Assembly: GCF_900091445.1 (NCBI RefSeq)
Contig: NZ_LT607733.1
Coordinates: 1,319,501-1,383,500 of the forward strand
DNA: 64,000 nt
From: Micromonospora echinofusca
Lineage (GTDB): Bacteria > Actinomycetota > Actinomycetes > Mycobacteriales > Micromonosporaceae
Reading direction: 5' to 3'
Positions 1 through 64,000 of this stretch are shown here, piece by piece. How positions within the stretch are numbered: the first letter of the stretch is position 1; every line of letters begins with the position of its first letter. The translations under genes and the position numbers were made by a program. The notes beneath the pieces are model-generated. The model saw nothing but the letters and a program-made list of their open reading frames with translations. It searched no databases and had not been told where the DNA came from.

Positions 1-1580
1 GCGACCGTGGCCCCGCCGGAGGCGGTCAGCCAGCGGTTGTGTCGTACCCGGACCAACACCGTGCCGGCGGCTGGTGCCCGGAACGTAACCGAAGCGCCGT
101 CCTGGGCGAGCAGTTCGGCAGGTGCGCCGACGATCGGGGTCGGATCGGTCACCGTCCAGACCTGCCAGTGCGGGCCGGACCAGACGGGCGTCAGGTAGGG
201 CAGCCCGCCCTCGACCAGCTCGGCCTCGGCCCGCCCGACCCAGGACAGCGGGGCGTCCGGCACCGCGACGAACTGCACGGCGTTCTCGGTGAGCCAGTCC
301 CGGTAGCTCGCGGCGGTCAGCGGCACGCCGGTGCCGGACGCACCCGGCACGGCGGTGAAGAAGAGCGGGTTGCGGTCGATGTCGGCCTGCCGCAGCCAGC
401 CCCGGGCCAGCGGCACCTCGCCCAGCCTTGCCGCCTCCCAGTAGTTGCGGGTCGGCGGGACCTCCACCCGGCCGGTGAGCCGCTGTCCGTCGAGGAACGC
501 GCGCAGCGGCGCGAAGTAGGCCGCCCGGCTGGTCGGGTCGTCGACGCTGTGCAGGTCGGCGGGGGGCACCGGCGGCTGCCACCAGCACACCGCCGCCAGC
601 AGCGCGGCCAGCGCGACACTGCCCCCAGCTTCGGTCCGGGCGGTCTGCGCGGCGGACGGCGCACCGGTGCGGGCGCGCCGGGCGAGCCACGCCGTCAGCC
701 TGGCCGGAGGGCGGGCCGCGGCGGCCAGCAGGGGCAGGGCGAACATGACGGCCAGCCGGGTGGCGTTCAGCCCGACCGGGGTGTGCACCAGCGCCGCCGC
801 CAGTACCCCGGCCGCCGAGAGCAGCGCCCCCACCCGCACCGGCCGGTACCCCACCAGCGCGGCCACGAGCATGCTGGTCACCACGGCGCGGACCGTGTCG
901 GTGCGGCTGATGTTCATCCAGCCGCCGTCGCCGAAGAGCAGGGCGGTCAGCCCGAGCGGCAGCGCGGCGGCGACGCCGAGGGTGAGGCCGTCGGCGTAGC
1001 GGCGGGTCAGCAGCAGCGCCGCGCCGGCCAGGCCGACGAAGAGGCCCGCCACCGGACTCGTGGCCGAGGCCAGCATCGCGGCGACCGCCGCCAGCCCCAG
1101 CCTGATGAGCTGCCGGCGGCGCACGCCCCGGTACGGGCCGGCGTCGGCCGGGACGCGGGGGAGGGTGAGTGCGAGCAACGCGCCGAGGCCGAAGGCCACC
1201 CCGAGGCCGTACGTCACGCGGCCCGAGACCAGGTTCCCGGCGATGGTGAGCACCCCCACCAGGCTGCCGAGCAGCGGACGGGGCACTCCGGTGCGCACCA
1301 GCAGCGCCGCGAACGCGGTGGCCGCCGCCGCCAGGGCCAGCACGCCGGTGACCCGCACCCCGAGCAGCGCCATCACCGGCTGGGAGACGAGGCTGTAGCC
1401 GAACTGCTGCACGCCGCCGTACCAGCGCAGGTCCACCGGAGTGGGGCCGTGCGCGGCGAAGAAGCCGGCCCGCGCGACCTGCGCGGCGAGGTCGGAACCG
1501 GTCGGTGGGAGGGCGAGGTAGGCCACGCCGAGGAGCACGGCGGATGCGGCGGCCACCGCCACCACCCGACTGCGCCGCAT
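1..1580 (-). CDS. Polytopic membrane protein, C-terminus cut by window edge
   Basis: The minus-strand frame from an ATG at 1580 stays open to the window edge, giving about 526 residues without a stop; the C-terminus lies outside. GGAGG sits five bases before the ATG. The N-terminus (MRRSRVVAVAAASAVLLG) is a membrane anchor, followed by many hydrophobic Ala/Leu/Val segments to about residue 320 and then a soluble, probably extracytoplasmic, tail with several Trp and Tyr. It is divergent from the MptB-like gene at 1617 with only 36 bases between starts, so shared regulation is likely. The layout (multi-spanning domain plus exported tail) resembles GT-C glycosyltransferases, but I see no diagnostic motif and do not assign a function. 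Confidence 0.75.
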   Translation of the reverse strand, partial: MRRSRVVAVAAASAVLLGVAYLALPPTGSDLAAQVARAGFFAAHGPTPVDLRWYGGVQQFGYSLVSQPVMALLGVRVTGVLALAAAATAFAALLVRTGVPRPLLGSLVGVLTIAGNLVSGRVTYGLGVAFGLGALLALTLPRVPADAGPYRGVRRRQLIRLGLAAVAAMLASATSPVAGLFVGLAGAALLLTRRYADGLTLGVAAALPLGLTALLFGDGGWMNISRTDTVRAVVTSMLVAALVGYRPVRVGALLSAAGVLAAALVHTPVGLNATRLAVMFALPLLAAAARPPARLTAWLARRARTGAPSAAQTARTEAGGSVALAALLAAVCWWQPPVPPADLHSVDDPTSRAAYFAPLRAFLDGQRLTGRVEVPPTRNYWEAARLGEVPLARGWLRQADIDRNPLFFTAVPGASGTGVPLTAASYRDWLTENAVQFVAVPDAPLSWVGRAEAELVEGGLPYLTPVWSGPHWQVWTVTDPTPIVGAPAELLAQDGASVTFRAPAAGTVLVRVRHNRWLTASGGATV

Positions 1581-1616
1581 GCCCACCTCCGTACCGCGAA
1601 CCACCGTACTGGCAGC

Positions 1617-3026
1617 ATGTCCGGCGTGCCTCACCACCTCGCGCGCTGGCTCGGCCTCGCCGGTTCGACCCTGCTCGCCGTGGCCGCGTTCCTCGGCGGA
1701 GCGTTCCCCCACGGCAACCTGCGCCCCACCCCGGTCAGCATCTGGCAGGGCCCGTACGGCCCGCTGATCATCGCCACCTGGGCGGTCGGCACCGGTCTGA
1801 TGGCGTACGCCTGGTGGGCGCTGCGCGACGGGGTGCCGTCGACCCGCTGGGCGCTGGTCACCGTCGGGCTGTGGCTGCTGCCGCTGCTGGTCACGCCGCC
1901 GCTGGGCAGCCGGGACGTGTACGCGTACGCCTGCCAGGGCGCCAGCTACGCCGCCGGTCTGAACCCGTACGAGCAGGGCGTCTCGGCGCTGCCGTGCCCG
2001 TGGCTGGACACCGTCTCCTACATCTGGCGGGACACCTCGGCCCCGTACGGGCCGCTGTTCGTGCTGCTCGCCGGTGCGGTGGTGGAGGCGACCGGGTCGC
2101 TGGTCGGCAGCATCGTGCTGTTCCGGCTGCTCGCCGTGGCCGGCATCGGGCTGACGGCGGCCAGCCTGCCGGCGCTGGCCCGCCGCTGCGGCGTACCGGC
2201 CGGCCGGGCCGTCTGGCTGGCGCTGGGCTCGCCGGTGATCGGGGTGCACCTGGTCTCGGGGGCGCACAACGACGCGCTGATGGTGGGGCTGCTCGTCGCC
2301 GGACTGGCGGTGGTGGTGTCCCGGCCGGGCCGCCCCGGGCCGCTGCTCGGTGGGGGAGTGCTGCTCGGGCTCGCCGCCGCCATCAAGGTGACCGCGCTGG
2401 TCGTGGTGCCGTTCGCGGCGTTGGCCGCGATCGTCGGGGCGTACTCGATCAGGGCGCTGGTGCGCGACGGCGGGTGGGTGGTCGGCGGGGCGGTCGCCGC
2501 CGTGGTCGGCGCGACCATCGCCACCGGCCTGGGTTTCGGCTGGGTGACCGGGCTGGAACAGGGCGGCCTGGTGATCGCCTGGACCTCGCCGTCGACGGCG
2601 GTGGGCCAGACCGTCGGCTACCTCGCCGCGCCGTTCGGCTGGCACGGTGATCCGCTGCCGGTCACCCGGGGGATCGGCATGGCGGCGCTGGCGCTGGTGC
2701 TGCTCTGGCTGTGGTGGCGGGCCCGGCACCGGGAGCCGATCTGGCACGCCGGTCTGGCACTGGCCGCCACGGTCGCGCTCGCGCCGCTCTTCCACCCCTG
2801 GTACTGGGTGTGGCCGCTGGCGGTGCTCGCGGCCTCGGCCCGGCGCACCGGATGGTTCATGGTCGTCGCGATCGTCTCGTCGTTCCTGGTGCTCGCCGAC
2901 GGTACGGGGCTGCCCCGGTACACCAAGACCGTCGGGGCGCCGCTGATGACGCTGTTCGTGATCGTGATGGTGGTCCGCTTGGTACGGTCGGCTCGGGCGG
3001 CACGTCGGCCGGCCGTCGTGGACTGA
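1617..3026 (+). CDS. mptB: MptB-like polyprenol-phosphomannose-dependent alpha-1,6-mannosyltransferase (copy 1)
   Basis: A 469-residue polytopic membrane protein. The segments GSRDVYAYACQGASYAAG, LNPYEQG, SAPYGPLF, HLVSGAHNDALM and FHPWYWVWPLAV match the MptA/MptB family, which uses polyprenyl-phosphate mannose on the outer face of the membrane to extend alpha-1,6 mannan in lipoglycan synthesis. The ATG at 1617 (MSGVPHHLARW) begins just before the first hydrophobic segment; the frame is open far upstream, but that part is antisense to the neighbouring membrane gene. A second copy follows 14 bases after the stop, so the two are probably co-transcribed. Family assignment is firm; the exact acceptor is not known from sequence. 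Confidence 0.85.
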   Translation: MSGVPHHLARWLGLAGSTLLAVAAFLGGAFPHGNLRPTPVSIWQGPYGPLIIATWAVGTGLMAYAWWALRDGVPSTRWALVTVGLWLLPLLVTPPLGSRDVYAYACQGASYAAGLNPYEQGVSALPCPWLDTVSYIWRDTSAPYGPLFVLLAGAVVEATGSLVGSIVLFRLLAVAGIGLTAASLPALARRCGVPAGRAVWLALGSPVIGVHLVSGAHNDALMVGLLVAGLAVVVSRPGRPGPLLGGGVLLGLAAAIKVTALVVVPFAALAAIVGAYSIRALVRDGGWVVGGAVAAVVGATIATGLGFGWVTGLEQGGLVIAWTSPSTAVGQTVGYLAAPFGWHGDPLPVTRGIGMAALALVLLWLWWRARHREPIWHAGLALAATVALAPLFHPWYWVWPLAVLAASARRTGWFMVVAIVSSFLVLADGTGLPRYTKTVGAPLMTLFVIVMVVRLVRSARAARRPAVVD

Positions 3027-3040
3027 GGAGAGGTACGCCG

Positions 3041-4588
3041 GTGACCACTCCCGGCGCTCCGCCGGCCTCGCCCGGCATCCCGCAGCCGCCCGGATCCCCG
3101 CCGCCGCCCCCGGGCCCGCCGCCATCCGGGCCCCCGCCGCCGTCGCCCGGCGCCGCCCGGTCCGCCCGCTGGGCCGGCCTGGTCGGGGCGGTGCTGCTGA
3201 TCGTCGCCGGCTGGCTCGGCGGCGCGCTGCCCCGGGCCGCCCCTGCGCCGGGCCCGGCCGACGAGCCGTGGACCGTCGCGCTGTGGCTGGGCGGCACCGG
3301 GCTGATGGTCGGCGCCTGGTGGGCGCTGCGCGGTGGCGCGCCGACGACGCGGTGGGCGTACCTCACCGCCGGGCTGTGGGCGCTGCCGCTGCTGGCGGCC
3401 CCGCCGCTGGGCAGCCGGGACGTCTACTCGTACGCCTGTCAGGGCTGGGCGTACGCGCACGGCGTCGACCCGTACGCCACCGGCGTGGCCGAGGCCGGTT
3501 GCCCCTGGGCGGACGCGGTCGCGCCGATCTGGCGGGACACGCCGGCGCCGTACGGGCCGGTCTTCGTGCTGCTCGCCGCGCTCGCCGTGACGCTCGGCGG
3601 CGGCCTGGTGGGCGCGGTCGTGGCGTTCCGCCTGCTCGCGGTCGCCGGGGTGCTGCTGGCTGCCGGATGCCTGCCGGGGCTGGCCCGGGCCGCCGGGGTG
3701 CCCACCCGCCGGGCGGCCTGGCTGGCGCTGGCCAGCCCGCTGGTCGGGGTGCACCTGGTGGCCGGTGCGCACAACGACGCGGTGATGCTCGGCCTGCTCC
3801 TGCCGGGCCTGCTGGTGCTGGTCCGTCGGCCCGGCAGGCCGGGGCCGCTGCTGCTGGCCGGGGCGCTGCTCGGGCTGGCGGTGACCGTGAAGGCGACCGC
3901 CGTGGTGGTGCTCCCGTTCGCGGCGCTCGCGGCCGTCCTCGGCCGCCACACCCTGCGGGCGCTGCTGCGCGACGGCGGCTGGCTGGCCGGCGGGGTGATC
4001 GGCGCGGTGGCGGCCACCTCGCTGCTGTCCGGCCTCGGCGTCGGCTGGGTCGGCGGGCTGACCCGCAGCGGCGACTCCGAGCAGTGGACCTCCCCGCCCA
4101 CGGCGCTCGGCTTCGTCGTCGACTACGCGGGTGGGCTCGCCGGCCGGGAACCGGGCGCGGTGCCGGTCACCCGCGCGGTGGCCCTGCTGCTGCTCGCGGT
4201 GGCGGTGGCGGCGCTGTGGTGGCGCGCGTGGTCGGGTCTGCGTCGGCTGAACGACGTCCGGCAACGGGCGGCCCGCCTAAACGACGCCCGCCCCTCAGCC
4301 GCCCTGTTCGGGGCCGGACTGGCGCTGGCCGCCACGGTCGTGCTGGCGCCGGTGTTCCACCCCTGGTACGCCACCTGGCCCCTGGCGGTGCTCGCGGTCG
4401 CCGCGGCGCGGACGACCTGGTTCGTGGCGCCCTGCGCGGTGGCGGCCTTCCTCACCCTGCCCGACGGCACCAACCTGGCCCGGTTCAGCAAGGCCCCCGG
4501 CGCGCTGGCGATGACTGCGCTGGCGCTCGGGCTCACGGTGTGGGGCCTGCTCCGGCTGCGCCGGACCGGTGCCGCGCGCCCGGACTGA
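3041..4588 (+). CDS. mptB: MptB-like mannosyltransferase (copy 2, Pro-rich N-terminus)
   Basis: A 515-residue paralogue of the preceding gene. It shares GSRDVYSYACQGWAYAHG, PAPYGPVFVLLAALAV, HLVAGAHNDAVM and FHPWYATWPLAVLAV. The GTG at 3041 follows GAGGAGAGGT. Residues 1-40 are a Pro/Gly-rich, probably cytoplasmic tail (PPGSPPPPPGPPPSGPPPP) absent from copy 1. About 25 extra polar residues (around 4238-4300, GLRRLNDVRQRAARLNDARP) sit before the last membrane segments, with an internal repeat of R-L-N-D. Tandem arrangement and collinear motifs point to gene duplication followed by divergence, possibly two successive steps of the same glycan pathway. Confidence 0.85.
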   Translation: MTTPGAPPASPGIPQPPGSPPPPPGPPPSGPPPPSPGAARSARWAGLVGAVLLIVAGWLGGALPRAAPAPGPADEPWTVALWLGGTGLMVGAWWALRGGAPTTRWAYLTAGLWALPLLAAPPLGSRDVYSYACQGWAYAHGVDPYATGVAEAGCPWADAVAPIWRDTPAPYGPVFVLLAALAVTLGGGLVGAVVAFRLLAVAGVLLAAGCLPGLARAAGVPTRRAAWLALASPLVGVHLVAGAHNDAVMLGLLLPGLLVLVRRPGRPGPLLLAGALLGLAVTVKATAVVVLPFAALAAVLGRHTLRALLRDGGWLAGGVIGAVAATSLLSGLGVGWVGGLTRSGDSEQWTSPPTALGFVVDYAGGLAGREPGAVPVTRAVALLLLAVAVAALWWRAWSGLRRLNDVRQRAARLNDARPSAALFGAGLALAATVVLAPVFHPWYATWPLAVLAVAAARTTWFVAPCAVAAFLTLPDGTNLARFSKAPGALAMTALALGLTVWGLLRLRRTGAARPD

Positions 4589-4676
4589 AAGGCCCCGTCC
4601 CCTTCCTGCGCTCTCCCGCCGCGTCTGCCGCTGCGAGATCTTGGCACGGAAGGGCCCCCGGAGGGGCCGTTTCTCT
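4587..4676. terminator. Imperfect inverted repeat between convergent genes
   Basis: The stretch just after the mannosyltransferase stop (about 4587-4606, rich in GGCCCC and CCCCTTCC) is roughly complementary to 4649-4674 (GGAAGGGCCCC...GGGGCC), and the right arm contains its own small hairpin GGCCCC-cgga-GGGGCC at 4653-4668. It lies between convergent genes and could end transcription from both sides. Pairing of the long arms is imperfect. Confidence 0.45.
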
Positions 4677-4707
4677 CCAAGGTCTATACGTGACGCGTGC
4701 GGGACGG

Positions 4708-5697
4708 TCAGCGGTGCCTGCCGCAGGTCGGGCAACGGGCGTCAGGTCCGACCGGGCCGGGCCGGCGCATGCGCTTGTGCAGGGCGATGGTCAGCGGCAG
4801 CAGGGCGGGGCCGGCCAGCCCGACCACGACGGCCGTCGCGGCGAGCGCGCTCAACCCCGGCCGGGTCGCACCATTGAGCAGGCCGTCCGCCATCCCGGCC
4901 AGGATGTGCAGCGACAGCAGGCCGATCGGGGTGAGTAGCACCAGCAACGCCCAGCCGCCCCGGTGGTCGGCCCGCAGCGTGAGCCCCATGCCGAGCAGCA
5001 GCACCACCACGAGCAGCACCACGGCGGCGCCGGGCAGGATCTGCTCCGCCGGCCAGCCGTGGTAGCCGCCGTAGCGGGGTAGCAGGTTGAGGCCCGCGAG
5101 GCCTGCGGCGCCGAAGGCGAGCAGAGGTGCCGCCTGGAGCCGCGCCGGCAGCCGTTCGGGCAGGGCGAGCGCCACCAGCCCCAGCCCGACCTGCGGCAGC
5201 AGCACCAACAGCGGGGGGCGGGGCAGGCCGGCGAGGGCCGCCGCCGGCACGACCGCCACCGTGATCAGCAGGGCGAGGGCCACGCCCCGGCGGGTCCACC
5301 GGCCCGGCGCCACCGCGTGTACCGCCGCGGCGAACAACCAGACGCCCCACACCCCGACTCCGAGCGAGACGAACGGCCCGGCGTGCGGCACGCCCCACTG
5401 CGCCGGCGGCGGGCGCAGTTCCATCACCGACCAGACCCCCGCCAGCGCGGTCGCGGTGAGGAAGGCGAGGACGGCGGCGAGGCGTACGCCCGGGACCAGG
5501 TCGGCGGCCCCGGCGGCCCGCAGCCGCTGGCGCAGGCCGCCGCGCAGCAGGTCCGCGGCATCCCCGGGCGAGGGCCAGCGCCGTCCCGGGCCGGCCAGGT
5601 CGAGGTACGTGCCGACGATCTCCGCGCCGCGCGTCCGCCGGTATTCGGCCGGGTAGGCGCGCAGCAGGCGGTGGTAGCGCCGCTCCAACTCGCTCAT
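4708..5697 (-). CDS. Membrane protein partner of PadR regulator
   Basis: A 329-residue protein. The N-terminal about 60 residues are soluble (MSELERRYHRLLRAYPAEYR, then AEIVGTYLDLA) and resemble the short cytoplasmic prefix domain found on permease-like proteins that follow PadR regulators. After it come about eight hydrophobic segments. The C-terminus has a small Cys pair (DARCPTCGRHR). The ATG overlaps the stop of the upstream padR gene by four bases (ATGA), so the two are translated together. The role is unknown; PadR-linked membrane proteins are often part of stress or efflux responses, which is an inference. Confidence 0.8.
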   Translation of the reverse strand: MSELERRYHRLLRAYPAEYRRTRGAEIVGTYLDLAGPGRRWPSPGDAADLLRGGLRQRLRAAGAADLVPGVRLAAVLAFLTATALAGVWSVMELRPPPAQWGVPHAGPFVSLGVGVWGVWLFAAAVHAVAPGRWTRRGVALALLITVAVVPAAALAGLPRPPLLVLLPQVGLGLVALALPERLPARLQAAPLLAFGAAGLAGLNLLPRYGGYHGWPAEQILPGAAVVLLVVVLLLGMGLTLRADHRGGWALLVLLTPIGLLSLHILAGMADGLLNGATRPGLSALAATAVVVGLAGPALLPLTIALHKRMRRPGPVGPDARCPTCGRHR

Positions 5698-6053
5698 GCC
5701 AGACCCCCGGCGGTACGCGGGGCGAGCGGCCGGGTCGCGCGGGCGCGCAGCCGGGCGGTGGCCGCCTCGACGTTGCGGCGCAGGCGCTCGGTCTCGGCGG
5801 CCAGCGTGGCGTCGCCGGCGGGGGAGAGGCGGTAGTAGCGGCGCAGCCGGCCGTCCACCACCTCCTCGCGGTCGACCTCGACCAGGCCGGCGTCGGTCAG
5901 CCGGTCGAGCGCCCCGTAGAGGGTGCCGGGGCGCAGCGACACGCGCCCGTCGGAGAGGGCGGCGACCTCGCCGATCAGTCCGTAGCCGTGCATCGGCTCG
6001 CCGGCCAGCGCGGTGAGGATCAGGAAGGTGGGTTCGCGCAGCGGTGTGTCCAC
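5694..6053 (-). CDS. PadR-family transcriptional regulator
   Basis: A 119-residue winged-helix regulator. The N-terminal core (EPTFLILTALAGEPMHGYGL, then VSLRPGTLYGALDRLTDAGL and the wing RRYYRLSPAG) is the PadR domain, followed by a C-terminal helix (AETERLRRNVEAATARLRAR) that forms the dimer in this family. The GTG at 6053 is chosen because it gives the normal PadR N-terminus; the longer upstream frame has no such similarity. It is the first gene of a two-gene operon with the membrane protein at 4708. A near-palindromic ATATAT site sits directly upstream, so autoregulation is likely. Confidence 0.9.
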   Translation of the reverse strand: MDTPLREPTFLILTALAGEPMHGYGLIGEVAALSDGRVSLRPGTLYGALDRLTDAGLVEVDREEVVDGRLRRYYRLSPAGDATLAAETERLRRNVEAATARLRARATRPLAPRTAGGLA

Positions 6054-6059
6054 GCCCCG

Positions 6060-6069
6060 CAATATATCG
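6060..6069. promoter_or_regulatory. Candidate PadR operator / -10 region
   Basis: The bases CAATATATCG, seven bases before the padR start, are a one-mismatch version of the palindrome CGATATATCG. AT-rich palindromes of this kind are typical PadR targets in actinobacteria. In this GC-rich setting the site stands out and would overlap the -10 region of a near-leaderless transcript. Confidence 0.5.
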
Positions 6070-6226
6070 GACGCGAAGGTATGCGGCGGCCCGTTACGCG
6101 CTGAACCTGCTCCGGCCGCGCCGTCCGGCCGTGCCGGCGTTGCGGCTGCGCCCTTCGGCGTCGCGGTCCCCCGCACCGCCGCCTCGACGGGCGCGGTAGG
6201 GATGACTGGGCGCCGATCGCGCGTCG

Positions 6227-6279
6227 GGTGGAACACCACGGGTGTCAAAGCCCACCGGTGACACCCATGGTGTTCCACC
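6227..6279. repeat. Dispersed palindrome, family A, copy 1
   Basis: Two 21-base arms (6227-6247 and 6259-6279, left arm beginning GGTGGAACACCACGGGTGTC) are inverted repeats with one mismatch and an 11-base loop. The same element, diverged, occurs at 49665-49717 inside a coding region. Here it lies in the roughly 300-base gap between padR and the glnA terminator, where I see no gene. It has no U-tract, so it is not a classical terminator. Confidence 0.8.
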
Positions 6280-6358
6280 GGCCGGGATCGCGGAGCCGGT
6301 CGGGCCGGGTGCGGGTGGGTCGGACGGGCCGGCGCGTACCCCGGTAGGGGGGCGACAC

Positions 6359-6394
6359 GCAGGAAGGCCCCGGGCGGACCCGGGGCCTTCCTGC
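6359..6394 (-). terminator. glnA terminator hairpin
   Basis: A perfect 16-bp stem (GCAGGAAGGCCCCGGG at 6359-6374, complement at 6379-6394) with a CGGA loop lies 12 bases after the glnA stop on the minus strand. Confidence 0.8.
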
Positions 6395-6406
6395 GTGGTT
6401 GATGCG

Positions 6407-7831
6407 TCAGCAGTCGAAGTACATGGCGAACTCGTGCGGGGTCGGGCGCAGGCGCACCGGGTCGACCTCGTTGGTGCGCTTCCACTCGATCCAGGTGGAG
6501 ATCAGGTCGGGGGTGAAGACACCGCCGTCGAGCAGGTAGTCGTGGTCGGCCTCGAGGGAGTCGAGCACCGCCGACAGCGAGCCGGGCACCTGCTTGACGT
6601 CGCCCCACTCCTCCGGCGGGAGGTCGTAGAGGTCCTTGTCGATCGGCGCCGGCGGCTCGATCTTGCTCTTGATGCCGTCCAGGCCGGCCATCATCATCGC
6701 CGAGAAGGCGAGGTAGACGTTGGCCGACGGGTCCGGTACGCGGAACTCGACCCGCTTGGCCTTCGGGTTGTTGCCCGTGACGGGGATGCGGGTGCAGGCG
6801 GAGCGGTTGCGCTGGGAGTAGACCAGGTTGACCGGCGCCTCGAAGCCCGGCACCAGCCGGCGGTACGAGTTGATGGTCGGGTTGGTGAAGGCCAGCAGCG
6901 ACGGGGCGTGGTGCAGCAGACCGCCGATGTACCAGCGGGCCATGTCGGACAGGCCGGCGTAGCCGGTCTCGTCGTAGAACAGCGGCTCGCCGTTGAGCCA
7001 GAGGCTCTGGTGGGTGTGCATGCCGGAGCCGTTGTCGCCGAAGAGCGGCTTCGGCATAAAGGTCGCGGTCTTGCCGTTGGCCCAGGTCTCGTTCTTCACG
7101 ATGTACTTGAAGAGCTGGAGCTGGTCGGCGGCGTGCAGCAGCGTCGAGAACCGGTAGTTGATCTCGGACTGGCCGGCGGTGCCCACCTCGTGGTGCGAGC
7201 GCTCCACCGTGAACCCGCTGTCGACGAGGCGGCGCACGATGCTGTCGCGCAGGTCGGCGTAGTGGTCGACCGGCGGCACCGGGAAGTAGCCACCCTTGTA
7301 GGGGGTCTTGTAGCCGCGGTTGCCGCCCGGCTCCTCACGCCCGCTGTTCCAGGCGCCCTCGACGGAGTCGATGTAGTAGAACGACTGGTGGGCCGAGGTC
7401 TCGTGGCGGATGGAGTCGAAGATGTAGAACTCCGCCTCCGCGCCGAAGTAGGCGGTGTCGGCGATGCCGCTGGCGGCCAGGTAGGCCTCGGCCTTCTTCG
7501 CCACGTTGCGCGGGTCCCGGCTGTAGGCCTCGCGGGTGAACGGGTCGTGGATGAAGAAGTTGAGCGCGAGGGTCTTCTGCGCCCGGAAGGGGTCGATGAA
7601 GGCGGTGGCGACGTCCGGGAGCAGGAGCATGTCCGACTCGTGGATCGCCTGGAAACCGCGGATCGACGAACCGTCGAAGGCCAGGCCCTCGGTGAAGAAG
7701 GCATCGTCGACAGACTCGACCGGCAGGTTGAAGTGCTGCATCACGCCGGGCAGGTCACAGAAACGTACGTCGACGAACTTCACGTCCTCGTTCTTGAGGT
7801 ATCGCAGGAGTTCCTCGGGATTGGCGAACAC
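6407..7831 (-). CDS. glnA: Type I glutamine synthetase (GSI-beta)
   Basis: A 474-residue enzyme that makes glutamine from glutamate, ammonia and ATP in the cytoplasm. The beta-grasp N-terminus ([20 protein letters not shown]), the metal/ATP segment ([12 protein letters not shown]), the [12 protein letters not shown] and [10 protein letters not shown] motifs and the adenylylation loop Tyr ([10 protein letters not shown]) are all present, so it is probably adenylylated by GlnE. The GTG at 7831 gives the usual start ([13 protein letters not shown]) and GGAGGA lies only three bases before it. An in-frame GTG at 7852 would add seven residues and is a weaker choice. A GlnR-type operator lies upstream at 7889-7926 and a strong hairpin follows the gene. 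Confidence 0.97.
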
Positions 7832-7888
7832 ACGTCCTCCTGGCACGTCCACGGGTGGCTAGGCTCCTGGCGACGCTATGGCCGCGCG

Positions 7889-7926
7889 GTTGCCCGGCCA
7901 TGTCTTGAGTGTTTCTGCCGTGTTAC
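7889..7926 (-). promoter_or_regulatory. GlnR operator upstream of glnA (two sites, four half-sites)
   Basis: Read on the minus strand, the sequence is GTAAC-N6-GAAAC-N6-GACAT-N6-GCAAC. The first pair matches the actinobacterial GlnR box (GTnAC-N6-GAAAC) exactly, and the second pair is a weaker copy in the same 11-base register. The site begins about 58 bases before the glnA start codon. GlnR activates glnA under nitrogen limitation in related organisms; direct control here is inferred. No gene is visible in the rest of 7832-8140. Confidence 0.8.
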
Positions 7927-8126
7927 GTCCCTCGCGGAGCGTCATCCGCGCCGCTCGGACGGGCCGAAACCGGGCGGCCGGACGTCATCGGCTGTGCCAT
8001 TCTATTGACAGTTGCTCGCCTTCGCCCCTTTTTGTCGTCCGCCCACCGTCGCCCGCCCGGTCAGGCGCACGGCGCGCGCCCACCCCGCCACGGGCGGTCG
8101 TCCCCGATCCGTCCATGCGACCTGGA

Positions 8127-8132
8127 TACCCT
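8127..8132 (+). promoter_or_regulatory. -10 element for near-leaderless RDD gene
   Basis: TACCCT is followed by eight bases and then the GTG at 8141, so transcription would start at or next to the start codon. No Shine-Dalgarno sequence is visible. Confidence 0.45.
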
Positions 8133-8140
8133 TGACCGCT

Positions 8141-8542
8141 GTGACCAACCCGCATGATCGCCCCGTACCGCCCGCGTCGGATCCCGCCTTCACCCCGCCC
8201 AGCCTGGGCCGCCGGTTCGGCGCGCTGGTGATCGACTGGGTGCTCTGCCTCCTCGCCGCCAGGGGCTTCGCCGACCCGGTCCGCGACGGGTGGGCGCCCG
8301 TGCTCGTGCTGATCGTCGAGTACGGCTTCTTCCTCGGGCTCTTCGCGCAGACGCCGGGCATGTTCATCACGAAGATCCGCTGCGTCGCCTGGGCCGACGG
8401 CGGCCGCATCGGGGTGGCCCGGGCCCTGCTGCGCGGTCTGCTGCTCGCCCTGGTCGTTCCGGCCCTGCTGATGGACGGCCACCGCCGCGGCCTGCACGAC
8501 CGTCTGACGGGCTCCGTCGTCACCGACGCCCCCCGCTCCTGA
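8141..8542 (+). CDS. RDD-family membrane protein
   Basis: A 133-residue protein. After a short N-terminal tail the RDD domain begins with LGRRFGALVIDWVLC, which carries the Arg and Asp that name the family, followed by a second membrane segment (LVLIVEYGFFLGLFAQTPG), MFITKIRCVAW and a third hydrophobic stretch before LHDRLTGSVV. RDD proteins are small integral membrane proteins of largely unknown function, some linked to ion transport. The start is the GTG at 8141, where the family-like sequence begins and a -10 hexamer fits a leaderless transcript. The gene is convergent with the DUF4191 gene. Confidence 0.8.
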   Translation: MTNPHDRPVPPASDPAFTPPSLGRRFGALVIDWVLCLLAARGFADPVRDGWAPVLVLIVEYGFFLGLFAQTPGMFITKIRCVAWADGGRIGVARALLRGLLLALVVPALLMDGHRRGLHDRLTGSVVTDAPRS

Positions 8543-8550
8543 CACAGACG

Positions 8551-8581
8551 AGAGCCGGGCCCTGCGAGAGGGTCCGGCTCT
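8551..8581. terminator. Bidirectional terminator between convergent genes
   Basis: AGAGCCGGGCCCT (8551-8563) and AGGGTCCGGCTCT (8569-8581) form a 13-bp stem with one mismatch and a five-base loop, nine bases after the RDD stop and just beyond the stop of the opposing gene. Confidence 0.8.
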
Positions 8582-8599
8582 TCGCGTACGCGTCGTGGG

Positions 8600-9289
8600 T
8601 CAGCGACCGCGCGTCTGGCGGAACGCGCCCCGCGCGGGCCGCATGTTCTTCGGGATCGCGCCCTTGGGCATCTGCGGGCGGGCGGTGAGCGCCTTGAGTC
8701 GCTTGTCCAGCGAGTTGACGTCCTTGCCGCTGAGGCTGCGCGGCAGCCGCATGAGCGTCATCCGCAGCTTGCGGATGGGCAGCTCGCCCTCCTCCTGGCC
8801 GATCACGTAGTCGAACAGCGGCGCGGAGCCGATCACCTTCGCCAGCCGCCGCTTCTCCTGGCCGAGCAGGCCGCGTACCCGCTGCGGGTTGCCCTCCGCC
8901 AGCAGGATCACCCCGGGCCGGCCGATGACGAGGTGGACCATGTCCATCTGCGTGGTGGAGCTGACCGCCGGGGTGACCCGCCAGTCGCCGCGCATGTTCT
9001 CCATGATCTGGGCCGCCGCGCCGGGCTGCCCCTCGGCGGCGTTCATCATCGCCCGGTTGGAGCGCAGGTTGAGCACGATCAGCAGGCAGAGCAGGGCGAA
9101 CAGAATGCCCAGCGGCAGCCAGATCCAGCTCCAGAGCATGACCGCGACCACGGTGAGCGCGAGCGGGATCAGCACCGCGCCGGCGGCCATCGGCGCGAAC
9201 CACCGGTCCTGCTTGGCGGTGAACTTGAACACCATCCCGATCTGCTTCAGCCGCTGGCCGAACGAGACCTTCTCCTGGGGCTTTGCCAT
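8600..9289 (-). CDS. DUF4191 membrane protein
   Basis: A 229-residue protein. It starts MAKPQEKVSFGQRLKQIGMV, has two close membrane segments (about residues 30-75) and a basic soluble C-terminal domain containing GRPGVILLAEGNPQRVRGLL and a Lys/Arg-rich end. This is the pattern of the DUF4191 family, conserved in actinobacteria and of unknown function; in many of these genomes it lies beside lipA and lipB, as here (inference from general knowledge). The ATG at 9289 is seven bases after a TAGACT hexamer, which fits a leaderless transcript; the frame is open further upstream but without family similarity. Confidence 0.85.
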   Translation of the reverse strand: MAKPQEKVSFGQRLKQIGMVFKFTAKQDRWFAPMAAGAVLIPLALTVVAVMLWSWIWLPLGILFALLCLLIVLNLRSNRAMMNAAEGQPGAAAQIMENMRGDWRVTPAVSSTTQMDMVHLVIGRPGVILLAEGNPQRVRGLLGQEKRRLAKVIGSAPLFDYVIGQEEGELPIRKLRMTLMRLPRSLSGKDVNSLDKRLKALTARPQMPKGAIPKNMRPARGAFRQTRGR

Positions 9290-9296
9290 GCCGCAG

Positions 9297-9302
9297 AGTC
9301 TA
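9297..9302 (-). promoter_or_regulatory. -10 element for leaderless DUF4191 gene
   Basis: On the minus strand TAGACT is followed by seven bases and the ATG at 9289. Confidence 0.5.
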
Positions 9303-9414
9303 GTGGTCGCCGCACGTCGCCCTGCCCGCGGCCGGGCTGAGTACCTTACGCCGCCCCGGCGCCCCGACGGCCCGGGGTAAGGAGGGGCGGCGGGCGAGGA
9401 TCGGGCGGCAACCC

Positions 9415-9714
9415 ATGCCCCCGGCGGCCGAGCTGCGGGAGGCGTACCGGCTGGCCAACGGAGGGCCGGACGGGCCGGAACGGGTCCAGCTGCTCGCCGA
9501 CGTCGTCGCGCAGCTGTCCCGGCTCGACCCCGAGCAGGTGGGCACGCTCGCGGCCGACGCCGCGGCGGCGGTCGAGGCGCTCGGCGCCTGGCGTACGGCG
9601 GTCGCGGCGTGGCGGGCCGACGGGCAGCCGTACCCCCTCGGCCGGGCGCTGCTGTCGCTCGCGGAGACGGCGGCCGCGGCGCTGAGCGACCACCCCGCAC
9701 CGCCACGGCCGGCG
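9415..9714 (+). pseudogene. Coding-like fragment without its own stop
   Basis: From the ATG at 9415 about 100 codons read like a real protein: MPPAAELREAYRLANG, then VQLLADVVAQLSRLDPEQVG and a helical Ala/Leu stretch, with strong G/C preference at third positions. After about 9714 the sequence loses this character and the frame runs without a stop straight through the antisense strand of lipA to 10917. A -1 shift near 9670 would end it at 9809. I read it as a gene whose 3' end was lost or frameshifted next to lipA. I do not recognise the protein. Confidence 0.4.
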
Positions 9715-9795
9715 GCAGCAGGTCACGCACCGGCGTTCATGGCACCTGCCCGGCGGCCCGCGGTCGGACGGTGCCGGCGCGTCGGCCGGGGTGGG

Positions 9796-10788
9796 TCAGC
9801 CGGCGGTGACCGGCAGGCCCTCGCGGGCCTCGAGCGCCTGCCGGTAGAGCCGCCCGGCCCGGTACGACGAGCGCACCAGCGGCCCGCTCATCACGCCCGC
9901 GAAACCGATCTCCTCGGCCTCCTCGCGCAGCTCGACGAACTCCTCCGGCTTCACCCAGCGGGTGACGGGGTGGTGCCGGGGGGTGGGGCGCAGGTACTGC
10001 GTGATGGTGATCAGCTCGCACCCGGCGTCGTGCAGGTCGCGCAGCGCCTGGGAGACCTCGGCGCGCTCCTCGCCCATCCCCAGGATCAGGTTGGACTTGG
10101 TGACCAGCCCGTCGGCGCGGGCCTGCCGGATCACGTCCAGCGACCGCTCGTAGCGGAAGGCCGGCCGGATCCGCTTGAAGATCCGCGGCACGGTCTCCAC
10201 GTTGTGCGCCAGCACCTCCGGCCGGGCGCCGAAGACCTCGGCGAGCTGCTCGGGGACCGCGTTGAAGTCGGGGATCAGCAGCTCGACGCCGCAGCCGGGC
10301 TGGAGGGCGTGGATCTGCCGGACGGTCTCGGCGTAGAGCCAGGCGCCGCCGTCGGGCAGGTCGTCGCGGGCCACGCCGGTGATGGTCGCGTAGCGCAGGC
10401 CCATCGAGACCACCGACTCGGCGACGCGGCGCGGCTCGTCGGCGTCGAACTCGGCCGGCTTGCCGGTGTCGATCTGGCAGAAGTCGCAGCGCCGGGTGCA
10501 CTGGTCGCCACCGATGAGGAAGGTGGCCTCCCGGTCCTCCCAGCACTCGTAGATGTTGGGGCAGCCGGCCTCCTGGCAGACGGTGTGCAGCCCCTCGCGC
10601 GTGACGAGCCCGCGCAGCTGGGTGTACTCCGGCCCCATCTTGGCCTTGACCTTGATCCACGGCGGTTTGCGCTCGATCGGCGTCTCGGCGTTGCGCGCCT
10701 CGATCCGCAGGAGGCGCCGCCCCTCGGGGGCGGGCGTCGTCGTGCGCGCTGCCTGGCCGGTCGTCGGCGCGGAGTGCTCGATCGTCAC
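9796..10788 (-). CDS. lipA: Lipoyl synthase
   Basis: A 330-residue radical SAM enzyme that inserts two sulfurs into the octanoyl chain on lipoyl domains. The auxiliary cluster motif ([13 protein letters not shown]) and the radical SAM triad ([10 protein letters not shown]) are intact, as is the C-terminal region ([16 protein letters not shown] and [11 protein letters not shown]). The GTG at 10788 ([11 protein letters not shown]) lies seven bases after a TAGGCT hexamer. Its substrate would come from LipB (12703-13344), and target proteins include the two lipoyl domains of SucB encoded at 32257-34080 and the glycine cleavage system, of which gcvT is at 37854. Confidence 0.97.
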
Positions 10789-10795
10789 GAAACCG

Positions 10796-10801
10796 AGCCT
10801 A
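10796..10801 (-). promoter_or_regulatory. -10 element for leaderless lipA
   Basis: On the minus strand TAGGCT is followed by seven bases and the lipA GTG. The same hexamer and spacing precede lipB at 13352-13357. Confidence 0.5.
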
Positions 10802-10914
10802 CGCCCGACGGCCGCCGTCGATGTAGCGCGGGCGACGGGCGTCACCCCGGGAACCTTGTGACGCCGGCCACCGGGGCAGGGGAAAACCCGTCACAGGAGC
10901 GTCGGCGGAGGTGC

Positions 10915-10920
10915 TAGCGT
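10915..10920 (+). promoter_or_regulatory. -10 element for the T-box transcript
   Basis: TAGCGT is placed so that transcription would start near 10927, at the base of the predicted Stem I of the leader. No clear -35 is visible. Confidence 0.4.
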
Positions 10921-10924
10921 GCCC

Positions 10925-11226
10925 GGCAGAGCTGTGACGGAGCCGAGTAGCGCCCCGACCCGCCAGTTGAAGAGAGCCGCCGGTTGCTGCGAGGCGGTCT
11001 GGCGCCGGGCGCGTGAAGACCCTCCCGAGCTGCGGGAAGAACGGCGGGTGGCCGATGCCGCGCGACTGCGCGGACGGTGCCTCGCCCAGTAGAGCCCGCC
11101 CGGCTGGCCCCGGTGAAAAGGCGACGAACGAGGCCCCCCGCCAGCGGGGGCGAAGGTGTGGTGGCACCGCGAGGTTTCCCGCTCGCCCACACCTCCCGGG
11201 GATCGCGTTGCGATTATCGAGGAGGT
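10925..11226 (+). promoter_or_regulatory. T-box riboswitch, Asp specifier (GAC), probably translational
   Basis: A complete T-box leader precedes the aspartyl-tRNA synthetase. Stem I pairs 10926-10929/11030-11033, 10939-10942/11022-11025, 10951-10955/11007-11011, 10961-10966/10999-11004 and 10977-10981/10993-10997. The distal part carries AGAGAG (10971-10976) and the loop GGTTGCTGCGA. AGTA (10946-10949) faces GTGAA-GAC, so the specifier codon is GAC (11018-11020), Asp. A G/C hairpin near 11135-11150 fits Stem III. The T-box AAGGTGTGGTGGCACCGCG (11153-11171) presents TGGC, complementary to a GCCA acceptor end, as expected for tRNA-Asp with G73. ACCTCC at 11191-11196 can pair either with the T-box helix or with the Shine-Dalgarno GGAGGT at 11221-11226, so uncharged tRNA would free the ribosome site. 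Confidence 0.9.
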
Positions 11227-11232
11227 ACCGCC

Positions 11233-12519
11233 GTGCAACGCATCCTTTCCACCCAGCTCTCCGCCCATGTCGGCGTGCCCGTCCGGATCGCCGGCTGGGT
11301 GCACCGCCGCCGCCTGCTCAAGTCGGTGGCCTTCCTGATCGTGCGGGACGCCGCCGGCCTCGCCCAGGTGGTGGTCGCCGACCCGGCCGTGCGCGCCGAG
11401 GTGGAGGCACTCACCGAGGAGACGGTCGTCGAGGTCACCGGCACGGTGGTCGCGAACCCGACGGCCCGCGCCGGGGTCGAGCTGACCGCGCCGACGGTAC
11501 GACCGCTCGGCCCGCCCGCCGTACCGCCGCCGTTCGACCTGTACCGGCCGGCGCTCACCGCGAGCCTGCCCACCCAGCTCGACCACGCTCCGGTGGCCCT
11601 GCGCCACCCGACCCGCGCGGCGGCGCTGCGCGTCTCGGCGGCGGCGGTGGCCGGCTTCCGGGCCGCGCTCGACGCCCGCGACTTCGTGGAGATCCACACC
11701 CCGAAGGTGGTCGGCTCGTCCACCGAGAGCGGGGCGAACGTCTTCGCGCTGGACTGGTTCGGCCGGCCCGCGTACCTGGCCCAGTCGCCGCAGTTCTACA
11801 AGCAGCTCATGGTCGGCGTCTTCGAACGGGTCTACGAGGTCGGGCCGGTGTTCCGGGCCGAGCCGCACGACACCGTCCGGCACCTGGCGCAGTACACCTC
11901 GCTGGACGCCGAGCTGAGCTTCGTCGCCGACCACCGGGACGTGATGGTCGTGCTGCGCGACACGCTGGCCGGGATGCTGGGCAGCGTCACCGAGCGGGCC
12001 GGTGCCGCGCTGGCCACGCTGGGCGTCACCGCCCCGGACGTGCCGGCGGAGATCCCGGCCGTGCACTTCACTGAGGCGCTCCGGATCGCGGGCGCGCCGG
12101 CCGACGAGCCGGACCTGGCCCCGGCGCACGAGCGGGCGCTGGGCGACTGGGCGCGACGGGAGCACGGCTCGGAGTTCCTCTTCGTCACCGGCTACCCGAT
12201 GGCGAAGCGGCCCTTCTACACCCATCCGGACCCGGCGCGGCCCGCGTACTCGAACGGGTTCGACCTGCTCTTCCGGGGTCTGGAGCTGGTGACGGGCGGC
12301 CAGCGGCTGCACCGGCACGCCGACTACCTGGCGGCGCTCGCCGCTCGGGGCGAGCCGGTCGAGCCGTACGCCGGCTACGTCGACGCGTTCCGGCACGGGA
12401 TGCCCCCGCACGGCGGCTTCGCCATCGGGCTGGAACGCTTCGTGGCCCGCCTGACCGGCGCAACCAACGTCCGCGAGGTCACGGCCTTCCCCCGGGACCT
12501 CCACCGCCTGACCCCATAG
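11233..12519 (+). CDS. aspS: Archaeal-type aspartate--tRNA ligase (possibly non-discriminating Asp/Asn)
   Basis: A 428-residue class II synthetase. The N-terminal OB-fold anticodon-binding domain (VPVRIAGWVHRRRLLKSVAF) leads into the catalytic core with QSPQFYKQLMV, motif 2 (VFRAEPHDTVRHLAQYTSLD) and motif 3 (GGFAIGLERFVARLTG). The length is that of the archaeal/eukaryotic AspRS; the usual bacterial enzyme is near 590 residues with an extra inserted domain missing here. The GTG at 11233 has GGAGG seven bases upstream. The His in GWVH fits non-discriminating enzymes that also charge tRNA-Asn, but this is only suggestive. It is probably a second AspRS in the genome. The T-box leader with an Asp specifier implies expression on Asp-tRNA shortage. 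Confidence 0.92.
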   Translation: MQRILSTQLSAHVGVPVRIAGWVHRRRLLKSVAFLIVRDAAGLAQVVVADPAVRAEVEALTEETVVEVTGTVVANPTARAGVELTAPTVRPLGPPAVPPPFDLYRPALTASLPTQLDHAPVALRHPTRAAALRVSAAAVAGFRAALDARDFVEIHTPKVVGSSTESGANVFALDWFGRPAYLAQSPQFYKQLMVGVFERVYEVGPVFRAEPHDTVRHLAQYTSLDAELSFVADHRDVMVVLRDTLAGMLGSVTERAGAALATLGVTAPDVPAEIPAVHFTEALRIAGAPADEPDLAPAHERALGDWARREHGSEFLFVTGYPMAKRPFYTHPDPARPAYSNGFDLLFRGLELVTGGQRLHRHADYLAALAARGEPVEPYAGYVDAFRHGMPPHGGFAIGLERFVARLTGATNVREVTAFPRDLHRLTP

Positions 12520-12604
12520 CCCGCCGGGCCGCCGACCGCCCCCGGGCAACCGCTCTGTCGGTCGGTGGCCCGCCCCTGCCGGTCGACGGCCGGCCCTGGC
12601 TGTC

Positions 12605-12665
12605 GGTGATCAAGAGGTTGTTGCCTTCGTCTTCGGTGTGTCGCGACCAAAACTTCTTGATCACC
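12605..12665. repeat. Gene-end hairpin, family B (variant)
   Basis: GGTGATCAAGAGGTTGTTG at 12605-12623 is inverted, with mismatches, at about 12645-12665 (CAAAACTTCTTGATCACC). The element lies between the convergent aspS and lipB stops and resembles the palindromes at 16694 and 39021. It may act as a bidirectional terminator. The flanking bases from 12520 to 12702 hold no gene. Confidence 0.65.
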
Positions 12666-12702
12666 GCGGCGAGGCGGACCGGGGACGGGAGGGGAGGGTG
12701 GG

Positions 12703-13344
12703 TCAGGGGGTGGTGAGGGTGGGGAGGTGGTGCTCGACGACCGGTAGGACGTCGGCGACGGTGACCGGGCGACCCAGCTCGGCCGTCAGGGAGGTGACGC
12801 CGGCGTCGCGGATGCCGCAGGGCACGATCCGGTCGAAGTGCCCGAGGTCGCAGTCGCAGTTGATGGAGAAGCCGTGCAGGGTCACCCCGCGGGCGACGCG
12901 GATGCCGATGGCGGCCACCTTGCGGGCCGGCCCCCGGTCGTCCTCGGGCACCCAGACGCCGCTACGCCCCTCGACCCGGCCGGCGGTCAGCCCGAACTCG
13001 GCGCAGACGTCGATCAGCAACTGCTCGGTGCGACGTACGTAGGCGACCACGTCGACCGGGTCGGGCAGCCGGACGATGGGGTAGCCGACCAACTGCCCCG
13101 GGCCGTGCCAGGTGATCTTGCCGCCCCGGTCGACGTCGACGACCGGGGTGCCGTCCATGGGGCGGTCCCACGGCTCCGTGCGCTTGCCGGCGGTGTAGAC
13201 GCTCGGGTGCTCCAGCAGCAGCACGGTGTCACCGCGCTCGCCGGCCACCACCGACTCGTGCAGGCGGCGCTGCTCGTCCCAGGCGGCCTGGTAGTCGAGG
13301 ACACCGGCGCGGACGGCCGTGAGGCCGGGGGTCGTCGTGGTCAC
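12703..13344 (-). CDS. lipB: Octanoyl-[carrier protein] transferase
   Basis: A 213-residue enzyme that moves octanoate from acyl carrier protein to lipoyl domains, the step before LipA. The family motifs are clear: [33 protein letters not shown] with the conserved His, and [20 protein letters not shown] with the catalytic Lys, followed by FDRIVPCGI containing the catalytic Cys. The GTG at 13344 ([14 protein letters not shown]) lies seven bases after TAGGCT. lipA and lipB share orientation and promoter type but are interrupted by the T-box/aspS unit on the opposite strand. Confidence 0.97.
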
Positions 13345-13351
13345 GCCGCCA

Positions 13352-13357
13352 AGCCTA
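13352..13357 (-). promoter_or_regulatory. -10 element for leaderless lipB
   Basis: On the minus strand TAGGCT is followed by seven bases and the lipB GTG, identical in form to the lipA promoter. Confidence 0.5.
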
Positions 13358-13435
13358 GACCCGTACCGGCCGGTCACCATCGGTGACGCGGCTCACGAGG
13401 AGGACCCGGCGGCGGGGCGGCCCGGGCGGCCCGGT

Positions 13436-15256
13436 TCAGCCCTGCGGGACCCGCCACAGCCACACGTCGTCCACCCGCTCGGGCGGGCCGAGCAGCGCGG
13501 TCACCGTACGCCGGATCGCCTCCTCGTCGACCGGCCACTTCGCCCCGTGCACCTCGTCGGCCAGCACGACCGTCTCGATGCGCCAGTGCCGCAGGTCGGC
13601 GCGGACCTCCTGGACGCTGCCCTCGGTGATGATCGGCACCAGCCCGCTCCGGCCGGCCTGGTCCACCAGCGCGCCGAACGGGCGCGGCGTCGGGCCGATC
13701 CGTCCCCGGCCGTCGGGGCCGCCGGGGCCGAGGAAGAAGCCGGAGGGGATCGCGAACTCGCCCTGCCGGTGCGCCAGGGCGTACGCCTGCCAGCGCTGGC
13801 CGTCGGGATAGACGTCGAGGGTCAGCGGCACCGGGGTCAGCACCCCGCCGGGGGAGACGTACTCCCGCCACGTCCCGGCGGTGATGAAGCGCGGGATCGG
13901 CTCGCGCTCGATGGTAAGCAGCGGGGTCGGCACCAGCGGCAGCAGCGCCAGCGCGAACCCCGCCCACCAGGCCAGCCGCGTCCGGCGGCGCCGGGGCGGA
14001 TCGGCCCGCAGCTCCTCGACGGCGTACGCGAGCAGCACCCCGATCACCGGCGCCACGATCAGCGCCAGCCGGGCCGGCAGGGCGGCGTTCACCACCGGCA
14101 GGTGCCCGAGCAGGTCGAACGGCATCGGCAGGTCGACGCGCCGCCCGTCGACCTTGGCCACGGGGCCGAACGACAGCACCGTGAAGACGGCGGCGGTCAC
14201 GCCCAGCGCCCAGAGCGTCGCCCGGCGGCCCGCGTCGGCGCGGCGCCACAGCATCACGAAGCAGGCGACGGTGAGCAGCAGCAGCGGAATGCCGAAGAAG
14301 GAGTTCTCCTCGGTCGGGTTGGGCGCGAGCTGGGTGCCCAGCCCCGCCTCCCCGGCCAGCGAGCGGCGCGGGTACGCCGCGTAGGCGACGACGTCCTCGG
14401 AGTGGATGACGGCGTCGAAGCCGGTGCCGTGGAAGCGCTGCGGGCCGGCGAAGTGCAGCCACAGCGGGTACGCCAGCAGCACGCCCGCGACCACGGCGGT
14501 GACGCCGAGGCCGCGCAGGAAGGTCGGCAGCACCGCGCGGGCCTCGGCGCGGTGGGCCGGATGCAGCGCCCAGACCGCGACGAAGACGCCGAGCGCCAGC
14601 GCCGTGAAGAAGAGCCCCTCGGCGGCGATGGAGAAGGCGACGGCCACGACCGCGCCGAGGATCGCGCCGTCGCGCAGCGGGTGCCGGGAGCGGCGCAGCG
14701 CGAAGGTCCGCCAGATCAGCAGCGGTACGAGCCAGCCCGCCGTCCAGTTCAGGTGGGCGTTGGCGTGCGAGACCATGCCGGGGGAGAAGCCGATGAACAG
14801 CCCGCCGACGGCTGCGGCGAGCGGGCTGCGGAGCAGGTGCCGGGAGAGCAGCCAGTACCAGGCCAGCGCGGTGGCGGCCAGGTTGAGGGTGAGGATCACC
14901 AGGAACGTGGCCGGCGGCCCGATGAGGTACGTCAGCGGCGCGAAGAGCACCGCGTAGACGGTGATCGAGGTGTTGACCGCGAGGTTCACCCCGTCGGGCA
15001 CGTTGACCAGGTAGGTGAAGAGCGGGTTGTCGCCGTGGGTCACCGCGTGGCCGCCGAAGGCCAGCAGCCACTCGAAGAGCGCCTGGTCGCTGGAGTTGAC
15101 CGTGATGGTGCGGGTGTTCGGGTCCCGCCACAGCCCGCTGGTCACCCAGACGGCGAGCGCCAGCGCGACCAGCGCCACGGTCAGGTCGGCCCGCCGGTGG
15201 CGGACGACGCGGGGCGGCGGGGCCGGCGAAGGCGCCAGGGACGGGGAGGTCGGCAC
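13436..15256 (-). CDS. Large GT-C-like membrane protein
   Basis: A 606-residue protein from a GTG at 15256. A Pro-rich cytoplasmic tail is followed by a first membrane segment (ADLTVALVALALAVWVTSGL), an external loop ending in NSSDQALFEWLLAFGGHAV, about ten further hydrophobic segments, and a soluble C-terminal domain of about 150 residues from near VPLTLDVYPDGQRWQAYALA. Acidic residues in the first external loop and a polytopic core plus exported tail are the pattern of GT-C sugar transferases that use lipid-linked donors. There is no diagnostic motif for a named family. It stands alone, divergent from the secreted esterase gene. Confidence 0.75.
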   Translation of the reverse strand: MPTSPSLAPSPAPPPRVVRHRRADLTVALVALALAVWVTSGLWRDPNTRTITVNSSDQALFEWLLAFGGHAVTHGDNPLFTYLVNVPDGVNLAVNTSITVYAVLFAPLTYLIGPPATFLVILTLNLAATALAWYWLLSRHLLRSPLAAAVGGLFIGFSPGMVSHANAHLNWTAGWLVPLLIWRTFALRRSRHPLRDGAILGAVVAVAFSIAAEGLFFTALALGVFVAVWALHPAHRAEARAVLPTFLRGLGVTAVVAGVLLAYPLWLHFAGPQRFHGTGFDAVIHSEDVVAYAAYPRRSLAGEAGLGTQLAPNPTEENSFFGIPLLLLTVACFVMLWRRADAGRRATLWALGVTAAVFTVLSFGPVAKVDGRRVDLPMPFDLLGHLPVVNAALPARLALIVAPVIGVLLAYAVEELRADPPRRRRTRLAWWAGFALALLPLVPTPLLTIEREPIPRFITAGTWREYVSPGGVLTPVPLTLDVYPDGQRWQAYALAHRQGEFAIPSGFFLGPGGPDGRGRIGPTPRPFGALVDQAGRSGLVPIITEGSVQEVRADLRHWRIETVVLADEVHGAKWPVDEEAIRRTVTALLGPPERVDDVWLWRVPQG

Positions 15257-15418
15257 GCAGCGGACGTTACCAACCGCACCGGGGCAGGCCGGTCAGGACG
15301 CACATCCCTCGGGACGGGAATGTGTGAGCGTGCCCCATGTCACAACATCGACGCATCGACGTAACGTCGCGGCAATTCGCGGGTGACCCAGTTCACACCC
15401 CGTCCCCAGGAGGCCCCC

Positions 15419-16678
15419 GTGCGCCGCTCCCCGTCCCTGCTCGCCCGGCTGACCGGCGTGGTCGCCGGGGCCGTCCTCGCCGCCGCCGCGGTGACGGCCG
15501 TCGCCGCCCCCGCCCAGGCCGCCACCCTGACCCAGGTCACCAACTTCGGCTCCAACCCCGGCAACCTCGCCATGTACGCGTACCGGCCCGACAACCTGCC
15601 GGCGGGAGCCCCGGCCGTCGTACTGCTGCACGGCTGCACCCAGAACGCGGCCGGCTACTTCGCCAACTCGGGCTGGCAGAAGTTCGCCGACCAGTGGAAG
15701 TTCGCCCTGATCGTGCCGCAGCAGTCCAGCGCCAACCAGCCGCTGAGCTGCTTCAACTGGTTCGTGGAACAGGACATCACGCGCGGCTCGGGCGAGGCGC
15801 TGTCGATCAAGCAGATGGTCGACCACGCCCGGAACAACTACGGCACCGACGCCAGCCGGGTCTTCGTCAGCGGGCTCTCCGCCGGCGGGGGGATGAGCGC
15901 GGTCATGCTCGCCACCTACCCGGACGTCTTCGCCGCCGGCTCGGTCGTGGCCGGCCTGCCGTACCGCTGCTCCCCGCCCGCCTCCACCAGCACCTGCCAG
16001 TACAGCGGGGTGAACAAGACCCCGCAGGAGTGGGGCAACCTCGTGCGGGCCGCGTATCCCGGGCACACGGGCCCGCGTCCCCGGGTCGCCGTCTGGCACG
16101 GCACCTCGGACTCCACGGTGGTGCCGGCCAACGCCACCGAGCTGCGCGACCAGTGGACCAACGTCCGGGGTGTCTCGCAGACCCCCACCCGCACCGCGTC
16201 GCTGCCCGCCAACACCGCCCTGGAGGTGTACGGCAACGACGACGTACGCGTCTACCGGGTCTCCGGCATGGGCCACGGCACCCCGGTCGACCCGGGTCCC
16301 GGGGCCGAGCAGTGCGGCACCGCCGGGGCGTACCTGCTCGACACCATCTGCTCGGCGTACCACGACGCGGTCTTCTTCGGCCTGAACGGCGGGACGGGCC
16401 CCAACCCCACCCCGACGGCGAGCCCCACCGTTTCCCCCACGGCGAGCCCCATTCCCTCCCCCACGGCGAGCCCCATTCCCTCCCCGACGGCGAGCCCGAC
16501 CCCGGCGCCGACCTGCGTGACCGCCAGCAACTACGCGCACGTCACCGCCGGCCGCGCCTACCACTCCGGCGGCTACGCCTACGCCAAAGGTTCCAACCAG
16601 CGGATGGGCCTCTACAACACCTTCTACACCAGCACCCTCAAGCAGACCGGCCCCAACCACTGGGTGATCGGCTGCTGA
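15419..16678 (+). CDS. Secreted PHB-depolymerase-type esterase with Pro/Thr/Ser linker and C-terminal domain
   Basis: A 419-residue secreted alpha/beta hydrolase. The GTG at 15419 has AGGAGG five bases upstream and gives a standard signal peptide (RRSPSLLARLTGVVAG, cleavage after PAQA). The catalytic domain shows the oxyanion segment LLHGCTQNA, the nucleophile elbow GLSAGGGMS, an Asp in WHGTSDSTV and the His in GMGHGTPVD, as in the PHB depolymerase/LpqC family. A linker of repeated SPTAS units (about 16405-16505; tandem DNA repeats) joins it to a 55-residue Cys-bounded end domain from CVTASNYAHVTAGRA to WVIGC, common on secreted actinobacterial hydrolases. Likely substrate: short-chain polyesters or acetylated glycans. 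The 160-base upstream gap holds only the divergent start region. Confidence 0.88.
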   Translation: MRRSPSLLARLTGVVAGAVLAAAAVTAVAAPAQAATLTQVTNFGSNPGNLAMYAYRPDNLPAGAPAVVLLHGCTQNAAGYFANSGWQKFADQWKFALIVPQQSSANQPLSCFNWFVEQDITRGSGEALSIKQMVDHARNNYGTDASRVFVSGLSAGGGMSAVMLATYPDVFAAGSVVAGLPYRCSPPASTSTCQYSGVNKTPQEWGNLVRAAYPGHTGPRPRVAVWHGTSDSTVVPANATELRDQWTNVRGVSQTPTRTASLPANTALEVYGNDDVRVYRVSGMGHGTPVDPGPGAEQCGTAGAYLLDTICSAYHDAVFFGLNGGTGPNPTPTASPTVSPTASPIPSPTASPIPSPTASPTPAPTCVTASNYAHVTAGRAYHSGGYAYAKGSNQRMGLYNTFYTSTLKQTGPNHWVIGC

Positions 16679-16693
16679 TCCCACGCACCGCGC

Positions 16694-16754
16694 GTCGATC
16701 ATGAAGTTGTCGTCACCCTGCCCCGAGTGGCGTGACGACAACTTCATGATCGAC
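16694..16754. repeat. Gene-end hairpin, family B, perfect copy
   Basis: A perfect 23-bp inverted repeat (16694-16716 and 16732-16754) with a 15-base loop. The left arm contains GATCATGAAGTTGTCGTCAC. It lies between the convergent esterase and epimerase stops and can end transcription from both sides. The core recurs at 39021-39081 and, diverged, at 12605-12665. Confidence 0.85.
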
Positions 16755-16758
16755 CGGA

Positions 16759-17661
16759 TCAGGGGGCGGTGAGGGCCGCGTGCAGGGCGGTGGCCAGGGT
16801 GGGGTGGCGGTAGGTGAAGCCGGCTCCCGTGAGCACGCCGGGGAGGACGCGGGTGCTGGTCAGCGCCTCGTGCGCGAAGCCGCCCAGCACCACCTTCAAC
16901 GCCAGCGCCGGGATCGGGATGATCGCCGGTCGGCGCAGCTGCCGGGCCAGCTCCCGGGTGAACTCGGCGTTGGTCACCGGGGCCGGCCCGACCAGGTTGA
17001 CCGGCCCCACCAGGTCGTCGCGGTCGAGGACGAACCGGGTGGCGTCCAGCCAGTCCGCCATGGAGATCCACGGCAGCCACTGCCGGCCGCTGCCGAGCCG
17101 GCCGGCGATGCCCAGCCGGAACGGCAGTAGCTGCGGTTTGAGCAGCCCGCCGTCGCGGTGCAGCGGCAGCCCGATGCGCAGCCGCACGACGCGTACGCCC
17201 GCGTCCTCGGCCGGCCGGGTCGCGGCCTCCCAGACCCGGCAGACGTCGGCCAGGAAGCCCTCGCCCGCCGGGGCGTCCTCCTCGACGGTCCGGTCGCCGG
17301 TGTTGCCGTACCAGCCGACCGCCGAGGAGTTGAGCAGTGTCCTCGGCCGGTCGACCTCGGGCAGGCCGGCGATGGTGATCGCCAGCGTGGTGGTGGTGTC
17401 GACCCGGCTGGACCGGATCAGCTGCCGGTACTCGTCGTTCCACCGCTTGTCGCCCACGCCCGCGCCGGCCAGGTTGACGACCGCGTCCGCCTCCGCCACC
17501 ACCGCCGGGTCGAGCTGCGCGGCGGAGGGGTTCCACTGCCGCTCGTCGGCGGTGCGCGGCGGCCGGCGGACCAGCCGGGTGACCTGGTGACCGTCCGCCG
17601 TGAGCCGGTCGACCAGCCGGGTGCCGAGGAAGCCGGACGCGCCGGCGATGAGGATCCGCAT
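16759..17661 (-). CDS. TIGR01777-family NAD(P)-dependent epimerase/oxidoreductase
   Basis: A 300-residue Rossmann-fold protein. The dinucleotide motif GASGFLGTRLVDRL is at the N-terminus (MRILIAGASGFLG), followed by VNLAGAGVGDKRW, LLNSSAVGWYGNTGD and the C-terminal FTYRHPTLATALHAAL segment. These are the marks of the SulA/YfcH group of extended short-chain dehydrogenases (TIGR01777). The true substrate is not known for this family. The ATG at 17661 follows GGGAG and starts directly at the Rossmann strand. The gene stands alone and is convergent with the esterase gene across the family B hairpin. Confidence 0.9.
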   Translation of the reverse strand: MRILIAGASGFLGTRLVDRLTADGHQVTRLVRRPPRTADERQWNPSAAQLDPAVVAEADAVVNLAGAGVGDKRWNDEYRQLIRSSRVDTTTTLAITIAGLPEVDRPRTLLNSSAVGWYGNTGDRTVEEDAPAGEGFLADVCRVWEAATRPAEDAGVRVVRLRIGLPLHRDGGLLKPQLLPFRLGIAGRLGSGRQWLPWISMADWLDATRFVLDRDDLVGPVNLVGPAPVTNAEFTRELARQLRRPAIIPIPALALKVVLGGFAHEALTSTRVLPGVLTGAGFTYRHPTLATALHAALTAP

Positions 17662-17769
17662 ACTCCCATCTTCGGGCACGGGGGGCCGATCGGATGCGCT
17701 GCGGCGGTCGCGCACCCCAGGGGGCGACCGCCGACCGGGCGGCCGGCGGTCGCGCCGCGTCCGGGCGGA

Positions 17770-18285
17770 TCAGCAGCCGGCGGTACGCGTGTAGTTCTTC
17801 GTGCCGAAGTAGAGCGCCAGGTTGCCGCTGAAGCGCACCTTGATGTCGCTGCCGTTCAGGCGCTGCTCGTAGTGCAGGTGCGAGCCGGAGGAGCCGCCGC
17901 TGTTGCCCACGTACCCGATGGTGGTGCTGTAGCCGACGGACTGGCCGACCGAGACGTTGAATCCGCTGAGGTGGGCGTAGTAGGTGGTGTACCCGTTGCC
18001 GTGGTTGATCCGCACGTACCGGCCGTAGCTGGTGTCGCCGAGGTTGGCGACGACGTCCACCGTGCCCGGGGCGCTGGCCTTGACCGGATCGCCGTGGTCG
18101 TTGGTCCGGTTGAAGTCGATCGCGTACTGCGGGCTGTGGGTGGTGCGGGTCTGGCCGGACCACGTCTGGTTGCACGGGAAAGGCGTGCGGAACGACGGGG
18201 CGGCGGCGGCGGGCGACGCCGGCACCAGGAACGCGGCGGTGGCGAGCAGGGCGACGCTGAGGGAACTCGTCAGACGGATACGCAT
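17770..18285 (-). CDS. Secreted M23-family metallopeptidase
   Basis: A 171-residue protein with a signal peptide (MRIRLTSSLSVALLATAAFL, cleavage near PAAA). The mature part is a single LytM/M23 domain: THSPQYAIDFNR supplies the first His and Asp zinc ligands, GDPVKASAPGTVDVV and GNGYTTYYAHLSGF follow, and SSGSHLHYEQRL carries the HxH motif. Such enzymes cut cross-bridges in peptidoglycan or, when small and isolated like this one, other peptides. The ATG at 18285 has GGAGG five bases upstream; an in-frame ATG at 18303 would add six residues without a better ribosome site. Confidence 0.9.
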   Translation of the reverse strand: MRIRLTSSLSVALLATAAFLVPASPAAAAPSFRTPFPCNQTWSGQTRTTHSPQYAIDFNRTNDHGDPVKASAPGTVDVVANLGDTSYGRYVRINHGNGYTTYYAHLSGFNVSVGQSVGYSTTIGYVGNSGGSSGSHLHYEQRLNGSDIKVRFSGNLALYFGTKNYTRTAGC

Positions 18286-18433
18286 CCGGACCTCCACGGT
18301 CATAACCTTCGATGTATCTGCCGGATGATGTCAGAAAGTTCCGACGACCGGAAGCGTCCCCACCTTGGCGCACCAGCGCGCTGCGAGGGTGCCGTTCCGC
18401 CTCGATTGCCGTCGATGCGCTGGCTCCCGGCGG

Positions 18434-21400
18434 CTATGCCACCTCGTGGGTCGGCGCGGCGGTGGCGCGCACGGACCTGAGGATCGAGACGATGCGGTCC
18501 ACGTCGTCGGAGGCGAAGAGCGACTCCGGCCCGTGCGGGGCGATTTCGGTGAACGGCGACTCGTAGAGCCGGTCGATCTCCATCATCCCGTTCTGCGTCA
18601 GGTGACCGATGACCATGTGGATGAAGTGCATTTGGTTCTTCGTGAGGCTCCGCCCGACGAGGAACTCGTCGAACGCCTCCACGGCGGCGGCCCGGTCCAG
18701 GCCGACCAGCGACCGGATGAACAGCCCGAGTCCGTCCGTCGTCTGCCGGGCGTGCTCGACGTCCTCGGCGGCACCGGCGCCGCTCTCGGTCAGCATCCGC
18801 TCCAGCTCCGCCAGGTCGGCGGGGGAGAGCTGCCGGTTTCGCCGCAGCTTCTGCAACGCCAGGTGATCCTCGTGGGAGCGCAGGTAGGCGCGGGCCTTGA
18901 TCCGGAACCGCTCATGGTCGGTGCCGACCCTCGCCTGCGGGATGGTGACCTCGGTCAGTTCGCCGAGTTGGTCGGCGAAGTCGGTGTAGACGATGGTGCG
19001 CCGGGAGCGTTCGATCAGCCGGACCAGCGACCGGACGCGGCGACGCAGCCGTTCCAGCATCGGCAGGGTGACGTCCTGCCACCACTCGTCGCCGGCCACC
19101 TCGGCCAGGAGTTCCTGCTGTTCGCGGATCGCCGGGATGCTGGTCTGCTCCAGCAGGGCCGACGCGATCTCCTGCACCTGCCCGCGCAGCCGTTCGTCGG
19201 CCGGTTTGCCGTCGAGCTGGCCGAGCTGGAGCCGCAGGATCATCAGGTCGAAGCGCTTGGCGGTCTCGTCGTCGTCCCTGACCGCGCTCGGCAGCCCGGC
19301 GAGGTCGCGCCCGATCTCGTCGTACGCCTGCGGCGTCAGCCGGTGCCAGTTGGCGAAGTCGACGTAGAACTGCACGGCGCGGCGCCTGGGGCGTACGACG
19401 AAGTTCTCCGGGTTGATGCCGGTGACGCGCTCGTGCAGGTGGTGGGCGACGTCCCAGCGTAGGCCGGCCTCACTGCGGGTGCCGTCGGTCTCGGGCTCGG
19501 CGTCGGCCGGTAGGCGCTGGTCGAGCCGGTAGACCAGTTCGAGTCGCGCCCTGAACAGCCGCTCGGTGAGCGACTGGCCGAGCGACCCTTCGGTGACCGG
19601 CACATCCTGGCTGAAGTATTCGAAGTTGCGGCAGCAGTCGAAGACGTAGAAGTCCTGCTTGTGCTGGCCCGGCCCGTACAGGTCGGGACAGAGGCGGGTG
19701 CCGCGGCCGATCATCTGCCAGAACTTCGACTTGGACCGTACGACCTTGAAGAAGACCAGGTTGACGACCTCGGGCACGTCGATGCCGGTGTCGAGCATGT
19801 CCACCGAGATCGCGATGTGCGGGGCCTTTTCCTTGACGGAGAAGTCGTCGATGAGCTGCTGGGCGTAGTCGACCTGGTGGGTGATGACCTGGGCGAAGTG
19901 ACCCGCCAGGTAGGGGTAGGCGAGGTCGAAGCGGTCCCGGATGAAGTTGGCGTGGTCCTTGTTCTTGGCGAAGATGATCGTCTTGCCGAGCCGGTCCCCG
20001 CCGGCGACCTTGTGCCCGTGGGTCATCAGGGTCTGCAACATCTTGTCAACCGTGTCGGTGTTGAACAGCCACTTGTTGACCCCGTCCGGGTCGACCCCGT
20101 CCGGCGGACCGTCCTCGCCCCAGTCCAGGGCGTCCCACCGTTCCTTGTCGTCCTCGCTGAGGTCGTCGTAGCGGATGCCGTCCCACTGGAACTTCAGCGG
20201 CACGGACACCGCGCGCGGCGGCACCAGATATTTCTCCTCGACCGCCTCGTCCAGGTCGTAGTGATCGGTGGGCACACCGTCCTCCAGGCGGAAGAGGCTG
20301 TAGGTGTTGCGGTCGATCTCGTTGCGCGGGGTCGCGGTGAGGCCGACCAGCAGCGCGTCGAACCAGGAGAAGATCGCCCGGTACTTCTGGTAGACCGAGC
20401 GGTGCGCCTCGTCGATGACGACCAGGTCGAAGTAGCCGGGGCCGAAGCGCCGCACGCCACCCACGGTCTCGTCGATCAGGCCCATCATGGTCGGGTACGT
20501 CGACACGTACACCCGGCCGTCTGTGTTCCTCTCGGTGACCAGGTTGACCGTGGCCACCTCGGGCAGGTGCGCCTTGAAGGCGTTGACGGCCTGCTTGACC
20601 AGGGCGGTGCGGTCGGCGAGGAAGAGCACCCGCTTGACCCAGTTGGCCCGCATGAGCTGCTCGACGAGGGCGATGACCGTGCGCGTCTTGCCCGCCCCGG
20701 TCGCCATGACCAGCAGGGCCTGGCGCTGCCGGTGCAGTTCGAACGCCTCCCCGACCGCCCCGATGGCCCGCTTCTGGTAGTGCCGCTCGACGATCCGCTC
20801 GTTGATCTCCGCCCCGACGAGCGGCCGGCGGGTCTCCCGCCGCTGCACGAGCAGGTGCAGCTCGGCCTTCGTGTAGAAGCCCTGCACGGGGCGGGGCGGG
20901 TAGGCGGTGTCGTCCCAGAGCCAGTGCTCGTAGCCGTTGGTGCAGAAGATCACCGGGCGCTGCCCGTACGCCTGCTCCAGGCAGTCGGCGTAGAGCTTGG
21001 CCTGCTGCTGGCCCGCGGTGGCGTCGCGGCGGGCGCGCTTGGCCTCCACCACGGCGAGCGGTTTGCCGTCGTCACCCCAGAGCACGTAGTCGACGACGCC
21101 CGCGCCGCTGCCGTTGGGCATGCCGGTCACCGGGAACTCCCGGTCACGCGGCTGGTCTAGCGCCCAGCCGGCCTCCTTGAGGAGCACGTCGACGAAGAGA
21201 TCGCGGGTCTGCGCCTCGTCGTAGTCGTGGTCGTCGGGCCGGGCCTCGTTCGCGGCCTTCGCGGCGGCGACCTGGGCGCGCAGCTTCGCCAGTTCGGCGT
21301 CGAGGCTGGCGTTCTTCGCCCGCTCGGCGGCGAGCGTCGCGTCCTGGGCGGCGAGCCTGTCGGCCAGCGCCTTGAGGTCGGCCTGGCTGGTCTGCTGCGG

Positions 21401-21847
21401 GCTGCCGTGCGCCGGCCGGGGGATGATCGTCTCGTCGAAGGCGAGCGCGCTCGGCGGCACCTGCGACTGGTCGCGGGTGTAGCGGCGGGCCACCCAGTAG
21501 AGGACGTGGAACAGCTCGCGGACGACCGGCAGGGAGTCGGTCGACCTGACCGGGGCGCTCTTGTGCACCGCCCAGTTGCCCTGTTTGCGGATGATCTCCA
21601 TCTTGGCGTGCAGCGCCGGCCCGACCAGGTGCCGCAGCGTCGGCTCGTGGATCATCGCCGCCAGGTCTTTCTTGTACGGCGAGGCGAGCGTGCGGTCGGC
21701 CTCGAACAGCCACGTGAGGGTGTGCTCCAACGTGCGACGGGCATAGAAGCAGGAGGCACGCGGATCGAGCACCGTGTTCCGCTCGGCCTTGGCGGCTTCC
21801 CGGAACAGGTCGGGCCACTCGGCACGCAGGAAGACGAAATTGCTCAT
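18434..21847 (-). CDS. hsdR: Type I restriction endonuclease subunit R (EcoEI-like)
   Basis: A 1137-residue motor and nuclease subunit that cuts unmodified DNA when bound to HsdM and HsdS. An N-terminal DUF4145-type domain (about residues 1-150) and a coiled coil (LKALADRLAAQDATLAAERA) precede the nuclease domain with D...E-x-K (VDYVLWGDDGKPLAVVEAKR, about residue 260). Helicase motifs follow: Walker A MATGAGKTRTVIALV near residue 380, VVIDEAHRSVY near 475, GLTATPRNEI, and MIGRGTRLCPDLYG. The C-terminal about 350 residues fit the EcoEI-R coupling domain. The gene appears intact. It shares strand with hsdM and hsdS but is separated from hsdS by about 4.1 kb of other genes. Confidence 0.96.
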   Translation of the reverse strand: MSNFVFLRAEWPDLFREAAKAERNTVLDPRASCFYARRTLEHTLTWLFEADRTLASPYKKDLAAMIHEPTLRHLVGPALHAKMEIIRKQGNWAVHKSAPVRSTDSLPVVRELFHVLYWVARRYTRDQSQVPPSALAFDETIIPRPAHGSPQQTSQADLKALADRLAAQDATLAAERAKNASLDAELAKLRAQVAAAKAANEARPDDHDYDEAQTRDLFVDVLLKEAGWALDQPRDREFPVTGMPNGSGAGVVDYVLWGDDGKPLAVVEAKRARRDATAGQQQAKLYADCLEQAYGQRPVIFCTNGYEHWLWDDTAYPPRPVQGFYTKAELHLLVQRRETRRPLVGAEINERIVERHYQKRAIGAVGEAFELHRQRQALLVMATGAGKTRTVIALVEQLMRANWVKRVLFLADRTALVKQAVNAFKAHLPEVATVNLVTERNTDGRVYVSTYPTMMGLIDETVGGVRRFGPGYFDLVVIDEAHRSVYQKYRAIFSWFDALLVGLTATPRNEIDRNTYSLFRLEDGVPTDHYDLDEAVEEKYLVPPRAVSVPLKFQWDGIRYDDLSEDDKERWDALDWGEDGPPDGVDPDGVNKWLFNTDTVDKMLQTLMTHGHKVAGGDRLGKTIIFAKNKDHANFIRDRFDLAYPYLAGHFAQVITHQVDYAQQLIDDFSVKEKAPHIAISVDMLDTGIDVPEVVNLVFFKVVRSKSKFWQMIGRGTRLCPDLYGPGQHKQDFYVFDCCRNFEYFSQDVPVTEGSLGQSLTERLFRARLELVYRLDQRLPADAEPETDGTRSEAGLRWDVAHHLHERVTGINPENFVVRPRRRAVQFYVDFANWHRLTPQAYDEIGRDLAGLPSAVRDDDETAKRFDLMILRLQLGQLDGKPADERLRGQVQEIASALLEQTSIPAIREQQELLAEVAGDEWWQDVTLPMLERLRRRVRSLVRLIERSRRTIVYTDFADQLGELTEVTIPQARVGTDHERFRIKARAYLRSHEDHLALQKLRRNRQLSPADLAELERMLTESGAGAAEDVEHARQTTDGLGLFIRSLVGLDRAAAVEAFDEFLVGRSLTKNQMHFIHMVIGHLTQNGMMEIDRLYESPFTEIAPHGPESLFASDDVDRIVSILRSVRATAAPTHEVA

Positions 21848-22033
21848 GTAGCGCCAACCCCCACAGTCGACAGCAGCCCCTGATCTTCTCACGCCAGCGC
21901 CGCACACTCCCGGCCCGGACGCCGAGATGGTCGTGGATCCGACTGATCGCCTACGGGGACTTGTGGGCCGCTCCGCGTACGTGCTGCGCTGTGGTGATGA
22001 CAATGCACGTCTGAACCAAGGAACACGATTGCT

Positions 22034-22087
22034 ATGAAGGTGGAAATCGTCGCGGACTTCGGGGACGAACGGCTCGCGCTGAGCTGA
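22034..22087 (+). CDS. Possible 17-codon leader ORF
   Basis: An ATG at 22034 opens MKVEIVADFGDERLALS and stops at 22087, in the 359-base gap between hsdR and the DUF6244 gene. The codon choice is protein-like and a hairpin follows 18 bases later. There is only a weak GGAAC upstream. It could be a leader peptide or the leftover start of a lost gene. Confidence 0.3.
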   Translation: MKVEIVADFGDERLALS

Positions 22088-22105
22088 AAAGCGCAGAATG
22101 ACCAC

Positions 22106-22134
22106 GAAAGGGGCGCCCGGCCGGTGCTCCTTTC
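22106..22134 (+). terminator. Hairpin before the DUF6244 gene
   Basis: GAAAGGGGC (22106-22114) pairs with GCTCCTTTC (22126-22134) with one mismatch. It sits upstream of the toxin cassette, where it could act as a terminator or attenuator. Confidence 0.4.
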
Positions 22135-22206
22135 GTCCTGCGGCGGGCAGGGTGAATGCCCAGGTTGCAGGCTCCGGAATCCGTTCTCGGTCGGGATGGC
22201 TGGTAC

Positions 22207-22734
22207 GTGTCGAGCATCGAAGAGATCACCGGTGAACTGCACGCCCTGGCAGCGGGTGTCGAACGGGCCCAGCGCCTCGCGGCAGCGGTTGACAGCCAGG
22301 CCCAGGAGATCGCCGTGCGGGCTGCCGGCACGGGGTTCGCCGGGGTCGCTGCCGGAATAGCCCGGGTACGCGCCGCCGTTTCCACCATCCAGGCCGGGCT
22401 GAGTAGTGCTGCTACTGCGGTCGGGGAGGCGAACAGCGCCGCCTCGTCCGTGCCACGGCAGGCAACTCCGCAGGAGACCGTCGCCGGACTGGCGCCGGTC
22501 CAGCAGGGTGTCGCCAGGGCGCGCGAGACCACCACCACGGTAATAGCGCAGGTCGACAACGCCCGACAAATCGTCAGCGTGGTCCTGCATGGCGGACAAC
22601 CCGGTCCGCTCCTGGGGGCCCTCGATGCCGTCAAGCAGGTGTCGGTGCTCCTCGTGCAGCGCAGTGGCAGCGCCCAGCAGGCCGTGGAAGCGGCGACCAA
22701 CCAGGCTCGGCACCTGGGGTCGTCGGGAAATTGA
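22207..22734 (+). CDS. DUF6244-like coiled-coil protein, first gene of toxin cassette
   Basis: A 175-residue all-helical, Ala-rich protein: SSIEEITGELHALAAGVERA, then AAAVDSQAQEIAVRAAGTGF, AAVSTIQAGLSSAATAVGEA and LGALDAVKQVSVLLVQRSGS. It has no signal peptide and no membrane segment. The pattern matches the actinobacterial DUF6244 family as I remember it. The GTG at 22207 is chosen because family members begin MSxIxEI; its ribosome site is weak. Its stop overlaps the TTG start of the toxin gene (TTGA), so the two are translationally coupled. It may be a WXG100-like helical partner or adaptor needed to export or tether the toxin; this is inference from position and shape. Confidence 0.7.
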   Translation: MSSIEEITGELHALAAGVERAQRLAAAVDSQAQEIAVRAAGTGFAGVAAGIARVRAAVSTIQAGLSSAATAVGEANSAASSVPRQATPQETVAGLAPVQQGVARARETTTTVIAQVDNARQIVSVVLHGGQPGPLLGALDAVKQVSVLLVQRSGSAQQAVEAATNQARHLGSSGN

Positions 22735-23321
22735 TCGGGGCTGTCCGTCGCCCAGCGGCCAGCCCCGCCCCGACCACCAGTAACGAGCCGCCGCCTGTCG
22801 AATCTGATGAGGTGCGGGACAACCACGACGAGTTCCCGCCGTGGAGCAGGCAACCCACCGGAGTGAGAAATGGCAGACCTACCGGACCGCGTACCAGGAT
22901 CGGCCCCAGAGTGGACGCCAGCACCCGACGAGCGCTGGAGCTGGAGAACGAGTGTGCCGACACCGTGGCAGGCAGGGGCTACCGGATACACCAGAATCCG
23001 ACCCGGCAGGAAGTTGGTGACGCCCGCCTTCGCACCGGCGACAGCGGCAACGCTGACAAGGATCCGGACTACCTCGTCGAAGGTCATGTCTTCGACTGCT
23101 ACTCACCGACAGCTCGTACGTCGGTGCGCAATGTCTGGAGCCAGGTCCGGGAAAAGGTGGATGACGAACAGACCCAGCGCGTGGTGGTGCACCTCAAGGA
23201 CTGGAAGGGTGACATGACGGCTCTGCGGCGCCAGTTCGACGACTGGCCCATCGACGGGCTGAAGGAGCTGGTCGTGGTCAAAGCCGACGGTACGATCCAA
23301 CAGATCATCCGGCGCGACTGA
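22731..23321 (+). CDS. CdiA-CT-type tRNA nuclease toxin
   Basis: A 196-residue protein starting at a TTG that overlaps the preceding stop. Residues 1-65 are a polar, Pro-rich, probably unstructured segment. From ALELENECADTVAGRGYRIH onward it matches the C-terminal tRNase domain of contact-dependent inhibition toxins: DPDYLVEGHVFDCYSPTA, VRNVWSQVREKVDDEQTQRV, VVHLKDWKG, and a final DGTIQQIIRRD strand. Such domains cut the acceptor stem or anticodon region of specific tRNAs. There is no large delivery protein attached, so this is a short stand-alone toxin module. The next gene is the likely immunity protein. Confidence 0.75.
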   Translation: MIGAVRRPAASPAPTTSNEPPPVESDEVRDNHDEFPPWSRQPTGVRNGRPTGPRTRIGPRVDASTRRALELENECADTVAGRGYRIHQNPTRQEVGDARLRTGDSGNADKDPDYLVEGHVFDCYSPTARTSVRNVWSQVREKVDDEQTQRVVVHLKDWKGDMTALRRQFDDWPIDGLKELVVVKADGTIQQIIRRD

Positions 23322-23332
23322 CAGGGGCAGAC

Positions 23333-23785
23333 ATGGCCGTCGAGTTCCGTCTGGTCCTGGCCGGTGATCCTCCCGTCGACGAGATCGCCGCCCTGACTGC
23401 CATCGATCCCCGCGAGGAGCCACAACCGACGTCGGATCGGCGCTTGTTCACCGCCCGCCTGTACGACCAACGCGGCTATGCCATCACCCTCCGCTCCGGC
23501 ACGCACGGCTATTACGAGGCCGACACCGACGGCGACTCCCGTTGGGAATGGGAACCCGAGACGTACGTCAACGTCACCTTCTCCATGCACGCCGACGACC
23601 TGGTCGACAAGGGCATCCCCAACATGGTGACGACGGTGGCCAGAGTGCTGGCCGGTCGGAACGAGGACGCGGCCCTGATCCAGGATGGCAACTACCTCCT
23701 CCTGACCCGCACCAACGGCGTCATCCGTACACACCGCACAAGCTGGTGGAATCACTACCACCTGGAGCACCTCATCACCGGTTGA
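23333..23785 (+). CDS. SitI3-like immunity protein
   Basis: A 150-residue soluble protein: MAVEFRLVLAGDPPVDEIA, LYDQRGYAITLRSGTHGYYE, SRWEWEPETYVNVTFSMHAD and ALIQDGNYLLLTRTNGVI. These match what I recall of the SitI3 immunity family, first described opposite a Myxococcus swarming-inhibition toxin. It starts 12 bases after the toxin stop and has a GGGG-containing ribosome site. Toxin followed by small acidic protein is the normal order for toxin-immunity pairs. Specific neutralisation of the tRNase is inferred from position. Confidence 0.7.
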   Translation: MAVEFRLVLAGDPPVDEIAALTAIDPREEPQPTSDRRLFTARLYDQRGYAITLRSGTHGYYEADTDGDSRWEWEPETYVNVTFSMHADDLVDKGIPNMVTTVARVLAGRNEDAALIQDGNYLLLTRTNGVIRTHRTSWWNHYHLEHLITG

Positions 23786-23879
23786 TGGGGGTGCTGACCT
23801 GGTCGGTGGGACCCTGCGCAAGCACAATGTGGCCCTGTGGCCCGATGAGGCATTCGACAACGTTGTCCCGGGTGCGTGA
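23784..23879 (+). pseudogene. Possible gene fragment after the immunity gene
   Basis: A plus-strand frame reads DLVGGTLRKHNVALWPDEAF, then a few more residues and a stop at 23877-23879. It looks like the end of a protein, but there is no start codon and no upstream part. It could be the remnant of another cassette gene. Confidence 0.25.
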
Positions 23880-23909
23880 GTTGAAGGCGTCCGTGGTGGC
23901 TGCCCACGG

Positions 23910-24158
23910 CTACCGGGCGCGAGCCCAGGCGGTGAAGCGCTCGGCGAGGTTGTCCGGCGGCGTGCCGCCGTCCAGCTCGGCGAGCTGTTGCGCGGCCTCG
24001 ACCTGGAGCGTCGCCAGGTAGACGAGCAGAGCCGTCCGGCTCTCCCGGTACTCGCCCAGGAGACGGAGTTTCGCCGACGAGCAGGGCCAGGCGATGCCGC
24101 AGGCCGAGCAGCGCCAGGTGGGCCGGCTCGGCAGGTGGTCGCGGCTGCGGCGGCTCAC
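23910..24158 (-). CDS. Small Cys-containing protein, third gene of small operon
   Basis: An 82-residue protein: RPTWRCSACGIAWPCSSAKL near the N-terminus holds a CxxC and one more Cys, followed by a helical segment (LVYLATLQVEAAQQLAELDG). Short proteins of this kind are common beside XRE/DUF397 pairs in Micromonospora; their role is unknown. The Cys triplet suggests metal binding. The GTG at 24158 overlaps the preceding stop by four bases (GTGA). It is the last of three overlapping genes. Confidence 0.65.
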   Translation of the reverse strand: MSRRSRDHLPSRPTWRCSACGIAWPCSSAKLRLLGEYRESRTALLVYLATLQVEAAQQLAELDGGTPPDNLAERFTAWARAR

Positions 24159-24451
24159 CGGGTGCCTGCCCGTGCGGGAACGGGCGGAACCGGAGTGCGG
24201 CGGCCAGCCGGCACCTCGCGGATCGCCCTGCTCAGCCAGCGGACGCCGGCGCGTAGGGCGTACAGCTCGCGTTGCTGGACCGCCGCGCCGCGCCGGTTCA
24301 GCTCGTAGCCCTCGAACCAGAACCAGCCGGCGTACGGGTGCCGGTCGGTCAGCTCCCGGATCACACGCACGGTCAGCGGCCGGGTGAACTGAGGCGACGC
24401 CTCGCGGGTCAGCAGGACGACGTCCCCGGCGCGCAGCGGACCGGCGCTCAC
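24155..24451 (-). CDS. Small conserved hypothetical protein, second gene of small operon
   Basis: A 98-residue protein from a GTG at 24451. It starts VSAGPLRAGDVVLLTREASP and continues with PLTVRVIRELTDRHPYAGWF and FWFEGYELNRRGAAVQQREL, a mostly beta pattern like a small SH3-type or PASTA-like barrel, then a basic tail. The start overlaps the stop of the first gene by four bases. Function unknown; tight coupling with its neighbours suggests the three products work together. Confidence 0.65.
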   Translation of the reverse strand: MSAGPLRAGDVVLLTREASPQFTRPLTVRVIRELTDRHPYAGWFWFEGYELNRRGAAVQQRELYALRAGVRWLSRAIREVPAGRRTPVPPVPARAGTR

Positions 24452-24630
24452 CAGCGGCCCCCGTTCGCCCGCCACTGCTGTGCCGGAGTCAGTGTCCCCG
24501 CGCGGCCGGGTTGGACGGTGGGGATCGGCTGGGTCGGCGCGAACAGGGCGGCCGGCAGGTTCGTGCCCCCGACGGGCGGCCGAGGCGGCGGGGGCGGGGC
24601 GGGCTTGCGGCGCCAGAAGCGCAGGTTCAC
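24448..24630 (-). CDS. Small Pro-rich protein, first gene of small operon
   Basis: A 60-residue protein from a GTG at 24630 with AGGAGG seven bases upstream. It begins VNLRFWRRKPAPPPPPRPPV and ends PAQQWRANGGRW. The basic N-terminus and Pro-run suggest an unstructured tail. It is the promoter-proximal gene of a three-gene unit divergent from the XRE regulator at 24838, with about 200 bases between the starts. Confidence 0.6.
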   Translation of the reverse strand: MNLRFWRRKPAPPPPPRPPVGGTNLPAALFAPTQPIPTVQPGRAGTLTPAQQWRANGGRW

Positions 24631-24837
24631 GGCGGGCCTCCTTCGCGGATTGGAAGGGGCCGCCCTGGTTGCTGGCCCGAGGGCGGCCCCGACAGCGCGA
24701 CCGGCGGGCTCGGGTCCTCCACCGGCACGCGCCGTCTATGAAGCACCTTGCCGAGGGTTGCCGGCCGACTACACCACGTAGGACTATTGCTCGTAGACGT
24801 TCGGAACGTTCCTGGGCCTGGTTGGAGGTATCTGAGG

Positions 24838-25602
24838 ATGAACCACGCGGTTGTCGCGGCGATGGCCGAGGCGGGTGCGACTGCCGACAGTTTGGCTGCT
24901 CAGGTGGGCGTCGATCCAAAGACGGCGGCGAAGTGGGCAAGCCGGGGACGAATTCCACAGACGCGGCACCGCGCCAAGGTCGCTGCGATCCTAGGTAAAG
25001 AGGTTGGGGAACTCTGGCCGGACGTTCTGAAGCGCCGAGAGCCGGCCTGGTTCCGACCATGGGCAGACATCGAACGCGAGGCGATCGCGCTGCGCTGGTT
25101 CGAGCTGGCGTGGGTTCCGGGCCTGCTCCAGACGGAGGCGTACGCCCGCGCAACCATGGCCGGAGAGACGCTGACGGCCGAGGAGGTCAACGATCTCGTG
25201 TCAGCGCGAATGCAGCGCCAAGCAGTCCTCCGTCGCGAGGTCCCACTGCTGATCGCGGTCATAGACGAGCTGGTTCTTCGCCGTCCCGTGTACGGAGACC
25301 GAGAGTTGATGCGCGAGCAGTGCGCACACCTGGCGACCTGCGCGGAGCTGCCAGCGGTGTCGGTGCACATCGTCCCGGCCACGGTGGGGATGTATCCCGG
25401 GCTGGGTGGGCCGTTCATCCTCGCTGAGCTGGACAGCGGGGCGACGGTCGCTCACGTGGATGGTCAGGCGAAGGCGCAAATCATCGAGGCTGCTGCGGAA
25501 GTTGCTACGCTCAATCGACGGTGGGAACGCATCCGCGGGGAAGCCCTCTCGCGGACGCAGTCCCTAGAGATGCTCAGGGAAGCGGCAAGATCATGGACCT
25601 GA
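24838..25602 (+). CDS. XRE-type regulator with DUF5753
   Basis: A 254-residue protein. Residues 1-60 are a helix-turn-helix (AGATADSLAAQVGVDPKTAA, then KWASRGRIPQ). The remainder is the DUF5753 sensor domain: EAIALRWFELAWVPGLLQTE, VNDLVSARMQRQAVLRREVP and GMYPGLGGPFILAELDSG. In Streptomyces such BldB/WhiJ-like pairs with a DUF397 protein control development. The ATG at 24838 has GGAGG upstream, and an in-frame ORF extends further 5' without similarity. Its stop overlaps the start of the DUF397 gene by ten bases. It is divergent from the three-gene small operon, which it may regulate. Confidence 0.88.
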   Translation: MNHAVVAAMAEAGATADSLAAQVGVDPKTAAKWASRGRIPQTRHRAKVAAILGKEVGELWPDVLKRREPAWFRPWADIEREAIALRWFELAWVPGLLQTEAYARATMAGETLTAEEVNDLVSARMQRQAVLRREVPLLIAVIDELVLRRPVYGDRELMREQCAHLATCAELPAVSVHIVPATVGMYPGLGGPFILAELDSGATVAHVDGQAKAQIIEAAAEVATLNRRWERIRGEALSRTQSLEMLREAARSWT

Positions 25603-25784
25603 CCGGCGCGCAGTGGCGCAAGAGCACGAAGAGCGGCAACAACGGCGGCGCGTGCGTGGAGGTCGCCGACAACCTGCCCGGTGTTGTGGGTGTCCGGGAC
25701 TCGAAGGACCCGACCGGCCCGGAGCTGGTCTTCACACCGGTTGCCTGGCAGGCGTTCGTCGCCCGCGCCGCCGGGCGTGGCTGA
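25593..25784 (+). CDS. DUF397 protein
   Basis: A 63-residue protein: MDLTGAQWRKSTKSGNNGGA, CVEVADNLPGVVGVRDSKDP and TPVAWQAFVARA. This is the full DUF397 domain, including the W-R-KS-S and VRDSK signatures. It partners the overlapping upstream XRE/DUF5753 regulator, in a pairing that is widespread in mycelial actinobacteria and behaves like a regulatory or toxin-antitoxin-like module in some cases. A hairpin follows. Confidence 0.92.
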   Translation: MDLTGAQWRKSTKSGNNGGACVEVADNLPGVVGVRDSKDPTGPELVFTPVAWQAFVARAAGRG

Positions 25785-25800
25785 CCGACTAGAGATAGAT

Positions 25801-25836
25801 AGAACTGCCCGCGCCGGTATTGAGGCAGGCAGTTCT
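25801..25836 (+). terminator. Hairpin after DUF397 gene
   Basis: AGAACTGCC (25801-25809) and GGCAGTTCT (25828-25836) form a 9-bp stem, 16 bases after the stop. Confidence 0.65.
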
Positions 25837-25978
25837 ACGTGCGAACGAAGTGCCGACTGAAGCGCTCGGGTGACCGAATCACGCGGCGCGATCACCAAGG
25901 TGTCTTTCAGATGTTCGCACTTGTGTATTCGGGGCGGTAGGGAAAGCGAAAATTCTTACCTACCACTGAGCCACCCAA

Positions 25979-27127
25979 TCATAGTGCGCCCCGAAAGGCT
26001 CGCTCCTGCAAGGACGCGAACAAGGCGTCCAGCTCCGCCAAGCTTTGCCGGTGGCCTTCCTTGAGTCGCTCGGTATTCACAACTCGCTCGCGGAACTCCT
26101 TCTGTAGCCTCATCGGGGGCAGCGGAATGGCTATTTCACGAATCATTCCGATATTCAAGTTCTTTTGGCGGGCGCCGCGCTGTAGTCGTCGGAAGTGGTC
26201 TCTTCCGGTTCTCAGTGCAAAGTAGATGTAGATCGTGTCCGCCAATTCCGGGTTTATTGATGCAAACGCTATCGCCTGGTTGCACGAGCAGTCAATGTCG
26301 GCGATGCTCGTCTTTAGGGCTGCGGTGTCATACATTCCGACCATGATGGATCCTCGCGAGACCTTCTTTGCGGCGGTTTCAGCGAGGGCTGTCAGCGAGA
26401 TTGACTCGTTGCTCCGCGACACCAGCATCTCGCCGAGTTCACCGGATGAGAACCATGGGACGTTCCCCTCGAAGTACTCCCTCTTGCTTCGAGGAGGCGT
26501 CCCCCCGCTTCTCCACTGGCCCAGGCTCCCGAGCGGCGCCAAGGGATGATTTTTGCGATTTGTGGCAGGGTTGCCGAACAAGTCGAGGAATGTGCATTGG
26601 ATGAGGTCGTCGAGGTGGGCGAGGGCTTCGCGGCGCTTGGCGAGTAGCTCGTCCGTCCGGTCCAGCACCTCCGCTATCCTCCGCTGCTCGTCGAGCGGCG
26701 GTAGTGGCAGTGTGAACTTGGCGAGTTCGGCAGGGCTCAGTCGAGGAAGGTTCGCTCCTGTAGCTCTCGATGAGGCCATCTCAACAACCTTCGGCTGGAT
26801 TAGAAAGTGGGCAAGGTACCCGCGGTCCAGTTGATTGCCGGGCGAAATTGGAAGGATGTCGGTACTGCAGACGCCGCTGAAGGAGGGGCGAGCAATCTTC
26901 GCAAGGTAGGGCCGCAGTTTGCCGAAGAGAATCTGTTCACTCGTGAAGCGGAATTTTGTGCTCGCAAGGGCAGCTTCACCTACGGTTCCAACGTTAACGA
27001 ATGTGCCGCCGCGGGCAATATTTTCGAGGCCGACGTAAGTAGTATCGTCGGAGATGTCCTTGGGTTCGACCGTTTTTCTCGCGATCGTGGCAACCTCGCC
27101 AAGTGCGACTTGCTTCCAATCGCTCAT
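25979..27127 (-). CDS. hsdS: Type I restriction specificity subunit
   Basis: A 382-residue protein with two target-recognition domains. TRD1 spans about residues 1-150 and ends in a conserved helix region (LPLPPLDEQRRIAEVLDRTD). TRD2 follows (LGQWRSGGTPPRSKREYFEG and VPWFSSGELGE), and the second helix region (IPLPPMRLQKEFRERVV) closes the protein. The start overlaps the hsdM stop by four bases (ATGA). Base composition is clearly lower in GC than the neighbours, with many A/T third positions, as expected for TRDs exchanged by horizontal transfer. It sets the DNA target of the system. Confidence 0.96.
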   Translation of the reverse strand: MSDWKQVALGEVATIARKTVEPKDISDDTTYVGLENIARGGTFVNVGTVGEAALASTKFRFTSEQILFGKLRPYLAKIARPSFSGVCSTDILPISPGNQLDRGYLAHFLIQPKVVEMASSRATGANLPRLSPAELAKFTLPLPPLDEQRRIAEVLDRTDELLAKRREALAHLDDLIQCTFLDLFGNPATNRKNHPLAPLGSLGQWRSGGTPPRSKREYFEGNVPWFSSGELGEMLVSRSNESISLTALAETAAKKVSRGSIMVGMYDTAALKTSIADIDCSCNQAIAFASINPELADTIYIYFALRTGRDHFRRLQRGARQKNLNIGMIREIAIPLPPMRLQKEFRERVVNTERLKEGHRQSLAELDALFASLQERAFRGAL

Positions 27128-28662
27128 CCCAGCATCGCCTTTAGGTCAGACATGCCCTGCTGGATTTCGGATTCCAGGCGTTCCAGGTCTGCGAGGATTT
27201 CCAGCGGTGGACGGTGTTCGGTCTCCTCGTGGACGACTTCCTTGTAGCGGTTGAGGCTGAGGTCGTAGCCCTGTTCGACGATGTCGGCCTTGGGGACGCA
27301 GAAGCTCTGCTCGGTGCGCGCCCGCTGCAACTCGTCGTCGTCGCGCCGGAACCAGCGGGCCAGCGCGTCGGGCAGGTTGTTCTTGGCGCGCTCGCCCTCA
27401 GTCAGCGTCACCTCGGGTGCCGGCCCGAGCTTCTCGGTCGGCAGCAGCGGCGTGCGCTTGTCGTCGAGGCTCCAGCCGTCGGCCCTCACGTCGTAGAACC
27501 AGACGTTGTCGGTGCCGCCGCTGTCGGTCTTGGTGAACAGCAGGATCGCCGTCGACACCCCTGAGTACGGCTTGAACGTGCCGCTCGGCAGCTTCACCAC
27601 GCCGTCGAGCTTCTGCTCCTCGACCAAGATCCGGCGCAGCTCCTTGTGGGCCTTGGTGGAGCCGAAGAGCACGCCGTCCGGCACGATGACCGCCGCCCGG
27701 CCGCCGGGCTTGAGTAGCCGCAGGAAGAGCGCGAGGAAGAGCAGCTCGGTCTTCTTGGTCTTGACGACCCGCTGGAGGTCCTTCGACGTGCTCTCGTAGT
27801 CGAGGCTGCCGGCAAAGGGCGGGTTGGCGAGGATCAGGGAATACTTCTCCGACTCGCCGCTGACGCTCTCGGCGAGGGAGTCGCGATAGCGGATGTCCGG
27901 GTTCTCGACGCCGTGCAGCAGCATGTTCATGCTGCCGATGCGCAGCATGGTGCCGTCGAAGTCGAAGCCGTGGAACATGCGCTTGTGGAAGTGCTCCCGC
28001 AGTTCCGCATCGTGCAGGGCGTCCGGGTAGTGGTCGCGGACGTACTCTCCGGCCTCGACCAGGAAGCCCGCGGTGCCGCAGGCCGGGTCGCAGATCTCGT
28101 CCCTGGGCGTCGGCTTGGTCATCTCGACCATGAGCTGGATGATGTGCCGCGAGGTGCGGAACTGTCCGTTGTGGCCGGCCGTGGCGATCTTGCTGAGCAT
28201 GTATTCGTAGAGGTCGCCCTTGGTGTCCCGATCCTCCATCGGGATGCCGTCGAGCATGTCGACGACCCGCGACAGCAGCGCCGGGTTGGGGATGGTGAAC
28301 CGGGCGTCCTTCATGTGGCCGGAGTAGGTCGACCCGTCGCCGCCGAGCGTGCGCAGGAACGGGAAGACCCGCTCGCCGACAGTCTCGTACATCTGCTTCG
28401 GCTCGGCGCTCCTGAAGCGCGACCAGCGTAGGTCGTCGTACTTGCGCCACTGGTCGTCGCAACCCTCGGGGAAGATCCGGCGCGTCATCGGCTTGCCGGT
28501 GCGTGCGGCCTTGCTCTCTTCAAGGGTGTGCAGGTCGTCCAGGCGCTTGATGAACAGCAGGTAGGTGATCTGCTCGATCACCTCCAGCGGGTTGGAGATC
28601 CCACCCGACCAGAAGGCGTCCCAGATGCGGTCGATCCTGCTCTTCAACTCACCAGTGATCAC
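27124..28662 (-). CDS. hsdM: Type I restriction-modification DNA methyltransferase subunit
   Basis: A 512-residue N6-adenine methyltransferase. The helical HsdM N-domain (ITGELKSRIDRIWDAFWSGG) is followed by the catalytic domain with the SAM motif DPACGTAGFLVEAGEYV (about residue 190) and the catalytic NPPF motif (LILANPPFAGSLD, about residue 280), then VPDGVLFGSTKAH. It is the first gene of the hsdM-hsdS pair. The start region is 35 bases from the divergent rloA remnant. Confidence 0.97.
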   Translation of the reverse strand: MITGELKSRIDRIWDAFWSGGISNPLEVIEQITYLLFIKRLDDLHTLEESKAARTGKPMTRRIFPEGCDDQWRKYDDLRWSRFRSAEPKQMYETVGERVFPFLRTLGGDGSTYSGHMKDARFTIPNPALLSRVVDMLDGIPMEDRDTKGDLYEYMLSKIATAGHNGQFRTSRHIIQLMVEMTKPTPRDEICDPACGTAGFLVEAGEYVRDHYPDALHDAELREHFHKRMFHGFDFDGTMLRIGSMNMLLHGVENPDIRYRDSLAESVSGESEKYSLILANPPFAGSLDYESTSKDLQRVVKTKKTELLFLALFLRLLKPGGRAAVIVPDGVLFGSTKAHKELRRILVEEQKLDGVVKLPSGTFKPYSGVSTAILLFTKTDSGGTDNVWFYDVRADGWSLDDKRTPLLPTEKLGPAPEVTLTEGERAKNNLPDALARWFRRDDDELQRARTEQSFCVPKADIVEQGYDLSLNRYKEVVHEETEHRPPLEILADLERLESEIQQGMSDLKAMLG

Positions 28663-28697
28663 GTAGCTTCGGTCCCCACGCCGTTGGCCATGCCCAG

Positions 28698-28952
28698 TTG
28701 ACCATCGAAGGGTACGCGAGGAGTGGGCCCGCAGCGGCGTCGCTGCCGAGTCGCGGGAAGACGCGTCGCTTCGTGGAGAAGGACAAGGCCGGCGCGAGCG
28801 AGCTGTTCGCGCTGGCGGACGCGGAGCCCCGTTCCGCTGAGGATCTCGCCCAGTCGTATCTTGCCGGTCGATTCGGGGCGGTGCCCGCCCTCACCGAAGG
28901 GCAGATCGGCCGGAGACTCCGTGTGCTGCGGGCAACCAGAGGGGCCGCCTGA
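28698..28952 (+). pseudogene. C-terminal remnant of RloA-type ATPase
   Basis: The 84-codon frame carries GKTRRFVEKDKAGASELFAL, then DAEPRSAEDLAQSYLAGRFG and AVPALTEGQIGRRLRVLR. FVEKD..G.SEL and L..YL.GRFGAVP are the C-terminal signature of AAA15-type ATPases (RloA-like), whose complete length is near 400 residues. The whole ATPase domain with Walker motifs is missing; only about 35 bases separate this from hsdM. The first 15 codons read as noise. Its stop overlaps the rloB start (TGATG), the normal order for rloA-rloB. Confidence 0.6.
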
Positions 28953-29449
28953 TGAGCAGGGCCCGTGGTCGGGATTCCTTCGAGTGTCGGTCCCGCGAGA
29001 ACCGGCGACGGCGGGACGTGTGGGTCTTCACCGAGGGTGAACTCACCGAGCCGCAGTACGTGGACCTGGTCAAGGACATGCAGCCGGTGCGGCGCAACGA
29101 GGTCCACATCTTCAAGGACACGCGGCGGGACGGAGGAAGACGCGGCAGCGGCGACGGTCGCGGGGATCGCAAGCCCAGAGAGCTGGTGGAGGCGGCGATC
29201 GCGTGGCTCGCCGACCTGAAACGGCAGGCTGGCGGCGTGTCGGACGAGTTCGCCCCGGTCGTGTGGTGCATCTTCGACCGAGACCAGCACGAGGGGGTCG
29301 ACCAGGCGATCAGCCGTGCCCGACTGGAAGCGAAGAAGCGTGCCCTTCAGATCAACGAGCAGCACGACGACCACACGCCGCTCAGCCGACGCGATCCATA
29401 CACCGACGTCTGGCAGTTCGTCGAGGATCTCGGGATCGTTTCGTACTGA
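28952..29449 (+). CDS. RloB-family protein, shortened or altered C-terminus
   Basis: A 165-residue protein. The N-terminal half fits RloB: VWVFTEGELTEPQYVDLV with the TEGxxTE signature, then LVEAAIAWLADLKRQA and VVWCIFDRDQHEGVDQAISR with the TOPRIM-like DRD motif. Typical RloB proteins are near 200 residues and continue with a SNPCFExW segment, which is absent; the last 50 residues (QINEQHDDHTPLSRRDPYTD) do not resemble the family. RloA/RloB genes accompany type I restriction loci. With rloA truncated, this gene is probably not functional. Confidence 0.65.
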   Translation: MSRARGRDSFECRSRENRRRRDVWVFTEGELTEPQYVDLVKDMQPVRRNEVHIFKDTRRDGGRRGSGDGRGDRKPRELVEAAIAWLADLKRQAGGVSDEFAPVVWCIFDRDQHEGVDQAISRARLEAKKRALQINEQHDDHTPLSRRDPYTDVWQFVEDLGIVSY

Positions 29450-29469
29450 GAGTCGGCCGGTTGCGCCGC

Positions 29470-30390
29470 TCAGGAGGTGGCGAGGCGGGCCAGCACGGGC
29501 GTGAGCGGGTCGAGCGCGTCCTCGCGTACGACGAAGCGGGTGACGCCCCAGCGGCGCCGGTGCCCGGCGATCGCGGCGACGATCTCGTCCTCGGTGCCGA
29601 TGAGCACGAACGGCGTCGCGAGCAGCTCGGCGACGGTCAGCCCGACGTCGGCCGCCGTGGGCGCGGCGGCGGCCTCGGCGTCGTCGGTGACGGCCACGTG
29701 CTGCACGAGCGCCTCCAGCACCGGCGGCTCGGCCCGCCCGGCCGCCCCGGCCGCGACGCAGTCGAGCTGCCTGTCGATGTCGGCCTCGCGCCAGCGCACC
29801 GTGTGCGCGTAGCCGTCGGGCAGGGTGCGGCCGAGCCCGGACAGCCCGACCACGTCGGCGTGCGCGCCGGCCCAGCGCAGCATCGCGGAGTTCGCCGTGC
29901 CGAGGGTGAACGGGATCCGCCGCTGCACCGGTCGCGGCTTTTCCAGCCGCGCGCCCCGAAGCGCCAGGTCGGGGGAGTCGACGGTGACCTCTTCGCCGTC
30001 GAGCAGGGCGCGGACGGCGTCCGCCACGGCCAGGCAGCGGCGCACCCGCCCGGCGACGTCGGGGCGCTCCCGGCCGATCGCGCGCCACTCGGCCGGGGTG
30101 TGGCCGGCGCCGAGGCCGAACCGGGCCCGCCCGCCGGAGAGCAGGTCGAGGGAGGCCACGTCCGAGGCGAGCAGCATCGGCTCCCGGACGCCGGCGTTCG
30201 AGACGTACGAGCCCAGGCCGATCCGCTCGGTCACCGCCGCGGCGGCGGCCAGGGCGACGAACGGGGACGCGGCCGCCCCGGGATGGTCGGCGGTGGACAG
30301 GGCGTCGAAGCCGGCCGCCTCGGTGCGCCGGGCCAGCTCCAGCCAGCTCGGGCCGTCGGACGGGGTCGCCTGGAGGGTGAAGGTCGCCAT
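29470..30390 (-). CDS. LLM-class (probably F420-dependent) oxidoreductase
   Basis: A 306-residue TIM-barrel enzyme of the bacterial luciferase-like family. Landmarks are GFDALSTADHPGAAASPFVA, AVTERIGLGSYVSNAGVREP, ASLDLLSGGRARFGLGAGHT and the C-terminal GTEDEIVAAIAGHRRRWGVT. This fits the TIGR03621 type, whose members are predicted to use coenzyme F420. The substrate is unknown. The gene marks the return to core chromosome after the restriction locus. Its ATG at 30390 begins directly at the first beta strand. The 300-base upstream gap has no gene but holds a pair of short palindromes at 30559-30592. Confidence 0.88.
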   Translation of the reverse strand: MATFTLQATPSDGPSWLELARRTEAAGFDALSTADHPGAAASPFVALAAAAAVTERIGLGSYVSNAGVREPMLLASDVASLDLLSGGRARFGLGAGHTPAEWRAIGRERPDVAGRVRRCLAVADAVRALLDGEEVTVDSPDLALRGARLEKPRPVQRRIPFTLGTANSAMLRWAGAHADVVGLSGLGRTLPDGYAHTVRWREADIDRQLDCVAAGAAGRAEPPVLEALVQHVAVTDDAEAAAAPTAADVGLTVAELLATPFVLIGTEDEIVAAIAGHRRRWGVTRFVVREDALDPLTPVLARLATS

Positions 30391-30558
30391 GGGCCCACCC
30401 TGCCGGGCACAGCCCGACCGACCAAGCCCGACGGGGATGATTCTGCTACCGGCAGACCGCTTCGTCGTGGCCGGACGCGCGGGCGGTGACCTACGCCGGC
30501 AGGCGGCGATGATGCGGCGCCGGACCTCGATGGCCGGTGGTGTTGCCCGCTTGGTCCA

Positions 30559-30592
30559 ATACCACAGAGGTATTTTTATGCCACACAGGTAT
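30559..30592. promoter_or_regulatory. Two tandem ATACC-N5-GGTAT palindromes
   Basis: ATACCACAGAGGTAT at 30559-30573 and ATGCCACACAGGTAT at 30578-30592 are two near-identical dyads 19 bases apart, in an AT-rich spot inside a GC-rich gap. The spacing of about two helical turns suggests a cooperatively bound operator. The target is unclear: the LLM gene starts about 170 bases away, and the LtrA gene ends on the other side. Confidence 0.45.
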
Positions 30593-30688
30593 CAGCTGTT
30601 TCCGGCGGCAGTGGTTCTACAGCTTCCGCGCCGAGGTGCTACGGGACCCCGGCGACCAGAGACGTGACATCTGGGTGCTCCCGCAGTG

Positions 30689-32020
30689 TCACGTGGACGG
30701 CTCGTCCGGGGTGGGCTCGCGCCAGCGGGCGCGCCAGGCGGCCTCGTGCGCCTCGTGGGTGGTCTTCTCCTCGAAGACCATCTCGCGCAGGGCACGCCGG
30801 GAGTCCGCCATGACCACCGCCTCGACGGCCACCAGGCCGACGCAGATCGCGGTGAGCAGGGTGAGGGCGGCCAACCCCGGCAACCGTTGGCCGACGGGAA
30901 CGGTGGCGGCCAACAGGAGCACGGCGCCGACCCTGGTCCACGAGACCGTACGCAGGGTGCGCCACTGGAACAGCATGTTCGCGCACAGGTAGCAGGCGAC
31001 CCCGCCGAACAGCAGCAGGACGCCGGGGCCGTGCGCGGGGTCCGCGACCGGCACCTCGGGGTCGGCGACCTGGTGCACGATCTCCTCGGCGCCGAGGGCG
31101 AACAGGATGATCCCGGCGATCATCGGCAGGTGGAGGTAGGCGTAGGCATCCCGGGCCATCGAGACCCGGGGCCGGCCCTCGGCCGCGTGCAGGGCGATCC
31201 GGGCGGCCGGTGCGATCACGTCGTAGTGCGCCCACCACAGCGCGGCCGTGAAGAAGATGCCGAGTACCGCCGCGGCGACCGACGGCCACGTCGGGGGCTG
31301 GCCGAGCAGGTTGCTGCCGACGCCGACGGAGATGACGGACTCGCCCAGGGCGATGATCAGGATGAGGTCGTACCGCTCGGTCCAGTGCTCGGCGGACGTC
31401 ACCGTCCAGCCCCAGGCGCCCGCGACCAGGCCCATGCCGTACTGGAGCAGGACGACACTGACCCAGAGCCCGTCGCGCAGCAGCGCCGCCCGCCCCGGGT
31501 CCTCGATCTGCGGCGGGATCAGCGCGGCGGCGACGAGCAGCAGGGTGCTGACCGCCATCTCCGGGGAGTACTTCAGCAGCAGCCGGCGCTCCCCGGGCTT
31601 CTCCCGCGCGACGTGCCAGTACAGCGCCAGGTGCACGCCCCGGATCACCACGTAGCTCAGCGCGACCACCATCGGGCCGGCGGACACGTCGGTCGCGTCG
31701 CTGAAGGCCTGGGGGAGCGACAGCGCGAAGCAGAACAGCGCGGCCATGCCGACGACCATCAGCACCGGGACGAAGCCCTCGCCGAGCCGTACGCGGGTGG
31801 CCACCACGCAGTGGACGACCCAGCACCACCAGAGCACGGCGAGTACGAGCATGGCGTGTGCGAGCTGCCAGCCGGAGATGTGGGCGGCGGTGGCCCGGGT
31901 GATGATGAAGAACGAGAAGACGAAGACCAGGTCGAAGAAGACCTCGAACCGGTCGACCCGGGCGCCGGGGGCGATCGAGACGGCCGGTCCCAGCCGCCCG
32001 CGCCACCGGTTGCCGCCCAC
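30689..32020 (-). CDS. Low-temperature-requirement A (LtrA) family membrane protein
   Basis: A 443-residue polytopic protein of the LtrA family, named from a Listeria gene needed for growth in the cold. The signature VDRFEVFFDLVFVFSFFIIT at the first membrane segment, the ERYDLILIIALGESVISVGV stretch and the later GIILFALGAEEIVHQV segment are typical. Around a dozen membrane spans are visible. The molecular role is unknown. The GTG at 32020 is a reasonable start but has no strong ribosome site. The gene stands alone; 236 bases of very GC-rich sequence with a repeated GGCGGCGGGACCGG-like motif separate it from the sucB terminator. Confidence 0.85.
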   Translation of the reverse strand: MGGNRWRGRLGPAVSIAPGARVDRFEVFFDLVFVFSFFIITRATAAHISGWQLAHAMLVLAVLWWCWVVHCVVATRVRLGEGFVPVLMVVGMAALFCFALSLPQAFSDATDVSAGPMVVALSYVVIRGVHLALYWHVAREKPGERRLLLKYSPEMAVSTLLLVAAALIPPQIEDPGRAALLRDGLWVSVVLLQYGMGLVAGAWGWTVTSAEHWTERYDLILIIALGESVISVGVGSNLLGQPPTWPSVAAAVLGIFFTAALWWAHYDVIAPAARIALHAAEGRPRVSMARDAYAYLHLPMIAGIILFALGAEEIVHQVADPEVPVADPAHGPGVLLLFGGVACYLCANMLFQWRTLRTVSWTRVGAVLLLAATVPVGQRLPGLAALTLLTAICVGLVAVEAVVMADSRRALREMVFEEKTTHEAHEAAWRARWREPTPDEPST

Positions 32021-32202
32021 CTCGTCAACTCTGGCAGCGCCCTGTCGCCGCCGGGCCGGAATCGCATGAGCCGCCGGGGCCCCGGGAGGCGACGGTGGAC
32101 GGGGCGGTCAGGCGGCGGGCTCACCGGGCGGCGGGACCGGTCTGGCGGCGGGACCGGGCGGTGGCGGGCCGGGCGGCCGGGTCGGGCGGGCCGCCGGAAC
32201 GG

Positions 32203-32239
32203 CGACGGGCGCCCCGGTCGGTGACCGGGGCGCCCGTCG
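32203..32239 (-). terminator. sucB terminator hairpin
   Basis: A perfect 17-bp stem (32203-32219 and 32223-32239, CGACGGGCGCCCCGGTC) with a three-base loop lies 18 bases after the sucB stop. Confidence 0.85.
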
Positions 32240-32256
32240 TGTGAGCCAGGCGGGAA

Positions 32257-34080
32257 CTACAGGCCGAGCTCGGCCTCGAAGTTGCCGGCCTCCAGCCGCT
32301 CCTTGACCGCCACCAGGAAGCGGGCGGCGTCCGCGCCGTCGATCAGCCGGTGGTCGTACGACAGGGCCAGGTAGACCATCGACCGGACGGCGACGACCTC
32401 GCCCAGCTCCGGGTCGTTGACCACGACCGGACGCTTGACCACGGCACCCGTGCCGAGCATCGCCGACTGCGGCGACGGCACGATCGGGGTGTCGAAGAGG
32501 GCGCCCCGGCTGCCGGTGTTGGTCAGCGTGAAGGTCGCCCCGGCGATCTCGTCCGGGCTGATCTTGTTGGTCCGGGTGCGCTCGGCCAGGTCGGCGATGC
32601 GCTTGGCGATGCCGCCCAGGTTGAGGTCACCGGCGCCGTGGATCACCGGCACCATGAGACCCCGCTCGGTGTCCACGGCGATGCCGAGGTGCTCCGACTC
32701 CGGGTAGGTGATCGTGCCGGCGTCGAGGTCCATGCTGGCGTTGACGATCGGGTACGCCTGGAGCGCCTCGACCGCCGCGAGGGCGAAGAACGGCAGGAAC
32801 GACAGCTTCACGCCGTGCCGCTGCTGGAACGACTCCTTGGCCCGCGCCCGCAGCTTGGCGACCTTGGTGACGTCCACCTCGACCACGGTGGTCAGCTGCG
32901 CCATCTCGTGCAGCGACTGCTGCATCCGCTTGGCGATCGTCGCCCGGATCCGGGGGAGCTTCTCGGTGGTGCCGCGCTTGGCGCTCGGCTGCGGCTTGGC
33001 GGCCGGCTTGGCCGGGGCCGCCGCGGCGGGCTGCTGCGCCGCAGCCGGCGCGGCCTTGGCCGCCTTGGCCTTCTCCGCCGCCTCCAGCACGTCCTGCTTG
33101 CGGATCCGCCCGCCGACACCCGTGCCGTTGACCGAGGAGAGGTCGACGCCGTGCTCGCCGGCCAGCTTGCGCACCAGCGGGGTCACGTAGCCGGCAGCCT
33201 CCTCGCCGCCACTCGGGGCGGGCGCCGACGGACGCTGCGTCTGCGGGGCCGAGGGCATGGCCTTCTGCTCGGCCTGCGCGGGCCGCGCCGAGGTCTCGGC
33301 CTCCGCCGACGGCTCGTTGTACGACATGCCCGGGGTGGGCTCCTCGACCTTGGGCTCCGGCTTGGCCTCGGCCTTCGGCTCGGGCTTCGGCTCCGGCTTG
33401 GCCTCGGGCTTCGGCTCGGGCTTCGGCTCCGGCTTGGCCTCGGCCGGGGCGGCGCCGGCGGCACCGATCACGGCCAGGTCGGCGCCGACGGCGGCGGTCT
33501 CGTCCTCGGCGACCTTGATCTCCAGGACGGTGCCGGCCACCGGCGACGGGATCTCGGTGTCGACCTTGTCGGTGGAGACCTCGAGCAGGGGCTCGTCGAC
33601 CTCGACGGTGTCGCCGACCTGCTTGAGCCAGCGGGTGACGGTGCCCTCGGTGACGCTCTCGCCGAGGGCCGGCATCTTGACCGGGGTGCCCTCGCCCGAC
33701 GGCGCCGGGGCGGCCTGCTCCTGCGCCGGCTCCTCGACGGCCGGCTGCTCCGCCTCGGCCTGCGGCTCCTCGGCGGCCTCCTCGGCCTGCTCGGCCGGCT
33801 CCTCCTGCTGCGCGGCGGCCTCGCCGCCGCCGGTGGACTCGCCCTCGCCCGCGATCACGGCCAGCTCGCTGCCGACCTCGGCGGTCTCGTCCTCGCCGAC
33901 CACGATCCGGCTCAGCACGCCCGCCGCCGGGGACGGGATCTCGGTGTCGACCTTGTCGGTCGACACCTCGAGCAGGGGCTCGTCGACCTCGACGGTGTCG
34001 CCCTCCTGCTTGAGCCAGCGCGTGACGGTGCCCTCGGTGACGCTCTCACCGAGCCGGGGCATGGTGACCGATACCGGCAT
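32257..34080 (-). CDS. sucB: Dihydrolipoyllysine succinyltransferase (E2) with two lipoyl domains
   Basis: A 607-residue E2 component of 2-oxoglutarate (or a related 2-oxoacid) dehydrogenase. Two lipoyl domains at about residues 1-80 and 135-215 each carry the lipoylated Lys in [14 protein letters not shown]. Acidic and Lys-Pro-Glu-repeat linkers separate them ([16 protein letters not shown] and similar). A peripheral-subunit-binding domain follows ([34 protein letters not shown]), then the catalytic domain ending in [18 protein letters not shown] with the active His and Asp. The ATG at 34080 has AAGGAG at suitable distance, better than the in-frame ATG at 34098. It follows lpdA in one operon (66-base gap) and depends on LipA/LipB for lipoate. 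Confidence 0.95.
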
Positions 34081-34146
34081 CTTCAAAGACTCCTTCATTC
34101 CCCTGGTGGGATCATCGCCCGTCGCCGGACGCCGCGGTTGTCGTGA

Positions 34147-35538
34147 TCAGGCGTGTGCGTGCAGCGGCTTGCCGGCGAGCGCCAGGTGCGCCTCGCCCAG
34201 GGCCTCGTTCTGCGTCGGGTGGGCGTGCACGAGCTGCGCCACCTCGGCCGGGTACGCCTCCCAGTTGTAGATGAGCTGCGCCTCGCCGACCATCTCACCG
34301 ACCCGGGCGCCGACCATGTGTACGCCGACCACGGGGCCGTCCTCCACCCGGACGAGCTTGACGAAGCCCGCCGTCTTGAGGATCTGGCTCTTGCCGTTGC
34401 CGCCCAGGTTGTAGTTGTAGGTCTTGACCTTGTCGGCGCCGTACTGCTCCTTGGCCTTCGCCTCGGTCAGACCGACCGACGCCAGCTCCGGGTCGGAGTA
34501 GGTGACCCGCGGGATGCCGACCTCGTCGATGACGGCCGGGTTCTGGCCGGCGATCTCCTCGGCGACGAAGATGCCCTGCTGGAAGCCCCGGTGGGCGAGC
34601 TGGAGACCGGGCACGATGTCGCCGACGGCGTAGACATTCGGCACGCTGGTGCGCAGCCGCTCGTCGGTCAGCACGTAGCCGCGGTCCATCTTGACGCCCT
34701 GCTCCTCGTAGCCGAGGTCGGCGGTGTTCGGGCCGCGGCCGACCGCGACCAGCAGCAGCTCGGCCTCGACGGTGTCACCGCCGGCGATGGTGACCTTGAC
34801 GCCCTTGTCGGTCTTCTCGACCTTCTCGAACGGCTTGCCGACCTTGAAGTTGATCTTCCGCTTGCGGAACGCCCGCTCCAGCGCCTTCGAGGACTCCTCG
34901 TCCTCGGCCGCGACGAGCCGGGGGAGCGCCTCGATGATCGTGACGTCCACCCCGAAGGACTTCCACACGCTGGCGAACTCGACGCCGATCACGCCGCCGC
35001 CGAGCACGATCGCCGAGGCGGGGACCCGGTCGAGGGTGAGCGCGTGGTCGCTGGTGATGACCCGCTCGCCGTCGACCTCCAGGCCGGGCAGGCTCTTGGC
35101 GTACGAACCGGAGGCCAGCACGACGTTGCGGCCGGTGTAGCGCTTGCCGTCGACCTCGACGACGTTCTTGCCGACCAGCTTGCCGTGGCCCTCGACGATG
35201 GTGATCGCCTTGTTGCCCTTGAGCATGCCCTGGAGGCCCTTGTAGAGGCGGGAGATCACGCCGTCCTTGTACGCGTTGACCCCCGCCATGTCGATGCCGA
35301 CCAGCTCGGCCTTCACGCCGAACTGCTCCGACTCGCGGGTCTGGTCGGCGATCTCGGCCGCGTGCAGCAGCGCCTTGGTCGGGATGCAACCGTTGTGCAG
35401 GCAGGTGCCGCCGAGCTTGCCCTTCTCGACCAGCGCGACCTTCAGGCCCAGCTGGACGGCGCGCAGGGCGGTCGCGTAGCCGCCGCTGCCACCTCCGAGG
35501 ATGACGATGTCGAAGGTTGCGTCGTTCGGCTCGCTCAC
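34147..35538 (-). CDS. lpdA: Dihydrolipoyl dehydrogenase (E3)
   Basis: A 463-residue FAD-dependent enzyme that reoxidises dihydrolipoamide. It shows the FAD motif VILGGGSGGYATALRAVQLG, the redox disulfide GGTCLHNGCIPTKALLHAAE, the NAD motif VLGGGVIGVEFASVWKSFGV, and the C-terminal active His in VHAHPTQNEALGEAHLAL. The GTG at 35538 (VSEPNDATFDIVILGG) follows GGGAG. It is the promoter gene of lpdA-sucB, an order that makes E3 and E2 of the same complex together. Confidence 0.97.
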   Translation of the reverse strand: MSEPNDATFDIVILGGGSGGYATALRAVQLGLKVALVEKGKLGGTCLHNGCIPTKALLHAAEIADQTRESEQFGVKAELVGIDMAGVNAYKDGVISRLYKGLQGMLKGNKAITIVEGHGKLVGKNVVEVDGKRYTGRNVVLASGSYAKSLPGLEVDGERVITSDHALTLDRVPASAIVLGGGVIGVEFASVWKSFGVDVTIIEALPRLVAAEDEESSKALERAFRKRKINFKVGKPFEKVEKTDKGVKVTIAGGDTVEAELLLVAVGRGPNTADLGYEEQGVKMDRGYVLTDERLRTSVPNVYAVGDIVPGLQLAHRGFQQGIFVAEEIAGQNPAVIDEVGIPRVTYSDPELASVGLTEAKAKEQYGADKVKTYNYNLGGNGKSQILKTAGFVKLVRVEDGPVVGVHMVGARVGEMVGEAQLIYNWEAYPAEVAQLVHAHPTQNEALGEAHLALAGKPLHAHA

Positions 35539-35717
35539 GTCCAACTCCCAGGTCGCGTCACTGCTTCGGGGGTCACGGTGGGGTAACACGGGCACACCCC
35601 ACCTCGGTCATCTTGTCACCACCGCCCGCCGCCCGCGTACTGAGGTGCCCAACGACACGTCCGTGACACGTACGCTTGGCACTGGCTTCGATCACGGACC
35701 AGAGGGGGAGACGCTCG

Positions 35718-36047
35718 GTGGGACTGTTCCGGCGACGCAAGAAGACGCGGGCGGTCAGCCTCGACCGGGCCGCCGACCGCGGCGACCTGGAACACCTCGA
35801 GGGCTTCGTACGCAGCCGGCGCGGGGTCGAGGCCTACATCGAGCCGCGGACCACCGTCACCGAGACCACGGTCATGCTGATCGCCGACGACGGGGAGTGG
35901 ACCCGCCGCCGCATCGACGGGCCCGACGGCGCCCGCCGCTTCGCGTACCGGCTGGGCATCCCGGTCTACGACGTGCGGCTGATGGGCTACCCGCAGCGGA
36001 TGCGCGACTACAACGAGCGCCGAAAGCGCCGCCCCGAGCTGTTCTGA
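35718..36047 (+). CDS. Conserved actinobacterial hypothetical protein
   Basis: A 109-residue protein starting with a basic patch (VGLFRRRKKTRAVSLDRAAD), then DLEHLEGFVRSRRGVEAYIE, TTVTETTVMLIADDGEWTRR and YRLGIPVYDVRLMGYPQRMR. It is soluble and mixed alpha/beta. I recognise it as a conserved actinobacterial family next to lpdA, sometimes labelled oxidoreductase without a visible cofactor motif. GGGGGAG precedes the GTG by seven bases. It is divergent from lpdA and convergent with pepA. Function unknown. Confidence 0.8.
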   Translation: MGLFRRRKKTRAVSLDRAADRGDLEHLEGFVRSRRGVEAYIEPRTTVTETTVMLIADDGEWTRRRIDGPDGARRFAYRLGIPVYDVRLMGYPQRMRDYNERRKRRPELF

Positions 36048-36078
36048 GCCAGCCTCCGCGCCCGGCCGGGTGAAACGC

Positions 36079-36112
36079 AAGGAGGGCCCCTCGTCGACGA
36101 GGGGCCCTCCTT
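36079..36112. terminator. Bidirectional terminator between convergent genes
   Basis: A perfect 34-base palindrome (17-base half AAGGAGGGCCCCTCGTC at 36079-36095) lies between the stops of the hypothetical gene and pepA and would form a stem with a TCGA turn. Confidence 0.85.
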
Positions 36113-36120
36113 CGCGTACG

Positions 36121-37692
36121 TCAGCCGTTGGCGGCGACGTCCTCCACCAGCTGGACCAGCGTGCGGACCGGCACGCCCGTGCCACCCTTGGTCCAGTAGC
36201 CGGTCGGCTCGCCCGAGTGGTAGCTCGGGCCGGCGATGTCGATGTGCGCCCAGGCGACGTCGGCGGTGACGAACTCGCGCAGGAAGACCCCACCCTGGAG
36301 CATGTGCCCGGCCCGGTCCATGCCGGCGTTGACCTGGGAGATGTCGGCCACGTCGGAGTCCATGCCCTTGCGCACGTCGTCCGGCAGCGGCATCGGCCAG
36401 GCCGGCTCGCCGACCGCGTCGCCGGTGGTGCGGACCCGCTCGCACAGCTCGGGGGTGCCCATCACGCCGGCGATGCGCTTGCCCAGCGCGATCACCTGCC
36501 CGCCGGTGAGGGTGGACGTCTCGAAGAGGTAGTCGCAGCCGTCCTCGCAGGCCCGCGCCATCGCGTCGGCCAGGATCATCCGGCCCTCGGCGTCGGTGTT
36601 GAGCACCTCCACCTTCTTGCCGTTGTACATGCTGATCACGTCACCCGGCCGGTACGAGCGCCCGGACGGCATGTTCTCCGCCATCGGCAGGTACGCCGTC
36701 ACGGCCACCGACGGCTTGAGCGCGGCGATCGCCAGCATGGTCGCGGCCACCGCGGCGGCGCCACCCATGTCGGACTTCATCTCCCACATGCCCTGCGCGG
36801 GCTTGATCGAGATGCCGCCGGTGTCGAAGGTGATGCCCTTGCCGACCAGCGCCACCCGCTTGCCGTTGCCGCCGCCGGCCGGGGTGTAGCTCAGCTTCAC
36901 CAGCCGCGGCGGGGCCTCCGAGCCCTGCCCGACGGCGATGATGCCGCCGTAGCCGCCGGCGGCCAGGGCCGCCTCGTCGAGCACCTCGACCGTCAGGCCG
37001 GCCTCCCGGGCGGCGTCCGCCACCGAGTCGGCGAACGACGGCGGGCGCAGCTCGTTCGGGGCGGTGTTGACCCAGTCCCGGCTGCGCCGGACCGCGCCGC
37101 CGACCACCTGGGCGCGGGCGATCTCGGCCTGGGCGCCGGCGTCACCGGCGTCCGGCACGGCGACGAGCACCTCGGCGACCGGCTCGCGCCGGGCCGGCTG
37201 GGGCCGGGTCTTGTAGCCGGCGAAGCGGTAGCCGCCGAGCATCGCCCCCTCCGCCACCGCGCGCAGCGCCGCCGGGGCGTCGGCGTCGTCGGGCAGCGGC
37301 AGCGCGAGGGCCACCCGGGGCGCGCCCGCGAGGGCCCGTACGGCCGCTCCGGCGGCCCGGCGCAGGGTCTCCGGGGCCGGCGCGGCGCCGGTCGGCTCCG
37401 GGCCGAGACCGACGGCGACGACCACCGGGGCGGTCACGGTGCCCAGCGTGGCCAGCTTGATCACCTCGCCGGGGCCACCGGTCGCGCCGAGCAGGGCCAG
37501 CGTCTCGGTCAGCTTGCCGTCGAAGGCGGCGGCGATGCTCTCCGCGCCGCTGGCCAGCAGCAGGGTCCCGGCCAGGCCGGTGGTGGTGGCCTGCTCTGCG
37601 GTCTGGCTGTGCACGCCGATCACGATCGCGTCGACGGCGAGCTCGGCGGGGTCGGTGTCGACCAGGCTCAGGGTGGTGCTGGGCGATGTCAC
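36121..37692 (-). CDS. pepA: Leucyl aminopeptidase (M17)
   Basis: A 523-residue cytoplasmic aminopeptidase that trims N-terminal residues using two metal ions. The M17 signature [15 protein letters not shown] is present, with metal ligands also in [14 protein letters not shown] and [15 protein letters not shown], and the basic residue region EMKSDM. The N-terminal macro-like domain is about 170 residues. The GTG at 37692 ([15 protein letters not shown]) has GGAG nine bases upstream; the frame is open further 5' but without similarity. The gene is divergent from gcvT across 161 bases. Confidence 0.95.
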
Positions 37693-37840
37693 TGAAGCTA
37701 CTCCGGGCGGGCCGGGCCGGTCGCGTCGTCGCGTACCGGCGATGGAGGTCTCCGGCGGAACGTACCCGTCGGAGGTCGGGGCTGTCCCGCCGACTGCTCC
37801 GACGGGTCCCGCCGATGCTAACCAGCCGTCCAGCTCCCGG

Positions 37841-37846
37841 TAAGTT
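37841..37846 (+). promoter_or_regulatory. -10 element for leaderless gcvT
   Basis: TAAGTT is followed by seven bases and the ATG at 37854, and no ribosome site is visible. No glycine riboswitch is evident in the 161-base gap. Confidence 0.5.
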
Positions 37847-37853
37847 CCCACCC

Positions 37854-38978
37854 ATGACCGACGTGACCTCCGACGCCGCCGCGACCCGGCTGCGCCGTTC
37901 TCCGCTGCACGAGCGGCACACCGCTCTCGGTGCCAAGTTCGCCCCGTTCGGGGGCTGGGAGATGCCGCTGGAGTACGCCGGGGGCGGAGTGCTGAAGGAG
38001 CACGCCTCGGTGCGTACCGGGGTGGGCGTCTTCGACGTCTCCCACCTGGGCAAGGCGCGGGTGACCGGGCCGGGCGCCGCGGGGTTCGTCAACGCCTGCC
38101 TCAGCAACGACCTGGGCCGCATCGGGCCGGGCCGGGCGCAGTACACCCTCTGCTGCGACGACGCCACCGGCGGCGTGGTGGACGACATCATCGCCTACCT
38201 GCACGGCGACGAACACGTCTTCCTGATCCCGAACGCCGCGAACACCGCCGAGGTGGTGCGCCGGCTGCGCGCCGCCGCGCCGCCGTCGGTCACGGTCACC
38301 GACGAGCACGAGGCGTACGCCGTCCTCGCCGTGCAGGGCCCGCGCTCCGTCGAGCTGCTCGACGCGCTGGGCCTGCCGACCGGGCACGACTACATGAGCT
38401 TCTCCACCGCCACGCTCAACGGGGTGGAGCTGACGGTGTGCCGCACCGGCTACACCGGCGAGCTGGGCTACGAGCTGGTGGTGCCGGCGGCCGACGCGGT
38501 CGCGGTCTGGGACGCACTGTTCGCGGCCGACCCCGAGCTGCGCGCCTGCGGGCTGGCCGCCCGGGACACCCTGCGCACCGAGATGGGGTACCCGCTGCAC
38601 GGCCAGGACCTGTCGCCGGAGATCACCCCGGTGCAGGCCCGCTCCGGCTGGGCGGTCGGCTGGGACAAGCCGGCCTTCTGGGGCCGCGACGCGCTGCTCA
38701 CGGAGAAGGCCGCCGGCCCGAGGCGTACGCTGCGCGGCCTGGAGGCGGTCGACCGGGCCATCCCGCGCCCCGGCATGACGGTGCACGTCGGCGACGCGCA
38801 GGTCGGCACGATCACCAGCGGCACGTTCTCGCCCACGAAGAAGCAGGGCATCGCCCTGGCGCTGCTGGACACCGCCGCGAAGCTCGCCGACGGCGACCTG
38901 GTCGAGGTCGACATCCGCGGCCGCCGCGCCCAGATGCGCGTCACCCGCCCCCCGTTCGTCACCCCCTCGGTCCGCTGA
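37854..38978 (+). CDS. gcvT: Aminomethyltransferase (glycine cleavage T protein)
   Basis: A 374-residue enzyme that passes the methylene group from the aminomethylated H protein to tetrahydrofolate. The family features are clear: [40 protein letters not shown] (the usual DVSHMG has Leu for Met), [16 protein letters not shown] with the catalytic-region Gly-Tyr pair, and [20 protein letters not shown] near the end. It works with lipoylated GcvH, so it depends on LipA/LipB. It is not in an operon with gcvH or gcvP here. The ATG at 37854 fits a leaderless transcript. Confidence 0.95.
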
Positions 38979-39020
38979 CCCCCGCCCCGGCCCCCCCCGC
39001 CCGCCGTCCCCCTTCCCGCC

Positions 39021-39081
39021 GTTGATCATGAAGTTGTTGTCACCCGGACCGGCGTGTCCCGGCAACAACTTCATGATCAAC
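39021..39081. repeat. Gene-end hairpin, family B, second good copy
   Basis: GTTGATCATGAAGTTGTTG (39021-39039) is perfectly inverted at 39063-39081. It lies between the convergent gcvT and DUF2314-like genes. The core GATCATGAAGTTGT is shared with 16694-16754. Confidence 0.85.
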
Positions 39082-39117
39082 ACGGGAGTGGGGAGGGTGG
39101 GGGTGGGGGAGAGGGGG

Positions 39118-40413
39118 TCAGAGCGGGGGGTGGGGGCGTTCGCCGGCGTCCAGGACGGCCTGCGTCCAGCCGCCCTCGATGACGCCGGTGCCGTCGAGCA
39201 CGGCCCAGTCGACGACGTCGGTGGCCTCCACGACGACCGGTGAGCCGATGCGCACGGTCGGGTCGGTGTTGGCGTCGCTGGCGCTGGCGGCCACGATCCG
39301 CTCCGGGGCGTCCCACGAGGTCACCCCCGCCCAGACGTACTCGGGGCCGTCGTCGCCGGGCAGGCCGTACTTGACCACGAGCTGCGTCTCCGGGGGCAGT
39401 TGGCCGGCGAGGAACCGGGCCCGGATGTCGCCCAGCCCGGCGCGGGCGGTGGCGACCGCCCTGCTCATCGCGTCGCCCGCCCGGGCGTAGCGCACGTCCG
39501 GCTGGATGCCGGCGAAGAGGGTGGCGCAGGCGGCGGCGTAGTAGCGGCCGTCCGGCCCCGGATGCCCGGCGGGCGGGCGCAGGCTGAGGAACGAGTCGGC
39601 GTCGGGATCGGTGGCCGGATCCAGCTCCAGCCGCAGCAGCACCGGCGCCGTCGCCCCGTGCTGCTCCGGATTGCCGTACGCCACCGCGATGTCGTGCCCG
39701 GTCACCGTGGCCAGCACCGGCAGCTGCACGAACGCCGGCACCTCCTCGCCGGAGAGCCCGTCGGTCCAGTCCCGCAGCAGCCGCCGGGCGGCGCCGGTCA
39801 TCACCGCCCCCCACGCCCGGGTCAGGTGGTCCGGTACGCCCTGGGTCTGCAACTCCAGCAGCCCGAAGCGGCGCAGCCCCTTCGTGGTGAACCAGAGGCC
39901 CTCGGCGTCGGAGGAGTAGGGCACCAGCACCCAGTCGACCAGCCGGATCCGCCCCTGGGCGTCCGGCAGCGAGCGCAGCGCCGTCGCCGGGTCGAGGAAC
40001 TGGAGGCCGAACACGTCCACCACGTCGCCGTCGACGGACTCGGCGACGGCGGCGGCCACCGCCCGGGCCGCCCACTCGTGGGCCGGCGGCCAGCCGGGCC
40101 GGTACTCGGCCTGCACCACGACCAGGTGGCTCGCGGCGGCCAGCCGGGCCAACTGCGCCTCGGTGGCGCCGAACGCGGTGAGCAGATCGGGCGGCAGCTC
40201 GGGGAACTCGGCGATCGGCCGGGTGTCCACGCTCATCAGCGGGCTGTCGAGCATCTGCCGCGCCAGCCCGTGCACGGGCTCGGCCAGCCGGCCGCTCAGC
40301 CGCGCCACGGCGGTCTTCGCGCTCACCTTCGGCAGCCCCGTCATCGGCACCAGGTAGGTCGCGCTCAGCGACTCCGGAACCGGTACGGGCAGGAAGTCGT
40401 CCGTGATGAGCAT
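39118..40413 (-). CDS. Hypothetical protein with DUF2314-like C-terminus
   Basis: A 431-residue soluble protein. The first about 330 residues have no motif I recognise: MLITDDFLPVPVPESLSATY, ASHLVVVQAEYRPGWPPAHE, then a region with LRSLPDAQGRIRLVDWVLVP. The last about 110 residues resemble DUF2314: ETQLVVKYGLPGDDGPEYVW, PERIVAASASDANTDPTVRI, GSPVVVEATDVVDWAVLDGT. The ATG at 40413 follows GGGGGA and a TAGCGT hexamer lies about 42 bases further upstream (40455-40460), so this gene has a real leader. No operon partner. Function unknown. Confidence 0.75.
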   Translation of the reverse strand: MLITDDFLPVPVPESLSATYLVPMTGLPKVSAKTAVARLSGRLAEPVHGLARQMLDSPLMSVDTRPIAEFPELPPDLLTAFGATEAQLARLAAASHLVVVQAEYRPGWPPAHEWAARAVAAAVAESVDGDVVDVFGLQFLDPATALRSLPDAQGRIRLVDWVLVPYSSDAEGLWFTTKGLRRFGLLELQTQGVPDHLTRAWGAVMTGAARRLLRDWTDGLSGEEVPAFVQLPVLATVTGHDIAVAYGNPEQHGATAPVLLRLELDPATDPDADSFLSLRPPAGHPGPDGRYYAAACATLFAGIQPDVRYARAGDAMSRAVATARAGLGDIRARFLAGQLPPETQLVVKYGLPGDDGPEYVWAGVTSWDAPERIVAASASDANTDPTVRIGSPVVVEATDVVDWAVLDGTGVIEGGWTQAVLDAGERPHPPL

Positions 40414-40479
40414 GTCGTCCCCCGGTTGGCCGCGCCGGTGCTGTCGTGGGAGAACGCTACCCGGCGCGGTGTGCCCCGT

Positions 40480-41253
40480 TCAGCCGGACAGCACCACTCC
40501 CAGGTAGACCAGCGTGGTGACCACCTCCACGGTGGCGCCGAGCACGTCGCCGGTGACGCCGCCGAGCCGGCGTACCACGTGGCGCAGCAGCCCCACCGCG
40601 ACGGCGAGGGCGGCGGCGACGGCGAGCGGCCCCTGCCACGGGCGGCCCGGCACGGCGGCGAGCGCCAGCAGCGCGACGGCGACCGCCCCGGCGGCCAGGG
40701 CGACCGGCCCGACGGTGCCCGCGACGAGCGCGCCGAGCCCCTCCGGGCGGGCCGCCGGCACCCCGCGCCGGCAGGCCACCGCCACCCCGAGCCGGCCGGC
40801 GGCGCTCGCCGCGACCACCGCCGCGAGCGCCGCCGGCCACGACCGTCCCGCCAGCTCCGCGAGGGCCGCCGTCTGCACCAGGAGTACGACCACCAGCGCG
40901 ACCACCCCGAACGGGCCCACGTCCGGCTTCTTCATGATCTCCAGCGCGGCCGCCCCCCGCCGGTACGACCCCAGCGCGTCCACGGTGTCGGCCAGCCCGT
41001 CCAGGTGCAGCCCCCGGGTGAGCAGCGCCCCGGCGCCGACGGTCACCGCCGCCGCGACCAGCGGGGGCGCGAGCGCACCGGGCAGGAGCAGGATTCCGGC
41101 GAGCACGACGCCGAGCAGCGCGCCGACCGCCGGGGCGAGCGCCATCGCCGTCCCCGCCACCGCCCGGTCGATGCGACCGGCGCGTACCGGCAGGGTCGTG
41201 AAGGTGGTCAGCGCCAACCGCGCCCCGTCGGCGAGCCGCGACTCAGCCGGCAC
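40480..41253 (-). CDS. cobS: Adenosylcobinamide-GDP ribazoletransferase
   Basis: A 257-residue integral membrane enzyme that joins adenosylcobinamide-GDP and alpha-ribazole, the last assembly step of cobalamin. The motifs RLALTTFTTLPVRAGRIDR and LTRGLHLDGLADTVDALGSY, with the metal-binding GLHLDGLAD acid residues, and the following IMKKPDVGPFGVVAL are standard CobS. Five or more membrane segments follow. The GTG at 41253 overlaps the end of the upstream cobUT gene by 11 bases, so the two are co-translated. The product uses the outputs of both domains of that fusion. Confidence 0.95.
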   Translation of the reverse strand: MPAESRLADGARLALTTFTTLPVRAGRIDRAVAGTAMALAPAVGALLGVVLAGILLLPGALAPPLVAAAVTVGAGALLTRGLHLDGLADTVDALGSYRRGAAALEIMKKPDVGPFGVVALVVVLLVQTAALAELAGRSWPAALAAVVAASAAGRLGVAVACRRGVPAARPEGLGALVAGTVGPVALAAGAVAVALLALAAVPGRPWQGPLAVAAALAVAVGLLRHVVRRLGGVTGDVLGATVEVVTTLVYLGVVLSG

Positions 41254-43198
41254 GCCGGCCGGACGGGTCCACCGGTTCCGACTCCGACCCGGTGCTGGTG
41301 GGGCCGGGGCCGGCGGGCTCCGGCTCGCGGAAGTCGGGCTCGGTGCTGGTCGGTCCGGGCCCGGCCGGTTCCGGCTCGCGGAAGTCGGGCTCGTCGGTGT
41401 CCTGCTCGTCGTCGCCGCCGAGCGACGGGTGGGCCGGCAGCGCGGCGGCCAGCGCCAGCACCGAGCGCAGCAGCGGTAGCGCGGCCAGCGCGTTCGCGCC
41501 CTCGCCCAGGTCGAGCCGCAGGTCGAGCAGCGGCGTCAGGCCGAGCACGTCGGCGCCGAGCCGCACGGCGGGGTGCCCACCGTGGTCGGCCAGCAGGCAC
41601 CAGTGCCGGGCCTGTCCGGCGAGGTCGCGGGTGACCATGGCGGCGGCCACCCCGACCGGCCCGTCGAGCATGACCGGCAGCCGCCGGGCGGTGGCGCCCA
41701 GCAGGACGCCGGTGGCCACGGCGATGTCCCCACCGCCCAGCTCGGCCAGCACGTCCTTGGCGCTGCGCGGCGAGTTCCGGGTCCGGTGCAGGGCGTCGCG
41801 CACCGTCGCGCACCGCGTCATCCAGGCCGCGTCGTCGATCTCGCCCGAGCCGGTGAGCACCCGCGGGAGCACCGCGGGCGCCTCCGCGCCCGCCGTCGCC
41901 ACCAGCACCGCCGCCGCGGCGGCCTCGGTGCCGGCGCCGCACGCCCCGAGCACCAGCAGCCGTACGCCCGCGTCGGCGGCCTCCTCGGCGAGCCGCCAGC
42001 CGTAGCGCAGGGCGACCTCGACCTGCTCGCCGGTCAACGCCGGCTCGGCCTCCATCGGTGCGGACGCCGGCGCCTCCACCACCTGGAGTCCGGCGCCGCT
42101 CTCGGCGGCGAGCCGGGCCAGCGCCCCCTGCCCGGCGCGGGCCTGCCGGGCGCGGCGCGCCGACTCGCCCTCGACGGTGCCGGCGGCTGCGCCACCGAGG
42201 TGGTCGCCGTGCAGCAGCAGCACCCGTACCGAGCCCCACGGGGCCGGGGTGGGGGTGCCCTGGGTGGCGGCGGCGAACCCGACCGCCCGCTCCAGCACGC
42301 CCAGCCCCGACCCGGGCACGTCCAGGGTGGCGAGCCGCTCGATCGCCTGCGGCCCGGTGTACTCGTCGGGCATGGGCAGTTCCATGCCGGGCTGGATGAC
42401 CAGGCCCGTGGCGACCATCGGCAGCGCCATGGTCGGGGCGGCCCAGGCGGTGCCGGTCGGTTCGGCACCGTGCGCCGCGTCCGGGGCGGCCGGCGGCGCG
42501 GGGGTGAACACCTCCGGGGAGGGCTCCGACGCGGCCACCGACCCGCGAGCGCCGCCGGGAACGCCCGGCGCGCCGTTCTGCGCCAGCCCGGCCTGCGTGG
42601 GCCCGGCCTGCGCGGATCCGGCCTGGGCGGGCACGGTGGCCGGGTGCGGGGCGCGCGGCTTGAGCCAGGCGGCCTGGCCGGCGACCACGAGGACGACCGC
42701 GTCGCAGGCGTCGGCGACCGCCCGGTTGGCCGCGCCCAGCGCGTCGGTGAAGGCCCGCCCGAGCGGGGTGGTGGGCACCAGGGAGAGCCCGACCTCCGGG
42801 CTGACCAGCACCAACCGGGCCGCGCAGGAGCGCACCGCCGCCGCCAGCTCGGCGATGGTGGCGGTGTCGTCCGCCGGCTGGTGGGCCGGGTCGAGCAGCA
42901 CGGTCACCCAGCCGCCGAGGTCGTCGACGAGCAGCGTCTCGTTCGGCCCGGCGGCGGCGAGCACGTCCGCGAGGCGGCGCGGGTCGGCCGCGGTCTCCTC
43001 GGTGGTCCAGGTCTCCGGTCGGCGCTCGCGGTGCGCCGCCAGCCGGGCCGCCCACTCCGCGTCGTCGGCGGGCGCGTCGGCGGCCGTGGCCACGTAGCGG
43101 ACCGTCGGCGCGTCGGCGACCAGGGACTCGGCGAATTCGGACTTTCCGGACCGGATGCCGCCGAGCACCAGGACCGTGTTCCACCCGTCAACGGACAT
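41243..43198 (-). CDS. cobU: CobU-CobT fusion: adenosylcobinamide kinase/guanylyltransferase plus divergent phosphoribosyltransferase
   Basis: A 651-residue protein. Residues 1-185 are CobU: P-loop LVLGGIRSGKSEFAESLV, the HRERRPETWTTEE segment with the guanylylated His, LLVDDLGGWVTVLL and LVSPEVGLSLVPTTPLGR. An Ala/Pro-rich linker (about 190-265) leads to a CobT-like domain: GLGVLERAVGFAAATQG, VALRYGWRLAEEAADAGVRL, GGGDIAVATGVLLGATARRL and LDLRLDLGEGANALAALPLL, which keeps the catalytic-type Glu. The CobT loop usually written GEMGIGNTT is here GACGAGTEAA, a notable change. The C-terminus carries a duplicated 17-residue peptide. The gene is translationally coupled to cobS. Confidence 0.88.
   Translation of the reverse strand: MSVDGWNTVLVLGGIRSGKSEFAESLVADAPTVRYVATAADAPADDAEWAARLAAHRERRPETWTTEETAADPRRLADVLAAAGPNETLLVDDLGGWVTVLLDPAHQPADDTATIAELAAAVRSCAARLVLVSPEVGLSLVPTTPLGRAFTDALGAANRAVADACDAVVLVVAGQAAWLKPRAPHPATVPAQAGSAQAGPTQAGLAQNGAPGVPGGARGSVAASEPSPEVFTPAPPAAPDAAHGAEPTGTAWAAPTMALPMVATGLVIQPGMELPMPDEYTGPQAIERLATLDVPGSGLGVLERAVGFAAATQGTPTPAPWGSVRVLLLHGDHLGGAAAGTVEGESARRARQARAGQGALARLAAESGAGLQVVEAPASAPMEAEPALTGEQVEVALRYGWRLAEEAADAGVRLLVLGACGAGTEAAAAAVLVATAGAEAPAVLPRVLTGSGEIDDAAWMTRCATVRDALHRTRNSPRSAKDVLAELGGGDIAVATGVLLGATARRLPVMLDGPVGVAAAMVTRDLAGQARHWCLLADHGGHPAVRLGADVLGLTPLLDLRLDLGEGANALAALPLLRSVLALAAALPAHPSLGGDDEQDTDEPDFREPEPAGPGPTSTEPDFREPEPAGPGPTSTGSESEPVDPSGRRAG
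41291..41392. repeat. Two 51-base direct repeats in the cobUT 3' end
   Basis: Units 41291-41341 and 41342-41392 each encode EPDFREPEPAGPGPTST. They differ at a few synonymous positions, so the duplication is not brand new. It lengthens an acidic, probably unstructured tail. Confidence 0.85.
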
Positions 43199-43204
43199 GC
43201 CCGT

Positions 43205-43210
43205 ACTTTA
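43205..43210 (-). promoter_or_regulatory. -10 element for leaderless cobUT
   Basis: On the minus strand TAAAGT is followed by six bases and the ATG at 43198. No cobalamin riboswitch is visible in the 97-base gap. Confidence 0.5.
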
Positions 43211-43295
43211 GAGCCAGCACCCGGGTGCGGCCCCCGGAGGTGCGCTGCGCTCCGTCCCGGCCCGGAGCGGCCGGTCGTCGTCGGGCATGGCGCGC

Positions 43296-45080
43296 TCAGC
43301 CGCAGTGCTCGAACCCGCTGCCGTAGCTGGCCCCGCCGGTGGCGCCGCCCCACTTCACGCAGACCCCGGCGGCCTTCGCCCGTACCGGCCCGGCGTAGTA
43401 GGAGAACGACCCGCTGTCGGTGCTGCGCGCCCGGCCGCGCACCTCCAGCCACGCCGAGGCGGTCGTCGCCGTGCCCACCGCGGTCTCCTTCATCGTGACC
43501 ACGCAGTTGTCGCCGGTGCCGGCGTGGTAGAGCAGGTAGACCCGACCCTGCCGGGTGCCCGAGGCGGTCAGGGCGGCCGAGTCGATCACCTGGTAGCCGC
43601 TGCCGCACGCCCCGACCGGCGTGTACGGGTTCGTCCTCGCCGGTCGGCCGGCCGTCGGTTCGGCATCCGGCCGGCCGGAGGCGGTGGGGGTCGGCTCGCC
43701 GCCGCCCGCCGTGGGGAGCGGGACGGGCTGGGACGGGGACGCCGACTGCCGGCCGGACGCCGCCGGAGCCGTCGGGCGGGTGGCGCCCGCCGTGGGTTCG
43801 ACGCGGAGCCTGCCCGTCCCGTCGCCGGCCGCCGCGCCGGGCGAGCCCGCCGGCGCGGATCCGCCCGTCAGCGCCGCCGGCACGTCCCCGCCGGCCGGGC
43901 CGTCGTCGGGGACCAGCGCGAGCACCGCCACCCCGAACAGCACCACGGACCCGACGGCCGCCGAGCCGAGCAGCGCGGCCCGGCGCCGCCGTGACGGCGG
44001 TGGCGTGACCGGATCCTCCCGGGTGGGCGGGGCCGAAGCCCAGGTGCCGCCGCCGGTGTCCGGTGCCGGGCGGTCGGGCGGGCCGCCCGCGGGCAGCGCT
44101 GCGGCGGGGACGGGCGGCAGCGGCGCCCACGGATCCGGCGGTGCGAGCGGCCCGGCGGGGGCCGGCGACAGCGTGGCGCCAGCGGACGCCGCCGAGGTCG
44201 GGCCGGCGACGGCCCACGGCGGGCGGGCGGACGTCGGGACCACGGCCAGGGTCGCGTCACGGGCCTCGGCCGCGGCGTCGGCCATCGCCGCCGCGTCGCC
44301 GAATCGGTCGCCCGGGTGCTTCGCCATCGCCCGCTGCACCAGCGCGGCCACCGCCGGGGGGACGTCGGGTGGCAGCGGCGGCGGCTCCTCCTGAAGGTGC
44401 CGCAGGGCCACCTGGAGCGGGTTGTCACCGTCGAACGGCGGCTGGCCGGTCAGGCAGAAGTACGCCACCGCGCCGAGCGCGTAGATGTCCGTCGCCGGGG
44501 AGACCGGCTGGTTCGCGGCCTGCTCCGGCGACATGTACGAGGCGGTGCCCAGCATCACGTTGGCGGCGGTGATGCCCGCCGAGGTGCCCGAGCGGGCGAT
44601 GCCGAAGTCGACCAGCACCGCCCGGCCGTCGGCCTTCACGAGCAGGTTGCCCGGCTTGACGTCCCGGTGCACGATGCCGGCGACGTGGGCCGTGTGCAGC
44701 GCCTCGGCGGCCTGCGCCACCACCGACATGGTCGACGCCGGGTCGAGCCGCCCCGCCCGCCGCAGCCAGGAACTCAACGGCTGGCCGTCGACGTACTCCA
44801 TCACCAGGTAGTCGACCTGGCTGCCGTCGGCGAGGACGGCCCGGCCGACGTCGTGCACGGCGACCACACCCGGGTGACGCAGCGCCGCCAGCATCCGCGC
44901 CTCCGCCCGGAACCGGGTCGTGAACTCGGGATCCGCGCTCAGCGCCGGCAGCAGCACCTTCACCGCCACCGTGCGTTCCAGCATGACGTCCGTGCACCGC
45001 CAGACCGCGCCCATGCCGCCCGTCGCCACCCGGTCGTCCAACCGGTACCGGTCGCTGAGCACCACTCCCCGAGTAAGCAC
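43296..45080 (-). CDS. Transmembrane Ser/Thr protein kinase (PknB-like)
   Basis: A 594-residue eukaryotic-type kinase. The kinase domain (about residues 10-275) has the Gly loop VATGGMGAVWRCTD, the Lys in TVAVKVL, HRDVKPGNLLV, DFG (VLVDFGIARSG), the activation segment end TASYMSPEQA and DIYALGAVAYF; all catalytic residues are intact. A long Pro-rich juxtamembrane region follows, then one membrane segment (ALLGSAAVGSVVLFGVAVLA), a Pro/Thr-rich stalk and a 95-residue exported domain with Cys in VGACGSGYQVIDSAAL, GDNCVVTMKETA and GVCVKWGGATGG. There are no PASTA repeats. The exported domain is probably the sensor. The GTG at 45080 has TACGGT six bases upstream. Confidence 0.93.
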   Translation of the reverse strand: MLTRGVVLSDRYRLDDRVATGGMGAVWRCTDVMLERTVAVKVLLPALSADPEFTTRFRAEARMLAALRHPGVVAVHDVGRAVLADGSQVDYLVMEYVDGQPLSSWLRRAGRLDPASTMSVVAQAAEALHTAHVAGIVHRDVKPGNLLVKADGRAVLVDFGIARSGTSAGITAANVMLGTASYMSPEQAANQPVSPATDIYALGAVAYFCLTGQPPFDGDNPLQVALRHLQEEPPPLPPDVPPAVAALVQRAMAKHPGDRFGDAAAMADAAAEARDATLAVVPTSARPPWAVAGPTSAASAGATLSPAPAGPLAPPDPWAPLPPVPAAALPAGGPPDRPAPDTGGGTWASAPPTREDPVTPPPSRRRRAALLGSAAVGSVVLFGVAVLALVPDDGPAGGDVPAALTGGSAPAGSPGAAAGDGTGRLRVEPTAGATRPTAPAASGRQSASPSQPVPLPTAGGGEPTPTASGRPDAEPTAGRPARTNPYTPVGACGSGYQVIDSAALTASGTRQGRVYLLYHAGTGDNCVVTMKETAVGTATTASAWLEVRGRARSTDSGSFSYYAGPVRAKAAGVCVKWGGATGGASYGSGFEHCG

Positions 45081-45086
45081 CGCGAC

Positions 45087-45092
45087 ACCGTA
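45087..45092 (-). promoter_or_regulatory. -10 element for leaderless kinase gene
   Basis: On the minus strand TACGGT is followed by six bases and the GTG at 45080. Confidence 0.45.
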
Positions 45093-45117
45093 CCGGCCCG
45101 GTCGGACGGGGCGGCCC

Positions 45118-45318
45118 CTACCGGGGGGCCTGGTACTGGAAGTCGTTGGGGTTGACCGCCGCCGGCTTCGGATCCTCCTGCCAGGCGCCCTCCCCGGGCC
45201 GGGCCACGAGGGCGTCCAGCAGGTCCTCCCGTTCCATGTGCGCCGCCCCCACGATGCCGCCGCGTACCGCCATGGTCCGCAGCGTCTCGGTGTCCTTGTC
45301 GTGCAGCGGTTCGTCCAT
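45118..45318 (-). CDS. Small protein with Rho-N/SAP-like helix pair
   Basis: A 66-residue protein from an ATG at 45318 with GGAGG five bases upstream. ETLRTMAVRGGIVGAAHMER followed by EDLLDALVARPG is the short helix-extended-helix pattern of the Rho N-terminal/SAP family, which often binds nucleic acid. The C-terminus (AAVNPNDFQYQAPR) is polar. It lies upstream of the kinase on the same strand with a 37-base gap. Function unknown; a small nucleic-acid-binding role is inferred from the motif. Confidence 0.7.
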   Translation of the reverse strand: MDEPLHDKDTETLRTMAVRGGIVGAAHMEREDLLDALVARPGEGAWQEDPKPAAVNPNDFQYQAPR

Positions 45319-45518
45319 CGTCGCCTCCTCCGGGCCGCCGGCGGTCCACGACCGCCCGTCGCGCGTCAGGTGGCCCATACCCGGACAGCAGCCGGAAAAC
45401 CCTGCGCCACCGGGGCGGCTGCCCGCCCGCCGGACGGATGTCGGGCCGCCCCGTGCGCGGACGACTACGCTTGCGGGGGTTCGTCCCACGGGACATCAGC
45501 GGCGAGGGGAGACGCGGC

Positions 45519-45719
45519 ATGGCGTGGAGCTGGCGGTACGAGGGCGCGAACGGCGAGGCGGTCGAGGGGCCGGCGGAGTCGTTCAGCAGCCAGGCGGACG
45601 CCGAATCCTGGATCGGTCAGGCCTGGCGGGAGCTCGCGGCGTCCGGCGTCACCTCGGTCGCGCTCGTCGAGGACGACCGGGTGGACTACCGCATGAGCCT
45701 GCTGCCTCCGGCGGAGTGA
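45519..45719 (+). CDS. Small hypothetical protein coupled to the M50 protease
   Basis: A 66-residue acidic protein: MAWSWRYEGANGEAVEGPAE, then SFSSQADAESWIGQAWRELA and VALVEDDRVDYRMSLLPPAE. It has a beta-helix-beta look and no membrane segment. GAGGGGAG precedes the ATG. Its stop overlaps the start of the next gene (TGATG), so it is translated together with the M50 protease. I recognise similar short proteins in Micromonospora, without a known role. Confidence 0.75.
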   Translation: MAWSWRYEGANGEAVEGPAESFSSQADAESWIGQAWRELAASGVTSVALVEDDRVDYRMSLLPPAE

Positions 45720-46516
45720 TGGCCGGCGACCGCCCGGGGGGCGAGCCACTGGTGCTCGGTGTGCCCCGGGCGGCGCTGCGGCCCAGCCCGGTCTTCCTCG
45801 CCCTGGTCGCGCTCTTCGTGACCAGCGGGGTGCTCACCTGGAACGGGTTCGGCAACGTCCGGCTCGACGTGTTCCTCTTCGTCGTGTCCGGCTGGCTGGT
45901 CTCGCTGTGCCTGCACGAGTACGCCCACGCCGTCGTGGCGTTCCGGGCCGGCGACCGCAGCGTCGCGCACCGGGGCTACCTGACGCTCAACCCGCTGAAG
46001 TACAGCCACCCGCTGCTGTCGATCGCGCTGCCGGTGGTGGTCGTGCTGCTCGGCGGCATCGGCCTGCCCGGCGGGGCGGTGTGGGTGGACCGGCATGCCA
46101 TTCCGGGGCGCCTGCGGCACACGCTGGTCAGCCTCGCCGGCCCCGCCACGAACGTGCTGTTCACGCTGGTCCTGGTGCTCGCCGTACGCCTCGGGGCGCC
46201 CGGCGGCGGGCCCGTCGAGTTCTGGGCGGCGGTGGCGCTGCTGGCGTTCCTCCAACTCACCGCGAGCGTGCTCAACCTGCTGCCGGTGCCCGGCCTGGAC
46301 GGCGGCAACATGATCGAGCCGTGGTTGAACCCGCAGTGGCGCAGGATGTACGACCTGTTCGCCCCGTTCGGCTTCATCCTGCTGTTCGCACTGCTGTGGA
46401 ACCCGCGGATCAACCGCTGGTTCTTCGACGCGGTCTTCGCCGTGGGCGACTTCCTCGGCCTGCCCCCGTGGCTCTACGCCCTCGGTCTGGACCTGATCCG
46501 CTTCTGGCAGGGCTGA
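45719..46516 (+). CDS. M50-family site-2-type membrane metalloprotease
   Basis: A 265-residue polytopic protein. The zinc motif HEYAH (LVSLCLHEYAHAVVAFRAGD) is in the second membrane segment, and the third ligand region NLLPVPGLDGGNMI has the LDG motif typical of site-2 proteases; SLAGPATNVLFTLVLVLAVR is the middle span. No PDZ domain is present, so this is the short rhomboid-like M50 form. Such proteases cleave other proteins within the membrane, for example anti-sigma factors; no anti-sigma gene is adjacent, so the target is unknown. Confidence 0.9.
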   Translation: MAGDRPGGEPLVLGVPRAALRPSPVFLALVALFVTSGVLTWNGFGNVRLDVFLFVVSGWLVSLCLHEYAHAVVAFRAGDRSVAHRGYLTLNPLKYSHPLLSIALPVVVVLLGGIGLPGGAVWVDRHAIPGRLRHTLVSLAGPATNVLFTLVLVLAVRLGAPGGGPVEFWAAVALLAFLQLTASVLNLLPVPGLDGGNMIEPWLNPQWRRMYDLFAPFGFILLFALLWNPRINRWFFDAVFAVGDFLGLPPWLYALGLDLIRFWQG

Positions 46517-46524
46517 GGGTGCTG

Positions 46525-46566
46525 TCCGGCCCGGCCGGCCGCCCTGGCGGGGGCGACCGGGCCGGA
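46525..46566. terminator. Hairpin between convergent genes
   Basis: TCCGGCCCGG (46525-46534) and CCGGGCCGGA (46557-46566) form a 10-bp stem between the protease stop and the aldo/keto reductase stop. Confidence 0.6.
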
Positions 46567-46571
46567 ACGCG

Positions 46572-47570
46572 TCACGGACGCTCGGCGGGAGACTCCGTGC
46601 GGGCCGGGTCGCGCTCGACGATCGGGTCGAGGATCTCGTCGATCGCCTTGAGCAGCTCGGCGTCGAGCCTGACGCCGGCCGCCTTGACGTTGTCGTGCAC
46701 CTGCTCCGGGCGGGAGGCGCCGATGATCGCCGAGGAGACGTTCGGGTTCTGCAGCACCCAGGCGACGGCGAGCTGCGCCATGCTCAGCCCGGCCTGCTCG
46801 GCCAGCGGCTTGAGCCGCTGCACCCGGGTCAGGACGTCGTCGGTCATGAACCGGGAGATGAAGCCCGCGCCCGACTTCTCGTCGGTGGCCCGGGAGCCGG
46901 CCGGCGGCGGCTGGCCCGGCAGGTACTTGCCCGAGAGCACGCCCTGCGCGATCGGCGACCAGACGATCTGCCCGACGCCCAGCTCCTCGCTCGTGGGTAC
47001 GACCTCGGACTCGATGACCCGCCAGAGCATCGAGTACTGCGGCTGGTTGGAGACCAGCGGGATGCGCAGCTCACGGGCGAGCTGGTGGGCCGCGCGGATC
47101 TCCGACGCCTTCCACTCGGAGACGCCGATGTAGTGCGCCTTGCCGGAGTGCACGACGTCGGCGAACGCCTCCATCGTCTCCTCCAGCGGCGTGCTGTAGT
47201 CGTACCGGTGGGCCTGGTAGAGGTCCACGTAGTCGGTGCGCAGCCGGCGCAGCGAGCCGTTGATCGACTCCATGATGTGCTTGCGGGACAGGCCCCGGTC
47301 GTTGCGGCCCGGTCCCGTGGGCCAGTACACCTTGGTGAAGATCTCCAGCCCCTCGCGCCGCTCGCCCTCCAGCGCGCGGCCCAGCACGTCCTCGGCGCGG
47401 GTGCCCGCGTACACGTCGGCCGTGTCGAAGGTGGTGATGCCGGCGTCCAGGGCGGCCCGGACGCAGGCGAACGCCGCGTCCTCCTCGACCTGCGAGCCGT
47501 GGGTGATCCAGTTGCCGTACGAGATCTCGCTGACCATCAGGCCGGAACGGCCCAGGTGACGGAATTCCAT
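46572..47570 (-). CDS. Aldo/keto reductase (potassium-channel beta-subunit type)
   Basis: A 332-residue NADPH-dependent barrel enzyme. The catalytic tetrad is visible: Asp and Tyr in TTFDTADVYAGTRAEDVLGR, Lys in LEIFTKVYWP and His in DLYQAHRYD. The loop after VYWPTGPGRNDRGLSRKHI and the C-terminal AIIGASRPEQVHDNVKAAGV (cofactor binding) fit the AKR6 (Kv-beta-like) subgroup. The physiological substrate is not known; these enzymes reduce aldehydes. The ATG at 47570 has TAGGGT six bases upstream, in keeping with a leaderless transcript. Confidence 0.93.
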   Translation of the reverse strand: MEFRHLGRSGLMVSEISYGNWITHGSQVEEDAAFACVRAALDAGITTFDTADVYAGTRAEDVLGRALEGERREGLEIFTKVYWPTGPGRNDRGLSRKHIMESINGSLRRLRTDYVDLYQAHRYDYSTPLEETMEAFADVVHSGKAHYIGVSEWKASEIRAAHQLARELRIPLVSNQPQYSMLWRVIESEVVPTSEELGVGQIVWSPIAQGVLSGKYLPGQPPPAGSRATDEKSGAGFISRFMTDDVLTRVQRLKPLAEQAGLSMAQLAVAWVLQNPNVSSAIIGASRPEQVHDNVKAAGVRLDAELLKAIDEILDPIVERDPARTESPAERP

Positions 47571-47576
47571 GAGTCG

Positions 47577-47582
47577 ACCCTA
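47577..47582 (-). promoter_or_regulatory. -10 element for leaderless aldo/keto reductase
   Basis: On the minus strand TAGGGT is followed by six bases and the ATG at 47570. Confidence 0.5.
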
Positions 47583-47626
47583 GCCCGTTCGGATCATGTC
47601 CACCCGCCGTGGCGGCGCGGTGTCGC

Positions 47627-50600
47627 TCAGAGCACGGGGCTGGTGTCGACGAGCAGCCGCTCGATCTCGGCCACGACCTCGTCGCGGTCGCGGTGCACGG
47701 GCTCGATCAGCGGCTCACCCCGGCGGTCGAGCGCGCCCCAGCGCCCCGTGCCGTCGCCGACGAGGAACGCGACCGGGTGGATGACCAGCGCCGGATGGGT
47801 GGGCGGGACCAGCACCTTCCCGGCCCGGTTCACCACGCCACGCCGGCCGGCCACGTCCACCACGGCCAGCCCCTCCTCGGTGAAGCCGTCGACGTAGCGG
47901 CCGTCGGCCAGGACGGTGACGAACCCGTGGTGCCGGGTGGGCACCACGATCCGACCGTTACGGTCGACCGCGCCCCAGCCGTCCCGGCGGACCACGGCCA
48001 CGCCGCGCCGGAACGGCCGTACGTCCGCGAAGCCGTGCGGCACGACCACCTCGCCGGTGGCGTCGATCGCCACCCAGCCGGCGTCGCCGCCGTCGGAGAC
48101 CCAGGCCAGCCCGTCGGAGAAGGAGCGCACCACCGGGTACGACGGTTCGAGCACCGTGGCGCCGGTGCGGTCGACCAGCGACCACCGCTCGGTCTCGGGC
48201 CGCCGCACCCAGGCCAGCCCGTCACGGAACGGCTGCGCCTCCGCGTACTCGGCCGCGATGACCATGTCGCCGTCCGGGCCGGCGAAACCCCACAGGTCGC
48301 CGTCGCGCGCCGGCGCCGGGGGCCGGTCACTCTCCAGCACCTCCTCGCGGGTGCGGGGGTACGGCCCGAAGCCCGTCTCCGCGACCCGCTCCGCCACCGC
48401 GTCCAGGCTCAACCGGATCCGCGCCTGCAACTCGGGGTCCTCGGTGCCGCGCAGGTCCAGGGCGCGCTCGAAGTGGTGACAGGCCTCCATGAGCCGGCCC
48501 TGGTCGTAGCAGGACCGCCCGGCGTGCTCGTGCAGCACGGCGCGCAGCCGCTCGGGCAACTCGGTGGAGTTGGCCTCGGCGAAGAGCCGGTCGGCCTCGA
48601 CGAACTCGCCGCGCCACCGCAACACGTGCGCCAGTCGCGCCTGCGCCACCGCCGTACGCCGTAGCTCTCCCGTGGCCTCCGCGTACGTCAGCGCGAGCCG
48701 ACCGTCCGCGAGGGCGTCGTCCAGTTCGCCGAGGATCCGCGACACCACCGCCCGCAGACTGAGCAGCCGCGCGCGCGACTTGTTGTCCACCGCGGCGCCC
48801 AACTTCTCGGTCAGCCGGCGCCGGATCGTCCGGAACTCGTCCGGCTCCGCCACGATCTCCCGCAGCGTCGCCGGATCGAGCCGCCAGCGGTAGCTCGCCA
48901 GCACCTGCTCCGGATCACCCTGCGCCGCACTCTGCCGGCCGGCGTCCCCCGTACCGCCGGCGCTCGTCCCGGTGGTCGACGGCCCGGCGGCGCTCGGCCC
49001 GGCGGTGCTCGGCCCGGCGGTGCTCGGCCCGGCGGTGCTCGGCCCGGCGGTGCTCGGCCCGGCGGTGCTCGGCCCGGCGGTGCTCGGCCCGGCGGTGCTC
49101 GGCCCGGCGGTGCTGCCCTCGGCGGCGCGAGGGCCGGCGATGCTCGGTTCGCCCGTGCTGGCGTCAGCGGCTCGTGGGCTGGTGACGCCTGGTCCGGTCG
49201 GGCCTGGTTCTGCGGGTCGTGGGCCGGCGACGACTGGCGCGGCGGCCGGGGGCATGGCGGCGTCGGGCGCCTCGGCGGGCGGCGTGGCGGCACCCGGCGC
49301 GTCGGCGGGCTGCGCCGGCGTCGTGTCGCTGGGAGACGCCGAGGTTGCCGCCGGCGGGGGCGTCGGCTGCGTCGGCGGTTCGGTGACGGCCGGTGCGGGT
49401 CGGATGTCGCCGGTGGGTGTCGAGGTTGCCGGCGGCGCGGACACGGGCCGGGCCGGCACGAGGCCGGTGGCGGGAGCGGAAGCGGGCTGGGCCTCGTCCG
49501 GTGCGGCCAGGACCGGCTCGCCCGGGTCGATCGAGGGCTCAGCGGCAGAACTGGTCCGCGACACCTCCGCCGCCTCCGTCGACGGGCCGTCGACGGGCAG
49601 GGCCGTTGCCGGTGACCTGGTGGTGACGGCTGAGTCGGCCGCCGGTGGCGGGTCCGCCGCGACGGGTGGAACACCACGGGTGTCGAGGGCCCTCGGTGAC
49701 AACCATGGTGTTCCACCGGTGGGCTCGGCCGGGACGCTGCGCACGGGTTCGGGTGCGGGAGTGGTGGCGTGCCCATCCGGGTGGGTGGTCGGGGTACCCG
49801 CGTCGGCCACGCGTGGGTCGGCGTCCTCCCGCCGGGTGACGTCGGTGTCCTCCGCGTCGACGGCACGCGGGGCGGGCACGCCAGTGTCGAGATCGCGCGG
49901 GGTCGGCGCGCTCTGCGCGGAGGCGTACGACGCGGGGTCCTCGTGTCCGGGCCCGCCTCGGGTCGGGGCGTCCGGCGGCGCGGATCCGGAGCCTGCCGCC
50001 GGGTCCGGAGCGGTTCCGTTCGCCGCAACGGCATCCGGCCCGGCCGGCTGCTCCTGAGCGGCGGCGTCCGCCGATGGTCCGGACCCCGGGCGTACGGCCG
50101 GTGCCGGAACCGGCGGGGCGGACGGTGGCGCCGACACGGGCCGGGCTGGAGGTGCGGAAACCGGGCGCGGCGCGCTCGGTGCGGAGTGCATCTGTACGGG
50201 AGGCGCGGATACGGGCGTGGCGAAGGCGGAGGGGGCCGGCTGCTCCGGCGGCGTGCTGGCCGGCGGCAGACCTGCCGGGGCTGGCCCCTGCGCGGTCGAC
50301 GGACCCGAGACCGCAGGCACCGGGCTCGTCGGGGTGGCCGCCGACGCGGGGACGGCTGGTGGACCGGACACCGGCTCGGTAGACGCCTGCCCCATGGACG
50401 GACCGGACAGCGGCTCGGTAGACGCCTGCCCGACATGCGGACCGGGCAGCGGCTCGGAGGGCGCTGGCTCCGCGGGCGGGCCCGCCGCCGGCACGGGAGG
50501 CGCCTGCCCTGCGGGCGGACCCGACACGGGATCGGAAGGGGAGGACGTGGGCGGTACCGGCATCGTGGGCGGGGCTGCCTCGACCGGTGTGTCGGGCACC

Positions 50601-53422
50601 GGAGGGGCGGACACCGGTGAGTCCGGGGCAGGTTCCCCCGCCACGGCCGGGGCCGGCGGTACGCGGCGCTCGTGTGCGGGTTCGATCGACGGCGTCGACG
50701 TGGGGCCCGGGCCCGGAATCGCCGTCGCGGCACCGTCGTCGGCGGTGCTCCGGACCGACGCACCGGGGCCGATGGTCGGGATGCCGTCCACGTCCGACGC
50801 GCTGCTCGCAGCCGTCGTGCCGCTCGCAGCCGGTGCGTCGGACGCAGCCGCGGAGCCACTCGGAGCCGACGGGGTAGTGGGAGCCGACGGGGCCGTGGGA
50901 GCAGTCTCCGCCTGGCCGGCGGGCTGCGGCTCGTCCGGCGTGGCTGGCGGTGGCACCGGCCGGGACGGTCGGAACCAGGCGTCCGGCCCGCTCGGCGAGG
51001 GTGCTTGGGGACGCGGTGGGGCGACCGGCGCGGGCGGGTCGCTCGGCGGCGGCGGGACGTACCGCTTGGGCCGGTCCGGGGCGATGGCCAGATGCGGTGC
51101 CGATGGGCTCTGGCTGGGCGTGCCTCCGGCTTCCGGGGCTCCGGGCGAGCGGGGCGGCGAGGTCTGCTGGGCGACCGGCGGCGGCCCGGACGGCGCGGGG
51201 GGCGAGGGCTGTGGGGACCTGGCCTCGCCGTGCCCGACGGCCGAGGGCGGTGTGGGCCTGGACTCGTCGAGCCCGGCGGGCGAGTGCGGCGTCGGTACGT
51301 CCGGCCGGGCCGATCCTGGGCGGGACGGTGCCGGGGCGGACGACGTGTCGGCCGGCGCCGGGCCGGACACCCTGCTGGCACTCGCCTCCGGCGCCGGCAG
51401 GAACTCCAGACGCAGCCGGGCGGCGGGAGGTGCCGAGATCGGGGTGGCGTCGTCCTGGGCGGACGGGCGGGGCGCGTGGGTGGTCGGGGGGAGGTGGTGC
51501 CCCTGCGTAGGGCGGCTCCCGGCCGCTGTCCCGTCAACCGGCACCGCAGGGGAAACCGGCACGCCGGAAGTCGGTACACCCGAGGCGGGAACGCCGTAAC
51601 CCGACGCACCGGCGGCAGGCACGTTGGAGGCGGGTACGCCGGGAACGGGGGCCGGCGGGACCAGGTTGGGCGTGGCAGGGCGACCCGCTGCGGGGACGGA
51701 GGAGCCAGTCGGTTCGGTGCCGGGTGCCGGTGATCCCGGTCGTCCGGCGGCCGGGCCTGCGGGGGACACCGGACGGCCAGCCACACGGTCCGCCGGGCCA
51801 GCGGGGGATACCGGGCGGCTGACGGTCGGGGCGGCGGGCGACACGGGCCGGCCGTGGACCGGCTCGGCGGGATCGGGCCCGCCGGAGCGTGGCAGGTCGC
51901 GGAACGGCGCGGGGGAGACGGGGCGCCCGGGCACGGGAACCTCCCCAGCCGGCCCCCGGAAGCCCACCGGCCCGGCAGCCGCGCGCCCAGGAGCCGTCGG
52001 CCCGGCAGCCGTACGCCCGGTCGGGGCTCCGGAGGTCGGGACGCCGTAGGGCTGGGACGGTCGCTGGTCGTACGCGGGCGGTGGCGGCGGGGCCGTGGCC
52101 TCCTCGGGGCGGGGACGGTCGACCGGTCGCCGGTATTCGGGGCCGGGCTCGGCCCGTCGCGCCGCGTCCCGGTCGAAGCCGGGCCGCACGGGGCCGGGCG
52201 GTGGCCACGGCAGGCCGCCGCCCGGCTGCGGCTGTACCCGGGGCTCCCGGTACGCCTCGGCGTCCCGATGGGCGTCCGGCCGGGCGGTCCCGTGCGGGGC
52301 CCGTTCGGGGTACGCCTCGGCTCGCGCCGCCTCGTGCGCCCGTCGGTGCTCCGCCGGCTCCTGCTGCGGCCGTTGCCCGTCGGGGCGCGGCTGCTGCCCG
52401 GTGGGAGCCCGGTCGGGGCGCGGCCACCCGCCGGCGGGTACGCCCGGCTCGTGATTGCGCCCGTGCGGGCCACCCTCCCGGCGCGGCTCGGCGGACCGCT
52501 CCCGCTGCGGGTCGGCGGGCCGATCGCGGCGGGCATCGGCGGGACGCTCCCACTGGGGAGATGCCGAGCGATCCCACTCGGTGGAGTGCTCCCGGCGCGG
52601 GTCCGACGGACGGTCCCACTGCCTGCCGGGCGGGCGTTCGCGCTGACCGTCGGAGGGACGGGGCTCCGGGGCGGGGGTTCCCCACTGGTAGCGAGGCCGG
52701 TGCGCGTCCCCGCCGGGCTGGCGGTCGGCGACGCCGTCGGGGCGGCGCTCGGGTCCGGGTGAAGCGGAGCGGTCGGGGCCGCGTTCGGCCCGGCGGTCGT
52801 GGCTCTCCGGCCGGTGGTCGTAGCCGGCGTCGGGGTGTCCGTACGCCGGGGAACGGCGTGGCGGGGCGTCCTCGTCGGGCTCCGGGAGCCAGCCGGGTTC
52901 GGACCTGCCGGCGGGGGAGACGGGGCGGTCCCGGCCGGCAGGCTCGTAGCGCGGGGTGCGGGTGTCGTGGCGGGCGGGGCCCGCGTGGTCGCGCTGTCGG
53001 GGGGAGTCGGCGGGCCGGCCGGGGGCGTCGAATCCGCCCCGGTCGTTGCGGTGCGGTTGCTCCTGCCGGGGCGGCCACTGGCGGTCGTCGGGCCGACGCG
53101 GGTCGGCGTGCGGGTGGCGGTACGGCTCGTCGCCGTGCCGTCGCCCGTCGAGGCCGTTCCACGCGTCCTGCCGGCCGGGACGCCCGTCGGGCAGGTCGTC
53201 CCACGAGCGGCCGATGTAGGTCCCGTCGGGTCGGGTCGGCGCGAGCGGGGGCACCTCGGCCCGGCCGACGGCCGAGCGGCCTCCTCGCCCGGACGGCGCG
53301 TGTTCGGCGCCGATGTCGCCCGCGTAGCGCTGGCCCGGGAACTGGGGGTGCCACTCGGTGGTCGGCTCGATCATCCAGGCCGGTTCGGCGGCGTCGTGCC
53401 AGTGGTCGGCGTAGCGGCTCAT
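47627..53422 (-). CDS. Giant WG-repeat protein with Pro/Ala-rich disordered N-terminus
   Basis: A 1931-residue protein. Residues 1 to about 480 are Arg/Pro/Asp-rich (RPDDRQWPPRQEQPH and similar), about 480-1480 are Pro/Ala/Ser/Thr-rich with many short repeats such as RPVSPA and GPSTA. From about 1490 there is a folded part: a helical, TPR-like region (LASYRWRLDPATLREIVAEP, AVAQARLAHVLRWRGEFVEA) and then at least six WG repeats (DLWGFAGPDGDMVIAAEYAE, FSDGLAWVSDGGDAGW, GWGAVDRNGRIVV). No signal peptide or membrane segment is visible. WG repeats form beta propeller-like or elongated sheets. The disordered part, with 3-codon-periodic GC, is unusually long. It contains a dispersed palindrome (49665-49717) and a 15-base tandem array. 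Function unknown. Confidence 0.85.
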   Translation of the reverse strand: MSRYADHWHDAAEPAWMIEPTTEWHPQFPGQRYAGDIGAEHAPSGRGGRSAVGRAEVPPLAPTRPDGTYIGRSWDDLPDGRPGRQDAWNGLDGRRHGDEPYRHPHADPRRPDDRQWPPRQEQPHRNDRGGFDAPGRPADSPRQRDHAGPARHDTRTPRYEPAGRDRPVSPAGRSEPGWLPEPDEDAPPRRSPAYGHPDAGYDHRPESHDRRAERGPDRSASPGPERRPDGVADRQPGGDAHRPRYQWGTPAPEPRPSDGQRERPPGRQWDRPSDPRREHSTEWDRSASPQWERPADARRDRPADPQRERSAEPRREGGPHGRNHEPGVPAGGWPRPDRAPTGQQPRPDGQRPQQEPAEHRRAHEAARAEAYPERAPHGTARPDAHRDAEAYREPRVQPQPGGGLPWPPPGPVRPGFDRDAARRAEPGPEYRRPVDRPRPEEATAPPPPPAYDQRPSQPYGVPTSGAPTGRTAAGPTAPGRAAAGPVGFRGPAGEVPVPGRPVSPAPFRDLPRSGGPDPAEPVHGRPVSPAAPTVSRPVSPAGPADRVAGRPVSPAGPAAGRPGSPAPGTEPTGSSVPAAGRPATPNLVPPAPVPGVPASNVPAAGASGYGVPASGVPTSGVPVSPAVPVDGTAAGSRPTQGHHLPPTTHAPRPSAQDDATPISAPPAARLRLEFLPAPEASASRVSGPAPADTSSAPAPSRPGSARPDVPTPHSPAGLDESRPTPPSAVGHGEARSPQPSPPAPSGPPPVAQQTSPPRSPGAPEAGGTPSQSPSAPHLAIAPDRPKRYVPPPPSDPPAPVAPPRPQAPSPSGPDAWFRPSRPVPPPATPDEPQPAGQAETAPTAPSAPTTPSAPSGSAAASDAPAASGTTAASSASDVDGIPTIGPGASVRSTADDGAATAIPGPGPTSTPSIEPAHERRVPPAPAVAGEPAPDSPVSAPPVPDTPVEAAPPTMPVPPTSSPSDPVSGPPAGQAPPVPAAGPPAEPAPSEPLPGPHVGQASTEPLSGPSMGQASTEPVSGPPAVPASAATPTSPVPAVSGPSTAQGPAPAGLPPASTPPEQPAPSAFATPVSAPPVQMHSAPSAPRPVSAPPARPVSAPPSAPPVPAPAVRPGSGPSADAAAQEQPAGPDAVAANGTAPDPAAGSGSAPPDAPTRGGPGHEDPASYASAQSAPTPRDLDTGVPAPRAVDAEDTDVTRREDADPRVADAGTPTTHPDGHATTPAPEPVRSVPAEPTGGTPWLSPRALDTRGVPPVAADPPPAADSAVTTRSPATALPVDGPSTEAAEVSRTSSAAEPSIDPGEPVLAAPDEAQPASAPATGLVPARPVSAPPATSTPTGDIRPAPAVTEPPTQPTPPPAATSASPSDTTPAQPADAPGAATPPAEAPDAAMPPAAAPVVAGPRPAEPGPTGPGVTSPRAADASTGEPSIAGPRAAEGSTAGPSTAGPSTAGPSTAGPSTAGPSTAGPSTAGPSTAGPSAAGPSTTGTSAGGTGDAGRQSAAQGDPEQVLASYRWRLDPATLREIVAEPDEFRTIRRRLTEKLGAAVDNKSRARLLSLRAVVSRILGELDDALADGRLALTYAEATGELRRTAVAQARLAHVLRWRGEFVEADRLFAEANSTELPERLRAVLHEHAGRSCYDQGRLMEACHHFERALDLRGTEDPELQARIRLSLDAVAERVAETGFGPYPRTREEVLESDRPPAPARDGDLWGFAGPDGDMVIAAEYAEAQPFRDGLAWVRRPETERWSLVDRTGATVLEPSYPVVRSFSDGLAWVSDGGDAGWVAIDATGEVVVPHGFADVRPFRRGVAVVRRDGWGAVDRNGRIVVPTRHHGFVTVLADGRYVDGFTEEGLAVVDVAGRRGVVNRAGKVLVPPTHPALVIHPVAFLVGDGTGRWGALDRRGEPLIEPVHRDRDEVVAEIERLLVDTSPVL
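48971..49120. repeat. 15-base tandem repeat inside the WG-protein gene
   Basis: Seven identical units of GGCGGTGCTCGGCCC run from 49001 to 49105 (protein GPSTA), with degenerate units on both sides (GPSTT, GPSAA, GSTA). The perfect identity of the core suggests recent expansion, likely to vary in copy number without breaking the frame. Confidence 0.9.
49665..49717. repeat. Dispersed palindrome, family A, copy 2 (inside coding region)
   Basis: Arms at 49665-49689 and 49690-49717 form a hairpin with two mismatches and a 3-base bulge. The outer GGTGGAACACCACGGGTGTC is identical to copy 1 at 6227. On the minus strand it is translated in frame (PTGGTPWLSPRALDTRGVPP) within the disordered part of the WG protein. 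Confidence 0.85.
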
Positions 53423-53443
53423 CCGGTCGGCCCGTCGCCACGG

Positions 53444-53449
53444 AGGGTA
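53444..53449 (-). promoter_or_regulatory. Candidate -10 for the WG-protein gene
   Basis: On the minus strand TACCCT lies 21 bases before the ATG at 53422, giving a short leader. Confidence 0.35.
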
Positions 53450-53808
53450 GGCGTGACGCCCGCGACGGGCCGCCGGGGAGCGGGCGCGCCCGGGTGCCCG
53501 AGCGGGGTCCGTCCGCTCACGGCGGCGCCCCGGTGGCCGGCTCGCGTCCGCTCGCTCACGGCGATGTCACCTCGTTGCAAAGTTGTCGCGCTGGGCGCTC
53601 CACGTGCCGGTAGAGCCGCCCCTCCGGTACGGCGTGGCTGCGGAAGGAGGGTAGCGGCGCGGGCTCGCTCACCGCCACTGTGGCACCGCCCACCACCCCA
53701 AACGTTATCCTACGGTTCCGGACATTTAAGGCTATAACCGGATCGGGCTTTCGACGTTACGCCACGTACCCGCAGGCCACGCTGGCGGGTGCCGCGACCG
53801 ACGCGGTC
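53450..53808. other. Gene-free gap with an AT-rich patch
   Basis: No convincing ORF on either strand. An AT-rich patch at about 53697-53750 contains TAGGAT on the minus strand (53707-53712) and TATAAC on the plus strand, either of which could be a distal promoter. Nothing else recognisable. Confidence 0.5.
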
Positions 53809-54804
53809 CTAGGCTTCCTGCGGTGCCACGTCCCGCTCGTAGCGGGCGGCGAGGGTGGCCGCGCGGCGGTGTAGGGCGGCGCGCAGCGAGTCGGGGGCGA
53901 GGACTTCGGCGTCGACGCCGAGCTGCCATATCGCCCATACCGCGTGCCGCAGGTCCTCGAAGGTGACGTCCAGCCGTACCCAGCCGTCAGCCTCGAGGTC
54001 CTCGGCGCGGACGGCCCGTGCGGTGTTCAGCAGCTCGTCCCGTCGCGTGGGCTTGACCCTGACCGAGACGGGGATGCGGTTCTCCGAGAGGAACTGCGCA
54101 CTGCGTTCGGCCCAGATCCGGTCGAGGTCGACCTGTTCCGGACGCTCCGCGGGTTCCGGAAGCTCCTCGGCGGTCAGCATCCGCGACAGCCGGTAGGTGC
54201 GATCCTCACCGGACCTGGCGGCCAGCAGGTAACTGCGGTCGCGGACGGTGACCAGGCCGATCGGGTCGACCGTGTGCCAGCGAGGCGTCCGGTCGGGTGC
54301 GGCGTAGTGGAAGCGCAGCTTGTGGCCGGTGAGCACCGCACGGCGGACCTCGCTCATCACCGCCCGCGTCACGTCCTCGGTGACCAGTCGGCGCGAGAGC
54401 AGGTCGGTCTCGGGCTCGACGAGGAACCGCTTGGCGGCGTCGTCCAGGCTGGCCCGATGGCCTTCCGGCAGCGCGTCGACCACCTTGCGCATCGCGGAGG
54501 CGAGCGCCGAGCTGAGGCCGAAGACCTGGTGGCCGCGTACCGAGCCGGCAGTCAGCAGCGCGAGGGCCTCGTCGTGGTTGAGGCCGGTGAGCTCGGTGCG
54601 GAAACCGGGCAGCAGCGAGAACCCGCCGCGTCGGCCCCGCTCGGCGTACACCGGGACGCCGGCGGTGGACAGCGCCTCGATGTCGCGCAGCACGGTGCGG
54701 GCGGACACCTCCAGCTCGGTCGCCAGCTCGTCCGCGGTCATCCGACCGCGCTGGCGCAGCAGCAGCACCAGCGAGACCAAGCGATCCGCGCGCACCCGGT
54801 CCAT
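53809..54804 (-). CDS. WYL-domain (YafY-type) transcriptional regulator
   Basis: A 331-residue regulator. The N-terminal helix-turn-helix is DeoR-like (LVLLLRQRGRMTADELATEL, EVSARTVLRDIEALSTAGVP). The WYL domain follows (VRRAVLTGHKLRFHYAAPDR, TVDPIGLVTVRDRSYLLAAR, EDRTYRLSRM) with a C-terminal extension (WXC-like, VDLDRIWAERSAQF onward). The ATG at 54804 (MDRVRADRLVSLV) is the normal family start. It is divergent from the RidA gene, and a 19-base palindrome sits between them, 13 bases before this start, so the regulator probably controls both itself and ridA. WYL domains sense nucleic acid or small ligands; the ligand here is unknown. Confidence 0.92.
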   Translation of the reverse strand: MDRVRADRLVSLVLLLRQRGRMTADELATELEVSARTVLRDIEALSTAGVPVYAERGRRGGFSLLPGFRTELTGLNHDEALALLTAGSVRGHQVFGLSSALASAMRKVVDALPEGHRASLDDAAKRFLVEPETDLLSRRLVTEDVTRAVMSEVRRAVLTGHKLRFHYAAPDRTPRWHTVDPIGLVTVRDRSYLLAARSGEDRTYRLSRMLTAEELPEPAERPEQVDLDRIWAERSAQFLSENRIPVSVRVKPTRRDELLNTARAVRAEDLEADGWVRLDVTFEDLRHAVWAIWQLGVDAEVLAPDSLRAALHRRAATLAARYERDVAPQEA

Positions 54805-54817
54805 TCTGCCAGGAAAA

Positions 54818-54836
54818 CACGACACAAGGTGTCGTG
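54818..54836. promoter_or_regulatory. Palindromic operator between WYL regulator and ridA-like gene
   Basis: CACGACAC-AAG-GTGTCGTG is a perfect 8-bp-arm dyad with a 3-base centre. It lies in the 118-base intergenic region, next to the regulator start, and is the obvious binding site for the divergent WYL protein. Confidence 0.65.
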
Positions 54837-54922
54837 ATTGGTTGGCAGGCTTCGGTGCGCGGCGTCAAGGACGGCGGCTACCGAGCCGCCGGGCGCCCGC
54901 AGTCGCAACGATCGGAGTGGGC

Positions 54923-55318
54923 ATGGAACGTACGGCAGTCAACCCGGTGACGTGGTCGCTGGAGATGGGATTCAACCAGGGGGAGCTCGTCTCCGGAGAG
55001 ACCCGGACCCTGTACATCTCGGGGCAGACCTCGATGAGCAAGGAGGGCAGGCCCGAGCACGACGGGGACATCGCCGCGCAGTTCGCGCTCGCCGTGGACA
55101 ACCTCGAAGCCGTGCTCACCGAGGCGGGCATGTCGTTGGCGAACCTCGTCCGCCTCAACGTCTACTCCACAGACGTGGACGCGCTGTTCCCGCACTACGG
55201 CGTGCTGGCCGGCCGGCTGGGGGCCGCCGAGGTGGCCCCGACGACCACGATGCTCGGCGTGACCCGACTCGCGATCCCCGGCCAGATGGTCGAGCTCGAA
55301 GGAACCGCCGTCGCGTGA
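54923..55318 (+). CDS. RidA/YjgF-family protein
   Basis: A 131-residue protein that by family deaminates reactive enamine/imine intermediates. It shows NPVTWSLEMGFNQGELVSGE, TLYISGQTSMSKEGRPEHDG, DIAAQFALAVDNLEAVLTEA and VAPTTTMLGVTRLAIPGQMV ending in ELEGTAVA; the Glu of the C-terminal E-x-E/A segment is kept, but the typical catalytic Arg in the R-A-(A/T) strand region is here APTTTMLG without Arg, so strict enamine deaminase activity is uncertain. GGAG lies five bases before the ATG. Probably controlled by the divergent WYL regulator through the palindrome at 54818. Confidence 0.88.
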   Translation: MERTAVNPVTWSLEMGFNQGELVSGETRTLYISGQTSMSKEGRPEHDGDIAAQFALAVDNLEAVLTEAGMSLANLVRLNVYSTDVDALFPHYGVLAGRLGAAEVAPTTTMLGVTRLAIPGQMVELEGTAVA

Positions 55319-55334
55319 CGCGGCCCTGCCGCTC

Positions 55335-55372
55335 CTGCTGCTCGTGCCGACCCGGTTCGGCACGAGCAGCAG
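55335..55372 (+). terminator. Terminator after ridA-like gene
   Basis: A perfect 16-bp stem (55335-55350 CTGCTGCTCGTGCCGA, complement 55357-55372) with a six-base loop, 16 bases after the stop. Confidence 0.8.
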
Positions 55373-55514
55373 GCGGACGGGGAACATCTCATGCTCGGCG
55401 GCCCTCGCCGGGCCGGGCGTGCCGATCGTCGAGCCGGGCGTCGAGGACGTGGTGGCCCGGCTCCACGGCGGCCGCTGACGCCGCCCACGTGCAGGAGGCG
55501 GCGCCGGGGCGGGG

Positions 55515-56123
55515 TCAGACCGGGTCGCCGATGTTGACCCGGGGCTCGGGGGCGCGCATCCGGCGGAACGTGATCGACCGCATGATGGCGTAGAGGTAGA
55601 GCGAGCCCATCCGCTGCCCGGTGTTCGGGAAACGCTCCCGGACCAGCTTGCGGATCTTGCGCGAGATCAGGACCGAGTCGACCACCACGCCCAGGGCGAG
55701 CGCGCCCCAGAGGATGTTGGAGACGAGGCGGACGACCGGCGGCATCGCGGCGTTCGAGCCGACCAGCACGATGAGCGCCCCACCGAAGAACCAGGTGCCG
55801 ACCGTACGCCGGGAGTCGACGACGTTGCGGGCCAGCAGCCGCTCCGGGCCGCGGTCGCGGGGGCCGCCCTCACGGCGGAACTCCGCCGCGGCCTCGGTGC
55901 GCAGCTGGCGCTTGCGCTCCCGCTGCTCCTCCTTGGTCAACGGCTTGGTGGCCGCGGCCGGCCGGCGGCCGGCGGTGGGCCGCTTGGGGGTTGCCCTGCC
56001 CAGCTCCTTCTTGCTCGGGGTGTAGCCCCGGGGCTGGGCGGGCGCGGACTCCTCGTCGGGGGTCACCGTGGTGACGGCCTCGTCGACGAGGTCGGAGGAC
56101 TTGCGGCGAAACAGCGACGGCAC
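55515..56123 (-). CDS. DUF3043 membrane protein
   Basis: A 202-residue protein. A basic, Lys/Arg-rich N-terminus (PSLFRRKSSDLVDE, then GYTPSKKELGRATPKRPTAG and KEEQRERKRQLRTE) precedes two membrane segments (WFFGGALIVLVGSNAAMPPV, LWGALALGVVVDSVL) and a basic tail. This is the DUF3043 family, conserved in actinobacteria, of unknown function. The GTG at 56123 is six bases after TACCCT; the frame is open upstream without similarity. Confidence 0.88.
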   Translation of the reverse strand: MPSLFRRKSSDLVDEAVTTVTPDEESAPAQPRGYTPSKKELGRATPKRPTAGRRPAAATKPLTKEEQRERKRQLRTEAAAEFRREGGPRDRGPERLLARNVVDSRRTVGTWFFGGALIVLVGSNAAMPPVVRLVSNILWGALALGVVVDSVLISRKIRKLVRERFPNTGQRMGSLYLYAIMRSITFRRMRAPEPRVNIGDPV

Positions 56124-56129
56124 GTCGAA

Positions 56130-56135
56130 AGGGTA
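56130..56135 (-). promoter_or_regulatory. -10 element for leaderless DUF3043 gene
   Basis: On the minus strand TACCCT is followed by six bases and the GTG at 56123. Confidence 0.45.
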
Positions 56136-56196
56136 GCCAAACGACGGCGCCCGGTGCACATCGCGGTGCACCGGGCGCGGACGGGAGTGGTCGACG

Positions 56197-57552
56197 TTAC
56201 GGACGCTCGACGTGCGCGCCCAGGTCGGCCAGCTTCGCCTCGAAGTCCTCGTAGCCCCGGTTGATCAGGTCGACGCCGTACACCCGGGAGGTGCCCTCCG
56301 CCGCCAGCGCGGCGATCAGGTGGCTGAAACCGGCCCGCAGGTCGGGGATGACCAGGTCCGCCGCGTGCAGCTTGCTCGGCCCCGCGATCACCGCGGAGTG
56401 CTTGAAGTTGCGCCGGCCGAAGCGGCACGGGGTGCCGCCGAGGCAGTCCCGGTAGACCTGGATGTTGGCGCCCATCGAGTTGAGCGCCTCGGTGTAGCCC
56501 AGCCGCTGCTCGTAGACCGTCTCGTGGACGATGGACAGGCCCCGCGCCTGGGTGAGCGCCACCACCAGCGGCTGCTGCCAGTCGGTCATGAAGCCCGGGT
56601 GCACGTCGGTCTCCAGCGCCACGGCGTGCAGCTCGCCGCCCGGGTGCCAGAACCGGATGCCGCCCTCCTGGCCCGGGTCGCCGAGCTTCGGCGCCCGGGC
56701 GTCGGTGACCTCGTACTCACCGCCGACGGAGCGGAAGATGTTCAGGAAGGTCATCATGTCGGCCTGCTGCGCGCCGAGCACCTCGACGTGGCCGCGGGTG
56801 GCCAGCGCCGCCGCCGCCCAGCTCGCCGCCTCGATCCGGTCCGGGATGGGCCGGTGCGTGTAGCCGTGCAGCCTGGGCACACCCTGGATCTCGATGACCC
56901 GGTCGGTGTGCACCTTGATGATCGCGCCCATCTTCTGCAGGATGCAGATCAGGTCGATGATCTCCGGCTCCACCGCCGCGTTGCGCAGCTCGGTGACCCC
57001 CTCGGCCATCACGGCCGTCAGCAGCACCTGCTCGGTGGCGCCGACGCTCGGGTACGGCAGGGCGAACTTGGTGCCGTGCAGCCCGTTCGGCGCCGACAGG
57101 TGCAGCCCCTCGGGGGTCTTCTCGACCGTCGCGCCGAACTCGCGCAGCGCCTGGAGGTGGAAGTCGATCGGGCGCGGCCCGATGTGGCAGCCGCCCAGGT
57201 CGGGGATGAACGCGTGGCCTAGGCGGTGCAGCAGCGGCCCGCAGAACAGGATCGGGATCCGGCTGGAGCCGGCGTGCACGTTGATCTGGTCCGTGCTGGC
57301 GCTCTCCACGTTCGCCGGGTCGAAGACGAGCTCGCCGTCCTCCCCGCCGTCGGTGACCTTGACCCCGTGCAGGCCGAGCAGACCCCGGACCACCTCGACG
57401 TCGCGGATCTTCGGCACGTCGAACAGTCGGCTCGGGCTGTCACCCAGCAGCGCGGCGACCATCGCCTTCGAGACCAGGTTCTTCGCGCCGCGCACGCGGA
57501 TCCGCCCTTCGAGCGGAGTGCCTCCGTGTACGACCAGGACGTCGTCGGTCAA
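56197..57552 (-). CDS. murA: UDP-N-acetylglucosamine 1-carboxyvinyltransferase (MurA2-type)
   Basis: A 451-residue enzyme of the first committed step of peptidoglycan synthesis. It has LEGRIRVRGAKNLVSKAMVA at the substrate site, the catalytic Cys in LGGCHIGPRPIDFHLQALRE, YPSVGATEQVLLTAVMAEGV and the C-terminal INRGYEDFEAKLADLGAHVE. Length and an insertion (EVTDARAPKLGDPGQEG) place it with the longer actinobacterial MurA2-like branch, so a second, canonical murA may exist elsewhere. The TTG at 57552 is chosen because GGAGG lies five bases upstream and the family start (LTDDVLVVHGGTPLEG) begins there; the frame continues far upstream without similarity. The next 212 bases up to nadA hold no gene. 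Confidence 0.93.
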   Translation of the reverse strand: MTDDVLVVHGGTPLEGRIRVRGAKNLVSKAMVAALLGDSPSRLFDVPKIRDVEVVRGLLGLHGVKVTDGGEDGELVFDPANVESASTDQINVHAGSSRIPILFCGPLLHRLGHAFIPDLGGCHIGPRPIDFHLQALREFGATVEKTPEGLHLSAPNGLHGTKFALPYPSVGATEQVLLTAVMAEGVTELRNAAVEPEIIDLICILQKMGAIIKVHTDRVIEIQGVPRLHGYTHRPIPDRIEAASWAAAALATRGHVEVLGAQQADMMTFLNIFRSVGGEYEVTDARAPKLGDPGQEGGIRFWHPGGELHAVALETDVHPGFMTDWQQPLVVALTQARGLSIVHETVYEQRLGYTEALNSMGANIQVYRDCLGGTPCRFGRRNFKHSAVIAGPSKLHAADLVIPDLRAGFSHLIAALAAEGTSRVYGVDLINRGYEDFEAKLADLGAHVERP

Positions 57553-57764
57553 CGCAACCTCCAGCGCGTCGGTGCTGCCGTGTTGATGGTGGGGCACACG
57601 ATTGTCATCGCTACCCGGAACGCGGCCATGTCGAAACGGCCCGCGTGAATCGTCGCACCGGCAGCATAGCCCTCGGTGACGAAGATGGACCCGGTCACAT
57701 CGCCCCTGAGGGCATTTATCGGTGATCGGACCCTTTTCCGTGCCAATGTCGTTACGGAAAGTGA

Positions 57765-58973
57765 TCAGCTCGCCGTCGGCGGCGGGGTGTCGGCCCCGGG
57801 CAGGGCGAGCATCTGATCCAACGCCACCCGGGCGTGGTGCGCGGTGTCCGGGTCGACGGTGATCTGGTTGACCACCCGGCCGGCCACCAGTTCCTCCAGC
57901 GCCCAGACCAGGTGGGGCAGGTCGATCCGGTTCATGGTCGAGCAGTAGCAGACCGCCTTGTCCAGGAACATGATCTGCTTGTCCGGGTGGGCCAGCGCGA
58001 GCCGGCGGACCAGGTTCAGCTCGGTGCCGACCGCCCAGGCCGAGCCGGCCGGGGCCGCCTCGATGGCCTTGATGATGTATTCCGTCGAACCGACGAAGTC
58101 GGCGGCGGTGACCACCTCGTGCCGGCACTCCGGGTGGACCAGCACGTTCACGCCCGGCACCCGCGCCCGCACGTCCTCGACGCTGTCGAGGGTGAACCGG
58201 CCGTGCACCGAGCAGTGCCCGCGCCACAGGATCATCCGCGCGTCGCGCAGTTGCTGCGGGGTGAGCCCGCCGTTCGGCTTGTGCGGGTCGTAGAGGACGC
58301 AGTCGTCCAGCGCGAAGCCCATCTCGAGCACCGCCGTGTTGCGGCCGAGGTGCTGGTCGGGGAAGAAGAAGACCTTCGAGCCCTGCTGGTACGCCCACTC
58401 CAGCGCCCGTTTCGCGTTCGAGGAGGTGCAGACCACACCGCCGTTGCGACCCACGAAGCCCTTGATGTCCGCCGAGGAGTTCATGTACGTCACCGGGACG
58501 GTGTCGGCCGCGACGCCCAGTTCGGTGAGCACGTCCCAGGCCGTCTCGACCTGCGACAGCACCGCCATGTCCGCCATCGAGCAGCCGGCGGCCAGGTCGG
58601 GCAGGACGACCTTCTGCGCGTCCGAGGTGAGGATGTCGGCGCTCTCGGCCATGAAGTGCACGCCGCAGAAGACGATGTACTCCGCGTCGGGCCGGGCCGC
58701 CGCCTCGCGGGCCAGCTTGAACGAGTCGCCGGTCACGTCGGCGAACTGGATCACCTCGTCGCGCTGGTAGTGGTGCCCCAGCACGAAGACCTTGCTGCCC
58801 AGCGCCGCCTTCGCCGCCGTGGCCCGGGCCACCAGGTCCGGGTCGCTGGGCGCCGGCAGGTCACCCGGACACTCGACGCCGCGCTCCGTGGCGGGGTCGC
58901 TGCCCCGGCCGAGCAGCAACAGTGCCGTCGCGGTGTTGGAGGGTTCCACCCAGGTCGAAGTCACGTGCCCCAT
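57765..58973 (-). CDS. nadA: Quinolinate synthase
   Basis: A 402-residue [4Fe-4S] enzyme that condenses iminoaspartate with dihydroxyacetone phosphate in de novo NAD synthesis. VFVLGHHYQRDEVIQFADVT, IVFCGVHFMAESADIL, VVLPDLAAGCSMADM with the first cluster Cys, YMNSSADIKGFVGR and the last Cys in VCYCSTMNRIDLPHL are all present; the intermediate cluster Cys is probably in VHPECRHEVV. The start chosen is the ATG at 58973 (MGHVTSTWVEPSN); the GTG at 58964 is an alternative. nadB and nadC are not adjacent. The gene is divergent from glycerate kinase with 59 bases between starts. Confidence 0.95.
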   Translation of the reverse strand: MGHVTSTWVEPSNTATALLLLGRGSDPATERGVECPGDLPAPSDPDLVARATAAKAALGSKVFVLGHHYQRDEVIQFADVTGDSFKLAREAAARPDAEYIVFCGVHFMAESADILTSDAQKVVLPDLAAGCSMADMAVLSQVETAWDVLTELGVAADTVPVTYMNSSADIKGFVGRNGGVVCTSSNAKRALEWAYQQGSKVFFFPDQHLGRNTAVLEMGFALDDCVLYDPHKPNGGLTPQQLRDARMILWRGHCSVHGRFTLDSVEDVRARVPGVNVLVHPECRHEVVTAADFVGSTEYIIKAIEAAPAGSAWAVGTELNLVRRLALAHPDKQIMFLDKAVCYCSTMNRIDLPHLVWALEELVAGRVVNQITVDPDTAHHARVALDQMLALPGADTPPPTAS

Positions 58974-59032
58974 GGTCCCACAGTGCGGCCTCCCCGCAGC
59001 CTCCAGCGGTGTGTGCTGCCACACTGCTCGGC

Positions 59033-60172
59033 ATGCGCGTACTGCTCTGCCCGGACAAGTTCGCCGGTACGCTGCCGGCCCCGCAGGTCGCCGATGCCGT
59101 GGCCGCCGGCTGGCGGGAGGTCGCGCCCGACGACGACCTGCTCGTACGGCCTCTGTCGGACGGTGGGCCGGGCTTCCTCGACGTGCTCTCCGACGCCCTC
59201 GGCGGGCGCCGGATCCCGGTGCCGACCGTCGACCCGCTGGGCCGCCCGGCGGCCGGTGAGATCCTGCTCACCGACGGCGGTGCGACCGCGTGGCTGGAGA
59301 GCGCCCAGGCGTGCGGGCTGCACCTGCTCGACGCGGGCGAGCGCGACCCGAAGACCACCTCCTCGTACGGGCTGGGGGTGCTCGTCGCCGCCGCCGTGGA
59401 GGCCGGCGCCCGCACGGTCGTGATCGGGCTGGGCGGCTCCGGCACCAACGACGGCGGCGCGGGCATGCTGACCGCGCTCGGCGTGACCCCGCTGGACGAC
59501 GGCGGCCGGGCGCTGCCGTACGGCGGGGCCGCGCTCGCCGCGGTGCACGCCGTCGACGGCGCGCCCCGGCTGCGCGACGCCCGCCTGGTCGCCGCCACCG
59601 ACGTGGACAACCCGCTGCTGGGGCTGCACGGGGCGAGCAACGTGTTCGGCCCGCAGAAGGGCGCCGACCGGGCCGACGTGCTGTTGCTCGACGCCGCGCT
59701 GGAGCGCTTCGCCGCCGTGCTGGAGCGGGACCTGCCCGGCTGCCCCGAGCGGCTGGGCGCGCTGCCCGGCGGCGGCGCGGCCGGTGGGCTGGGCGCGGCC
59801 GTGCTGGCGCTGGGCGGGCACTGCGAGTCGGGCATCGGCCTGGTCACCCGGGCGATCGGGCTGGACACCACGCTCGACGCGGTCGATCTGGTGATCACGG
59901 GGGAGGGCTCGTTCGACCACCAGTCGCTGCGCGGCAAGGTGGTGGCCGGGGTGGCCGGCGCCGCCCGGGACCGGGGCGTGCCCTGCGTGGTGGTCGCCGG
60001 CCGGGTCAGCACCGGCCGGCGGGAGGCGGGGGCGGCCGGGGTAACCGACGCGTACAGCCTGGTGGATCACTTCGGGGGCGAGGAGCGTGGCGGGCTGGCC
60101 GCCGCGATGCAGCGCCCGGCCGAGGGGCTGCGGGCGCTCGGCACCCGGCTGGCCCGGCAGTGGAGCCGCTGA
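59033..60172 (+). CDS. Glycerate kinase (GlxK type)
   Basis: A 379-residue enzyme that phosphorylates D-glycerate. The family pattern is clear: MRVLLCPDKFAGTLPAPQVA, RPLSDGGPGFLDVLSDALGG, TTSSYGLGVLVAAAVEAG, IGLGGSGTNDGGAGMLTALG, VFGPQKGADRADVLLLD and ITGEGSFDHQSLRGKVVAGV. All conserved Asp/Lys positions look intact. The ATG at 59033 is directly at the first strand; no ribosome site is visible, so it may be leaderless. Role: entry of glycerate into glycolysis. No operon partner is evident. Confidence 0.93.
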   Translation: MRVLLCPDKFAGTLPAPQVADAVAAGWREVAPDDDLLVRPLSDGGPGFLDVLSDALGGRRIPVPTVDPLGRPAAGEILLTDGGATAWLESAQACGLHLLDAGERDPKTTSSYGLGVLVAAAVEAGARTVVIGLGGSGTNDGGAGMLTALGVTPLDDGGRALPYGGAALAAVHAVDGAPRLRDARLVAATDVDNPLLGLHGASNVFGPQKGADRADVLLLDAALERFAAVLERDLPGCPERLGALPGGGAAGGLGAAVLALGGHCESGIGLVTRAIGLDTTLDAVDLVITGEGSFDHQSLRGKVVAGVAGAARDRGVPCVVVAGRVSTGRREAGAAGVTDAYSLVDHFGGEERGGLAAAMQRPAEGLRALGTRLARQWSR

Positions 60173-60332
60173 CCGCCCCGTACGCCCCGCGCCCGACGAC
60201 GGCCCAGGTCACGCCGAACGGGTGGGGCCGGCCGGAGCGGCGTACCATCGGAACTGGACCACACCGGGAATGGCTGGGCGACAGGAGATGTTGGCCAGTG
60301 CGTCCGGACCCAACCGCGCAGGGAGATTTCAC

Positions 60333-60701
60333 GTGACCACGCCAGCGCAGACCGAGTCGACCGAGGCCAAGGCCCCCACGTCCGTCGTCCTCACCGACGT
60401 CGCGGCGCAGAAGGTCAAGGCCCTGATCGAGCAGGAGGGCCGCGACGACCTGCGGCTCCGGGTCGCCGTGCAGCCGGGCGGCTGCTCCGGCCTGCGGTAC
60501 CAGCTCTTCTTCGACGAGCGGTCGCTCGACGGTGACGTCGTCACCGACTACGACGGTGTCGGGGTCGTCGTCGACCGGATGAGCGCCCCCTACCTGGCCG
60601 GCGCCACCATCGACTTCGCCGACCGGATCGACGCCCAGGGATTCACCATCGACAACCCCAACGCGGGCAACTCCTGCGCCTGCGGCGACTCGTTCAGCTG
60701 A
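60333..60701 (+). CDS. erpA: A-type Fe-S cluster carrier/insertion protein
   Basis: A 122-residue HesB/IscA-family protein. VVLTDVAAQKVKALIEQEGR opens the domain, the first cluster Cys is in VQPGGCSGLRYQLFF and the other two in NAGNSCACGDSFS at the C-terminus. It delivers Fe-S clusters to client enzymes such as LipA and NadA, both encoded in this window. GGGAG lies seven bases before the GTG at 60333. A terminator hairpin follows. The cysteine desulfurase at 62143 could be a sulfur source, though a dedicated suf operon is more likely elsewhere. Confidence 0.93.
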   Translation: MTTPAQTESTEAKAPTSVVLTDVAAQKVKALIEQEGRDDLRLRVAVQPGGCSGLRYQLFFDERSLDGDVVTDYDGVGVVVDRMSAPYLAGATIDFADRIDAQGFTIDNPNAGNSCACGDSFS

Positions 60702-60719
60702 GCCGCACCTCCGCTGACC

Positions 60720-60753
60720 ACGGCGGGGCCGTCCTCCGGGGCGGCCCCGCCGT
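60720..60753 (+). terminator. erpA terminator
   Basis: ACGGCGGGGCCG (60720-60731) and CGGCCCCGCCGT (60742-60753) form a perfect 12-bp stem with a ten-base loop, 18 bases after the erpA stop. Confidence 0.8.
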
Positions 60754-60831
60754 CGTCGTTCGGCCCAGGAAGCGTCCGCGCGGTGGTGACCCGGGGCCGA
60801 CCGACAGGTCATCCTGAGGGGGCCGGACCGG

Positions 60832-61848
<1,017 letters not shown>

Positions 61849-61877
61849 CGCCGGCGCGGGTCGCTGTCGCCGGGCTG

Positions 61878-61903
61878 CCGGGGGTGGGTGAGAACACCCC
61901 CGG
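61878..61903. terminator. Bidirectional terminator between adenosine kinase and TusA genes
   Basis: CCGGGGGTG (61878-61886) and CACCCCCGG (61895-61903) form a perfect 9-bp stem with an eight-base loop, between convergent stops. Confidence 0.7.
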
Positions 61904-61912
61904 TGGCGCGGG

Positions 61913-62146
61913 TCAGTGGCGGCGGCGGACGTCGAACGCGGGGCCGTCGGTGCCCGTGATCGTGCCGAGGAACTCCTGGCCACGCATCCGGCACCACGCC
62001 GGGAGGTCCACCGCCGCGGCCGGATCGTCGGCGAGCACCCGCACCACCGTGCCGACGGGCAGCTCGGGCAGCCGCCTGGCCACCGCGATGACCGGCAGCG
62101 GGCAGCGCTGGCCGCGGCAGTCGAGGATCTCCGCCGGCGCCGTCAC
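61913..62146 (-). CDS. TusA-family sulfur carrier protein
   Basis: A 77-residue protein with the family signature DCRGQRCPLPVIAVARRL, whose Cys in CPxP carries persulfide sulfur, and LPVGTVVRVLADDPAAAVDL followed by WCRMRGQEF. The GTG at 62146 overlaps the stop of the cysteine desulfurase gene (GTGA), so the donor and acceptor of sulfur are translated together. The final target could be tRNA thiolation or a cofactor; unknown. Confidence 0.88.
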   Translation of the reverse strand: MTAPAEILDCRGQRCPLPVIAVARRLPELPVGTVVRVLADDPAAAVDLPAWCRMRGQEFLGTITGTDGPAFDVRRRH

Positions 62147-63294
62147 AGCCCCACCACCCCGGCCTCGGCCCGCAGCCCCGCCACGATGCCGGGCAGTTCG
62201 GTGAGGAACCTCTCGACGTCGGCCTCCGTCGTCTCCCGGTGCAGCGAGATCCGGACGTTGCCGTGCGAGAGCACCCCCATCGCCTCCAGCACGTGCGAGG
62301 GCCGCAGCGTCGACGACGTGCACGAGGAGCCCGAGGAGACGGCGAACCCGCGCCGGTCGAGCGCGTGCAGCAGGGCCTCCCCGTCGACGTAGAGGCAGGA
62401 GAAGGTCACCAGGTGTGGGAGACGGTGGTCGGGATCACCCACCACCTCCACGTCCGGCACCTCCGCCGCCACCCGGGCCCGGATCCGGGCCACCAGCGGC
62501 GTCAGCCGGGCCGCCTCGGCCGCCGCGTCGGCCGCCGCCGCGCGCAGGCTCGCCGCCGCCGCCACCACCGCCGGCAGGTTGAGCGCTCCCGGCGTACGCC
62601 CGGCCTCCCGGTCGTCGGCCGGCCAGGGCGACTCCCAGCGGGTGCCCTTGCGCACGACGAGCAACCCGACGCCGGGTGGCCCGCCCCACTTGTGCGCGCT
62701 GGCGGTCAGCACCGACCAGCCCGCCGGCACCGGGGCCCGGCCCACCAGCTGGGCGGCGTCCACGTACAGCGGCACCCCGGCCTCGGCGCACTCCCGCGCG
62801 GCCTCCGGCACCGGCTGGAGGGTGCCGACCTCGTGGCTGGCGGCGATCAGTGCGGCCAGCGCCACCCCCGGCGCCCGGACCGCCGCCGCCCAGCGGTCCA
62901 GGTCGAGCCGGCCCAGCCGGTCCACCGGTACGGACGTGGCCGCGCCACCCGCCGCGACGTGCCGCTCGGCGGCGTGCAGCACCGCCGAGTGCTCGATCGC
63001 GGAGTGCACCAGGGCGGGGCCGACGCGCCGCCGCCCGGCCAGGCCCCCCAGCACGGCCGAGTGCGCGGCCGTCGTACCGCTGGGGGTGAAGGAGAGTTCG
63101 TCGGCGCGCACGCCGAGCGTCTGCGCGCTCGCCTCGCGGGCGGCGTCGAGGAGTTGACGGGCCCGGCGCGCCTGCGTGTAGAGGCGGCCGGGGTCCGCCC
63201 AGCCGTCGTCGAGGGCCGCCAGCAGCGCCTGCCGGGCGACCGGGTGCAGCGGCGCGGCGGTGGCCGCGTCCAGGTAGACCGGGGATGCGCTCAC
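62143..63294 (-). CDS. Cysteine desulfurase (NifS/IscS-like)
   Basis: A 383-residue PLP enzyme that takes sulfur from cysteine. The PLP Lys is in LTASAHKWGGPPGVGLLVVR, the catalytic Cys in VSSGSSCTSSTLRPSHVLEA, and the N-terminus VYLDAATAAPLHPVARQALL and SHEVGTLQPV are typical, with the usual YLDNAAT changed to YLDAAT. The start is the GTG at 63294: TACGTT lies seven bases upstream, in keeping with a leaderless transcript, while the TTG at 63303 has nothing before it. It is coupled to the TusA gene and divergent from ctaC. Confidence 0.9.
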   Translation of the reverse strand: MSASPVYLDAATAAPLHPVARQALLAALDDGWADPGRLYTQARRARQLLDAAREASAQTLGVRADELSFTPSGTTAAHSAVLGGLAGRRRVGPALVHSAIEHSAVLHAAERHVAAGGAATSVPVDRLGRLDLDRWAAAVRAPGVALAALIAASHEVGTLQPVPEAARECAEAGVPLYVDAAQLVGRAPVPAGWSVLTASAHKWGGPPGVGLLVVRKGTRWESPWPADDREAGRTPGALNLPAVVAAAASLRAAAADAAAEAARLTPLVARIRARVAAEVPDVEVVGDPDHRLPHLVTFSCLYVDGEALLHALDRRGFAVSSGSSCTSSTLRPSHVLEAMGVLSHGNVRISLHRETTEADVERFLTELPGIVAGLRAEAGVVGL

Positions 63295-63301
63295 GGGAGC
63301 C

Positions 63302-63307
63302 AACGTA
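63302..63307 (-). promoter_or_regulatory. -10 element for leaderless cysteine desulfurase gene
   Basis: On the minus strand TACGTT is followed by seven bases and the GTG at 63294. Confidence 0.5.
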
Positions 63308-63484
63308 TCGCGCCGGTATGCCCAAGATCCCCCCGATGGGGGCCGACAACGACCCCAACACGGTCCAGCCCGTCATGGTCGAGTAATCTGCGACCGTCGG
63401 TGACGCCTTTGCCGCTGGTGCTGTCGCTCCGCAGGCGGAGGGCAGGGACGAAGACACCGCGGCGCGCTAGGGAGGCAGGACCAG

Positions 63485-64000
63485 GTGGTCGCAAGGAGTT
63501 CGGAGGTACGGCCGTCGGCCGTACGGCACAGCGCTTCCCCAGGAGCCGGTGGGCGCCGGGGACGTGGTGCCGGTCGGATCGCCGGGCTCGGTCTCGGCGG
63601 AGCGGCGCTGCTGGTCCTGCTCACGGGCTGCGACGTCGGCGCGGCGTTCGGCGGATTCGGCTGGCCGCAGGGCGGCATCACGCCCGAGTCGCGCCGGATG
63701 TACGACCTGTGGATCGCCTCGTGCATCGCGGCGCTCGCGGTCGGCGTCTTCGTGTGGGGCCTGATCTTCTGGTGCGTCGTGCGCTACCGCAAGCGGGGCA
63801 ACGAGCTGCCGGTGCAGACCCGTTACAACATGCCGATGGAGTTCCTCTACACCATCGCGCCGATCCTGATCGTCTCCGTGCTCTTCTACTACACGGCGAT
63901 CGTGCAGACCGACGTGGTGCGGACGACCAAGAACCCCGACGTCACGGTCGAGGTGGTCGCGTTCAAGTGGAACTGGCAGTTCAACTACCGCGACGGCCAG
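63485..64000 (+). CDS. ctaC: Cytochrome c oxidase subunit II, cut by window edge
   Basis: The frame from the GTG at 63485 is open to the window edge (172 codons seen). A lipoprotein-type signal (GLGLGGAALLVLLTGCDVGA, lipobox LTGC) is followed by GFGWPQGGITPESRRMYDLW, two membrane segments (IASCIAALAVGVFVWGLIFW; FLYTIAPILIVSVLFYYTA) and the start of the CuA domain (VVAFKWNWQFNYRDGQ). This matches actinobacterial CtaC of the aa3 oxidase in the bc1-aa3 supercomplex. GGGAGG precedes the start by about nine bases. CtaD and other subunits would be expected next, outside the window. Confidence 0.93.
   Translation, partial: MVARSSEVRPSAVRHSASPGAGGRRGRGAGRIAGLGLGGAALLVLLTGCDVGAAFGGFGWPQGGITPESRRMYDLWIASCIAALAVGVFVWGLIFWCVVRYRKRGNELPVQTRYNMPMEFLYTIAPILIVSVLFYYTAIVQTDVVRTTKNPDVTVEVVAFKWNWQFNYRDGQ

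Follow-up and report, generated by a model that had tools for sequence, protein, structure and literature searches.

A predicted translational T-box riboswitch for tRNA-Asp upstream of a second, archaeal-type aspartyl-tRNA synthetase gene in Micromonospora echinofusca

In the soil actinomycete Micromonospora echinofusca, the gene for an archaeal-type aspartyl-tRNA synthetase (aspS2, encoding AspRS2) is preceded by a leader that, judged from its sequence and its conservation, is very probably a T-box riboswitch for uncharged tRNA-Asp controlling this gene. We hold with high confidence that the predicted switch acts on translation and governs a second AspRS, which is probably made when tRNA-Asp is uncharged. 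The analyzed stretch of DNA, hereafter the window, comprises 64,000 nt of contig NZ_LT607733.1, and all coordinates are given within it. L, G, C and f numbers are our own handles for loci, genomes, contigs and families.

Switches of this kind are known. T-boxes occur in front of ileS in Actinobacteria, where sequestration of the Shine-Dalgarno (SD) sequence was proposed (Seliverstov 2005, PMC1262725), and translational T-boxes are mostly actinobacterial with a shortened Stem I, a few being long (2020 review, PMC7583486). An earlier note on this DNA had stated that actinobacterial T-boxes are mostly of the ileS type; the papers name ileS as a target, but also the his operon of Corynebacterium glutamicum (PMC9413887), and the statement could be checked only in part. 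In Clostridium acetobutylicum, one of three aspS genes is under T-box control (Wels 2008, PMC2494555). The class II model was used over Actinobacteria for TBDB (PMC7778990), so the leaders described here may well be listed there already. The combination of such a switch with a spare AspRS was not found described: a literature search with a scope outside the contents of TBDB and most subscription papers returned no publication on an aspartate T-box in Micromonosporaceae.

Architecture and conservation of the aspS2 leader

The elements of the leader and its gene, all on the plus strand, are as follows.

10915..10920, plus strand: probable promoter -10 box TAGCGT (TANNNT), from TANNNT enrichment upstream of Stem I in relatives
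10930-11232, plus strand: predicted T-box leader, whole, with Stem I, Stem III and antisequestrator, then anti-SD and SD
10930..11030, plus strand: Stem I, long form, with lower stem GGAG/CTCC (RF00230 match 10931-11030; covariation)
10946-10949, plus strand: AGTA of Stem I, facing GAA at 11015-11017 (sequence)
10971-10975, plus strand: AGAGA of Stem I, together with an apical loop (sequence)
11018..11020, plus strand: predicted specifier codon GAC (Asp), directly after GAA (conservation in the family)
11031..11132, plus strand: Stem II and linker (alignment; differs between relatives)
11133..11151, plus strand: Stem III hairpin GCCCCCCGCCAGCGGGGGC (sequence; inside RF00230 match 11130-11190)
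11155..11193, plus strand: predicted antisequestrator, pairs 11155-11161/11187-11193 and 11169-11173/11182-11186
11162-11168, plus strand: antisequestrator bulge TGGCACC, with TGGC at 11162-11165 inside GGTGGCACCGCG
11191..11196, plus strand: putative anti-SD ACCTCC, sharing three bases with the antisequestrator and paired with the SD in the lowest-energy fold
11205..11212, plus strand: GCGTTGCG, 5' arm of a candidate start-codon helix, 8 pairs with 11234-11241
11221..11226, plus strand: SD GGAGGT (sequence)
11234..11241, plus strand: TGCAACGC, 3' arm of the candidate start-codon helix, covering T and G of the GTG start and codons 2-3
11233..12519, plus strand: aspS2, archaeal-type AspRS of 428 aa, GTG start at 11233 (NF003483, 1n9w, PF00152, PF01336)

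The Rfam T-box model RF00230 matches the leader at 10931-11030 (39.5 bits; E 2.1e-7 for the 451 bases searched, 7.7e-7 over the whole 7.0-Mb genome) and at 11130-11190 (20 bits), the second match standing in the correct order and on the correct strand relative to the first. At E<=10 these two places are the only ones in the genome. In this check, which the earlier note had proposed, both halves are matched in order, but with 39.5 and 20 bits the two pieces fall short of the gathering score (93 bits), and Rfam run at that level finds nothing in the window. The gathering score is a detection threshold of the model and is not counted here as a structural feature. The features that do define the structure are present, namely the AGUA/GAA loop-E pair with the specifier, the UGGN bulge and a codon matching the downstream gene.

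Comparison of homologous leaders agrees with this assignment. A Stem I covariance model was built from 28 long leaders, and the window, itself one of the 28, scores 106 bits with it. In an RNAalifold analysis of 28 representative long leaders, double changes were found in 19 of 26 Stem I pairs and in 6 of 12 antisequestrator pairs. The full Stem I layout with AGTA facing GAA that had been claimed earlier is therefore borne out, both by the RF00230 match and by covariation. The Stem II and linker region is variable among relatives and, in the alignment, almost missing from Actinoplanes-type leaders. In the 28 nt 5' of Stem I, TANNNT occurs in 81 of 83 long-form leaders and in 3 of 326 control stretches further upstream; a strict sigma-70 scan found no promoter site.

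Specifier codon, tRNA specificity and the AspRS2 enzyme

Relative to the RF00230 consensus, the GAC triplet is shifted by one base toward GAA, the alignment having a gap there, and the reading frame therefore needed testing: with the spacing of ileS leaders, the specifier would be a threonine codon, ACC or ACA. An early count of GAC and TGG[C/T] used patterns demanding both and was unable to show invariance; it was redone for GAC on all Stem I model sites of the host family, and for the bulge with an open pattern allowing any base after TGG. The Stem I model needs no GAC in a search pattern, yet it was built from GAC leaders and favors them. With this reservation, scanning of 150 family genomes gave 85 Stem I sites in 84 genomes, 79 of them followed on the same strand, within 600 bases, by AspRS2. 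GAAGAC stands at 80 of the 85 sites, including all 79 beside AspRS2 (the longer site of L317 was read by eye, and the window and two relatives were read separately). One GAAGAC site, in G433, has no AspRS2 in the match list, whereas five sites, none beside AspRS2, read GAAGATCA, which is the ileS register; an additional site in G007 likewise reads GAAGAC. Among the 83 long leaders, found with a pattern that demanded GAC, the following base is C in 74 and A in 9.

The zero-spacer aspartate frame is supported by a SerRS-type leader in the same register: L181, upstream of a serS-like frame in family f19 (TIGR00414, 45 bits for a 143-aa piece), has a long Stem I with GAA-TCC-A, whereas L182, upstream of ileS, has GAA-G-ATC-A with a one-base spacer. 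At a further locus (L177, 1500-1740) an orphan Ser-type Stem I with GAATCC runs directly into an apparent SerRS C-terminal tail, recognized by eye; a deletion within a former T-box/serS unit may have left this arrangement behind.

The bulge points to the same tRNA. TGGC can pair with the G73-CCA end (GCCA) of host tRNA-Asp, and the open pattern matched 77 of 80 loci (the best 80 of 360), with TGGC in 71 and TGGT in 6. A tRNA-Asp was readable in 11 of 12 genomes searched and has G73 in all 11; six of these have TGGT leaders, where G73 would form a G-U wobble pair. Both readouts proposed in the earlier note, GAC as specifier and TGGC as partner of tRNA-Asp, are thus upheld, with the correction that GAC directly follows GAA.

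The downstream enzyme is of the archaeal type, as had also been claimed. AspRS2 scores 524 bits with NF003483 (cut-off 353) and 335.3 bits with TIGR00458 (under the cut-off of 368.4), its best solved relative is the archaeal-type AspRS2 1n9w, presumably the Thermus thermophilus enzyme, and its only Pfam domains are the OB-fold (PF01336) and the class II catalytic domain (PF00152), which fits a class IIb AspRS of 428 aa without the bacterial insertion domain. Its NCBIfam type is named aspartate--tRNA(Asn) ligase. The His of the OB-fold motif GWVH and a loop AP are marks of non-discriminating AspRS; the His was read in 88 of 94 relatives (five unread, one Asn) and AP in 66 of 68 readable ones, in the window protein the His is retained, with R standing where the loop motif has P. 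The host genome holds three PF00152 proteins: AspRS2, a LysRS (TIGR00499 above cut-off) and a bacterial-type housekeeping AspRS of 601 aa (TIGR00459 above cut-off). Among the solved structures closest to this last protein are some that carry the name Asp/Asn ligase, which we take to be mycobacterial. With these three accounted for, no AsnRS was found in the genome, and one GatB is present, so Asn-tRNA is presumably formed by a non-discriminating AspRS and an amidotransferase. Since the T-box appears to read tRNA-Asp, AspRS2 is read as a spare AspRS, the need for which would be sensed through tRNA-Asp. Its gene has as neighbors one of the radical SAM type and one resembling lipoyl ligases, presumably lipA and lipB. 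Between aspS2 and the convergent lipB-like gene lies a near-perfect 61-base inverted repeat (12605-12665), which is single-copy in the genome and may therefore be a shared terminator-like hairpin.

Two other explanations of the leader were weighed against these data. It is very unlikely that the T-box reads a different tRNA, that is tRNA-Thr through ACC or ACA, or tRNA-Asn for a non-discriminating AspRS2 acting with GatCAB. The one-base spacing of ileS leaders, the NCBIfam name, the GWVH His with a mostly conserved AP loop and the lack of AsnRS in the host would fit such a specificity; against it, all three host tRNA-Thr carry T73 and not the G73 that TGGC needs (present in both tRNA-Asp and tRNA-Asn), GAC is constant while the next base varies between C and A, the SerRS leader shares the zero-spacer register, AAC does not occur at the specifier site, and the housekeeping AspRS is itself nearest to Asp/Asn ligases. 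The Thr and Asn frames were rejected on the discriminator base, the conservation of GAC and the Ser register. Still harder to credit is a decayed or chance T-box-like sequence: Rfam scores under the gathering level and broken leaders in a few relatives could be explained in this way, but compensatory changes across 28 leaders and the ordered set of elements could not.

Leaders and AspRS2 among relatives

The protein search gave 360 loci, of which the best 80 (79 from Micromonosporaceae and one from Nonomuraea) were taken; together with the window and 13 further loci, 94 leaders were read. Of these, 93 contain the T-box motif, and a search pattern demanding GAC recovered a long Stem I in intact form from 83; reading of the remaining 11 by eye found no long Stem I with a different codon. 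In five of these Stem I is shortened (L078, L082, L096-L098), L094 is a very short leader with GAC visible, and L093 is cut by a contig end with GAAGAC visible. Four Micromonospora leaders (L020, L041, L070, L077) lack Stem I, and L020 lacks the T-box as well. A palindromic repeat of the GTTAAGAAGGGGCCC type is present in the aspS2 leaders of these four loci, where it replaces Stem I, and of L010.

Within the host family, AspRS2 was found in 112 of 150 sampled genomes. In 33 of the 112 there is no Stem I model match beside the gene; among the 19 of these leaders that were read, 18 contain the T-box motif, L213 being the exception, and many of the 18 have a much shorter Stem I that allows UGAC and a purine to be placed in a hairpin loop (e.g., L207 and L210). 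Automatic folding of the shortened Stem I was inconsistent, and the GAC hairpins in these leaders were drawn by eye. Shortened forms occur in several genera.

In the class, AspRS2 of at least 62% identity was found in 14 of 246 genomes, host included, representing seven families, and the T-box motif lies upstream in 13 of the 14. In the fourteenth, G007, an intact GAC Stem I is located 105 bases before the first piece of a broken AspRS2; the two pieces of this aspS2 lie on contig C895 (273-539 and 3714-4739), with about 3.2 kb of unrelated DNA between them. A different archaeal-type AspRS, 40% identical and above both NCBIfam cut-offs, stands behind a GAC leader at L101 (G182), while the upstream stretches read for seven relatives of 33-38% identity (L102-L108) contain no T-box. 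Plasmid copies were found in Rhodococcus (L237, antisequestrator 63.8 bits) and Streptantibioticus (L238, 64.1 bits), the latter encoding a partial AspRS2 (residues 3-333) with a GAC Stem I of 101.7 bits. Phages yielded two distant matches of 29-30% identity.

Several known systems share parts of this arrangement. Actinobacterial ileS T-boxes likewise combine a T-box with a sequestered SD in place of a terminator, whereas the present leader is predicted to read tRNA-Asp rather than tRNA-Ile, has a long Stem I and carries the codon directly after GAA. A Firmicutes class I T-box on a Paraclostridium plasmid (L239, 6600-6825) also has GAC, TGGC and a downstream archaeal-type aspS, but there RF00230 gives 119.5 bits in one piece, the spacer reads GAA-A-GAC-A, and the AspRS is 38.8% identical. 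The gatCAB-aspS2 operon of C. acetobutylicum resembles the locus described here in that a T-box precedes an AspRS gene of the archaeal type and the bacterium has at least one other AspRS. Its T-box, described by Saad in 2012 and 2013, reportedly has Asn/Glu specificity and a terminator; the present leader, by contrast, has an Asp codon, is probably translational and precedes aspS2 alone, without gatCAB. The archaeal-type AspRS2 of Thermus and Deinococcus has been linked to tRNA-dependent Asn formation (PMC4206432). It is the same type of enzyme as the window AspRS2. We know of no T-box associated with the Thermus or Deinococcus gene.

Predicted switching and biological role

No intrinsic terminator-like site was found in 10850-11260, so control is probably translational. 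Unconstrained folding of 11147-11250 gave two near-equal structures, one of -43.7 kcal/mol in which ACCTCC pairs with GGAGGT and one of -43.4 kcal/mol that contains the antisequestrator; a bistable switch would be expected to behave in this way. An alternative SD-hiding helix together with the absence of a terminator is characteristic of translational (class II) T-boxes, to which the leader would belong; the translational design suggested in the earlier note, ACCTCC against GGAGGT, agrees with both results. In the proposed mechanism, uncharged tRNA-Asp would make two contacts: its anticodon would pair with the GAC codon of Stem I, and its GCCA end would pair with TGGC of the antisequestrator bulge. 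Bases 11191-11193 would then be tied up in the antisequestrator, ACCTCC could not fully pair with GGAGGT, and AspRS2 would be translated. Charged Asp-tRNA could not fill the TGGC pocket, in which case the anti-SD would pair with the SD and AspRS2 would be off.

A further helix, GCGTTGCG/TGCAACGC, could cover the start codon. It crosses the anti-SD/SD pair, so that both together would form a pseudoknot. Equivalent helices can be drawn in Nonomuraea L086 (AGGGATCA with TGATCTCT), L092 (AGGGATCAT with ATGATCTCT), L101 (GGATCAT with ATGATCC) and L214 (CGCGCCA with TGGCGCG), with different codons in each version and compensatory changes between lineages. Compared with shuffled leaders, 54 of the 92 distinct tails have the helix at p<=0.05, whereas 38 miss this level; in a Micromonospora subgroup an inserted hairpin takes its place. 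Swap controls, on groups preselected for having the helix, were clean for Streptosporangiales-type and L214 leaders on Micromonosporaceae starts (0/288 and 0/48 pairs) and between Streptosporangiales-type and L214 (0/6 and 0/6), but unclean for Micromonosporaceae leaders on foreign starts (150/288 and 37/48). Because of the preselection and the one-sided outcome, the start-codon helix in relatives is held as probable. A longer SD helix, with 7-10 pairs, occurs in some of the leaders that lack the start-codon helix (L096-L098, L199, L200, L212), yet L008, L053, L081 and L214 have both the start-codon helix and 8-10 SD pairs, which makes a trade-off between the two weak. The start-codon helix shares no bases with the antisequestrator, and both are formed in the -43.4 kcal/mol fold, so its release by tRNA is not evident.

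The mode of control and the role of the enzyme allow other explanations. Most T-boxes act on transcription (PMC7583486), and Rho-dependent control would be invisible in sequence; nevertheless, transcriptional control, by termination or Rho, is improbable given the missing intrinsic terminator and the SD complementarity that is kept in many relatives, with 8-10 pairs in L096-L098. Under translational control by tRNA-Asp, AspRS2 would serve as a back-up when the housekeeping AspRS fails or Asp-tRNA is short, a role that fits the gene content of the host (bacterial-type AspRS, LysRS, one GatB, no AsnRS). Rather than a general starvation back-up, AspRS2 may be induced to confer resistance to naturally occurring inhibitors of AspRS, with the T-box as a damage sensor. 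This role is compatible with a translational tRNA-Asp switch, and we give it appreciable weight, though clearly less than even. It would account for the patchy spread across the class, for AspRS2 copies on actinomycete and clostridial plasmids, and for a Macrococcus plasmid (L240, 3711-8278) on which the neighbors of an archaeal-type aspS are genes for an MFS transporter and a methyltransferase and an unknown gene; microcin C is an example of a known AspRS inhibitor (PMC7916415). It agrees less well with the presence of AspRS2 in 112 of 150 host-family genomes and with the surroundings of aspS2 in the window, where lipA-like and lipB-like genes enclose it and no biosynthetic cluster was seen to adjoin. 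In the literature covered, a search for publications on T-boxes combined with aminoacyl-tRNA synthetase self-resistance in Streptomyces found none. The Macrococcus gene group could itself be a small biosynthetic or resistance cluster. Doubtful, as a whole, is a more elaborate proposal: a pseudoknotted sequestrator would hide both the SD and the start codon, its start-codon helix would have been kept by compensatory changes across orders even where the N-terminus of the enzyme changed, and the spare AspRS under its control would be inducible and shield actinomycetes from AspRS inhibitors.

With the leader as interpreted here, a translational T-box for tRNA-Asp, the tRNA-sensing control known for ileS in Actinobacteria would reach to aspartate as well and, in one relative, to serine; the leader belongs to one leader family in which long and strongly shortened forms of Stem I precede the same gene. 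The spare AspRS to which it points is retained in many relatives, and uncharged tRNA-Asp probably turns it on. If AspRS2 resists natural AspRS inhibitors, the leader could be used directly to report such compounds in actinomycetes that produce antibiotics.
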